Below, piece by piece: positions 1 to 37,951 of a DNA stretch of 37,951 nt. The position numbers and the translations under genes were made by a program. The notes under the pieces are model-generated. The model had not been told where the DNA came from and did no database searches. It was given only the letters and a program-made list of their open reading frames with translations. Position 1 is the stretch's first letter. Every line of letters begins with the position of its first letter. This DNA comes from Ignavibacteria bacterium (GTDB lineage: Bacteria; Bacteroidota; Ignavibacteria; Kapaibacteriales; UBA2268), in assembly GCA_012522895.1 (NCBI GenBank), contig JAAYJM010000048.1, positions 1 to 37,951 on the forward strand, written 5' to 3'.

Positions 1-194
1 AACTTAAATCAATATTACCCAACGGGTTAACCCCTTGGTTGATGCCACTTTCCCCCTTCTTCCTATTTGAGCTTGGGAAGGAAGGAAATAATCAGGAAAT
101 CCTTCAATCAAGAAAAGCTTCTATATTGCTTAAAAGAAATACTTGCTTTAGATAGTTTTTTTAATAATTTTAATAACGAAAAAAAGGAAATACA
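1..194. other. leader region without a recognised gene
   Basis: I see no supported gene here. The only open frame would begin at a TTG near 67 and run across the better-supported DUF433 gene in another frame, so it is not called. The useful element is an AAAGGAA ribosome-binding site ending shortly before the ATG at 195. A purine/pyrimidine-rich imperfect inverted repeat lies around 50-90 (a CCTTCTTCC-type arm against GGAAGGAAGG) and could be the tail of an upstream terminator. That is a guess. Confidence 0.4.
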
Positions 195-419
195 ATGCAG
201 TTTTATCAGAAATATATTGAAATTGATTCAAGTGTTAGATTTGGCAAGCCAGTTATCCTCGGGACAAGGATTTCAGTTGCTGATATTTTAGAAATGCTTG
301 CTAACGGAATGAGCTTTAAAGAAATTATTGTGGATTTTCCGCAAATTAACGAAACCCAAATTTTAGCTTGTTTGAAATACGCTTCTGACAAGGAACGCAA
401 ATTAGCTGTTGCTGTATGA
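195..419 (+). CDS. DUF433 protein, probable antitoxin of a DUF433/DUF5615 pair
   Basis: This 74-residue protein matches the DUF433 family, small helix-turn-helix-like proteins that usually sit directly before a PIN-like toxin. The family signature is visible at about residues 17-60: a KPVILGTRISV block, a helical LEMLANGMSFKEII segment, then a DFPQI-x-ETQI stretch and a helix. The start is supported by AAAGGAA a few bases upstream of the ATG. The stop overlaps the start of the DUF5615 gene by 4 nt (ATGA at 416-419), so the two are probably translationally coupled. By analogy with related pairs it would bind and neutralise the downstream protein and repress its own promoter. I infer this from the family and the gene order; nothing in the sequence shows toxicity. 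Confidence 0.85.
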   Translation: MQFYQKYIEIDSSVRFGKPVILGTRISVADILEMLANGMSFKEIIVDFPQINETQILACLKYASDKERKLAVAV

Positions 420-748
420 AACTCCTTCTTGATGAAAATATTTCTTATAGAATTGTAAAGCTTTTATCAGAATATTTTGAAGAAGTGATTCACATCAATA
501 AGCTTACAAACGAAAGATTAACCGATAAGGAAATATGGAACGAAGCTAAAGCAAAAGGTTATTCTATATTAACTTATGATGCAGATTTTAGCGACTTAGC
601 TACATATTTGGGTCATCCTCCAAAAATAATTTGGTTAAGGTTTGGTAATCAAAAGATAGAATTTTTAGCTTCAAGAATAATTCGTAATATTAATAAAGTT
701 AAAGAATTTGAGAAAAATCCAGATCTTGCAGTTTTAGAAATCTATTAG
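416..748 (+). CDS. DUF5615 PIN-like protein, probable toxin nuclease
   Basis: This 110-residue protein matches the DUF5615 (Mut7-C/PIN-like) family. It opens with the typical LLLDENIS motif (Asp6, Glu7). A central TDKEIW motif follows (Asp37 and Glu39), then ILTYDADFSD (Asp55, Asp57). These acidic residues are the expected metal-binding set of a PIN-type ribonuclease. The PPKIIWLRFGN segment near residue 70 is also characteristic of the family. Length is normal and all key acidic residues are present, so the gene looks intact. It starts inside the stop of the DUF433 gene. The likely role is an RNase toxin held in check by the DUF433 protein, but biochemical evidence for this family is thin and an RNA-processing role is possible. 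Confidence 0.83.
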   Translation: MKLLLDENISYRIVKLLSEYFEEVIHINKLTNERLTDKEIWNEAKAKGYSILTYDADFSDLATYLGHPPKIIWLRFGNQKIEFLASRIIRNINKVKEFEKNPDLAVLEIY

Positions 749-826
749 AAATCTTTTTAAAAGGCAGCAATCCCTTTGCTCACTCAGATCCAGAAGAAAT
801 ATAACAGTTTCAACTTGTTTTTTTGT

Positions 827-866
827 AAAAAAAAAGATCTGCCACACTTCTAATTGTGGCAGATCT
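827..866 (-). terminator. rho-independent terminator of the leftward operon
   Basis: There is a perfect 12-bp inverted repeat (AGATCTGCCACA / TGTGGCAGATCT) with an 8-nt loop at 835-866. On the minus strand it is followed by a run of eight T residues (A residues at 827-834 on the plus strand). It lies just past the stop of the Mor-like gene and should end the leftward transcript. Confidence 0.9.
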
Positions 867-879
867 GAATGCCCTTCTA

Positions 880-1131
880 CTATCTAAATTTTTTCAAAAA
901 TTGCTCTGAAACGTTTAGCTCGCGGGCAATTTGCTTAAATGTTTTTTCTGGAAAAAGCTTGATATACTTTTTGATTAAGCTGTCGAAACGAGTGATTTTT
1001 GGAATGTAAAAAGTTAAGCCGCCGTAATGACGAAGTATTTCTTTTAGCACGTCAAGCCCAATCATCTCTTCGAGGATTTGCATATCGGGAGTTAAGTCAT
1101 CAAGCGTCATCAATTCATAAGCATCTCTCAT
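880..1131 (-). CDS. Mor-like transcription activator (phage Mu Mor/C family)
   Basis: This is an 83-residue protein. An acidic, helical N-terminal part (about 12-36) precedes the hallmark GGLTFYIPK at residues 37-45, which corresponds to the conserved Gly-Gly, hydrophobic, Tyr-Ile-Pro strand of the Mor dimerisation region. A C-terminal helix-turn-helix follows at about 64-83 (a TFKQIARELNVSEQFLKKF-type segment). Phage Mu Mor and C switch on middle and late phage genes. This protein is shorter than Mu Mor because the N-terminal extension is missing. It overlaps the gene before it by 4 nt (ATGA at 1128-1131), so the two form a coupled operon, ended by the terminator at 827-866. Its targets are not visible in the window. 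The Mor assignment rests on motif recognition and is fairly firm; an activating function here is inference. Confidence 0.75.
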   Translation of the reverse strand: MRDAYELMTLDDLTPDMQILEEMIGLDVLKEILRHYGGLTFYIPKITRFDSLIKKYIKLFPEKTFKQIARELNVSEQFLKKFR

Positions 1132-1355
1132 ACCAGCCCCGATAGTTCGTCAAAAGAAAAATCTTCTAAGATAAGGTCTAAATTCGAGGATATTTCTTGC
1201 GGATTGATGCAGTTGTTAATGTAATCGCAGTTGAGGAATTTCAAATCCATCAGTATTTCTGCTGGCAAAATTTCTAATTCATCAATTTTCTTGAAAAATA
1301 GCTCGAAAATATTGATAAATTTGCCGATTTCTGAGATTTTTAGTTCTTTCTTCAT
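1128..1355 (-). CDS. small protein of unknown function, first gene of the leftward operon
   Basis: I do not recognise this protein (75 residues). It is rich in Leu, Ile and Glu and predicted mostly helical, with no membrane segment or metal motif. A start ten codons further upstream is possible. I prefer the ATG at 1353-1355 because GGAG lies seven bases upstream of it, a good ribosome-binding site in a window where such sites are scarce. Its stop overlaps the start of the Mor-like gene. It is the first gene downstream of the leftward promoter and operators. Its place corresponds to the early lytic or regulatory genes of temperate phages, so a small regulator or anti-repressor is possible. 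This is only positional inference. Confidence 0.6.
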   Translation of the reverse strand: MKKELKISEIGKFINIFELFFKKIDELEILPAEILMDLKFLNCDYINNCINPQEISSNLDLILEDFSFDELSGLV

Positions 1356-1406
1356 AAATTCTCCAAAAATATTTTTGAAATCCAAAAAAAATGTAGTAAA
1401 TTAAAC

Positions 1407-1422
1407 TTTACTAAAACGTAAA
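1407..1422 (+). promoter_or_regulatory. operator-like site O1
   Basis: The sequence TTTACTAAAACGTAAA has TTTAC/GTAAA arms around a 6-bp spacer. It is identical over 17 bp to the site at 1462. It covers the expected transcription start of the leftward promoter whose -7 box lies at 1424-1431, so a bound protein would block leftward transcription. The likely ligand is the HTH protein encoded at 1481. Confidence 0.75.
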
Positions 1423-1423
1423 A

Positions 1424-1454
1424 CAAAAATACAAAAAATTTACGTATTAGTCAA
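1424..1454 (-). promoter_or_regulatory. leftward Bacteroidota-type promoter
   Basis: On the minus strand a perfect TAnnTTTG -7 element (TATTTTTG, plus-strand 1424-1431) is preceded by 18 nt and TTGAC (plus-strand 1450-1454) as the -33 region. It would drive the 1355 and 1131 genes with a leader of about 60 nt. The -33 region lies inside operator-like site O2, and the expected start point lies in O1. Confidence 0.65.
1439..1454 (-). promoter_or_regulatory. operator-like site O2 (inverted, imperfect)
   Basis: TTTACGTATTAGTCAA matches the reverse complement of O1/O3 at 14 of 16 positions. It lies between the two perfect copies, with sites starting 32 bp after O1 and 23 bp before O3. It contains the -33 TTGAC of the leftward promoter. 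Confidence 0.65.
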
Positions 1455-1461
1455 GTATTAT

Positions 1462-1477
1462 TTTACTAAAACGTAAA
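1462..1477 (+). promoter_or_regulatory. operator-like site O3
   Basis: This is an exact copy of the O1 sequence, ending three bases before the ATG of the HTH gene at 1481. A bound protein would cover the start of the rightward transcript or the initiation region of the repressor-like gene, which suggests autoregulation. No clear rightward TAnnTTTG box was found, so the rightward promoter is not placed. Confidence 0.75.
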
Positions 1478-1480
1478 AAA

Positions 1481-1921
1481 ATGCAAATTCCTGATCGCAT
1501 AAAATATTTTGCAAAAAGCTGCTACGGAAATTTTAAAGTTTTTTGCAAGGAGTTGGACATTAGTCAATCGCATTTAAGTCATTATTTGCAAGGCAGAAGA
1601 ATGCCCTCCTTGGAGATGCTACAAAAATTCAAAGAAGCGGGTATGAGTATTGACTGGCTTATTGACGGGGAGGGCGATATGTTTGCTCAAAATGAAAAAG
1701 GAGCAATGCTAAAAAATGAGCAAGTAGACAAAAAACCAACTTCTCAAAAAGCCGTCCCACTGCACCTAAACGATATAAAAGACGAAATACTGGATTTGAA
1801 GCTAAAAATATCGGAGCAGGACGATAAATTTCAAATGCTTGAAGAGTTGAAAGATTTACTTGAAGAAAAGCTTTCTCCACGCCTTGCCGCTGCTGGGCGA
1901 AAGAAAAAAGCAGATAGATAA
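1481..1921 (+). CDS. HTH repressor-like protein (phage CI N-terminal type), no protease domain
   Basis: This protein has 146 residues. At about residues 14-62 it has a helix-turn-helix of the phage CI/XRE type: a KVFCKELDISQSHLSHYLQG segment, then MPSLEMLQKFKEAGMSIDWLIDGEGDMF. The SxxWLxxGEGxMF ending is typical of Bacteroidota phage-type repressors. A Lys/Gln-rich linker leads to a heptad-like helix at about 96-138, probably a coiled coil for dimerisation. There is no S24 domain, which full-length CI or LexA would carry; that domain is encoded by the next gene. The ATG at 1481 follows operator-like site O3 by three bases, leaving almost no leader. It probably represses the divergent leftward operon and itself through the three sites. 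A normal end in a long coiled coil argues against a simple frameshift break. Confidence 0.8.
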   Translation: MQIPDRIKYFAKSCYGNFKVFCKELDISQSHLSHYLQGRRMPSLEMLQKFKEAGMSIDWLIDGEGDMFAQNEKGAMLKNEQVDKKPTSQKAVPLHLNDIKDEILDLKLKISEQDDKFQMLEELKDLLEEKLSPRLAAAGRKKKADR

Positions 1922-1937
1922 ACAAAATACAAGCAAA

Positions 1938-2582
1938 ATGAAAAAAGAGGAATACATAAAAATCTTGGGCGAAATATCGGATTTTGAGCTATATTCTCTT
2001 GCAAAGAGCAAGCTGATAAGCAATTTGCAAACTAATAATTTTAGCGATTGGCGTCTCAAATGTATTTTCGAGGAATGCTCTTTGAGGAATAGCAAAATAT
2101 ATAACGATGCCCTTTGCGATGCCATTTATTCCATTCATTCACAGGATTTTCAAAATAAATTCTCAAGAAACGTAAATAGAATTGACCATTTGACAATTTC
2201 AGAGCTAAAAATCACTTTAAATGAGCTTTTAGAAAGGAATAATAAAATGACTAAAAAAATTGGCTTTGAGGATTTGATGAGCTCTTTAACGGGTATATTG
2301 AGGGATAAAGATGTTTCAATTTACCGAATAGCGGGCAATAGTATGGAAGAAGCTGGAATATTCGACAGCGCGATTATTATAGTAAAAGAGCGGACAATCC
2401 CAAAAGATGGAGAAATCGTGCTTGTCAAACACAATGGAAGAATGCTTGTAAAAATACTTGAAATTAAAGAAGATAGCTTAGTTTTAAAATCGAAAAATAG
2501 AAAATACCCAGACATTCTTCTTGACCAATATTCAGACTGCGAATTTCTTGGGAAAGTAAAATTGATTGTAAATGCGACCTAA
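1938..2582 (+). CDS. stand-alone S24 (LexA/UmuD-type) protein with a novel N-terminal region
   Basis: This protein has 214 residues. Residues 1-104 are helical and unrecognised; I see no helix-turn-helix. Residues about 126-210 form an S24 domain. Ser135 lies in GNSMEEAGI and Lys172 in MLVKIL, a spacing of 37 residues, as in LexA (119/156) and UmuD (60/97). The dyad is therefore intact. The LexA-family cleavage bond (Ala-Gly or Cys-Gly about 35 residues before Ser) is not seen near residues 98-104. An in-frame TTG at 1860 would overlap the HTH gene. I chose the ATG at 1938 because it gives a normal 16-nt gap. Gene order suggests it works with the HTH protein as the second half of a split repressor, or senses DNA damage; both are inference. 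An unrelated UmuD-like role is less likely because no umuC follows. Confidence 0.78.
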   Translation: MKKEEYIKILGEISDFELYSLAKSKLISNLQTNNFSDWRLKCIFEECSLRNSKIYNDALCDAIYSIHSQDFQNKFSRNVNRIDHLTISELKITLNELLERNNKMTKKIGFEDLMSSLTGILRDKDVSIYRIAGNSMEEAGIFDSAIIIVKERTIPKDGEIVLVKHNGRMLVKILEIKEDSLVLKSKNRKYPDILLDQYSDCEFLGKVKLIVNAT

Positions 2583-2650
2583 GAGTTTTGATTAAAGCGA
2601 GTAAATTTTCAAACGGTAGGCTGCTGTTCTACTTATTCATAACATAGTAG

Positions 2651-2670
2651 GTCAAGCATCTTTGCTTGAC
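2651..2670. repeat. short perfect hairpin before rimM
   Basis: An 8-bp perfect inverted repeat (GTCAAGCA / TGCTTGAC) with a 4-nt loop ends eight bases before the rimM ATG. No T-run follows on either strand, so it is not a standard terminator. Its core AGCATCTTTGCT resembles the hairpin at 30589-30600 and part of the one at 37798, pointing to a family of dispersed hairpin repeats. It also argues against the upstream TTG start for rimM, which lies inside it. The rest of 2583-2677 shows nothing else. Confidence 0.6.
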
Positions 2671-2677
2671 AAAAAAA

Positions 2678-3202
2678 ATGATGAGCGAAAAAAATAATAG
2701 GGAAAAATATTGCGGAACGATTGTAGGGACAAGGAGTTACGATGGCACTTTAAAATTATCGGATTGCCCTAAAGATATAATTAGCATTAAAGAAGGAGTA
2801 GCGGTCAAAATTGGTTTTTCACTGAACTATTGCGAAAGTTTTACTTTGCTTTCTTATGAAAAGGAGAGCAAGCAGGCATTTGTAAAGCTAAAAGAAATAG
2901 ACAATGACCAAGACGCACTTGCATTAAAGGAGAAAGGAATCTTTGTTGCAGAAAAACATATAAGCTATAAGGAAGACAAGTATTTTATTGATGATGTTCT
3001 TGGATGCAAGGTTTTTAATAAGCAAAGGCAGCTCCTTGGAGAGATTACTGATGTCTTGATTCTGCCCGCAAATGACGTTTGGGAGATTTCAAGCGATAAG
3101 AAAAAAATTCTTTTGCCCGTTATCGATAAAACCATTATTTCTGTTGATTTAAGGAAGAAAAAAATTATAGTCGAGTTGCTTGAAGGGCTAATGGATTTAT
3201 GA
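2678..3202 (+). CDS. rimM: ribosome maturation factor RimM
   Basis: This is a 174-residue protein. RimM assists late assembly of the 30S subunit by acting on the head domain around S19 and helix 33 of 16S rRNA. The N-terminal barrel is seen at about residues 9-90 ([15 protein letters not shown], then [32 protein letters not shown]). The C-terminal PRC-barrel is at about 98-174 ([46 protein letters not shown]). Both domains and the length are normal. Two adjacent ATGs at 2678 and 2681 are equally possible starts; a TTG at 2666 lies within a hairpin and is rejected. The last four bases overlap the trmD start (ATGA), the usual RimM-TrmD coupling. The usual upstream neighbour rpsP is absent, and a phage-type regulator lies there instead. 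Confidence 0.93.
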
Positions 3203-3885
3203 AAGAGCTTTTAAGAATAGATTTAATTGCTGCAGTTCCAGAGATATTTAGCTCGGTGCTGAATTCAAGCATTTTGAGAATTGCACAGGAAAAGGGCATT
3301 GTATCCATTTTCTCACATAATTTGCACGATTATGCTGACGACAAATTTAGACATATTGACGACAAGCCCTTTGGTGGTGGCGCCGGTATGTTAATCAAGT
3401 GCAAGCCAGTTTTTTTGTGCATAGAAAAATTAATGTCTGAAAGAGAATATGACGAAATTATTTATATGACTCCCGATGGCGAGAAGCTAAATCAATCCAT
3501 AGCAAACGAGCTTTCCTTAAAAAGAAATATTATAATTCTTGCCGGGCATTATAAAGGCGTTGACCAAAGGATTAGAGATGAGCTTATAACACGCGAAATT
3601 TCTATTGGTGATTACGTTTTAAGCGGAGGGGAGTTGCCGGCTCTCGTTCTTGCTGATGCTGTTGTTCGTCTTATACCGGGCATTTTAAGTGATGCCGAAT
3701 CTGCTTTGGACGATTCTTTTCAAGATGGTTTATTGGAAGCTCCTTTTTATACGAAGCCAGCGGATTTTCGCGGCTTAAAAGTGCCGGAACTTCTTTTAAA
3801 AGGGAATCATAGTGAAATAAAAAAATGGAGAGAGCAGCAAGCGTTAATCAAAACTGAAGCGAGAAGAAAAGATTTACTGAGTTAG
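3199..3885 (+). CDS. trmD: tRNA (guanine-N1)-methyltransferase TrmD
   Basis: This 228-residue protein methylates G37 of tRNAs with a G36 next to the anticodon, using S-adenosylmethionine, and so helps prevent frameshifting in translation. Recognised are the N-terminal [15 protein letters not shown], the [20 protein letters not shown] loop of the SPOUT trefoil-knot enzyme (about 51-70), [16 protein letters not shown], and the SAM-binding knot [25 protein letters not shown] at about 136-160. The C-terminal helical part with [10 protein letters not shown] is also present. Length is normal for the family. It begins inside the rimM stop. It is followed after 14 nt by dapF rather than the more common rplS, so the ribosomal cluster is only partly kept here. 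Confidence 0.97.
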
Positions 3886-3899
3886 CGATTGAAAAAATT

Positions 3900-4760
3900 A
3901 TGGAAATAGAAGTTTATTATATGTCTGGAGCGGGAAATTTATTTACATTTCTCGATAATAGAAAATATTGCTTGAGCAATGATTTTTTGTCCTCAATTTC
4001 TCCATTTCTTTGCGGGAACGAAGGAAATGAAAAAATTACTGACGGGCTTGTCGCACTCAGCGCTTCGGCTGATTGCGATTTTCAGGTAGATTTCTTTAAT
4101 CCAGATGGAAGTTTTGGAGCATTATGCGGGAACGGAGCAAGGTGTGCAATCCGATTTGCAGAACGCTTTTTTGATTTAAAGAAAGAAAAAAATGTTTGCT
4201 TTTCACAGCTAAATGAAAAATACTTTGGAGATATTTTAGATAAGACTATAAAAGTTTATTTACCAGCACCCAAGCAGATTATTAAAGAAATAGCATTTGA
4301 GATTTTTAACCAAAAAATCACTGGCACTTTCCTTGATTTAGGAGCAAGGCATATTGTAATTAATTACGAAGAAATAAAAAATTTTTTTATTTCAAATAAT
4401 TTTCATACTTTTGATTTAAACAAAATTGCAGTTCCAATAAGAAATATGTATTTATTTTCCCCACTTGGCGTAAATGTCAATATTTATAGGGAAATAGCTG
4501 ATAGTCAATCTGAGCTTAGGACTTTTGAAAAAGGCGTTGAAAGGGAAACTGCTGCCTGCGGAACTGGCGCAATTTCAACAGCTTTGACTTCAAATTTGCA
4601 TTCATGTGCTAAATTTCCAATTGAAGTAATTCCCAAAAGTAGAAGCGTTTTAAAAATTGACTTATTGCTGAACGAAGAGAAGAGCATATCCAAAATTTCT
4701 TTAGAGGGCGAGGCAGTATTTTTAAACTCAAAACAGATAGTAATTAATTATGGAAGATAA
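3900..4760 (+). CDS. dapF: diaminopimelate epimerase
   Basis: DapF converts LL- to meso-diaminopimelate in the lysine and peptidoglycan precursor pathway, in the cytoplasm, without a cofactor. The two catalytic cysteines are present: Cys76 in LCGNGARC and Cys220 in AACGTGA, with the ERETAACGTGA context typical of the family. The N-terminal SGAGNLFTFLDN replaces the usual GxGNDF motif, and FNPDGSFG precedes the first Cys. At 286 residues it is of normal length. The protein is more diverged than TrmD: the usual GNDFxxxD reads GNLFTFLD. Its end overlaps the start of the M20 gene by 11 nt, and it follows trmD by 14 nt, so rimM-trmD-dapF-M20 is probably one operon. Confidence 0.93.
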   Translation: MEIEVYYMSGAGNLFTFLDNRKYCLSNDFLSSISPFLCGNEGNEKITDGLVALSASADCDFQVDFFNPDGSFGALCGNGARCAIRFAERFFDLKKEKNVCFSQLNEKYFGDILDKTIKVYLPAPKQIIKEIAFEIFNQKITGTFLDLGARHIVINYEEIKNFFISNNFHTFDLNKIAVPIRNMYLFSPLGVNVNIYREIADSQSELRTFEKGVERETAACGTGAISTALTSNLHSCAKFPIEVIPKSRSVLKIDLLLNEEKSISKISLEGEAVFLNSKQIVINYGR

Positions 4761-5937
4761 TAAGTTTAATTATATATTTGAAAGTGCCAAAAATCTTTTT
4801 GAGGAAGTGCGAGAGCTGAGGCGTCATTTCCACCAATATCCAGAGCTTTCGCATCAAGAGTTTCAAACTGTAAAAGACATTAGCAATTATTTGGAACGCC
4901 TAAATATTAAGTGCGAAATGCCCAAGAGAAATGCTCTTATAGCGCACATTGGGGATATTTCCGGAAAATGTATTGCATTGCGTGCCGATACTGATGCCTT
5001 GCCGATTACAGAGGAGACGGGCTATGAGTTTGCTTCAAAAAACAAAGGGGTGATGCACGCTTGCGGGCATGATTTTCACATCTCAATGTTGCTCGCCGCT
5101 GCAAAGATATTAAAATCAATAGAGAAGGAACTCTCCGGATGCGTTAAATTGATTTTCCAGCCAGCAGAGGAAAAGCTGCCAAGTGGGGCAAAAATGCTTA
5201 TCGATGATGGGCTTATCGATAACCCTGCGCCACAAGCTGTTTTTAGTCAACACCTTATGCCGCATATAGAAACGGGAGTAATTGGTATCTGTCCCGGTCC
5301 AATTTTTGCATCTGCAGACGAGCTTTATTGGACTATTCACGGAAAAGGCTCTCACGCTGGCACTCCACATTTAAGCAATAATCCCATAACAGCGGCAGCC
5401 GATTTAATTATCAATCTAAAAAGCTCAATAAAATTGCTTCAAAATCCCATTCAAAGCAACGTTCTTTCAATCACAGCAATAAACGGAGGCTATGTAACAA
5501 ATGCAATTCCAGATTTTGTAGAGCTGAAAGGGACTTTGCGAACTTTTAACAATAAGATTAGATACGATATTCACAAGGAACTGAAGGCAAAATCCCAAAT
5601 CATTTGCGATTTGCACGAAACGCAATGCGAGCTGAATATTTTAGAAGGATTCCCGCCAGTAACTAATAATGATTTTCTCGCTAAACTGGTAGAGGAAATT
5701 GTTGTTTCCAATATGGACGCTAAATATTTTGAAAAAACCGAAAGATTGATGCTCTCCGAAGATTTTTCATTTTTTTCTGAAAAATACCCTTCTGCTCTGT
5801 GGTTTCTTGGAGTAAAGCCAAAAGGAGCGGAGAATTTTCCTTTTTTGCATAGCTCAAACTTTATTCCAGATGAAGCAGCCCTGCTCAATGGCACTTTTAT
5901 GCTTGCAGCTATGGCTTACGCTTGCTTATCGGATTGA
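4750..5937 (+). CDS. M20-family amidohydrolase (N-acyl amino acid / N-acetyl-diaminopimelate deacetylase type)
   Basis: This is a 395-residue zinc or manganese amidohydrolase of the M20D family, which includes hippurate hydrolase, IAA-amino-acid hydrolase and N-acetyl-diaminopimelate deacetylase. The metal site is complete: RRHFHQYPELS at 24-34, ALRADTDALPI at 76-86, Cys105-Gly-His107 in HACGHD, Glu140-Glu141 in FQPAEE, and FSQHLMP. The small lid domain carries GKGSHAGTPH. A C-terminal SEDFSFF motif supplies the last ligand region. No signal peptide is seen, so it is cytoplasmic. It starts 11 nt before the dapF stop, which makes a role in diaminopimelate metabolism attractive, but the family is broad and the substrate cannot be read from sequence. 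Confidence 0.9.
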   Translation: MEDNKFNYIFESAKNLFEEVRELRRHFHQYPELSHQEFQTVKDISNYLERLNIKCEMPKRNALIAHIGDISGKCIALRADTDALPITEETGYEFASKNKGVMHACGHDFHISMLLAAAKILKSIEKELSGCVKLIFQPAEEKLPSGAKMLIDDGLIDNPAPQAVFSQHLMPHIETGVIGICPGPIFASADELYWTIHGKGSHAGTPHLSNNPITAAADLIINLKSSIKLLQNPIQSNVLSITAINGGYVTNAIPDFVELKGTLRTFNNKIRYDIHKELKAKSQIICDLHETQCELNILEGFPPVTNNDFLAKLVEEIVVSNMDAKYFEKTERLMLSEDFSFFSEKYPSALWFLGVKPKGAENFPFLHSSNFIPDEAALLNGTFMLAAMAYACLSD

Positions 5938-6114
5938 TGGCTCTTTTTAATGCATCAAAATACATTTTCCTTGTTAGCACACTGTTTTATTTGCACATTC
6001 TTATTAAATCTCCTATTTTGCATAAAGTAAAAGAAACTTTTTCATTTGTTTAAGGCTTTGAAAAAATTCATTGCATTCTTTATTTTAAGAAAATCTATTT
6101 TGTGTTTTCAAAAT

Positions 6115-7263
6115 ATGTTTAAAGTAGCAAGCTTAGGGCAGGTCTTTACTCCTCAAAATATTGTTGCAACAATGCTTCAATTAAGAAAAAACTATGGCTC
6201 TGTGCTTGAGCCATCTTGCGGGGACGGCGTTTTTTTTAATAATATAGCAAATTGCACGGGCATTGAAATTGATAAAGCTGTTTGTCCAAACGGTGCTTAC
6301 AATATTGATTTTTTTGATTTTTCTTTAGAAAATAAATTTGATACGATTATTGGGAATCCCCCCTACGTTCGCTTTCAAGATATTTTGCCCGAGACCAAGC
6401 GGAAATTAGATATGAGTTTGTTTGATGAGAGATCGAATTTATATTTATTTTTTATAGAAAAATCAATTAAGCATCTAAGCGACCGAGGCGAGCTGATTTT
6501 TATTACCCCAAGGGATTTTTTGAAAGCAAGTTCTGCAATGAAGCTAAATAAATTTATTTTTGAAAATGGCACTATAACGGATTATATTGAATTGGGCGAC
6601 CAAAAAATATTTAATGGTTACAGTCCAAATTGCGCTATTTGGAGATTTGAAAAGAAAAATTATTCGAAAAAAACCAACGTTTTAAAGGAATTTCTGTTTC
6701 AAAATGGACAGCTCCTTTTCACTAATAGTCATTATCCAATAAAATTTAAAGATATATTTTTTGTGAAAGTAGGAGCGGTAAGCGGTCTTGATGCCGTGTT
6801 TTCAAGCGATGAGCTGGGAAATATGGATTTCGTGTGTTCCCACACTTTTAAAACTGGAGAAACTCGCAGAATGCTTTTCAATCAATACCACCCTTATTTA
6901 GAAGCATTTAAAGATGAGTTGATAAATAGAGGTATAAAGAAATTTGGTCAAAGCAATTGGTGGACCTGGGGTCGCAGTCATTTTATTTCAAATAAAAAAC
7001 GAATTTATGTAAATTGCAAAACGAGGAGAAAAGCTCCCTTCTTTTTGCATCAATGCAATAACTACGATGGCTCAATTTTAGCTATTTTTCCAAAAAATCA
7101 AGATGTGGGTATATCTATTCTTTGCGATATGCTGAATAATGTAAATTGGTTTGAGCTGGGTTTTGTTTGCGATGGGAGATATATTTTCTCGCAAAAGAGT
7201 TTGGAGAACAGCGTTTTACCAGCTGAATTTAAACATTTTTTATACAAGGAAGAATTGCTTTAG
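6115..7263 (+). CDS. TaqI/Eco57I-like adenine-N6 DNA methyltransferase, no restriction partner seen
   Basis: This 382-residue class I methyltransferase has the gamma-class layout. GQVFTP at 8-13 is followed by the SAM motif LEPSCGDG at 31-38, an acidic GIEID at 49-53, and the catalytic NPPY at 81-84, which indicates N6-adenine methylation. Motifs such as ELIFITPRDFLKA follow. The last about 190 residues (from KDIFFVKVGAVSGLDAVF onward) resemble a target-recognition domain as in M.TaqI and type IIG enzymes. I chose the ATG at 6115 because it gives the usual short lead into GQVFTP; a TTG at 6046 would add an unsupported, Phe/Lys-rich extension. No endonuclease motif or adjacent restriction gene is visible, so it looks like an orphan modification gene or the survivor of a lost system. 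Confidence 0.88.
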   Translation: MFKVASLGQVFTPQNIVATMLQLRKNYGSVLEPSCGDGVFFNNIANCTGIEIDKAVCPNGAYNIDFFDFSLENKFDTIIGNPPYVRFQDILPETKRKLDMSLFDERSNLYLFFIEKSIKHLSDRGELIFITPRDFLKASSAMKLNKFIFENGTITDYIELGDQKIFNGYSPNCAIWRFEKKNYSKKTNVLKEFLFQNGQLLFTNSHYPIKFKDIFFVKVGAVSGLDAVFSSDELGNMDFVCSHTFKTGETRRMLFNQYHPYLEAFKDELINRGIKKFGQSNWWTWGRSHFISNKKRIYVNCKTRRKAPFFLHQCNNYDGSILAIFPKNQDVGISILCDMLNNVNWFELGFVCDGRYIFSQKSLENSVLPAEFKHFLYKEELL

Positions 7264-7298
7264 CTTTTTATTTTAAATATTTGCACATCTTTTTTTAC

Positions 7299-7313
7299 TT
7301 AGTTTTAAACTAA
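7299..7313. promoter_or_regulatory. palindrome upstream of ssb
   Basis: TTAGTTTTAAACTAA is a perfect palindrome with 7-bp arms around one central base, about 45 bp before the ssb start in an AT-rich intergenic region. It could be an operator for the ssb operon. In such AT-rich DNA chance is also plausible, so the call is weak. Confidence 0.3.
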
Positions 7314-7359
7314 AAATTTTGTAAATTATCTTTTTTAAATTAACATTTTCGGAGATAAA

Positions 7360-7827
7360 ATGGCAAAAACATTAAATCGTGCAACTATTTTAGGGTATTT
7401 AGGACAAGACCCAGAGGTAAGGACTACTCCACAAGGCTCCACCGTTTGCAAGCTTAACGTAGCAACAAATGAATCCTATAAAGATAAAAGCGACCAATGG
7501 GTAGAAATAACTGATTGGCATAGAGTTACTCTTTGGGATAGGCTCGCCGATACAGCTTCGAAGTATCTAAAAAAAGGTAGTAAGGTTTATATTGAAGGAA
7601 AAATCCGCACAAACTCTTGGGATGACAAAGACGGAAACAAACGCTATATGACAGAAATTATTGGCAATCAGATGCTTCTCCTTGATCCGAAATCCTCTGA
7701 TGGAACTGATTCTGGCTATTCAAGCTATAAGAAATCTTATAGCAATAATGAAGATACCGCATTTAATCCAAAGGATTTTGAAAGTTCCGAAAATGATATT
7801 CCAGAAGACGATGAGGTTCCGTTTTAA
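7360..7827 (+). CDS. ssb: single-stranded DNA-binding protein
   Basis: Ssb coats single-stranded DNA during replication and repair and recruits partners through its acidic tail. This protein has 155 residues. The OB-fold covers about 4-108 and includes LNRATILGYLGQDPEVR, the WVEITDWHRVTLWDRLAD strand with conserved Trp and His residues, and YLKKGSKVYIEGKIRTNSW. A flexible Ser/Tyr-rich linker follows, and the protein ends in DIPEDDEVPF, the conserved acidic tip. A GGAGA ribosome-binding site lies at 7351-7355. It is followed after 5 nt by the SDR gene, so ssb heads an operon with two metabolic genes, an unusual set of partners for ssb. Confidence 0.97.
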   Translation: MAKTLNRATILGYLGQDPEVRTTPQGSTVCKLNVATNESYKDKSDQWVEITDWHRVTLWDRLADTASKYLKKGSKVYIEGKIRTNSWDDKDGNKRYMTEIIGNQMLLLDPKSSDGTDSGYSSYKKSYSNNEDTAFNPKDFESSENDIPEDDEVPF

Positions 7828-7832
7828 TAGTT

Positions 7833-8822
7833 ATGAAAGTATTAGTTACAGGTGCAACGGGCTTTATTGGCAGCCATCTTGCTGATTTGCTCTATGAAAA
7901 AGGCTATTCAGTCAGATGCACAATTAGAAAAACAAGTAATTTGCAATGGCTTCAAGGAAAGCCGTTCGAGCTTGTGGAAGCGTCCCTTTCAGATAAGCAA
8001 TCACTTGCCAAAGCTGTAGAAGGAGTTGATTACATTTATCATATTGCTGGACTTGTTGCGGCAAGAAGTTATGAAGATTTTTTAAAAGCAAATCGAGACG
8101 GAACGATTAATCTTTTAGAGGCTGCTAAAAAGAACGCGCCCAATTTAAAACGTTTTCTTTACGTAAGCAGTCAGACAGCTGCAGGTCCTTCGCTTTCATT
8201 AGAGAAGCCTCTCACAGAAGATGAGGAGTGCAAGCCGCTCACAAGGTATGGAAAGAGCAAGAAAGAAGCCGAGCAAGCAGTTTGGAAATATAAGGATCAG
8301 CTCCCAATCACAATAGTTCGTCCCCCTGCGGTTTATGGCCCTCGCGATGCAGAAATATACAAAATTTTTAAAGCAGCTAAAAGCGGTTTAGGAACTATGG
8401 TTGGAGTTTTGAAGCCAAAATATTTGAGCTTGATCCATTCAGGCGATTTGGTGCGCGGCTTTGTTCAGGCGGCAGAATCGGAAAAAGCTCTTGGCAAAAC
8501 TTATTTTATTGCCTCCGATGAGTTTTACACTTGGGATAAACTAATTCCGCTTATGGCAAAGGCAGTTGGCAGGAAGCATATTTTGAAACTAAAGCTGCCA
8601 CATTTCCTTGTTTTAAGCGTTGCTGCTATCTCTGGATTTTTTGGAGTTTTTTCAAAAAAGCCACCTGTTTTTAATTATGAAAAAGGAATAGATTTTATTC
8701 AAAATTATTGGACTTGCTCAATCGAAAAAGCAAAGCAAGACTTTGGATACGAGCAAAAAATCACGATTGAAGAAGGCTTGAAAGACACAGCAAGATGGTA
8801 TAAAGAAAATAAATGGCTATAG
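7833..8822 (+). CDS. NAD(P)-dependent epimerase/dehydratase-like extended SDR
   Basis: This is a 329-residue extended short-chain dehydrogenase. The Rossmann motif GATGFIGSHLA lies at 7-17 (TGxxGxxG type). The catalytic residues are in place: Ser112/113 in YVSSQTA and Tyr139-x3-Lys143 in RYGKSKKEAE. The RPPAVYGPRD segment near 162 is typical of dihydroflavonol-reductase and 3-beta-hydroxysteroid-dehydrogenase-like SDRs. A hydrophobic stretch near 255-272 (HFLVLSVAAISGFFGVF) may touch the membrane, as in sterol-type SDRs. It is 5 nt after ssb and only one base before the acylase gene, so the three are probably cotranscribed. The substrate is unknown; lipid or sugar-nucleotide metabolism are both open. 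Confidence 0.88.
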   Translation: MKVLVTGATGFIGSHLADLLYEKGYSVRCTIRKTSNLQWLQGKPFELVEASLSDKQSLAKAVEGVDYIYHIAGLVAARSYEDFLKANRDGTINLLEAAKKNAPNLKRFLYVSSQTAAGPSLSLEKPLTEDEECKPLTRYGKSKKEAEQAVWKYKDQLPITIVRPPAVYGPRDAEIYKIFKAAKSGLGTMVGVLKPKYLSLIHSGDLVRGFVQAAESEKALGKTYFIASDEFYTWDKLIPLMAKAVGRKHILKLKLPHFLVLSVAAISGFFGVFSKKPPVFNYEKGIDFIQNYWTCSIEKAKQDFGYEQKITIEEGLKDTARWYKENKWL

Positions 8823-8823
8823 A

Positions 8824-11346
8824 ATGCGGTCCAGATATAAAATACTTTTGTGGCTTCTGTCGCTTTTCATATTTCTATTCGTGCTAGTCTATTTCCTTTT
8901 TAAGGTAGCTTTTTTGTCCTTTCCAGATAGTGAAATAAGTTTTAAATCTGACGCTATAAAAGAAGAGATTTTTGTCTATAAAAATCAATATTCCATTCCT
9001 CAGATAATAAGCAAAAGCGAGGCTGATGGCTATTTTATGCTTGGCTTTATGCATTCTCAAGATCGTCTGTGGCAAATGGAGGCACTTCGCCGTCAAGCTA
9101 ATGGCACTCTCGCAGAAATCCTTGGAAGGGAATACATTGAGCTTGATGTTTTTAGCCGTTTAATTGGTTTTAATAGGATTAGTGAAGACGTTTTTACTAA
9201 TTTAAGCGAGCAATCAAAAGCAATCCTTAAGCATTATAGCGATGGCATAAATTTTTTTATTGAAAAGAATACAAAACGCCTGCCTTTTGAATTTAATCTT
9301 TTAGATTTTAAACCCAGCAAGTGGTCTCCACTGGATTGCATAGCTATTCAGCGGCTCTTTGCTTTCGAGGAAAGCAACTCTTTTTGGAACGATTTAGCAA
9401 TGACTGAAATTGCTGAAAAAATTGGAGTTGAAAAAGCTAAGCAATTACTTCCATACTATAATTTAACTGCTCCTTTTATTTTCGATGAGCAAAGCAGTAT
9501 CTACCAAAGTCTGAGAATTGACAGTGCTAAGATTAAGGATACTTTGGCTTTGTCGTCTAAGAAAATGAAAGAAAAAGAGTTTACGTTTTTCAAGGAAAAA
9601 GAGAGTGAATTTGCAAATCTTAACGAGAAGTTTTTTGAAATCAAGGAAAAGTATTTCACGAGCAATGCCATTATTGGAAGCGCTGCCTGGGCTGCAAATA
9701 ATAAGAAAAATAAGGGCGCCATTTTAGTTGGCGATATGCACCTTGCTTTAACCCTTCCTCCACGTCTTTATCAAGTCCATTTTACAAGTAGTGAATTTAA
9801 TTTGGTGGGTTTTTCATTGCCCGGCACTCCTTTAATTTTAAGCGGGAGAAATGATTATATTTCTTGGGCTATGTCTAATGCGATGGTCGATGACCTTGAT
9901 TTTTACGCTGAAAAAACTGATTCCTTAAATGCAGATTATTACTATAATTCTAAAAATCAGAAAGTTAAGTTCAAGTTTATTGCAGACACATTAAAAATAA
10001 AAAATCAAGCTGATTCTGTTTTTTATATAAGGCTTGCGGGACGCTCTGCTGTTATTTCCGATTTACAAAATTTAGCTGAAATTGGCGCTAAAAATTCAAA
10101 GCAAAGCTACTCTATTGCAAAAAAATATTTAATCACATTCAATTGGACTGGGCAATATAAATCTGACGAGTTTCTTGCAAATAATAAAATTTTGAAATCG
10201 AAAAGCTGGTATCAACTGAAAGCAGCTTTAAATACTTGGCAAGTCCCGGCGGCGAACTTCGTTTTTGCTGATATAAAAGGGAATATAGGCGATGTTCCAG
10301 CTGGTTTGCTGCCGCTTAGAGAATCTTCCTGCGTGCCTTGGCTTTTAAATCCGGGCTGGCGAGAGCAGACAAATTGGGCTAAATCCGTAAAAATCCAAAA
10401 TCTTCTAACGATTGCAAATCCAAAAAAGCAATACTTGATCGCTGCAAACAATCCAATATCGAGGAAATATACTCAGTTTATTACGAGTTACTGGGATATT
10501 CCATCGCGAGCAATCCGCGGCGATTCCCTTCTTTCAAAGTATGAAAATTACTCTTTTAGCGATGCACAAAATATGCTTCGCGATAGCTATTCACCTTATA
10601 GCAAAGAGATATTGCAAAGCACGCTTCCGCTGCTTCAAAAGCATAATGTAAGTTTTAGCACATTAGAAAAAAATGCCTTGCTCTATTTGAAATATTGGGA
10701 TAATATTTTATCGCCAGACCAAATTGCCCCAACGATTTACAAAACATTTTTAGAAAAGCTTATCTCAAATACTTTTCAAGATGAGCTTGGCAGCTCATTT
10801 CTGGCTTTTACGAACACAAGTCATTTGCATTATGCAAAAATTTTAGAAATTATTCACTTAGAAAAATCTGACTGGTTCGACAACAAAATCACAAATAAAA
10901 TTGAAACGAAAGAAGATATTGTTCTTAAAAGTTTTAAAGATGCGATAGAAGAATTAAAGAGAAATTATTCGAAAAAAATTGATAGCTGGAAATTTTATAA
11001 CCTTAATAGCATTAAACTTAAGCATAGCTTTAGCGAAATGGAATTTTATAAACACGCAGTAGAATCGGATCGGCTAAGCATGAGCGGAGATTTTTCCACA
11101 ATCAATTTTTTTAAAATAAAAAACAAGTTTGAAGCTATTGGCTGCGCTGGCAGAATGATTTGCCCGATGGACGAGGACTGCGTTTATTTAAGCATACCGG
11201 GAGGAGTGTCGGGTCAGCCATTAAGTGGAAATTTCACAGACCAAATACAGTTATGGCTTAGCGCTGGTTTTATCGAAATTCCACTTTCTAAAGAGCCAGC
11301 CTTAAATTACACTCTTTTCATCAAAGCCGCACCACAAAAACAATAA
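8824..11346 (+). CDS. penicillin acylase family Ntn hydrolase
   Basis: This protein has 840 residues. An N-terminal hydrophobic segment at about 7-32 is a signal peptide or membrane anchor that sends it to the periplasm. The alpha-chain motif GFMHSQDRLWQMEALRRQANGTLAE is near residue 75. The autoprocessing point is GSAAWAANN, where Ser286 aligns with the N-terminal nucleophile of the beta chain; the usual SNAW reads SAAW here. ILVGDMHL and the LPGTPLILSGRNDYISWAMSNAMVDDLD block follow as in cephalosporin and penicillin acylases. The C-terminal GxxFHHxxS-type region is degenerate. Family members deacylate beta-lactams, N-acyl-homoserine lactones or lipid-like amides; the natural substrate here cannot be told. 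It starts one base after the SDR stop, which suggests a joint pathway. Confidence 0.9.
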   Translation: MRSRYKILLWLLSLFIFLFVLVYFLFKVAFLSFPDSEISFKSDAIKEEIFVYKNQYSIPQIISKSEADGYFMLGFMHSQDRLWQMEALRRQANGTLAEILGREYIELDVFSRLIGFNRISEDVFTNLSEQSKAILKHYSDGINFFIEKNTKRLPFEFNLLDFKPSKWSPLDCIAIQRLFAFEESNSFWNDLAMTEIAEKIGVEKAKQLLPYYNLTAPFIFDEQSSIYQSLRIDSAKIKDTLALSSKKMKEKEFTFFKEKESEFANLNEKFFEIKEKYFTSNAIIGSAAWAANNKKNKGAILVGDMHLALTLPPRLYQVHFTSSEFNLVGFSLPGTPLILSGRNDYISWAMSNAMVDDLDFYAEKTDSLNADYYYNSKNQKVKFKFIADTLKIKNQADSVFYIRLAGRSAVISDLQNLAEIGAKNSKQSYSIAKKYLITFNWTGQYKSDEFLANNKILKSKSWYQLKAALNTWQVPAANFVFADIKGNIGDVPAGLLPLRESSCVPWLLNPGWREQTNWAKSVKIQNLLTIANPKKQYLIAANNPISRKYTQFITSYWDIPSRAIRGDSLLSKYENYSFSDAQNMLRDSYSPYSKEILQSTLPLLQKHNVSFSTLEKNALLYLKYWDNILSPDQIAPTIYKTFLEKLISNTFQDELGSSFLAFTNTSHLHYAKILEIIHLEKSDWFDNKITNKIETKEDIVLKSFKDAIEELKRNYSKKIDSWKFYNLNSIKLKHSFSEMEFYKHAVESDRLSMSGDFSTINFFKIKNKFEAIGCAGRMICPMDEDCVYLSIPGGVSGQPLSGNFTDQIQLWLSAGFIEIPLSKEPALNYTLFIKAAPQKQ

Positions 11347-11383
11347 AAATATATAATAATTCTTCTAATGATTTAAATTTTTT

Positions 11384-11391
11384 TATTTTTG
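11384..11391 (+). promoter_or_regulatory. Bacteroidota-type -7 box before the T9SS cargo gene
   Basis: TATTTTTG is a perfect TAnnTTTG match, 30 bp before the ATG at 11422, with a good AAGGGAAG ribosome-binding site in between at about 11412-11419. No clear -33 TTTG is seen upstream. Confidence 0.5.
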
Positions 11392-11421
11392 CAAAGAATA
11401 AATATTTTAAGAAGGGAAGAA

Positions 11422-13881
11422 ATGAAAAATAAATTTTTTTTGGCAGCCTTGCTAATATGCTTTTTTGTAACGCTTTTAAGTCAAATTGCACTTGCAAATT
11501 ACGAAAAAGTTGATCTGATGAATGGCATCAGGGTTAATAAAATATCAGTCAGCCAATCTTCTGAATTTGATTATGGACTGCTAAACAGTGTTTTCGATGG
11601 AAATCCAAATACTTTTGCCTCATATAATCGCGGCGATACTTTTGCCATAACTTTAGAATTTTACAATGGGACTCCGCTTGTAAAAACAAAGTTTTTTACA
11701 AAAAGTCCAAATGCAAGTTGGACATTCGAAGCGGCTGGCTCCTTGTTTGAACTTAATTACAAGCAAGGAGAGTATGTGAAAGTTGCCGATAAAAAAGCGA
11801 TTGAGCAAAACAAATGGGATTCCCTTCTTTTTGAAGAGCAAAATTATTATGCTTGCAGATTGACGATTTTTGCCGATTCTGGCGATATTAGTATTAACGA
11901 ATGGGAACTTTTTGCTGACTATCAAATTCTTGATATTTCCTTAACGCCAAAAGAAATTGAGCTTCGTCCAAGTTGGCAAAAAACAGTTAAACTCAATATT
12001 ACAAGCAGTATCGGCACTTTCCAAATGAACATTGACGATTTAACTCGATTTAGTAATAATCCTAACGTTGCAAGAATTTTGCCAGACAATCAAATCGTTG
12101 GAGTGGCACCCGGCGAAACAGAAATAATTGTAAATTACGCTGGTTTCAGCGACAGTTGCAAGGTATTGGTTAAGGAGGGAAAGCGCAGCACAGACCCGGG
12201 TGATTTAGCCGTTAAATTTATTAAGCGATTGCCGACAATGAACTATGTTTGGGGGAGCGAGAATCCTAAAGTAGATGGATGGCCCCAAGTTGGACAGGAG
12301 ATTGCATGGCTTGCCCTAATCAAAAATTTTTCAAAAAATGATATTTTTGCCCTGAAATACCGCTGGTATATTGATGATGAAATTAAGGAGGAAGGACAGA
12401 TAGATATTGCAGCATTTTCGATTGCGGAAATTTTGCTTCCAGATCTTTGGACGGGTGAAAGACAGAGAATAAAATTTGTCCTCGACCCAGAAAATAATAT
12501 AGAAGAAGAAGAAAAAGCAAATAATGAATTAGAAATTTATAGCGATGCGCTATCGCTTGCTCTTTACGTAGAAGAGTCGGTTTATAATCATTTTCGGGAA
12601 AATCAATTTTTGCTTGAAGCTGGCTCAAACTGTTGGGACGATTGGGCTCAAAGGCAGATAAGAATATGTAATGCTATGCTTGAAAATGCGATTTATCCCG
12701 CTACTCCGAATGGAGTTATAGACCGCTTGCGCTTGGATAATATTGCAATCGTTCCGGACAGCGCTTTGCCTCTTGCGGGTGGAATGGCAGAAAACACTCC
12801 AAATCTTTACGATAAAACCGTAGATTTAATTTGGGGCTTTCCAGCGAATTTGCTGTCCTCGGATTGGTATTCTAATCTCCGCGATCTTTCTACGGACAAT
12901 CCTTTTTATTATGAAGGCTCTTTGATTCACGAATTGGGTCATGCACGCTATTTGATTGATGTGTATGGCTTTAATGTTCATGATGATGCTAATGGCTCAA
13001 CAGTTGCAATAAAGGAAGACGATGAGCTAATTGTAGGCACAAAATATATGCCCTTTCTTGCTTGGGATTGCGTTCATTATACTCCTATAAAAGGACTTAT
13101 GAATGATAATTTTACTTTTATTGATGAATACAGCGCCATCGCACTCAATATGATTGAGCATCAGCGAGCAATTTATGGAAATTACAACGCACCGGGGAAT
13201 ATTGGAATTTTTATGAACGATATTCCAAAAGAAAATATTCTTATCGTCAAAGATTCGCTTGGCAACATTTTGAGCAACGCTGAAATAAGTGTTTATCAAG
13301 CAAAGCCCTTATACGGCGTTTGGTATGGAAAGCGTTTTGAAAATAAGCCCGACACAGTTTTTCTTTGCGATGAAAATGGCGCGGTGCGAATTGGAAACAT
13401 GCCATTTATAAAAGAAACAGGCATAAGCCCAAGCATAACCCATGATTATGGCTGGTCTAATGGAACAATAATTTTAAGAGTGGAACACGAGGGACGCATT
13501 GGCTATACTTTTTTTGAGTCCTCTTTATGCAATTTGAGCTATTGGCAAGGGGATTCCATTCAAGCAGAATTTGAGATAATGTTCCCACTATTTGAGTATA
13601 GCAAGGTCGAGGAGGCGCGCTCAGAGCTTTCTCACTCCATTGCTCCAAACCCGGCTACAAATTATTCAATTTTGCATTTTTACACAAATTCTTTCAATAA
13701 TTGCCTAATCAAAATATTTGATGAATTTGGGAAAATAATAGAAGAACGCAATTTTTCGCCAGAAAACTTAGGGAAGCAAAGCATTTTGCTTGATTTTGAC
13801 CAATATTCCACAGGCAATTACTTCTATATAGTTCAAAGTGAAAAAATAAATTATTTCGGAAAATTCATTGTGATAAAATAA
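11422..13881 (+). CDS. secreted T9SS cargo protein with HELGH metalloprotease-like motif
   Basis: This protein has 819 residues. The ATG at 11422 follows AAGGGAAG and gives a clear signal peptide (NKFFLAALLICFFVTLLSQIALA, about residues 3-25); an upstream TTG is rejected. In order: a jelly-roll/F5-8-like region with a SVFDGNPNTFASYN motif (about 40-165), a BIG2-like bacterial Ig domain (about 171-251), a CARDB-like domain (about 285-375), and a region with His503-Glu504-Leu-Gly-His507 followed by Asp513. The pattern HExxHxxYxxD recalls metzincins with an Asp third ligand, but Tyr replaces the usual Gly. A carboxypeptidase-regulatory-like Ig fold follows (about 615-690). A C-terminal sorting tail runs from about 735 to 819: IAPNPATNYSILHFY, then FDEFGKII and YSTGNYFYIV. 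It should be exported by Sec, then by the T9SS encoded downstream. Proteolysis is likely but unproven. Confidence 0.85.
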   Translation: MKNKFFLAALLICFFVTLLSQIALANYEKVDLMNGIRVNKISVSQSSEFDYGLLNSVFDGNPNTFASYNRGDTFAITLEFYNGTPLVKTKFFTKSPNASWTFEAAGSLFELNYKQGEYVKVADKKAIEQNKWDSLLFEEQNYYACRLTIFADSGDISINEWELFADYQILDISLTPKEIELRPSWQKTVKLNITSSIGTFQMNIDDLTRFSNNPNVARILPDNQIVGVAPGETEIIVNYAGFSDSCKVLVKEGKRSTDPGDLAVKFIKRLPTMNYVWGSENPKVDGWPQVGQEIAWLALIKNFSKNDIFALKYRWYIDDEIKEEGQIDIAAFSIAEILLPDLWTGERQRIKFVLDPENNIEEEEKANNELEIYSDALSLALYVEESVYNHFRENQFLLEAGSNCWDDWAQRQIRICNAMLENAIYPATPNGVIDRLRLDNIAIVPDSALPLAGGMAENTPNLYDKTVDLIWGFPANLLSSDWYSNLRDLSTDNPFYYEGSLIHELGHARYLIDVYGFNVHDDANGSTVAIKEDDELIVGTKYMPFLAWDCVHYTPIKGLMNDNFTFIDEYSAIALNMIEHQRAIYGNYNAPGNIGIFMNDIPKENILIVKDSLGNILSNAEISVYQAKPLYGVWYGKRFENKPDTVFLCDENGAVRIGNMPFIKETGISPSITHDYGWSNGTIILRVEHEGRIGYTFFESSLCNLSYWQGDSIQAEFEIMFPLFEYSKVEEARSELSHSIAPNPATNYSILHFYTNSFNNCLIKIFDEFGKIIEERNFSPENLGKQSILLDFDQYSTGNYFYIVQSEKINYFGKFIVIK

Positions 13882-14090
13882 TGGAAGCAATTAATAAAGA
13901 CATAACAATAGAGGATTTAACAAGTTTAGTTCCCGAATCTGTAAAATACTTGATGGACGAAGGAATTCGCTGTATTCGCTGTGGAGATCCGATTTGGGGA
14001 ACCCTGGAAAGTGCGGCATTAGAAAAAGGCTTCACTCCGCAAGACGTAGATAGATTTGTCCAAGAAATCAATAAGATGATAAAAAAGTAA
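13881..14090 (+). CDS. DUF1858 domain protein
   Basis: This 69-residue protein is a single DUF1858 domain: ITIEDLTSLVPESVKYLMDEGIRCIRCGDPIWGTLESAALEKGF. Cys31 and Cys34 form a CxxC motif. The family is often fused to hybrid-cluster or redox proteins and is thought to bind metal or sense redox state, but its role is not settled. Its start codon shares one base with the stop of the T9SS cargo gene (TAATG), so translation is probably coupled. No link between a cytoplasmic DUF1858 protein and a secreted protein is obvious; coupling may just be a convenient use of the transcript. It is convergent with the lipoprotein gene at 14110. Confidence 0.85.
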   Translation: MEAINKDITIEDLTSLVPESVKYLMDEGIRCIRCGDPIWGTLESAALEKGFTPQDVDRFVQEINKMIKK

Positions 14091-14109
14091 ATTAGATAAA
14101 CGCAAGCTA

Positions 14110-14628
14110 TCAATTTTCATTTAAAGCTTCGTTAAAAAATTCTTCAATTCTTTTCTGAGATTCTGGAAAGGCTTCCTTATGAGTTCTAAAAGAATCGGAG
14201 ATGCAAGCTGCGGGCATATTATTTTTGAAAAGCCAGAACGCTGGCAAGCTCTCTAAATGAACAATGTCGCTATAAATGTGGCTTGATTTATAATTGGGCA
14301 TTGAGTAAATTTCATAAACAGTTTCAGGTATTTCTGCTAAATATACTGTTTTTAGTAAAAAAGCAGAAAGGGAATCCGCATTTCCACAAGAATAGCAGGT
14401 GGGAGAAGTGAAAACTATTAATTTATGCTTCCCAATGTCAAATTTTTGCTTAACGCTATCGACTATATTTTCCAATGGGTTATACTCATCCCAAAAAATA
14501 TTAAAAGTTTGATAATAGGGCAGAGCTCTTAATTGTGATAAGCTAAGCTTTTCCGTTTTATACTCCGTTTCACTATTGCAAGCTAAAAGAACAAGAATAG
14601 AAAAGGCAAAAATTATATAGTATTTCAT
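14110..14628 (-). CDS. lipoprotein with thioredoxin-like fold
   Basis: This protein has 172 residues. The N-terminus carries a lipoprotein signal (IIFAFSILVLLAC), with Cys17 as the lipidated residue. A thioredoxin-like core follows: LIVFTSPTCYSCG with Cys78 and Cys81 (CxxC), and the cis-proline loop HLESLPAFWLF with Pro129. The protein ends in a helix. It is a small envelope thioredoxin-like protein and might reduce or oxidise periplasmic thiols, or help cytochrome or metalloprotein assembly; no partner is visible. A Bacteroidota-type promoter precedes it. The CYSC sequence is not the WCGPC of a classic thioredoxin, so its redox role is uncertain. Confidence 0.8.
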   Translation of the reverse strand: MKYYIIFAFSILVLLACNSETEYKTEKLSLSQLRALPYYQTFNIFWDEYNPLENIVDSVKQKFDIGKHKLIVFTSPTCYSCGNADSLSAFLLKTVYLAEIPETVYEIYSMPNYKSSHIYSDIVHLESLPAFWLFKNNMPAACISDSFRTHKEAFPESQKRIEEFFNEALNEN

Positions 14629-14662
14629 TTCAGATCCAATTTATATTTTCAATTTATTAATG

Positions 14663-14690
14663 CAAAAATACGAATTTTAAAAAAATCAAA
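14663..14690 (-). promoter_or_regulatory. Bacteroidota-type promoter of the lipoprotein gene
   Basis: On the minus strand TATTTTTG (plus-strand 14663-14670) matches the TAnnTTTG -7 element, with a TTTG 16 nt upstream (plus-strand 14687-14690) as the -33 box. It lies 35 bp before the start codon, in the intergenic space after fmt. Confidence 0.55.
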
Positions 14691-14702
14691 CTAATCTTTT
14701 CA

Positions 14703-15641
14703 TTAAATTCCAAACTTTCCTTCTTTTCCACCTCTATAGCCGTTTATAAATTGCTTGAAACTGCTTAGTTTTTTGTCTGGAAGCTGAAATTCAAGAAGTG
14801 AAATTGCCCCTGTTTCGCAATTAACGGTAAAATTATTTTTATCAATATGAAAAGTTCCGGGGACGCCATTAGCTTTTTTTTCGCATTGAACTCTAAAAAT
14901 TTTAAATCGTTTCCCGTGAAAAATCGTCCAAGCGCCCGGAATGGGTGAATGCCCGTGAATAAAATTGCGGACATTTATTGCGGAGTTATTCCAATTGATT
15001 TCACTTTTTTCTGCAAAAAGCTTGGGCGCCGAACTTGCTTTGCTCTCGTCTTGCCTTAAAGGTCGAAAAGAATCTGAAAGCAAAGCCCGACAGGTTCCCA
15101 CAGCAAAGGGAGCAGATTCTTTGCTCAAAAAATCGTGTAAATCGCCAGCAGTCCAATTTTCCTTAACCTCGTATTTCTTTTGTAAAATAATATCGCCCGC
15201 GTCAATTTTATCTTGTAGCAAAAAAGAACTAATGCCAGTTTCCCGCTCTCCATTTATAATTGTCCAATTAATTGGAGCAGCTCCGCGGTATTTTGGCAAT
15301 AAACTTGGGTGAATGTTAAATGTCCCAATTCGCGGAATTTCGTAAATAATTTTTGGTAAAATGCGGAATGCAACAACGCAAATTATATCTGGCTCTATGC
15401 TTTTCAAAGCATCAATAAATTCCTCGTCTTTCAGATTTTCTGGCTGCAAGATAGGCAGTTCTAATTGCTCAGCAGTGTTTTTTATTGGCGTTGGAACTGG
15501 CTTTCGCCCGCGCCCTTGCGGCTTATCTAGAAGAGTAACAAGGCATTTTATTCCAAACTCACTATGAAGAGCTTTCAGTGCCGGGATAGCAAAGCTAGAT
15601 GTTCCCATAAATACAATTTTTATTTCTTTGTCTTCTTTCAT
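14703..15641 (-). CDS. fmt: methionyl-tRNA formyltransferase
   Basis: Fmt formylates the methionine on initiator tRNA using 10-formyltetrahydrofolate, making fMet-tRNA for translation initiation. This protein has 312 residues, the normal length. The N-terminal Rossmann domain begins IKIVFMGTSSFAIPALKAL. The catalytic set Asn109, His111 (FNIHPSLLPKYRGAAPINW) and Asp147 (DKIDAGDI) matches E. coli Asn108, His110 and Asp146. The QGRGRKPVPTP loop near 42-52 is also present. The C-terminal OB-like tRNA-binding domain extends from about 205, with NFIHGHSPIPGAWT. It stands alone here, without def. Its start lies next to a block of composite repeats (from 15652), which therefore occupies its upstream promoter region. 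Confidence 0.96.
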   Translation of the reverse strand: MKEDKEIKIVFMGTSSFAIPALKALHSEFGIKCLVTLLDKPQGRGRKPVPTPIKNTAEQLELPILQPENLKDEEFIDALKSIEPDIICVVAFRILPKIIYEIPRIGTFNIHPSLLPKYRGAAPINWTIINGERETGISSFLLQDKIDAGDIILQKKYEVKENWTAGDLHDFLSKESAPFAVGTCRALLSDSFRPLRQDESKASSAPKLFAEKSEINWNNSAINVRNFIHGHSPIPGAWTIFHGKRFKIFRVQCEKKANGVPGTFHIDKNNFTVNCETGAISLLEFQLPDKKLSSFKQFINGYRGGKEGKFGI

Positions 15642-15651
15642 ACTTCAAATT

Positions 15652-15940
15652 GTCATTCCGAGCGTAGCGAGGAATCCAGAGTGATTGCTGTATTGAAATG
15701 CTTTCTGGATTCTTCACTTTGTTCAGAAAGACGCTGCCACTCTATCTCCCCCTTTGGAAAAGAGGGCTGGTGGATTTTTCAAATTGTCATTCCGAGCGTA
15801 GCGAGGAATCCAGAATGATTGCGTAAATGAAAGGCTTTCTGGATTCTTCACTTCGTTCAGAATGACAGTGCCATTCTATGTCCCCCTTTGAAAAAGGGGG
15901 TCGGGGATTTTCTGGATTCTTCACTATCGTTCGGAATGAC
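15652..15940. repeat. composite tandem repeat of palindromic GTCATTCCGAGCG units
   Basis: Two 81-bp units (15652-15732 and 15786-15866) start with GTCATTCCGAGCGTAGCGAG and end in an imperfect inverted arm (CTGGATTCTTCACTTTG or CTTCG type, then TTCAGAATGAC). Each is therefore a long imperfect hairpin. They begin 134 bp apart. Between and after them lies a second module with CCCCCTTTG and a G-rich arm (about 15745-15780 and 15880-15911). A third right arm alone lies at 15912-15940. Similar short sequences are known as dispersed repeats in Bacteroidota and related bacteria. The 373-bp gap between fmt and the dehydrogenase holds nothing else that I recognise. Small open frames through it are artefacts. 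Confidence 0.9.
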
Positions 15941-16014
15941 ATTCCCAAATATCAATCCCTAAGCCCACCAGCGGGATTAATGATTCTTTTATTTAAAAAG
16001 AAAAATATTCAAAA

Positions 16015-17148
16015 TTAAATTTTATCCGCTATAGCTTTTGCAATGTCAAGCGTTTTGTCGTCTCCGCCCATATCATAAGTGCGGACCTTTCCTTCTTTTA
16101 TAACCTCAGCAGTAGCTTTTTCAATTTTTGCAGCTCTTTCGTCTTCGCCAAGCCAATCGAGCATCATCTTTGCAGCTAAAATTGTGGCAATCGGATTTAC
16201 TTTGTATTGTCCAAAATATTTTGGAGCAGAGCCGTGAGTTGGCTCAAATACAGCGAGATCTTCTCCAATGTTCCCAGAGCAGCCGAAGCCAAGTCCCCCA
16301 ACCATTTGAGCGCATAAGTCGGAAATAATATCGCCATATAGATTTGGAGCAACAAGAACATCATAATTATATGGATTTTTCAAGAGCCACATTGTCATTG
16401 CGTCAATATTTGCATCGTCCAAAATAATGTTCGGATATTCCTTTGCAATTTCTTTCCCAATTTCGAGGAATATGCCATCGGTGGCACGCACTACGTTTGC
16501 TTTATGAACGACAGTTACTTTTTTCCTATTATTAGCTTTAGCAAATTCAAAAGCGGCGCGAATAATTTTTTCAGTGCCTTTTCTTGTGTTTATTTTGCAA
16601 GAAATGGCATAGTCATTGCTCTTAAGATTTTTAAATTTATCGAAAGGTTTAGACAGTTTTGACAAAGTTTCTGCGAGTTCATCTGGAACGGTATTGAATT
16701 CTACTCCAGAGTATAGGTCTTCTGTATTTTCGCGGTAAACTACTATGTCTATGTCGTTTCGAAAGTTAAGCGGATTGCCCGGGTATGCCTTTGTAGGGCG
16801 CAAGCAAATATATAAATCGAAAAGCTGTCTCATTCTAACGATTGGGGAGCGGTAAATCAAGCCTTTTCCTTTCAGCTCTGGAGCAAGTTCTTCTTCCGCA
16901 GCTTTGACTGGCTTAGATGTAATTGCGCCGAACATTGCGGCATCAACGTTCTTTAATAAATTGATAGTTCTTTCTGGGAAAGCATCTCCTTCTTTGCACC
17001 AATAATCCCAGCCGATGTCCCCGTGTATGTATTCTGCTGGTAAATTGACTTTGTCCAATACAATTTTTGCAGCTTCAAGCACTTCGATGCCAATGCCATC
17101 GCCGGGAAGCCAAGCTATTTTGTAATGCTCTTTTTTTGTTCTTTTCAT
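16015..17148 (-). CDS. isocitrate/isopropylmalate dehydrogenase family, probably NAD-type isocitrate dehydrogenase
   Basis: This is a 377-residue beta-decarboxylating dehydrogenase. Substrate motifs: YRSPIVRMRQLFDLYICLRP at about 100-119 (Ser and Arg residues that contact the carboxylates) and VYRENTEDLYSGVEF at about 136-150. Metal and cofactor sites: DANIDAMTMWLLKNP and PNLYGDIISDLCAQMVGG, with GSAPKYFGQYKVNPIATILAAKMML holding the NAD-binding loop. The RTYDMGGDDKTLDIAKAI C-terminus fits NAD-dependent isocitrate dehydrogenases better than LeuB. It would feed the TCA cycle. A homoisocitrate or isopropylmalate role is possible because the family is hard to split by eye. A GGA ribosome-binding site precedes the ATG. 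The gene stands alone between the repeats and the divergent response regulator; the 213-nt gap at 17149-17361 shows only AT-rich DNA. Confidence 0.87.
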   Translation of the reverse strand: MKRTKKEHYKIAWLPGDGIGIEVLEAAKIVLDKVNLPAEYIHGDIGWDYWCKEGDAFPERTINLLKNVDAAMFGAITSKPVKAAEEELAPELKGKGLIYRSPIVRMRQLFDLYICLRPTKAYPGNPLNFRNDIDIVVYRENTEDLYSGVEFNTVPDELAETLSKLSKPFDKFKNLKSNDYAISCKINTRKGTEKIIRAAFEFAKANNRKKVTVVHKANVVRATDGIFLEIGKEIAKEYPNIILDDANIDAMTMWLLKNPYNYDVLVAPNLYGDIISDLCAQMVGGLGFGCSGNIGEDLAVFEPTHGSAPKYFGQYKVNPIATILAAKMMLDWLGEDERAAKIEKATAEVIKEGKVRTYDMGGDDKTLDIAKAIADKI

Positions 17149-17361
17149 ACTTTTCCTTTTTTTGCATTTATTAAAAAAACTAATTTAATAGTTTGTTTTT
17201 TATTAAAAAAGTATTAATTTGGAAAAAGATATAAATTGTTGTTAATTTTTCATTATTATTTCATTATTTTGTTTTATTTTCCTGTTAAAGACATTGATAA
17301 TTTGAAATAAGAGAGAAACACAGATTCGACTATATTGTTTTATTAAATAAATTGTGATTAT

Positions 17362-17844
17362 ATGCAAAAACCATTTATTTTAGTTGTTGATGATAACAGG
17401 ATAACTACCAAGCTATTGCGTAGATATCTTGAAGCAAATGGATATGAAGCATCTGAAGCTTATGACGGAATTGACTGTTTGGAAAAAGTTGACCAGCGAA
17501 AGCCAGACGCTATTGTCCTTGATGTTATGATGCCGCGACTTGATGGATATGAAACGGTTAAGCGTCTTAAAGAACAAACCCATACAAGTCATATTCCAGT
17601 AGTAATTGTTACCGCTCTGAATGACGTTGCAAATCAAATTAAGTCAATCGAGGTAGGTGCTGATGATTTTTTAAGCAAGCCAATTGAAGAAAAACTGCTT
17701 GTAGCAAAAGTGAAATTGCTTTCTTCGCTTAATATTGCAACATTAGCAAATCAAAAATATGAACTTTTACTTACTAAAATTGCAAACAATGAAGTAAAAA
17801 TTGATGGACTTAACATAGAGGCAATTAAAGAAATAAGCGTTTAA
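17362..17844 (+). CDS. single-domain response regulator
   Basis: This 160-residue protein is a CheY-like receiver. It carries the acidic pair Asp10-Asp11, the phosphoacceptor Asp54 (VLDVMMPRLDG), Thr84 (VTAL) and Lys106 in LSKPIEE. All the key residues are present, so it should be phosphorylated. About 40 residues follow the receiver, with helical character but no recognised output domain. It may pass phosphate on or act by protein contact, as PleD/DivK-like receivers do. No histidine kinase gene is adjacent, so it is an orphan regulator in this window. It diverges from the dehydrogenase and is followed by a small terminator at 17853. Confidence 0.92.
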   Translation: MQKPFILVVDDNRITTKLLRRYLEANGYEASEAYDGIDCLEKVDQRKPDAIVLDVMMPRLDGYETVKRLKEQTHTSHIPVVIVTALNDVANQIKSIEVGADDFLSKPIEEKLLVAKVKLLSSLNIATLANQKYELLLTKIANNEVKIDGLNIEAIKEISV

Positions 17845-17852
17845 AAATTTTT

Positions 17853-17875
17853 AGAACTAATAAAAGTTCTTTTTT
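17853..17875 (+). terminator. weak rho-independent terminator after the response regulator
   Basis: AGAACT / AGTTCT forms a 6-bp stem with a 6-nt loop, followed by six T residues starting at 17870. It begins eight bases after the stop. The stem is short, so the call is moderate. Confidence 0.55.
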
Positions 17876-17877
17876 GA

Positions 17878-17943
17878 AATTTATCCCCTAAGGATTGTAT
17901 TATTCTATAAGTTTCTATATATTTAATCCTTAGGGGATAAATT
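17878..17943. repeat. 19-bp perfect inverted repeat between convergent genes
   Basis: The left arm AATTTATCCCCTAAGGATT (17878-17896) and its exact reverse complement (17925-17943) flank a 28-nt AT-rich loop. It lies between the response regulator and dnaE, which converge here. No T-run directly follows on either strand, so it is not a clear terminator. A mobile-element remnant, a protein-binding dyad or a stabilising 3' hairpin are all possible. The rest of 17944-18125 is AT-rich, with a second small dyad (ATATAG / CTATAT at 17982-18001) next to T-rich sequence that could end the dnaE transcript. Confidence 0.7.
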
Positions 17944-18125
17944 GCTGATTTTTAAGATCTGGGCAGAACAAAGTAAAAAAGATATAGTAAAAAAGCTATA
18001 TTATTCTTTTTTTTATAAAAACTCATAAATACTTTTCTTTTATAAACAATCAACATTAGGTTTTTATTAGCTGAGCCACATTTCTTAATGTCTCAATTTA
18101 TCTGTTTTTTGTCCTTTGAATCAAT

Positions 18126-21100
18126 TTACTTATACATCAACAGCTTTACATTGTCCGAACCAAATACTTTTGTAACGTTTGAAATAGTTTCTTCTTTAAA
18201 AGAAATATTTACGCCGTTTGCAATATAACGTTTGCTGTATTTTTTAGAATTATCAAAAACGTTGAAAAGAACAGTATTATTCATATTTGCGTCTGAGCAA
18301 TAGCTTTGTAGCGTTTTTATGCTGTCTGGCTCAACTTTCTCAAGATCAATGTGAATAGCAAGTCCTTTAGCATACTTTTCTGCAGCACGCTCAATGCTTA
18401 AAATTTCATCAGCATATACTTTTATTTTGTCCCCATCAAGCTCAGATTTCCCAATCACCATAAGGACTGCATCTTCATTGATTAGATCTTTAAAACTGCT
18501 ATAAGTATCGCTCCAACAAACACATTCACAAGTGCCAGTCAAATCTTCAATTTGAAGGAAGGCAATCGTTTTATTTCTTCTATCTAACTGAGTTCTCAGC
18601 TCTTTTATCATCCCGCAAATGCGGACTTGCTCTCCAATAAGCGCGCTTTCTTTGTCCGCAATTTGAAGCGTAGAAAGTGCGTCAATATAGACCTTATACT
18701 TGTTCAAAGGATTTCCACTAACGTAGAAAGAAAGGACTTCTTTTTCATTATTCAAACGTTCATCCTCGTTCCACTCAGGGATTTCGGGCAGTTTTGGCTC
18801 TTGAATATCAGTTGCCGCCGCGCCGAGAAATAAACTATCCATTCCGGAGTCCTCTGCGTTGTTAAATGCTTTTGAGTATTCAATGGCAGATTCAGCTGTT
18901 GCGAAAAGTGCGGCTCTTTTGCCCTTGTGAATGGAATCGAAAGCGCCAGCGCAGATAAGCGATTCGATAGCGCGCTTATTCAGCACTTTTACGTCTACCC
19001 TTTTAACAAAATCGAAAAAGGAGCTAAATGGCTTTTCTTCCCTTGCCTTTACTATGCTTTTAACAGTTGGAACGCCTACGTTTTTTATGCCGGACAGACC
19101 AAAAATTATTTCACCATTGTCAACCGTAAAATACTCAGTAGAGCGATTAATGTCGGGTGGCAGCACTTTAATATCAAATCTCTTTGCTTCATCAATAAGT
19201 CTCACCACTTTTGCAGAATCATTTTGTTCAGCAGACATAGTAGCGGCAAGGAATTCCGCAGTGTAATTTGCTTTTAAGAATGCGGTTTGAAAAGCGAGAA
19301 TTGAGTAGGCAACCGCATGGGATTTATTAAAGCCGTAGTTCGCAAATTTTCCTATTAAATTGTATATTTCTTCCGCATTTTTTTTGCTAATCCCAATTTC
19401 TCCGGCGTTTTTTATGAAAAGCGGCTTCATTTGGCTCATAACTTTTTCATCTTTTTTGCCCATAGCACGCCTTAAAATATCTGCTTGGCTAAGTGAAAAA
19501 CCAGCTAAATCGCGAACCAGCTGCATAACCTGCTCTTGATAAACAATAATTCCATAAGTTTCGTTAAGTGAATTTCCCATCCTTTCGTCCAAATAGCTAA
19601 TGGGCTTTTTTCCTTCTTTCCTCTCAATAAATTCTGGTATATTTGCCATTGGGCCGGGACGATAAAGGGCATTCATAGCAGAAAGCTCTTCAATGCTATT
19701 TGGTTTTAGCTGCCTTAAATACTCTTGCATTCCTTGAGATTCAAACTGGAAAACAGCCCCTGTATTGCCTTCTCCAATTAGCTGAAAAGTCTTTTCGTCT
19801 TTCAAATCAATTTGGTCGCTGTCAATTTTCACTTTATAGTTGCGCTCTATCATCTCAAGCGAATTGTCGATAATAGAAAGAGTGCGAAGACCAAGGAAAT
19901 CCATTTTCATAACGCCCGCTTCATCTAAATCGTTCATCGGATATTGGGTTGTAATTGCAAGCGAGCCATCTTTTTGCGTTGGAGATTTATAAAGCGGGAC
20001 GAAATCGACAAGATTGCCTGGGGTAATCACTATTCCAGCAGCGTGCTTGCCAACGTTTCTATTCATATCCTCCAAAACAATGGAGTATTCAATTAGCTCT
20101 TTTATTTTTGGGTCATCGCTTTTTTTGAGCCAGTTCAAATCTGGCAGTTCTATTGCTTCTTTTATAGGTTTTACTTTCCCAAGTTCCACTGGAATTTTGG
20201 CGTTTATGCTATTGATAAGGGAATATGAAACGCCAAGCACTCGCCCAACATCTTTTAAGACGGCTTTGCTGGTCATTCGCCCAAAAGTTATGATTTGAGA
20301 AATGCGGTCCTCACCATATTTTTCTTTTACGTATTCGATTATATCCGCTCTTTTGGTATCGCAAAAGTCGATGTCAATATCTGGGGGAGAAATTCTATCG
20401 GGATTTAAAAATCTCTCAAAAAGCAAGCCATATCGGATTGGATCAACGTTTGTGATGCCCAAGCAATATGCAATTAAGCTTCCTGCTGCTGAACCGCGCC
20501 CAGGTCCTACTCGAACGGACATAGATTTAGCTACCTTAATGAAATCTTGAACAATTAAAAAATAGCCAGAATAATCTAATCTGAAAATTGTGCCAAGCTC
20601 AAAATCTATTCTCTGCCTTATCTCGTCTGTAATAACTGAATACCTTTCTTTTAGCCCAATTTCTACCTGCTCTTTTAAATAGTCGTTCAAGTTCTGCGCC
20701 ATAGATGTTTTTGGAATAGGAAATTCCGGCATAAACAGTTTTCTTTCAAAGGAAATATCGCAACTATCAGCGACCTTTACTGTATTGGAAATTGCTTCTG
20801 GAAAGTCCTTAAAAAGCTCTATCATTTGAGCTTGGCTTTTCAAATACATTTCATCGCTTCTGTATCGCAAATCCCGAATATCCATTTTTCCGGAGTTCGC
20901 AGCATTTGAATCTTTGATTAGTAAAAGCACGTTATGGGCTATGGAATGTTCTTTTTTTACGTAATGGACATCATTTGTAGCGATCAGAGGGATACTTAAT
21001 TCCCTTGCAATTCGGGGGGCATCGCGTAAAACGGCTTCATCCTCCGGCAAAAAGTGATTTTGCAACTCAATGTAAAAATCATCGCCATAAATTTCTCTGT

Positions 21101-21596
21101 ATATTTTTGCTTGCTTCAGCGCTTCTTCGTAGTTTCCCTCAATGATTGGAGCGGAAACCACCCCGGCAATGCAAGCGGAAAGGCAAATTATTCCCTCGTT
21201 ATATTTTCTAAGCAATTCCAAATCCACCCTCGGCTTATAATAATAACCTTCAAGGTGCGCATAAGACGTTAATTTACAAAGGTTTTTATATCCAACAGTG
21301 TTTTTTGCGAGCAGAACCAAGTGAAAGTAATTTCGCTTTTTCGTTTCCTTTTTCCCGGCTGTTTTATCAAATCGGCTTCCATTTGCAACGTAAGCTTCAA
21401 AGCCTGCGATAGCTTTAATATTTTCTTTGCGTGCTAATTTCCAAAAGTCAATCACTCCGAACATTACGCCGTGGTCGGTAAGTGCGATTGCTTTCTGCCC
21501 GTCTTCCTTTGCAGCTCTTATTAAATCAATAGGATGGCAGGCTGCATCTAAAAGCGAATAGTGAGTATGATTGTGTAAATGAACAAATTCTTGCAT
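18126..21596 (-). CDS. dnaE: DNA polymerase III alpha subunit DnaE
   Basis: This is the 1156-residue replicative polymerase of the DnaE1 type. The N-terminal PHP domain (about 1-290) begins FVHLHNHTHYSLLDA, with His6, His8 and His10, and has ALTDHG and VHYVKKEH. The polymerase core carries GPGRGSAAGSLIAY near 375 and SPPDIDIDF, in which Asp406 and Asp408 are the catalytic pair. Further downstream are the FDFVKRVDVK-type helix-hairpin-helix region and an OB-fold at about 990-1070 (RICGMIKELR, then FLQIEDLTGTCECVCW). There is no proofreading exonuclease domain inserted in PHP, so it is not PolC. No Shine-Dalgarno is seen before its ATG. It lies downstream of, and in the same orientation as, the methyltransferase and dnaG. 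Confidence 0.98.
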   Translation of the reverse strand: MQEFVHLHNHTHYSLLDAACHPIDLIRAAKEDGQKAIALTDHGVMFGVIDFWKLARKENIKAIAGFEAYVANGSRFDKTAGKKETKKRNYFHLVLLAKNTVGYKNLCKLTSYAHLEGYYYKPRVDLELLRKYNEGIICLSACIAGVVSAPIIEGNYEEALKQAKIYREIYGDDFYIELQNHFLPEDEAVLRDAPRIARELSIPLIATNDVHYVKKEHSIAHNVLLLIKDSNAANSGKMDIRDLRYRSDEMYLKSQAQMIELFKDFPEAISNTVKVADSCDISFERKLFMPEFPIPKTSMAQNLNDYLKEQVEIGLKERYSVITDEIRQRIDFELGTIFRLDYSGYFLIVQDFIKVAKSMSVRVGPGRGSAAGSLIAYCLGITNVDPIRYGLLFERFLNPDRISPPDIDIDFCDTKRADIIEYVKEKYGEDRISQIITFGRMTSKAVLKDVGRVLGVSYSLINSINAKIPVELGKVKPIKEAIELPDLNWLKKSDDPKIKELIEYSIVLEDMNRNVGKHAAGIVITPGNLVDFVPLYKSPTQKDGSLAITTQYPMNDLDEAGVMKMDFLGLRTLSIIDNSLEMIERNYKVKIDSDQIDLKDEKTFQLIGEGNTGAVFQFESQGMQEYLRQLKPNSIEELSAMNALYRPGPMANIPEFIERKEGKKPISYLDERMGNSLNETYGIIVYQEQVMQLVRDLAGFSLSQADILRRAMGKKDEKVMSQMKPLFIKNAGEIGISKKNAEEIYNLIGKFANYGFNKSHAVAYSILAFQTAFLKANYTAEFLAATMSAEQNDSAKVVRLIDEAKRFDIKVLPPDINRSTEYFTVDNGEIIFGLSGIKNVGVPTVKSIVKAREEKPFSSFFDFVKRVDVKVLNKRAIESLICAGAFDSIHKGKRAALFATAESAIEYSKAFNNAEDSGMDSLFLGAAATDIQEPKLPEIPEWNEDERLNNEKEVLSFYVSGNPLNKYKVYIDALSTLQIADKESALIGEQVRICGMIKELRTQLDRRNKTIAFLQIEDLTGTCECVCWSDTYSSFKDLINEDAVLMVIGKSELDGDKIKVYADEILSIERAAEKYAKGLAIHIDLEKVEPDSIKTLQSYCSDANMNNTVLFNVFDNSKKYSKRYIANGVNISFKEETISNVTKVFGSDNVKLLMYK

Positions 21597-21808
21597 TTTT
21601 TATTTAATTTAAACTGTATAATTCTCTTATTATAAGGATTTTGTAAAATATTTTTTATTAGAATTGCTAAAAAAGGCTAACTCTAATAAAAAAGCAATCC
21701 AATACAAATATAGCAATAAAAATTAGAAAATTTTACGAAAAGTAAAAGCAAGCGGTAGGAATTTGCATTTTTTTATATTTAAAAAAAAGGAGAAAAAGTG
21801 AAATTTGT

Positions 21809-22591
21809 TTAAACTGCTTGAAAAACACCTAAATATTGCTCTAACCTTTTATTTGATATTTCAACGTATTCTTCAGATATTTCTGATCCGATCCAGTTTC
21901 TTTTTAAAATGGCAGCCATTTTTGCAGTTGTTCCACTTCCCATAAAGCAATCGTATACAAGGTCGTCTTCATTTGTCCAAGTCTGAATTTGGTCGTAAGC
22001 TAATTGTTCTGGAAAAATTGCAGGGTGCTGGTATGCGATTGTGTCTTTTGTAGAAATTCCCCCTCCAATCGAATAGAAAAAAACATTGCCCACTTTTTTT
22101 TCATTTGTTCTTTCGACTTTTTTGTAGTTTAATTCTCCACTTTGCCCTCTGTTTTTCATATTTGCAAGTCCATTATATTTGCAGCTTTCCTTAATTGGAT
22201 TAAAGGTTTTTGGCTGTCCTTTGCTGAAAGCAAACATATATTCAAAATGTTGGTGATAACGCTTGCCGCTTGTGGGCATTGGATTGTTTTTATAGTAAAT
22301 CATTGTGTCATGCAAATTAAATCCACATTCCATAAAGTAAAGCGCTTGCTTAAATGAGGTTCCTGTTTCGCTACCATTTTTTGTGGCATCGCCAACCACC
22401 CAAATAACTAAAGCGCCTTTTTTAGTAATGCGATACAGCTCTTTTACAATTTGCTTAAACTCAAAGCTAAAGCCGTTGTAGTCCCTTAAATCGTCATAAG
22501 GCGGCGATGTTAAAGTTAAATCAACAAAGTTTTCTGGCATTTTAGCCATAGTTTTCAAGCAATTTTCATTATATATCTTGTTTATTTCCAT
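21809..22591 (-). CDS. orphan beta-class DNA methyltransferase (TSPPY type)
   Basis: This 260-residue protein has the catalytic motif TSPPYDDL at 28-35 (SPPY 29-32) near the N-terminus and the SAM motif DCFMGSGTTAKMA near 214-226, then ILKRNWIGSEISEEYVE. This motif order is the beta class. SPPY is more common in N4-cytosine enzymes than N6-adenine ones, so N4-cytosine methylation is the better guess. The specificity region lies between, with HQHFEYMFAFSKG and FYSIGGGIS. At 260 residues it is compact but complete. No restriction endonuclease is adjacent; it sits alone between dnaG and dnaE. A ribosome-binding site AAGGGA lies 8-12 nt before the ATG. A regulatory or anti-restriction role is possible, as is a remnant of a restriction-modification pair. 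Confidence 0.88.
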   Translation of the reverse strand: MEINKIYNENCLKTMAKMPENFVDLTLTSPPYDDLRDYNGFSFEFKQIVKELYRITKKGALVIWVVGDATKNGSETGTSFKQALYFMECGFNLHDTMIYYKNNPMPTSGKRYHQHFEYMFAFSKGQPKTFNPIKESCKYNGLANMKNRGQSGELNYKKVERTNEKKVGNVFFYSIGGGISTKDTIAYQHPAIFPEQLAYDQIQTWTNEDDLVYDCFMGSGTTAKMAAILKRNWIGSEISEEYVEISNKRLEQYLGVFQAV

Positions 22592-22710
22592 TTGTTTTTC
22601 CCTTATAAAGATAAGTTGAAAAGTAAAGATAAGTTAAAAAGTAATTTTTTCCCAAAAAGCCGATATATATTTTATAAAAACTTAAATCTGTAATTGGTAA
22701 CTGTTTAAAA

Positions 22711-24564
22711 TTATTTCATTAATAATAGCTTACTCTCGGTTAGCTCTTTGATTTTTCGCGTTGCCTCGAGTTGCTCTTGAATAGAATCACTTTTTTGCTT
22801 CTGCATTAATTCCTCGATTTTAATATCTATTCGTTTAATAATCAAGCGATTAATTGTATCTATAATTGTTTGTTTTACGTCAATTTTGGGTATGGTATCA
22901 ATGTATTTCTCCCAGTTTTTATCGAATTGATGTCCTTTTAAAGACAGCTTAACTAAAAAATCTTTGTCGCTTTCCGAAATACTTTCATCACTAATCAGCT
23001 CGTCAATAACGTTGTCGGACAAGGAATACATGTTTTCTAATATAGTGAAAAGCCGCTGCCCTTCATTGCTCATTATTAGCTCCATATTAAATTTTTCGTA
23101 GCTAAAAAGCATTTTCACCCCATCGTTTTCTGAGAGGCAGGTTTCTAAAAGCAAATATTCCTCGCTCTGCAGCATATCTCTTATATTTTCAATTTTTTTG
23201 CTTGCTTGCGGGGGAGCTTCTTTTTTCTCAGCTATGATTTCATTCCTTTGCTTTTTGAATTGCTTTCTTTCGATTTCATTTTTTTCCTTATAGATTTGCT
23301 GAAGTTGAAATTCGCTAAAACTCAGATAACGAGCAAGGTTTGCGATGTAGTCATCGTGCTGCAAGCGGTCGGGGATTTTGGAAATAATTCTAATAATATC
23401 GCGAGCGGCTTCTGCTTTGTTTGAGGGGGTTGCGAGTAGTCCAGCTTCTTTCAGCGTTTTTATTTTAAACTCAAGGAAAGAGACCGCCCCGTCCAAGTAT
23501 ACGTTAAAAACTTCTCTGCCGTGCTTTTTAACAAAGGAATCGGGATCTTCTTTTTTGGGGAGCTGCAAAATATAAATTTCAAAACCTTTTTCTATTGCCA
23601 TCTCTAAAGCTCTGTCTGTTGCCTTCACTCCCGCCGAATCTGAATCGAAAACCAAGAACAGCTTCTTTCCGTAACGCGACAAAATACTAAGTTGCTCTGA
23701 GCTTAAGGAGGTGCCGCTTGTTGCAATAGTATTGCTTATTCCAGCTTGGTGGAGAGTAATCACATCAATGTAGCCCTCGACGAGAATAGCAGCTTTTTGC
23801 TTTCTGAGTTCAGCTCTTGCATCGTAAAGTCCGTAAAGGGAGCGGCTTTTGTCGTAAACCAATCCTTGTGGAGAGTTAATGTATTTTGGCTGCGTTTCGT
23901 CATCGTTAAGTCGTCTCGCTCCAAAGCCAATTACCCTGCCCATATTATCAATTATGGGGAACATAGCTCGATCGCGAAATCTATCGTAAAATGACTGCCT
24001 TTCTTCATTTTTAATAAGCAAGCCAGCGCTGAGAAGAATGTCATTAGAAAATCCTTTTTTATTTAATGCGTTGAGCAAAGCGTCCCAGCTATTTGGCGAA
24101 TAGCCCAAGCCAAATTTTATTATAGAATTTTTTGAAAAGCCGCGCTGAAGAAAATAATCAGATGCAATTTTGCCCGCATTTGTTTTAAGCGTTTTTATAA
24201 AAAAATCTTTTGCTGCGCCGAGTGCTCGATAAACAAGGTCATATTTATTTACCTCGCTTTTACTTGCACTGCTAAATTTGAACTCAATACCAGCTTTTTT
24301 AGCAAGCACTTTAATTGCTTCTTGGTAGCTTAATTTTTCATAATCCATAATGAAAGTTAGCAGGTTGCCACCTGCACCGCAACCAAAGCACTTAAAAATA
24401 CCTTTTTCAGAAGAAACGGTGAAAGATGCCGTTTTTTCATCATGAAAAGGACAAAGACCGAGATAATTAGACCCACGCTTGTTTAAATCTACATAGTCTC
24501 CAACTACATCGACTATATCGAGCTTTTGCAGTATTTCATCTCTTATTTCTTCTAAATTCGCCAT
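22711..24564 (-). CDS. dnaG: DNA primase DnaG
   Basis: This protein has 617 residues and makes the RNA primers for replication. The N-terminal CHC2 zinc-binding domain has Cys38, His41, Cys59 and Cys62 (LCPFHDEKTASF, then KCFGCGAGG). The catalytic core follows with the YFLQRGFSKNSI motif and a TOPRIM domain: Glu263 in VEGYIDV, and Asp307 and Asp309 in FDSDSAG. The C-terminal part (about 430-617) is the helicase-binding region and is poorly conserved, as usual. Length and all metal residues are normal. A TAnnTTTG promoter box lies about 20 nt upstream. It is divergent from the SufT-like gene. Confidence 0.97.
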   Translation of the reverse strand: MANLEEIRDEILQKLDIVDVVGDYVDLNKRGSNYLGLCPFHDEKTASFTVSSEKGIFKCFGCGAGGNLLTFIMDYEKLSYQEAIKVLAKKAGIEFKFSSASKSEVNKYDLVYRALGAAKDFFIKTLKTNAGKIASDYFLQRGFSKNSIIKFGLGYSPNSWDALLNALNKKGFSNDILLSAGLLIKNEERQSFYDRFRDRAMFPIIDNMGRVIGFGARRLNDDETQPKYINSPQGLVYDKSRSLYGLYDARAELRKQKAAILVEGYIDVITLHQAGISNTIATSGTSLSSEQLSILSRYGKKLFLVFDSDSAGVKATDRALEMAIEKGFEIYILQLPKKEDPDSFVKKHGREVFNVYLDGAVSFLEFKIKTLKEAGLLATPSNKAEAARDIIRIISKIPDRLQHDDYIANLARYLSFSEFQLQQIYKEKNEIERKQFKKQRNEIIAEKKEAPPQASKKIENIRDMLQSEEYLLLETCLSENDGVKMLFSYEKFNMELIMSNEGQRLFTILENMYSLSDNVIDELISDESISESDKDFLVKLSLKGHQFDKNWEKYIDTIPKIDVKQTIIDTINRLIIKRIDIKIEELMQKQKSDSIQEQLEATRKIKELTESKLLLMK

Positions 24565-24584
24565 TTTGTTTTATCTTGTTTTTA

Positions 24585-24592
24585 CAAATTTA
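24585..24592 (-). promoter_or_regulatory. Bacteroidota-type -7 box before dnaG
   Basis: On the minus strand TAAATTTG matches TAnnTTTG (plus-strand 24585-24592), about 20 nt before the dnaG ATG, implying a short leader of about 14 nt. A TTGG 20 nt further upstream could serve as the -33 box. Confidence 0.5.
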
Positions 24593-24704
24593 GATATTAT
24601 AAACTTTAAATTCCAATATAAAAATTTTTGTGTAAAACAGTTCTTGTCAATAATGAATGAAATTCTTATTTTAGAAAAATTTTTATTTGAAAAAAGGAGT
24701 TCTT

Positions 24705-25025
24705 GTGGAAAAAAATTCAATTCTGGATTTGAATGAAAAAGTAAAAGAAGCTCTGATGAAGATTTACGACCCTGAGCTGCCGGTGAATATTTGGGAGTTA
24801 GGGCTAATTTACGATATAAAAGTTACCGAGGAAAGCGAGGTTGTTGTTAGAATGACGCTTACCGCGCCCAACTGCCCGCAAGCAGATTTACTATTAGCAG
24901 CAGTGGATACGGGCATAAAATTAATACAGGGAGTTAAGGGCGTAAAAATCGATCTTACTTTCGATCCTCCTTGGGATAGAAGTATGTTAAGCGACATTGC
25001 AAAACTTGAATTGGGACTGTTTTAG
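24705..25025 (+). CDS. SufT/MIP18-like (DUF59) iron-sulfur assembly protein
   Basis: This is a 106-residue protein. The MIP18/DUF59 domain covers nearly all of it: VKEALMKIYDPELPVNIWELGLIYDI at 13-38, including the DPELPVNI motif, then MTLTAPNCPQADLL with Cys57 in APNCPQ, and FDPPWDRSMLSDIAK at the end. Such proteins help mature Fe-S proteins (SufT, PaaD and MIP18 are relatives). The start is a GTG at 24705 with a strong AAAGGAG site at 24693-24699. A TTG 18 nt upstream, which lies before that site, would be a poorer choice. No suf or isc genes are visible beside it. It is divergent from dnaG, and the gene after it is porU, about 310 bases away. Confidence 0.87.
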   Translation: MEKNSILDLNEKVKEALMKIYDPELPVNIWELGLIYDIKVTEESEVVVRMTLTAPNCPQADLLLAAVDTGIKLIQGVKGVKIDLTFDPPWDRSMLSDIAKLELGLF

Positions 25026-25335
25026 CTATGCAGCTTTTTTATTAACTATTTTCTTGATGAAAAAGTCCTAATTGTAAATTAATAATTGTAATTATATTTT
25101 CTATTATTACAAATAATAAAACGTTAGCAAATTCGTTAATACTATGAAATAAACATTTGCTTTGATAATAATTTTTTGTTAATTTTATAAATTAGTTTGA
25201 ATTTTAATTTTTTTTGTCATTTAAACTGAAAAATTATCGAAAGTTTTGCTACCGATTAAATATAGCTTAAAAAGGAGCTGTTCTGCTTTTTTCAAAAAAG
25301 AAGCAGTAAATTATTAGAAACTAACATTGATATTT
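25026..25335. other. 310-bp AT-rich gap before porU
   Basis: No gene is seen. A weak AGCT/AGCT hairpin with a T-run lies at 25026-25042 after the SufT-like stop, and an inverted repeat TTGTAAT/ATTACAA lies at 25086-25112. A near-palindrome at about 25282-25306 (CTGCTTTTTTC against GAAGCAG) follows a purine-rich AAAAGGAG at about 25270. None matches TAnnTTTG well, so the porU promoter is not placed. Confidence 0.4.
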
Positions 25336-28300
25336 ATGCTAAAAATCAATTTTTTTGCAAAATCAATATTTCTTTTTCTATTTGTATTGGGTAGCAATTC
25401 AAGTTTATTCCTGTTTGGCTCAATCCCTTCGGATTACATAACAATAATCAATTCAACAGAAAAAGAATTAAAGCTAAAAGTATCGCCAATCCTTCTGAGC
25501 TTGGACAGCATTATCACAAGCGATGGATTGATTACTATTAGCCCCCGCGTTTTGGACGCGGCAAATGTGGAGATAAAAGAAAATTCTCCTGCTTGCTTCG
25601 TTATAAAAGAGCTAATCACAGTTCCTTCAGAAATGGATTTCTGTTTAAAAAATTTCACAGTCCACAGCATTAGCACAATAAATAATTTTATTTCCCCGGT
25701 TCCAAAACCAGACGAGCAATTTTCAGCAGTTTATAAAATAGATAAGCAATTCTACTATGATTACCAGCTGCCAGATTGGATTAGCGTTAATTATATTGGG
25801 ATTTCACGCGATAGGCATATAGCAGAAATCAATTTTGTAGTAGCCCGATATAATCCTGCTACAAATTCCATTGAAATGCCCGATGAAATAAATGTAGAAA
25901 TTGAGTTTAGCACTAAAACAAAAGATGCAGCAGAAAGCCTTAGCGATGATAGTTTTCCTTTCACATTAAATCATCTGCAAATAAGAAATTGGACAATAGC
26001 GCAGTCAAGTTCAGCAAGACTGGAAAAACAAAAAGATAAAACATTGAGCCAAAACCCAAATAATTGGGTGAAAATCACTATCGAAACAGAAGGAATATAC
26101 AGAATTGATAAAAGCCAACTTTCCTCCCTCGGAATTGACATAACAAGCGATTTAGCAAGCACTTTAAAACTTTTCGGCAATAATGGACGCGAATTAAGTG
26201 AAAAAGTAACAGACGCCCTGAGCAATAAAATGAATGAAATCCCGATTTCCGTTCATTTTAGTTCAGCAGGCGCTTTTGAGTATCTGTCTTTTTATGGAGT
26301 TCCAACTACCGGCTTTGCTTATGAAAATGGAAATTTCAATCATTATATAAATAGCTATAGCAATAAGAATTATTATCTCTTAACTTGGGGTGGGTCGGCT
26401 GGCAAACGCATTGAAAACGCTCTTGAACCTGCGAGAGAAATTGAGCATTACCCTCAAACATACAACAACCTTTTATCTTTTAATGAGGAGCTGAGCAATC
26501 GTTTTGTAAGCGGCTCGGGTCGAAAGTGGCTTGGCAGAACTGTTTTCCCTGTTAGCTTTACAAACATTTTGCACAATCTTGATAGAAACGGAACAATTAC
26601 TTATAAATACTCCCTTGCCCATCGCACTGAAAGCCCTGGAAATTTTAGCGTTTTTGAAACGAATACTAAATTCGATGAATTTAGGATTGCGGGCATGGGA
26701 AAAAATAGCTATATAGACGCAATTATTAAGCAAGGGAAAGCTACAATAAATGCTTCCGAGATAGCGCTGGACAATCGCAGCACTCTTAAGTTTAGCTATT
26801 ATAATCAGGGCGCCGGGCTGAGTGCGACAGCATTTTTCGATTGGTTCGAAATCCAATATCCTCGCTCCTTTGTTGCAATAGAAAATGAAATTGGATTTTT
26901 CAGCGACCCCAAAATGAATGGAGTTGCTGAATACTCTATTAGCGGGTTTTCTGACAGCCCCATTGGTCTTGAGGTTAGCAATCCATTAGAGCCAAAGTAT
27001 TTGAATAATTATTCAGCAGTAAAAAATTCTTTCGTTTTTAAAAAAGAGATTTATCCAGAAAACCCTTCAAAGTTTTATTTTTCAAGCACTTATAAAACGC
27101 CCAAAATTAGTAAAATTAAAATTGCTAATTTAAGAGAAAACTTTGCTAATGCCGATTATGTGATTATAACTCATCAAGACCTGCTTTCCTCTGCCGAAGC
27201 GTATAAGGAATATAGGGCAAGCAATAGTGATTTGAAAATTGAAGTCATTTTGCTTGAAGATATATTTTTGGAATTTGCAAATGCAATGCCCGACCCGACG
27301 GCGCTTAGAGATTTCTTTGCCTTTGCTATGAAAAATTGGGAAACAAAGCCAAAATTCGTAATGCTTTGGGGCGATGGACATTATGACTATAAAAATATTA
27401 CTACAAATCAAATCAATTTCGTTACTACTTATCAAACGAAGGACGAAGGGGAAAGCACAGCCGCAACCGTTTCTTCTACTTATGACGACTACTTTGCCCG
27501 AGTTGTGGGTGAGGACAAAATGATTGACTTTGCCATTGCCCGAATGCCGATAAATACTAATAAGTCTGGTTTGGAAGTTATTGAAAAAATAAAGCACTAC
27601 GAAAATAACTCATCGCTTGACAATTGGCGCGCTTCAGTTTCTTTGCTTGCCGACGATAGCTATGCAGGCCCTGGCGCACACTCAGACGTATACAACGGTA
27701 ATCAACACAGCACTCAATCTGAGGATTTAGCAAACAATGTTATGGAACAGAATATTCAGCAAAAAAAGATTTATTTAGTTGAATACCCAACGGAAAACGT
27801 GCCGGGCGGAAGACGCAAACCAAGAGTAGCTGAGGATTTAATTTCAAACGTCAATACAAGCGGCGCTCTTTTGCTAAATTGGATTGGGCATGGCAATCCG
27901 CGAGTGCTTGCTCACGAAGAAATTTTTGAACGCTCAGTAACAACTCCGCAGTTGAAAAATATTGATAAATTATTTTTCTTAACAGCTGCTACTTGCGATT
28001 TCGCAAGGTTTGATCTGGTGGAGGTGCAAAGCGGAGCTGAAATGCTTATGCTTAGCAAAATTGGTGGGGCAATTGGAGTCTTTTCTGCCTCTCGCGTAGT
28101 TTTTTCTCAGGGTAACGCAATGCTAAATAACGAGTTTTATAGGTCATTGCAAACTCGCAACCCCCTCAGTGGAAAATACCTTAATCTTGGTGAAGCAGTT
28201 TTTAAAGTAAAACAAAAATACTACGATTCAAATAGTGAGAAATATTTTCTGCTTGGCGATCCAACAGTTAAATTATTACTGCCCGATTATTTAGTAAGAA

Positions 28301-29361
28301 TTGATTCAATAAACAGAATTGAAGTCGCTGAAGACAGCGTGGAGGTTGAGCTGAAAGCACTTAGAGAGCTTTCCGTTTCTTGCTCGATTATAAATCCTTT
28401 AACTTCTGAAATTGAAAGCGATTATAATGGAACAGCAATCCTTACTATGCTCGACAGCGATGATTTAATTAGGGCTATTGATGACGATGGTTCCCAGCAC
28501 AGTATAGTAAAGCACGGCGGGACTTTAAATCGCAGCTCTTATCAAGTGAAAAATGGATTGCTAACTGCAAATTTCATTATTCCCAAAGACATAAGCTATT
28601 CAAATGCCAAAGGCAGATTATATGTTTATTCATATTCAGACGACAATCGCTTTGCAAAAGGAGTTACTCGTTCATTTAAAGTAGCTGGCTTAGATTCAAG
28701 CGTGGCTCAAGATAAAGAGGGTCCAGAAATTTCGATTTATCTTGACAATAGAACTTTTAAAGCGGGCGATTATGTTAGCTTTAATCCATTATTGATTGTA
28801 GATCTAAGAGATGAAAGCGGAATTAATGCAACTGGACTGGGGATTGGGCATAGAATAGAGGCTTGGATTGACGACAGCCCAAATTCTATTGATTTAACAA
28901 ATCTATTTACGACCTCGCTTGAAGACTCAAAATCTGGAACAGTTGAGAAAATTTTATTCGACCTTAAGCCCGGAACACATAAAATAAAAGTAAGGGCTTG
29001 GGACGTTTTTAACAATTTTTCTATTCAAGAAACGTTTTTTAATATTGCAAAAAGTGAAAATTCAATAATTGTTTATGACGTTTCTAATTACCCCAACCCT
29101 TTTGAAAGTCAGACAACTATTTATTTTAAACATAATATAGAGCCGCCTTTCGAGGCAGAAGTTAATATTTATCAATATGATGGCGGCTTAGTAAAAACAT
29201 TAAGTAAGACAATCAACACAAGAAATATAGCAGAAATCACTTGGGACTTAAGCCAGAGCAGTCAAAGTCTTTCCAATGGCGCTTATTTCTTTAATATAGT
29301 AACAAAAACAAGTAAAGCTATGAATAGAGCTAATTCGTTTTTAATGATATTAGCAAAATAA
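25336..29361 (+). CDS. porU: type IX secretion system sortase PorU (C25-like)
   Basis: PorU is the sortase at the cell surface that removes the C-terminal signal from T9SS cargo and attaches it to lipopolysaccharide. This protein has 1341 residues. It has an N-terminal signal peptide (about 4-30), then a long N-terminal domain with a WVKITIETEGIYRIDKSQL segment, and a gingipain-type C25 domain at about 605-983. Here LWGDGHYDYKN, the catalytic His852 in NWIGHGN and Cys887 in TAATCDFARFD are seen, with LLGDPTVKLLLPD closing the domain. The C-terminal about 95 residues (YPNPFESQTTIYF, then SLSNGAYFF) resemble a FlgD/T9SS tail. I chose the ATG at 25336 over a TTG three codons upstream. It is longer than P. 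gingivalis PorU. It leads the porU-porV-sprA run. Confidence 0.95.
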   Translation: MLKINFFAKSIFLFLFVLGSNSSLFLFGSIPSDYITIINSTEKELKLKVSPILLSLDSIITSDGLITISPRVLDAANVEIKENSPACFVIKELITVPSEMDFCLKNFTVHSISTINNFISPVPKPDEQFSAVYKIDKQFYYDYQLPDWISVNYIGISRDRHIAEINFVVARYNPATNSIEMPDEINVEIEFSTKTKDAAESLSDDSFPFTLNHLQIRNWTIAQSSSARLEKQKDKTLSQNPNNWVKITIETEGIYRIDKSQLSSLGIDITSDLASTLKLFGNNGRELSEKVTDALSNKMNEIPISVHFSSAGAFEYLSFYGVPTTGFAYENGNFNHYINSYSNKNYYLLTWGGSAGKRIENALEPAREIEHYPQTYNNLLSFNEELSNRFVSGSGRKWLGRTVFPVSFTNILHNLDRNGTITYKYSLAHRTESPGNFSVFETNTKFDEFRIAGMGKNSYIDAIIKQGKATINASEIALDNRSTLKFSYYNQGAGLSATAFFDWFEIQYPRSFVAIENEIGFFSDPKMNGVAEYSISGFSDSPIGLEVSNPLEPKYLNNYSAVKNSFVFKKEIYPENPSKFYFSSTYKTPKISKIKIANLRENFANADYVIITHQDLLSSAEAYKEYRASNSDLKIEVILLEDIFLEFANAMPDPTALRDFFAFAMKNWETKPKFVMLWGDGHYDYKNITTNQINFVTTYQTKDEGESTAATVSSTYDDYFARVVGEDKMIDFAIARMPINTNKSGLEVIEKIKHYENNSSLDNWRASVSLLADDSYAGPGAHSDVYNGNQHSTQSEDLANNVMEQNIQQKKIYLVEYPTENVPGGRRKPRVAEDLISNVNTSGALLLNWIGHGNPRVLAHEEIFERSVTTPQLKNIDKLFFLTAATCDFARFDLVEVQSGAEMLMLSKIGGAIGVFSASRVVFSQGNAMLNNEFYRSLQTRNPLSGKYLNLGEAVFKVKQKYYDSNSEKYFLLGDPTVKLLLPDYLVRIDSINRIEVAEDSVEVELKALRELSVSCSIINPLTSEIESDYNGTAILTMLDSDDLIRAIDDDGSQHSIVKHGGTLNRSSYQVKNGLLTANFIIPKDISYSNAKGRLYVYSYSDDNRFAKGVTRSFKVAGLDSSVAQDKEGPEISIYLDNRTFKAGDYVSFNPLLIVDLRDESGINATGLGIGHRIEAWIDDSPNSIDLTNLFTTSLEDSKSGTVEKILFDLKPGTHKIKVRAWDVFNNFSIQETFFNIAKSENSIIVYDVSNYPNPFESQTTIYFKHNIEPPFEAEVNIYQYDGGLVKTLSKTINTRNIAEITWDLSQSSQSLSNGAYFFNIVTKTSKAMNRANSFLMILAK

Positions 29362-29413
29362 AGTTTGGTATAATTTTTGAAAATAATTCAATAAAAATAA
29401 AATGGAGAGAAAA

Positions 29414-30517
29414 ATGAAAACAAATCCAAAAGCAACCGTTCTCCTGCTTTTAGCTATAATTTTTGTAGGGAATCAGATAAACCTTTACAGTCAAGCAGGC
29501 GGCGCAGCTGTTCCTTTTCTTCTGATTTCCCCTGATGCAAGGGCAAGCGGGATGGGTGAGGTCGGAACAGCGATTGCCGATGACATTAATGCTGTCTTTT
29601 GGAATCCGGCTGGTCTTGCTTTTCAAGATTCTGTGGAAGTTAGTATTGATGAGTATGTGCCTTGGCGACAGGTTTCGCTCACTTTTTCTAAATGGCTACC
29701 CCAGTTCAATGCCGACTTATTTTATAGCTACGGCACTATCGGGCAGTATTTTGAAGATTTAAACGGCACCTTGGCTTTGAACGTGGTTTTTATGAACCTT
29801 GGCGAGTTTACTAAGACTCTTGAAAACGGCGAATCGAAGGGAAAATTCCAATCTAATGAATTTGCTATTGGGCTTTCTTATGGAACAATTATAGCCGAGG
29901 ATCTTGGAGTGGGAGTGCAGCTGCGCTATATCCGTTCCAATTTAGCTCCCGTTACCGCCTTCACTGGTGGCGATGCTGGAGTTGGAAACAGCGTTTCTTT
30001 CGATATCGGAATGCTTTGGAAACCTTACGACTTAGATCTTTTTGGATTGCAATTAGAAGATTTTCTTTCTTTAGGCTTAAACCTTCAAAATGTTGGTCCC
30101 AAAATAACTTATCGCAAAGAATCTGATCCACTGCCAACCACATTAAATTTCGGCGCCGCTTTTAACGTTTATAGAGATGAGTTTAATGATTTGAAATTAG
30201 CATTCGATATATCGAAATTACTTGTAAAACGCGATAGCTTAGGCTCGGATCCAATACCAAAATCACTTATAACAGGCTGGGAAAATTCCGGTGTGGAGTT
30301 TGCTATTGGTGCTGAATATTGGTATGATCACGTTGTTGCCTTGCGCGCCGGCTATTTTACCGAACCAACTACACTTGGAAATAGAAAATTTTGGAACTTC
30401 GGTGCAGGAGTTCGTTACGACATTTTCCAGCTTGATTTCAGCTTTATCAACACTATTGAAGAAAACCACCCACTTGCAAACACAATGAGGTTTTCACTGC
30501 TTGTGGATTGGAAATAA
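29414..30517 (+). CDS. porV: type IX secretion system outer-membrane protein PorV
   Basis: PorV is the outer-membrane shuttle of the T9SS that takes cargo from the translocon to the attachment complex with PorU. This 367-residue protein starts at the ATG at 29414, which follows GGAGAG; an upstream ATG at 29402 overlaps that site. A signal peptide (about 1-27, ending NLYSQ) precedes GGAAVPFLLISPDARASGMGEVGTA, the family signature of PorV/UPF0164 beta-barrels, and DDINAVFWNPAGLAF. The remaining sequence is amphipathic strands of a barrel, ending in an outer-membrane-type strand (TMRFSLLVDWK). It is 52 nt downstream of porU. The gene is complete. Confidence 0.95.
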   Translation: MKTNPKATVLLLLAIIFVGNQINLYSQAGGAAVPFLLISPDARASGMGEVGTAIADDINAVFWNPAGLAFQDSVEVSIDEYVPWRQVSLTFSKWLPQFNADLFYSYGTIGQYFEDLNGTLALNVVFMNLGEFTKTLENGESKGKFQSNEFAIGLSYGTIIAEDLGVGVQLRYIRSNLAPVTAFTGGDAGVGNSVSFDIGMLWKPYDLDLFGLQLEDFLSLGLNLQNVGPKITYRKESDPLPTTLNFGAAFNVYRDEFNDLKLAFDISKLLVKRDSLGSDPIPKSLITGWENSGVEFAIGAEYWYDHVVALRAGYFTEPTTLGNRKFWNFGAGVRYDIFQLDFSFINTIEENHPLANTMRFSLLVDWK

Positions 30518-30580
30518 AGCATTTTAGACAATGCGACTGGGTTGAGATGGTTTATGCTGTTTGCTTAATGCCTTAATTTT

Positions 30581-30608
30581 TGAGTAGGAGCAGTTTTGCT
30601 CCCGCTCA
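30581..30608. repeat. hairpin repeat in the porV-sprA gap
   Basis: Twelve-base arms (TGAGTAGGAGCA / TGCTCCCGCTCA) pair with one G-U and one mismatch around a GTTT loop. The core AGCAGTTTTGCT is close to the hairpin before rimM (10 of 12 bases). No T-run follows directly. The hairpin covers a potential TTG start for sprA, which is one reason to reject that start. The rest of 30518-30687 shows no gene. Confidence 0.65.
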
Positions 30609-30687
30609 AAATGTGTTTTTTGCTAAACTGCTTTTTAAATTTTCTATAAACCAAAATCAGTTTATATTTAGCTTAAAAGATAAGATA

Positions 30688-33600
30688 ATGACTTCACATA
30701 AATGGAAAAAAATATTTGACAGTAGAAAATACTGTCATTTTTTTGTTAAGAGCAATCATTTTGCTAATGCATCTGATTTTATTAACAGTTCCATTTTAAA
30801 AAAATTCAAGAAACCCCTTTGCTTTCTTCTTTATTTGTTTATTTTTTTAAGCACCCAAAATGAAGCGAAAGCTGAGAGCTTTAGTCAAAAAAATCCAAGC
30901 TTTCTTTATAATCAAACAGTGAATAATTTTTACTTTTATCACTATAACTACATTATTTTCAATATACTTTATAGTAATTACTTTAACTATTACTCAAGTC
31001 CGCTTTTAAAAACTCCATTTTATCTGCTCTATAATTTTCAGGCAACAAACCCGGAAAACTTTCTTGTTGATACTACAATTCAAATGGCTAAGCCGCTTGA
31101 ATTAAACGATAGCTCAGCTTATCCCTTTTCAAAATATTTAGAAAAAGAGCTGCTGAATAGATATTCTTCTCAGCATCCAAAAACAGACACAAGAACAAAG
31201 CATTTGCCAAGCGATTACAGGCGAACAATAGATATTGATTCAACAGCAAGTATTTTAAAATCTAACGAAACATTTTTCGATAGACCGGTCGGCTATGATT
31301 ATGAAATTCCGATAGATGACTATTTGGCAATAAGAAAACGGACTATTCAAAATGGGATTTGGGATTCTTTAATGAATCGCTATGATTTAAGTGCCGCTTT
31401 GTCCGGTGGGGATATTGCAAGAATGTTAGCCTCGGCAACTGGGCTTAAAATTCCGGTGCCTCCCAATCCGGTTATATCCTTATTTGGCAAGCCAGAGATT
31501 AGCATTAACGTTAATGGTGAAGTAAATTTACGCGTTGGCTGGCGTTGGGATTCCCAGAATCTTGGCACCGTTTCTGCGTTTGGGCAGTCGCAGTCATCTC
31601 CAATTTTTAGTCAAGATATACGGGTGAATGTGAGCGGCAGGATTGGCGATAAATTTAAAATTGGAACGGATTGGAATACACGCCGACAGTTTGAGCACGA
31701 CAATAAGTTTAAAGTTTCTTATGAAGGTGAGGACGATGAAATTATTAGGCTAATTGAGGTTGGGAACGTTTCCTTACCCACAACGTCAAGTTTGATAAGT
31801 GGGGGTCAGGCTCTTTTTGGAGTAAGGGCTGACTTTCAATTTGGACCACTCTTTTTGAAAACAATAGCTTCACAAAAACGCGGAGAAAGAAAATTTGTAG
31901 ATGTGAAAGGGGGGACCAGCCGCCAGCATTTTCAAATTAGAGCTTATGATTATGCGAAAAACCACTTTTTCTTAGACACCATTTATAAAGCAATTTATAA
32001 CGAATATTTTAAGCATTCCACTCCCGTAATCCCGGCGAGTTCAAATTATTATAGAGTAAAGGAAATTTACGTTTGGGAATCTTCTGGCGATGTGAGGGAC
32101 GGACCTTTTTCGTCTAATTCCGTTGCAATAGCCGATTTAGAGCCAAAAAGAATGAAGATGGGTGAAAGCTATGACGCCTCTTTAAAAAAGTCTGCAATTC
32201 AATCCGGTGTTGTTGAGCGCGGCACTTTTTTGAAATTGGATTCGAGCCGTTATCATTTTAATCCAAACCTTGGGACACTTTCGATTAAGAATTTGCGGCA
32301 GGACAGAACTTATGCCGTTAATTATAGAATTGAGGGACCCACCACCTCAAATGAGGACGATTTATACTATGGCTCTTTCAATGAATTTGGCAATGAAAAA
32401 GACACAATGATTTTAAAGCTGATTTACCGTCCAAATTTGCAGCCCGGTTTTAAAACATTATGGGATAGGCAGATGAAGAATATATATTCAATCAACGCCA
32501 CCAATGTTAATGTTAATGACACTGAAATTGGAGTTTGGTATATAAATAAATCTAATGACTCAAGCGATGTTTTGCCCGGCGCAACAGATAAATTAGTGTC
32601 AATTCTTCGGGTTGACCAAGTGAATAATAGCACTGGTGCTGCGCCTCCCGATGGAAAATTCGATTTAAAAGAACCATTTTTTAACGCTGTTACTGGTGAA
32701 ATCACTTTTCCAAGCGCTGAGCCTTTTCGTCAGGGTTTAATTGATTACTTTGAAAAAATTGGGACTCCACAAGTTGCTCAGCAGTATATTTACAGCGATG
32801 TTTACGATACAACTTATGACGTTGCGCGCAGAAACACTGCAAGAGACCGATTCATCATATCTGGCGAGGTTACCGGAACCGCTACCAACACCATTTCGCT
32901 TGGCGCTTATAATCTTGCGCCCGGGAGCGTTAAAGTTACGCTCGATGGTGTTTCTTTAAGGGAATTCGAGGATTACGTTGTGGATTATTATTCGGGTAGG
33001 CTTACTTTAAGAAATCAGCGAGCAACATTGCCAAATGCTAATTTGAAAGTGGAATACGAAGCAAATGACGTTTTTAATTTGACAACAAAGACCTTGCTTG
33101 GCGTTCGAGCTGATTATGAAATTTTGAAAAGTAGAAACTTAAACGCAAATGCTGGCTTTACTTTTATGTATTATAATCAAGCTGCTATCGTAGACCGAGT
33201 GCGGCTTGGCGAGGAGCCAGTAGCTAATTCAATGCTCGGTTTCGATGCAAAATTTAATTGGGACACTCCTTGGCTAACCAGACTGCTTGATAATATACCT
33301 TTTTACAGCACAAAGGCGCCTTCTTCAATGGGCTTGCGTGGTGAATGGGCGATGATTTTGCCCGAGCCGAATAAAAGAATTTCTGATGTTGCCTCCGATA
33401 ACAATGAACCAGTAGTTTATATTGATGATTTTGAAGGTGCGCAAAGGTATATTTCCTTGGGTCTCTCTCCATATCAATGGAGTCATTGCTCGCAGCCAGA
33501 AGATAGCTCAATCGCCCAAACAGATATTGATAGAGCTTTATTTAGAGCAAAAACTTATTGGTATCAGTATTTTATAGCACGCACTCCGATTAGGGAAGTT

Positions 33601-36600
33601 TATCCCGAGCGTTCCACAGTGCAAGGACGTTCAAATTTAAGCCCCTTGCATATTAACTTCAATCCTTATGAACGTGGAATTTACAATAAAAACCCAGAGT
33701 TTTTAGATAGACGAAATCCAAACTTTGATAGCACTGATGTTTTTAGTGAAAAGCTAGAAAACAAGCCGAAGATTTGGGGCGGTTTTATGAAACTGTTCTC
33801 ATCTTTTACTACAAATTTTGATACCGAAAACATTGAATACATTGAAATAATGATGAGAATAGATTCGTATGAGCCTGGGCAAACGAAAATGTTTATAGAT
33901 ATTGGACAGATTAGCGAGGACATTATACCCAATCAAGCCCTTGATACTGAAGACGGCATTACCGCCGCTAACCCTATGCCAAATAACATTATCGACCCGG
34001 GCGAGGACATTGGTATCGATGCTTTGGATAATAACCAAGAAAAAGAGCATTATCCATATCCATTAGATTTGGAAGACGACCCGGCAAGAGATGATTATAA
34101 ATTTGATTTTAACAAAGACGACGATTTAAGAACAGAAGAAGATTTTCGCAATTACAATAACTTTGAAGGAAATGCAAGCGTTTCAGAAATGGGACAGTTT
34201 CCCGATACAGAGATCTTGAATAGCAATAACGGGCAAACAATTTCTTTAGACAATTCATATTTTCAATACGAAGTAAATTTAGTTCCAGACCCAAATCATA
34301 ACAATCAAATTGTTGGCGGTGGGAGTAACGGCTGGTTCTTATATCGAATTCCAATTCGCGATCCAATGAGGCGCGTGGGCAACCCTTTGTTTTCTAATAT
34401 TCAATATATTCGAGTTTGGTTTAAGGGCGGAATTTTTAAAGCAAGCATAGCAGAATGGCGTCTGCTTGGCTCGAATTGGCAAAGAGTTAATAATTTGCAG
34501 AATGTCCCAACAGACGACAGCGTCCTGCAAGTTTCTTTCGTTAATATTGAAGAAAATAGCGGCCCTCCAGACTATTACACAATGCCCCCAGGAGTAAGCC
34601 CGCCAAGGCAATTGAACAATCCAGACCCGAACCAAATGATTAAGCTAAACGAGCAATCTTTAGCTTTAAAAGTCAAGAATTTAAGGTATGGTGAGGAAAG
34701 AATGGCGGTAAGGTTTTTCCAGCCCCTTGATCTCTTTTATTATTCAAAATTAAAAGTATTTTTGCACGGCGATGGCTCGATGCCAGAAAATATGGTCCCG
34801 GGTGCTGTAGCTAAGGCTTATGCTTTTATGCGTTTCGGGACAGACTCTTCAAATTATTATGAATATCGCAGACCTTTACTGAGAGGCTGGGATAAAAATA
34901 CTATAGAAATTGAGCTTTCTGAGCTTACTGCTATAAAGCAGATTAGAGACACAACGGATTTGTGGGATAGACAAGTTTTCCCTGTTGGGAATGACCCATT
35001 AGCATATTTTGCAATCCGTGGGAATCCAGTCCTTACTCGAATTCAGTTTTTTGGATTTGGAATAGCAAATCCAGCAGAGCGATTTCCGAACGAGCTTACT
35101 ACTACAATGTGGGTGGACGAACTGCGTTTGCTAAGTCCGGAAAACCGATCCGATTGGTCGGGAGTTGCTAATTTTGACGTTAGACTGGCTGATCTTGGCA
35201 ATATTAACGCATCTTTCAGTCATACAAAACCAAATTTCCACATGATAGAAAATAGGTTTGGCAACAGGATAAGTGCCACTAATTGGACGATCACCGTTCA
35301 AGGTAATTTAGAAAAATTTGCGCCAGCCTCTTTTACAGAAATGAAAATCCCAATAACATATACTCACGCAGAGTTTATGGAAAACCCGGAGTATGTTGCA
35401 AATAATGACATAAAATTAGAAGAAGCAGCAGAATCGGCAAAGCGTCAAGCAATTGAGCAAGGCTTTTCAGAAGTTGAAGCTGAGGATCTTGCAAACAGTA
35501 TACGTTTGCGATCTCAGTCCTTGAAAGTGGAAGATAATTGGGCTCTTACCGGGATTCGTCTCGGAATCCCCACTAATTTTTGGTTAGTAAACCAAACGAT
35601 TAACAGAATGACCTTTGGATATTCTTACGCGCAGGAATTTTTACGCTCCCCGCTTTACCAAGAAAGATTTAATTGGCTTTGGCAATTCACTACTCAGTAT
35701 GGAGTTCAGATACCGGATATCCTTTCCTTTAGTCCAATAACTTGGATTGAGTCTATTCCCATAATTGGCATTTATAATAAATTAAAAGTTAACATAGTGC
35801 CAACAAGTTTTAATTATTCTTTTAATTTGATGAGGCGGAGGACGACAGAACAGTCACGCTATTTGGATTATCCAAGTCCGGTATTCCGCGACTTTTCCGC
35901 CCAACAGCAAGCTCAGTTAAATTGGAAGCTCGCCGATGGTGGCTTTATCAATCCTACTATAGACTATTCTGTAACAACACGCAGCACTCTTGTCCCGCTT
36001 GAGCTTGATGAGTTTGGCAATCAAAGGACTGGCAGTCAATTAGCTTCGATGATGTTCTTTAATAATGGCACTGTAATTGATTTAGGGAAGAGTAATCAGC
36101 ACTCGCAAAATTTGACAATGAATTTTAAGCCACGGCTTCCGCTGGGTGCTTTGACTCGTTTTTTTGATGTTACAGGCTCATTTAATACGAATTACAACTG
36201 GCAAGACCCACTGCAAGAAGACCCGTCTATAGCAGACGCTGCAAGAAGCACAAGTTATCAAAATAACATAAGAATTAACTCCAGCATTAAGCTAAAATCC
36301 TTTGGGGATATGCTTTTTGGGGCAAGCGGCGGAAAAGACAAAAAAATAAAAAAAAGTGTTCCAGACACAACGAAAGCAGCAGTGCAGCAAGGAGGCAGCA
36401 GCATATTAAAGTCAATAGGGGAGACTGTTAAGTTCATTTTCTTTGATTTCGATAAATTTGATATAAACTTTACACAAGCAAATAGCGCGACCAACCCCGG
36501 TGTTTATGGCGGAACTGGAATGACTAACTTTTGGGGAAGGGGAATGCTTTTCCAAGGGAGCGAAATGTATCTCGGTCCTTCTTTCGCATATCAGCTTGGC

Positions 36601-37758
36601 TTGATTAGTAACCCACACGGTGGCTTCGATATGCATTCTTCCGATAGATTTCCTTATTTTGGCTTCACAACCCACCCAGGACTGAGACCTCAAAACTCAA
36701 TTCTGCAAGATAATTATAGCCAAAAAACTGGACTTGAGTTTAAAACTTCCCGCCCCCTTTGGGAAGGTGCGACCTTAGATCTTACTTGGAAATCTGAACT
36801 TGGCTTTAATAGAAATCAAACTGTGATCTCCGATAGTATGGGCATTCCGACCTTTACTAACATTGTTGCAATGGAGTCATTTAATAGAACTTATTTAACC
36901 TTCCCGTCAATTTTTGGCTTCAATGTTTTCAATAATACGATTGAGCATGTGATTGACTTATATAATCAAGAAAAAGCTCGAATTGAGTCGATGGATGTTG
37001 ATACTCTTACAAAAAACAGTATGTTGCTCAATGCCCTTTCGCAATCATTTCACGATGGTATGGAGGCGTTTACCTTTTTTGGTGGAAGTGCCGGAAAGTT
37101 CCTGCCAGCAATTAACTGGGGAATTCGTTGGGAAGGAATTGAAAAATGGGATTTATGGGGTGGAATAGCTAAAAAGATTTCTTTTGAGCACCTTTATGGA
37201 ACAAAATACACAGAAAGTGCACAGGTTACTGACAATGGCCGCTCTGTCCAAAGCCAGCAAATTCAATATGGTTTTCAGCCGCTTTTCGGCATCACTATGT
37301 CCTTTGACGAAAAAGAGCTTAATGGACTTTTAACCGCAACGCTAAAATATAATTCTACGTCGCAATATCAACTTCAATCCTCAAACAGATCTACAATTAC
37401 CCGTCAAGCGTCTGACGAAATTCAAGCTCAAGCGAGCTATACAATGAAAGGCTTTGATTTTCCACTTTTCGGTTTAGTTCTCCAAAACGATATAGAATTC
37501 AGTTTTACCGGCTCATTTAAAAAGAACAAACGCACTACTTTTGATGTTTTAGATTATGCAGGAGAAAGCGGCAGGACCCTTGATGGGAACACTCAAATCA
37601 CATTAGAGCCGAGGGTTAGATATTCAATGAGCAATAGAGTAACCGCTTCTTTCTTTATCCGCTATGAAGGAACTTACACCGAAGGAGCATCAACTCCCGG
37701 CTACAGCAACGTCCAAACGGGATTAGACATCAGAATTTCTATTGCGGGTGGAAGGTAA
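30688..37758 (+). CDS. sprA: type IX secretion translocon protein SprA (Sov)
   Basis: SprA is the very large outer-membrane barrel that forms the T9SS channel. This protein has 2356 residues, close to the 2403 of F. johnsoniae SprA. A hydrophobic segment at about 43-63 (LCFLLYLFIFLSTQNEAKA) is the likely signal, after an unusually long basic lead of about 40 residues. The SprA N-terminal domain has VPPNPVISLFGKPEISINV and IGDKFKIGTDWNTRRQFEHDN, with a second set of repeats from about 690. VVYIDDFEGAQRYISLG lies near residue 912 and an Asp-rich stretch (FDFNKDDDLR) near 1140. The C-terminal half is barrel strands, ending in LDIRISIAGGR. The ATG at 30688 is chosen over a TTG at 30580 inside the hairpin repeat. 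No Shine-Dalgarno is seen. It follows porV by 170 nt. Confidence 0.95.
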   Translation: MTSHKWKKIFDSRKYCHFFVKSNHFANASDFINSSILKKFKKPLCFLLYLFIFLSTQNEAKAESFSQKNPSFLYNQTVNNFYFYHYNYIIFNILYSNYFNYYSSPLLKTPFYLLYNFQATNPENFLVDTTIQMAKPLELNDSSAYPFSKYLEKELLNRYSSQHPKTDTRTKHLPSDYRRTIDIDSTASILKSNETFFDRPVGYDYEIPIDDYLAIRKRTIQNGIWDSLMNRYDLSAALSGGDIARMLASATGLKIPVPPNPVISLFGKPEISINVNGEVNLRVGWRWDSQNLGTVSAFGQSQSSPIFSQDIRVNVSGRIGDKFKIGTDWNTRRQFEHDNKFKVSYEGEDDEIIRLIEVGNVSLPTTSSLISGGQALFGVRADFQFGPLFLKTIASQKRGERKFVDVKGGTSRQHFQIRAYDYAKNHFFLDTIYKAIYNEYFKHSTPVIPASSNYYRVKEIYVWESSGDVRDGPFSSNSVAIADLEPKRMKMGESYDASLKKSAIQSGVVERGTFLKLDSSRYHFNPNLGTLSIKNLRQDRTYAVNYRIEGPTTSNEDDLYYGSFNEFGNEKDTMILKLIYRPNLQPGFKTLWDRQMKNIYSINATNVNVNDTEIGVWYINKSNDSSDVLPGATDKLVSILRVDQVNNSTGAAPPDGKFDLKEPFFNAVTGEITFPSAEPFRQGLIDYFEKIGTPQVAQQYIYSDVYDTTYDVARRNTARDRFIISGEVTGTATNTISLGAYNLAPGSVKVTLDGVSLREFEDYVVDYYSGRLTLRNQRATLPNANLKVEYEANDVFNLTTKTLLGVRADYEILKSRNLNANAGFTFMYYNQAAIVDRVRLGEEPVANSMLGFDAKFNWDTPWLTRLLDNIPFYSTKAPSSMGLRGEWAMILPEPNKRISDVASDNNEPVVYIDDFEGAQRYISLGLSPYQWSHCSQPEDSSIAQTDIDRALFRAKTYWYQYFIARTPIREVYPERSTVQGRSNLSPLHINFNPYERGIYNKNPEFLDRRNPNFDSTDVFSEKLENKPKIWGGFMKLFSSFTTNFDTENIEYIEIMMRIDSYEPGQTKMFIDIGQISEDIIPNQALDTEDGITAANPMPNNIIDPGEDIGIDALDNNQEKEHYPYPLDLEDDPARDDYKFDFNKDDDLRTEEDFRNYNNFEGNASVSEMGQFPDTEILNSNNGQTISLDNSYFQYEVNLVPDPNHNNQIVGGGSNGWFLYRIPIRDPMRRVGNPLFSNIQYIRVWFKGGIFKASIAEWRLLGSNWQRVNNLQNVPTDDSVLQVSFVNIEENSGPPDYYTMPPGVSPPRQLNNPDPNQMIKLNEQSLALKVKNLRYGEERMAVRFFQPLDLFYYSKLKVFLHGDGSMPENMVPGAVAKAYAFMRFGTDSSNYYEYRRPLLRGWDKNTIEIELSELTAIKQIRDTTDLWDRQVFPVGNDPLAYFAIRGNPVLTRIQFFGFGIANPAERFPNELTTTMWVDELRLLSPENRSDWSGVANFDVRLADLGNINASFSHTKPNFHMIENRFGNRISATNWTITVQGNLEKFAPASFTEMKIPITYTHAEFMENPEYVANNDIKLEEAAESAKRQAIEQGFSEVEAEDLANSIRLRSQSLKVEDNWALTGIRLGIPTNFWLVNQTINRMTFGYSYAQEFLRSPLYQERFNWLWQFTTQYGVQIPDILSFSPITWIESIPIIGIYNKLKVNIVPTSFNYSFNLMRRRTTEQSRYLDYPSPVFRDFSAQQQAQLNWKLADGGFINPTIDYSVTTRSTLVPLELDEFGNQRTGSQLASMMFFNNGTVIDLGKSNQHSQNLTMNFKPRLPLGALTRFFDVTGSFNTNYNWQDPLQEDPSIADAARSTSYQNNIRINSSIKLKSFGDMLFGASGGKDKKIKKSVPDTTKAAVQQGGSSILKSIGETVKFIFFDFDKFDINFTQANSATNPGVYGGTGMTNFWGRGMLFQGSEMYLGPSFAYQLGLISNPHGGFDMHSSDRFPYFGFTTHPGLRPQNSILQDNYSQKTGLEFKTSRPLWEGATLDLTWKSELGFNRNQTVISDSMGIPTFTNIVAMESFNRTYLTFPSIFGFNVFNNTIEHVIDLYNQEKARIESMDVDTLTKNSMLLNALSQSFHDGMEAFTFFGGSAGKFLPAINWGIRWEGIEKWDLWGGIAKKISFEHLYGTKYTESAQVTDNGRSVQSQQIQYGFQPLFGITMSFDEKELNGLLTATLKYNSTSQYQLQSSNRSTITRQASDEIQAQASYTMKGFDFPLFGLVLQNDIEFSFTGSFKKNKRTTFDVLDYAGESGRTLDGNTQITLEPRVRYSMSNRVTASFFIRYEGTYTEGASTPGYSNVQTGLDIRISIAGGR

Positions 37759-37770
37759 TGTGTTTTTTCA

Positions 37771-37807
37771 GGTGGACTCCACCTTCGAGGTGGAGCCCAT
37801 CTTTGCT
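37771..37807. repeat. overlapping hairpins after sprA
   Basis: Three arms overlap: GGTGGA (37771-37776), TCCACC (37778-37783) and GGTGGA (37789-37794). The main hairpin is CTCCACCT/AGGTGGAG with a 3-nt loop (37777-37795), extended by G-C pairs. The middle arm can pair with either side. CATCTTTGCT follows at 37798-37807, a sequence shared with the hairpin before rimM. No T-run follows directly. Confidence 0.6.
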
Positions 37808-37905
37808 ATTCTTGAATCACAAATTAATTTTTATTAATAATCAAAAAAAGTGAAAAAAATATTTGCTTTTTATTTTATTTATTTTGATATTGTAAAAGTT
37901 CGTTT

Positions 37906-37951
37906 ATGCAAATTTTAAATACGATATTTTTTAACCGGCTCAAAGTATCTA
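37906..37951 (+). CDS. possible start of the next gene, cut by the window end
   Basis: An ATG at 37906 opens a frame that runs to the end of the window (15 codons, beginning MQILNTIFF). Nothing about its product can be said. It is reported because it lies after a 147-bp gap behind sprA and the frame is open; it could also be noise. Confidence 0.2.
   Translation, partial: MQILNTIFFNRLKVS

Follow-up and report, generated by a model that had tools for sequence, protein, structure and literature searches.

S24 repressors are textbook self-cleaving proteins. The LexA of Bacteroidetes has been described as a single-chain protein (PMC8565304), intermolecular cleavage is established for UmuD-like proteins (McDonald et al. 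1998, as cited in PMC3564112), and the repressor DdrO is cleaved in its C-terminal region (PMC10904395). Among the open-access papers searched, none describes a conserved split S24 repressor in which the HTH protein carries the cleavage segment. Here we describe a conserved cassette in which the HTH and S24 domains are encoded by separate genes, a short motif of one protein and the catalytic dyad of the other are conserved, and cis-cleavage sites are absent in a complementary manner. From sequence comparison, and with a probability of roughly 0.6, we read this cassette as a conserved split LexA/CI-type repressor, in which the S24 subunit would cut the tail of the HTH subunit in trans on a signal.

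Separate genes for the DNA-binding and peptidase domains

The window (the whole stretch of DNA analysed, 37,951 nucleotides) is an entire contig of a 2.66-Mb draft genome. Its HTH gene (1481-1921, forward strand) encodes an XRE/CI-type DNA-binding protein of 146 amino acids without an S24 domain, which is assigned to the CI-type HTH proteins by a match to Pfam HTH_3 above the cut-off (4.6e-06, 27 bits against 23); the match to Phage_CI_repr lies below it (8.9e-04, 20 bits against 22). After 16 bases, and in a different frame, follows the S24 partner gene (1938-2582, forward strand; 214 amino acids; Pfam S24, 6.8e-20), whose full-length homologs occur in the family. The S24 domain (PF00717) covers residues 121-207 only, at 71.3 bits against a cut-off of 23.3, and together with the Ser-Lys dyad it identifies the protein as an S24 peptidase. 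Ser135 (codon 2340-2342, forward strand) is at least 90% conserved and Lys172 (codon 2451-2453, forward strand) is invariant in alignments A1 and A5. The first-pass annotation had placed the two domains on separate proteins and the dyad residues 37 positions apart, and both claims are confirmed.

A profile of the HTH partners detects orthologues in 49 of 54 family genomes, with one strong match per genome. Among 341 genomes of the class, all 30 matches fall inside the same family and none outside it. The cassette is thus a core single-copy system confined, within the class, to one family of uncultured Bacteroidota. The S24 gene adjoins the HTH gene in 38 of the 49 genomes, lies elsewhere in nine (contig ends may account for two of these) and is absent in two; solitary S24 genes exist, with the HTH orthologue elsewhere in those genomes. 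In the five family genomes lacking an HTH match, the S24 matches are all short, UmuD-sized or weak. The S24 partner has full-length homologs, helical N-terminal part included, across genera of the family at 25-33% identity. Most loci share one cassette layout, in which the genes for a small acidic protein and a Mor-like activator are divergent from those for the HTH and S24 proteins. Since the surrounding genes differ between genera, the cassette is conserved but its position is not. Scans for close relatives with the window S24 protein over genome and viral contigs, and a tblastn search of phages, found nothing. Two fecal phage matches (H1 and H4) were rejected as members of this system, being UmuD-like proteins with canonical RAGFP/SAGFP sites and adjacent UmuC-like genes.

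This distribution bears on the explanation that the first-pass annotation had itself raised against a split repressor, namely a fused protein in relatives or an indel joining the two frames. A single-chain CI/LexA repressor broken by a frameshift, an assembly error or a sequencing error has next to no probability. It is refuted because the two genes are conserved as separate units, next to each other at 38 loci and apart in nine genomes, and a family-specific helical domain sits ahead of the S24 domain. We found no point in favour of a broken chain. At three loci (L083, 2949-4001; L084, 3587-4639; L088, 2890-3918), the S24 start codon directly follows the HTH stop codon (TAG), in frame.

The N-terminal part of the S24 partner has no match in Pfam, NCBIfam or PHROG. 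A four-helix domain is predicted over residues 1-70 (1938-2147, forward strand; helices 3-12, 15-32, 38-50 and 52-70), and the AlphaFold2 model (pLDDT 84) shows residues 3-70 as helices, followed by a flexible stretch and the S24 fold. In Foldseek, this model matches the C-terminal domains of LexA and UmuD, and nothing among the matches listed corresponds to the helical domain. The region had been called unfamiliar at first pass, and residues 1-120 indeed match nothing known. The protein falls short of the LexA model TIGR00498 (42.8 bits against a cut-off of 111) and of the UmuD model PRK10276 (57 bits against 110). LexA carries its DNA-binding and S24 domains on one chain, whereas here they are on separate genes at 38 loci, and the window S24 protein lacks the A-G bond 34-35 residues before Ser at which LexA is cut in cis. 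Compared with UmuD, it lacks a site of its own and has a 120-residue N-terminal region in place of a short arm. As an S24 protein, the partner is also distinct from the zinc metalloproteases of the ImmA/IrrE type.

No S24 partner has A-G or C-G at positions -36 to -33 from Ser, in agreement with the earlier observation that no such bond lies at the LexA/UmuD position. The sole A-G of the window S24 protein lies at -3 from Ser, as part of the G-x-S-M motif. About half of the partners have IGAAKxNP at the LexA cleavage position, which could suggest that the S24 protein cleaves itself in cis at GAAK, 35-38 residues before Ser, and that the HTH gene is a mere neighbour. We consider this very improbable: Lys or Arg occupies the P1' position where Gly is expected, the segment is absent from many partners, including that of the window (RNNKM), and one partner has no residues there at all. 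Self-cleavage at GAAK would also leave unexplained the A-G motif of the HTH proteins, described below, and its loss together with the S24 gene.

The window genome encodes two S24 proteins, the cassette partner and a UmuD with a canonical SAGFP site and the dyad. Since no single-chain S24 repressor is detectable in this genome with PF00717, the cassette may be its sole S24-type damage-responsive repressor.

A conserved Ala-Gly segment near the HTH C-terminus

The window HTH protein carries A136-A137-A138-G139 (1886-1897, forward strand), a candidate LexA-type scissile bond A138|G139 located 8 residues from the C-terminus, which the first-pass annotation had missed. Nearly all HTH partners end in [VA]-A-A|G-[KDR]-[IL], 4-26 residues from the C-terminus (26 in the partner at L055), with a consensus over clusters of [IV]-[LYI]-[KTS]-[AV]-A-A|G-[DKRN]-[ILM]. 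We take this segment to resemble the E. coli LexA cleavage segment R-V-A-A|G-E-P. The motif is kept in 43 of 47 HTH partners. Of 36 clusters, 33 have A-G in their tails, where shuffling gives 6.8 on average and at most 15 in 2000 rounds; the stricter pattern [AV][ASV]AG occurs in 29 of these clusters against 0.25 expected by shuffling, and the AAAG of the window tail has a chance of 0.001 when that tail is shuffled. No positions of the motif are more constant than the P1 Ala and P1' Gly. Their codons vary synonymously, indicating that the constraint acts on the protein. The motif is also present where the S24 gene is located elsewhere, and a ribosome-binding artefact was rejected on these two grounds. 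In one HTH partner (L098, 1-921, reverse strand), KVAAGAP precedes a long tail that is rich in Ala, Lys and Pro, contains RRGRP repeats and runs off the contig end.

The A-A-G tail could conceivably play a structural part in the HTH protein, for example as a helix cap or a dimer contact, and have nothing to do with S24. AlphaFold2 places the motif in a helix of low confidence in one partner, but the rest of the tail is poorly conserved and the motif has the form of a short linear LexA-like segment. It is also absent from other HTH proteins: among the non-core HTH proteins of the same genomes, only 1 of 19 has such a terminus (ALAG), and it lies beside S24 genes. At two control loci, an HTH protein without the motif accompanies an S24 protein with its own SAG site (L210) or with Lys replaced by Arg (L196). 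The motif is moreover lost along with the S24 partner, and we regard a purely structural role as improbable.

The two proteins complement each other in what they lack. The S24 partners have Ser and Lys without A-G or C-G at the right distance, and the HTH proteins have the A-G. The three genomes of genus g4 illustrate this from opposite sides. In G003, an HTH protein ending in AAAGRKDA is followed by an S24 protein of only 88 amino acids, which cannot self-cleave because its first residue lies 11 positions ahead of the catalytic Ser. In G027 and G064, the S24 partner is absent and the HTH tail has no A-G; since this co-loss may represent one or two losses, it counts as a single natural experiment and carries no statistic. 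Against cleavage, the HTH protein at L068 has AAAK beside an S24 protein with an intact dyad. Given an A-G segment at the HTH C-terminus, trans-cleavage by the intact dyad is the simplest reading.

The main rival is docking without cutting, in which the HTH tail is tethered in the S24 groove, the S24 protein serves as dimerisation subunit, co-repressor or sensor, and the motif is conserved for binding rather than hydrolysis. One clade, genus g24 (L080, L089, L090 and L092; support 96/98), has lost the catalytic Ser once, with Glu in its place (GDEM or GSEL), and its HTH tails keep AAAG, AVAG or similar; a prophage relative likewise has a Ser-less S24 protein of 214 amino acids, and the authors of the phage ACA1 study proposed non-covalent association of a separate S24 protein with the repressor (PMC10612066). 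Because the g24 clade lost Ser yet kept the motif, docking alone retains some probability, though we judge it unlikely. Outside the Ser-less clade, nearly every lineage retains Ser and Lys, the dyad persists even in the 88-residue S24 protein stripped of every other domain, and the P1 Ala and P1' Gly, needed for hydrolysis, are the positions that vary least. A single-chain AlphaFold2 model of the L056 pair, read through with the stop codon taken as Gly purely as a modelling device, is of no use for or against docking: docking was not seen in it and the motif region has pLDDT <55.

A similar division occurs in the tandem UmuD-like genes that many family members carry (L018, 872-1788; L020, 1492-2335; L169, 461-1379; L172, 555-1408; L173-L188). 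Across the 23 loci examined, the first gene keeps V[ASP]AGxP and has lost Ser in 15 of 23, and the second has the dyad in all 22 examined and lacks A-G at that position in 17 of 22. Since these genes also divide site and active site between two proteins, trans-cleavage is a plausible habit of the lineage. At somewhat short of even odds, we tentatively propose a vertically maintained switch in which the S24 protein acts as a dedicated trans protease of a separate HTH repressor, cutting its C-terminal LexA-type site and so exposing a degron, with the tandem UmuD proteins of the lineage likewise divided.

The divergent operon and a proposed mechanism

Divergently from the HTH gene lies a conserved partner, a Mor-like transcription activator of 83 amino acids (880-1131, reverse strand), which matches Pfam Mor slightly below the cut-off, at 5.6e-05 (23.5 bits against 24.9), and phrog_836, a late transcriptional activator, at 2.2e-06, and is 37-58% identical to its counterparts in nine other cassettes. 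The small acidic protein gene (1128-1355, reverse strand), probably starting at the ATG at 1355, overlaps the Mor-like gene by ATGA; its family is very divergent, and profile A4 finds a match at the same place (3e-20). Between the two operons, the operator-like site TTTACTAAAACGTAAA, a dyad of the form TTTAC-N6-GTAAA, occurs at 1407-1422 and at 1462-1477 (both forward strand), the latter 3 bases before the HTH start codon. These are the only two exact copies in the window genome. In the cassettes of relatives, the divergent promoter contains a dyad of the TATGTAA-N3-TTACATA type or a longer one. Searches with these operator patterns found no wider SOS-like regulon, exact sites being confined to the cassette apart from stray matches; four such matches occur in one genome without the cassette, and in two genomes a second site lies inside an LptF/G-like coding sequence. 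As these operator-like sites have no convincing second target, the switch appears to be local, acting through the Mor-like activator.

Three features of the flanking DNA may be recorded here. DUF433 and DUF5615 genes with a 4-base overlap, likely a toxin-antitoxin-type pair, adjoin the cassette (195-748). The cassette directly precedes rimM-trmD, at a position where one would often expect rpsP, and a hairpin-like inverted repeat, GTCAAGCATCTTTGCTTGAC, is found between the S24 gene and rimM (2650-2671).

We infer the following sequence of events. The HTH protein would repress both itself and the Mor-like activator operon by binding the dyad operators of its own divergent promoter. The S24 partner, whose peptidase domain is preceded by the family-specific helical domain, would contact the HTH protein and contribute the Ser-Lys active site. 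In response to a signal, which here as with other S24 proteins is probably activated RecA, the partner would cut the HTH tail in trans at A138|G139, freeing a short peptide and leaving an HTH C-terminus that ends in -AA. Because the cut removes only 4-26 residues, inactivation needs a further step: the -AA end could weaken dimers or be recognised as a degron of the ClpX type; ClpX is known to act on exposed LexA fragments (PMC10584840). The cut repressor may then fail through lost contacts or degradation, allowing the Mor-like activator to be expressed. The pair may plausibly respond to damage. Three further observations count against this reading of the cassette: solitary S24 genes exist, the window HTH domain is diverged from the core family, and the operator searches found no wider SOS-like regulon. 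Of the first-pass proposal of a two-protein repressor/protease pair without classic self-cleavage, the conserved pair and the lack of cis cleavage stand; control without any cleavage is the part from which our reading departs.

Probable phage ancestry and relation to known systems

A prophage-like region in G032 holds related parts: an HTH protein ending in ALAGQKIK, a UmuD-like S24 protein with its own C-G site, a 214-residue homolog of the S24 partner without the catalytic Ser, replication genes and, at a distance of about 11 kb, a Mor-like gene. The cassette thus resembles a phage switch that has been domesticated, and the split repressor is probably phage-derived. The HTH domain of the window is 36% identical over 74 residues to the prophage HTH but only 20% to the core family, whereas the S24 and Mor-like genes of the window are clearly orthologous. 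Prophage-like versions are located at L166 (4242-5745 and 16505-16804), L107 and L215, with the Mor-like gene after the replication genes.

Several described systems share some of these features. (i) Single-chain repressors. LexA, including the non-canonical CI-like LexA of Bacteroidetes (PMC8565304), shares the Ser-Lys dyad, the A-G consensus and the CI-type HTH. It is one chain cleaved in cis, whereas here two genes place site and dyad on different proteins, an extra helical domain is present and no wider SOS-like regulon was found. If our reading is correct, a family-wide division of enzyme and substrate would show how single-chain LexA/CI proteins could arise or be dismantled. The Francisella repressor FddR (PMC13148647), also of phage type and domesticated, controls itself and genes transcribed divergently from it, but it is described as a single S24-family repressor that does its own DNA binding. 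(ii) Separate S24 proteins. UmuD shares the S24 fold without an HTH, and trans cleavage is known for that family (cited in PMC3564112). It has its own site and serves polymerase V, whereas the partner described here lacks a site and is encoded with a repressor; the cassette would, on our reading, offer a natural system of two components in which to measure trans-cleavage by S24 and activation by RecA. In Pseudoalteromonas phage ACA1/C5a, the 'SOS sensing protease' gp4 is also an S24 protein encoded apart from the immunity repressor, and its authors proposed SOS inducibility (PMC10612066). That protein comprises an S24 domain of only ~121 amino acids, without a helical domain, and does not adjoin the repressor; it is a single speculative case for which no conserved cut site was reported. 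(iii) Repressors with a separate protease. ImmA-ImmR and PprI(IrrE)-DdrO likewise combine an HTH repressor, cleaved in its C-terminal region (DdrO: PMC10904395), with a separate protease, but their proteases are metalloproteases and the enzyme here is an S24 serine-lysine peptidase. Trans-cleavage in the present cassette would thus parallel these pairs with another class of protease.
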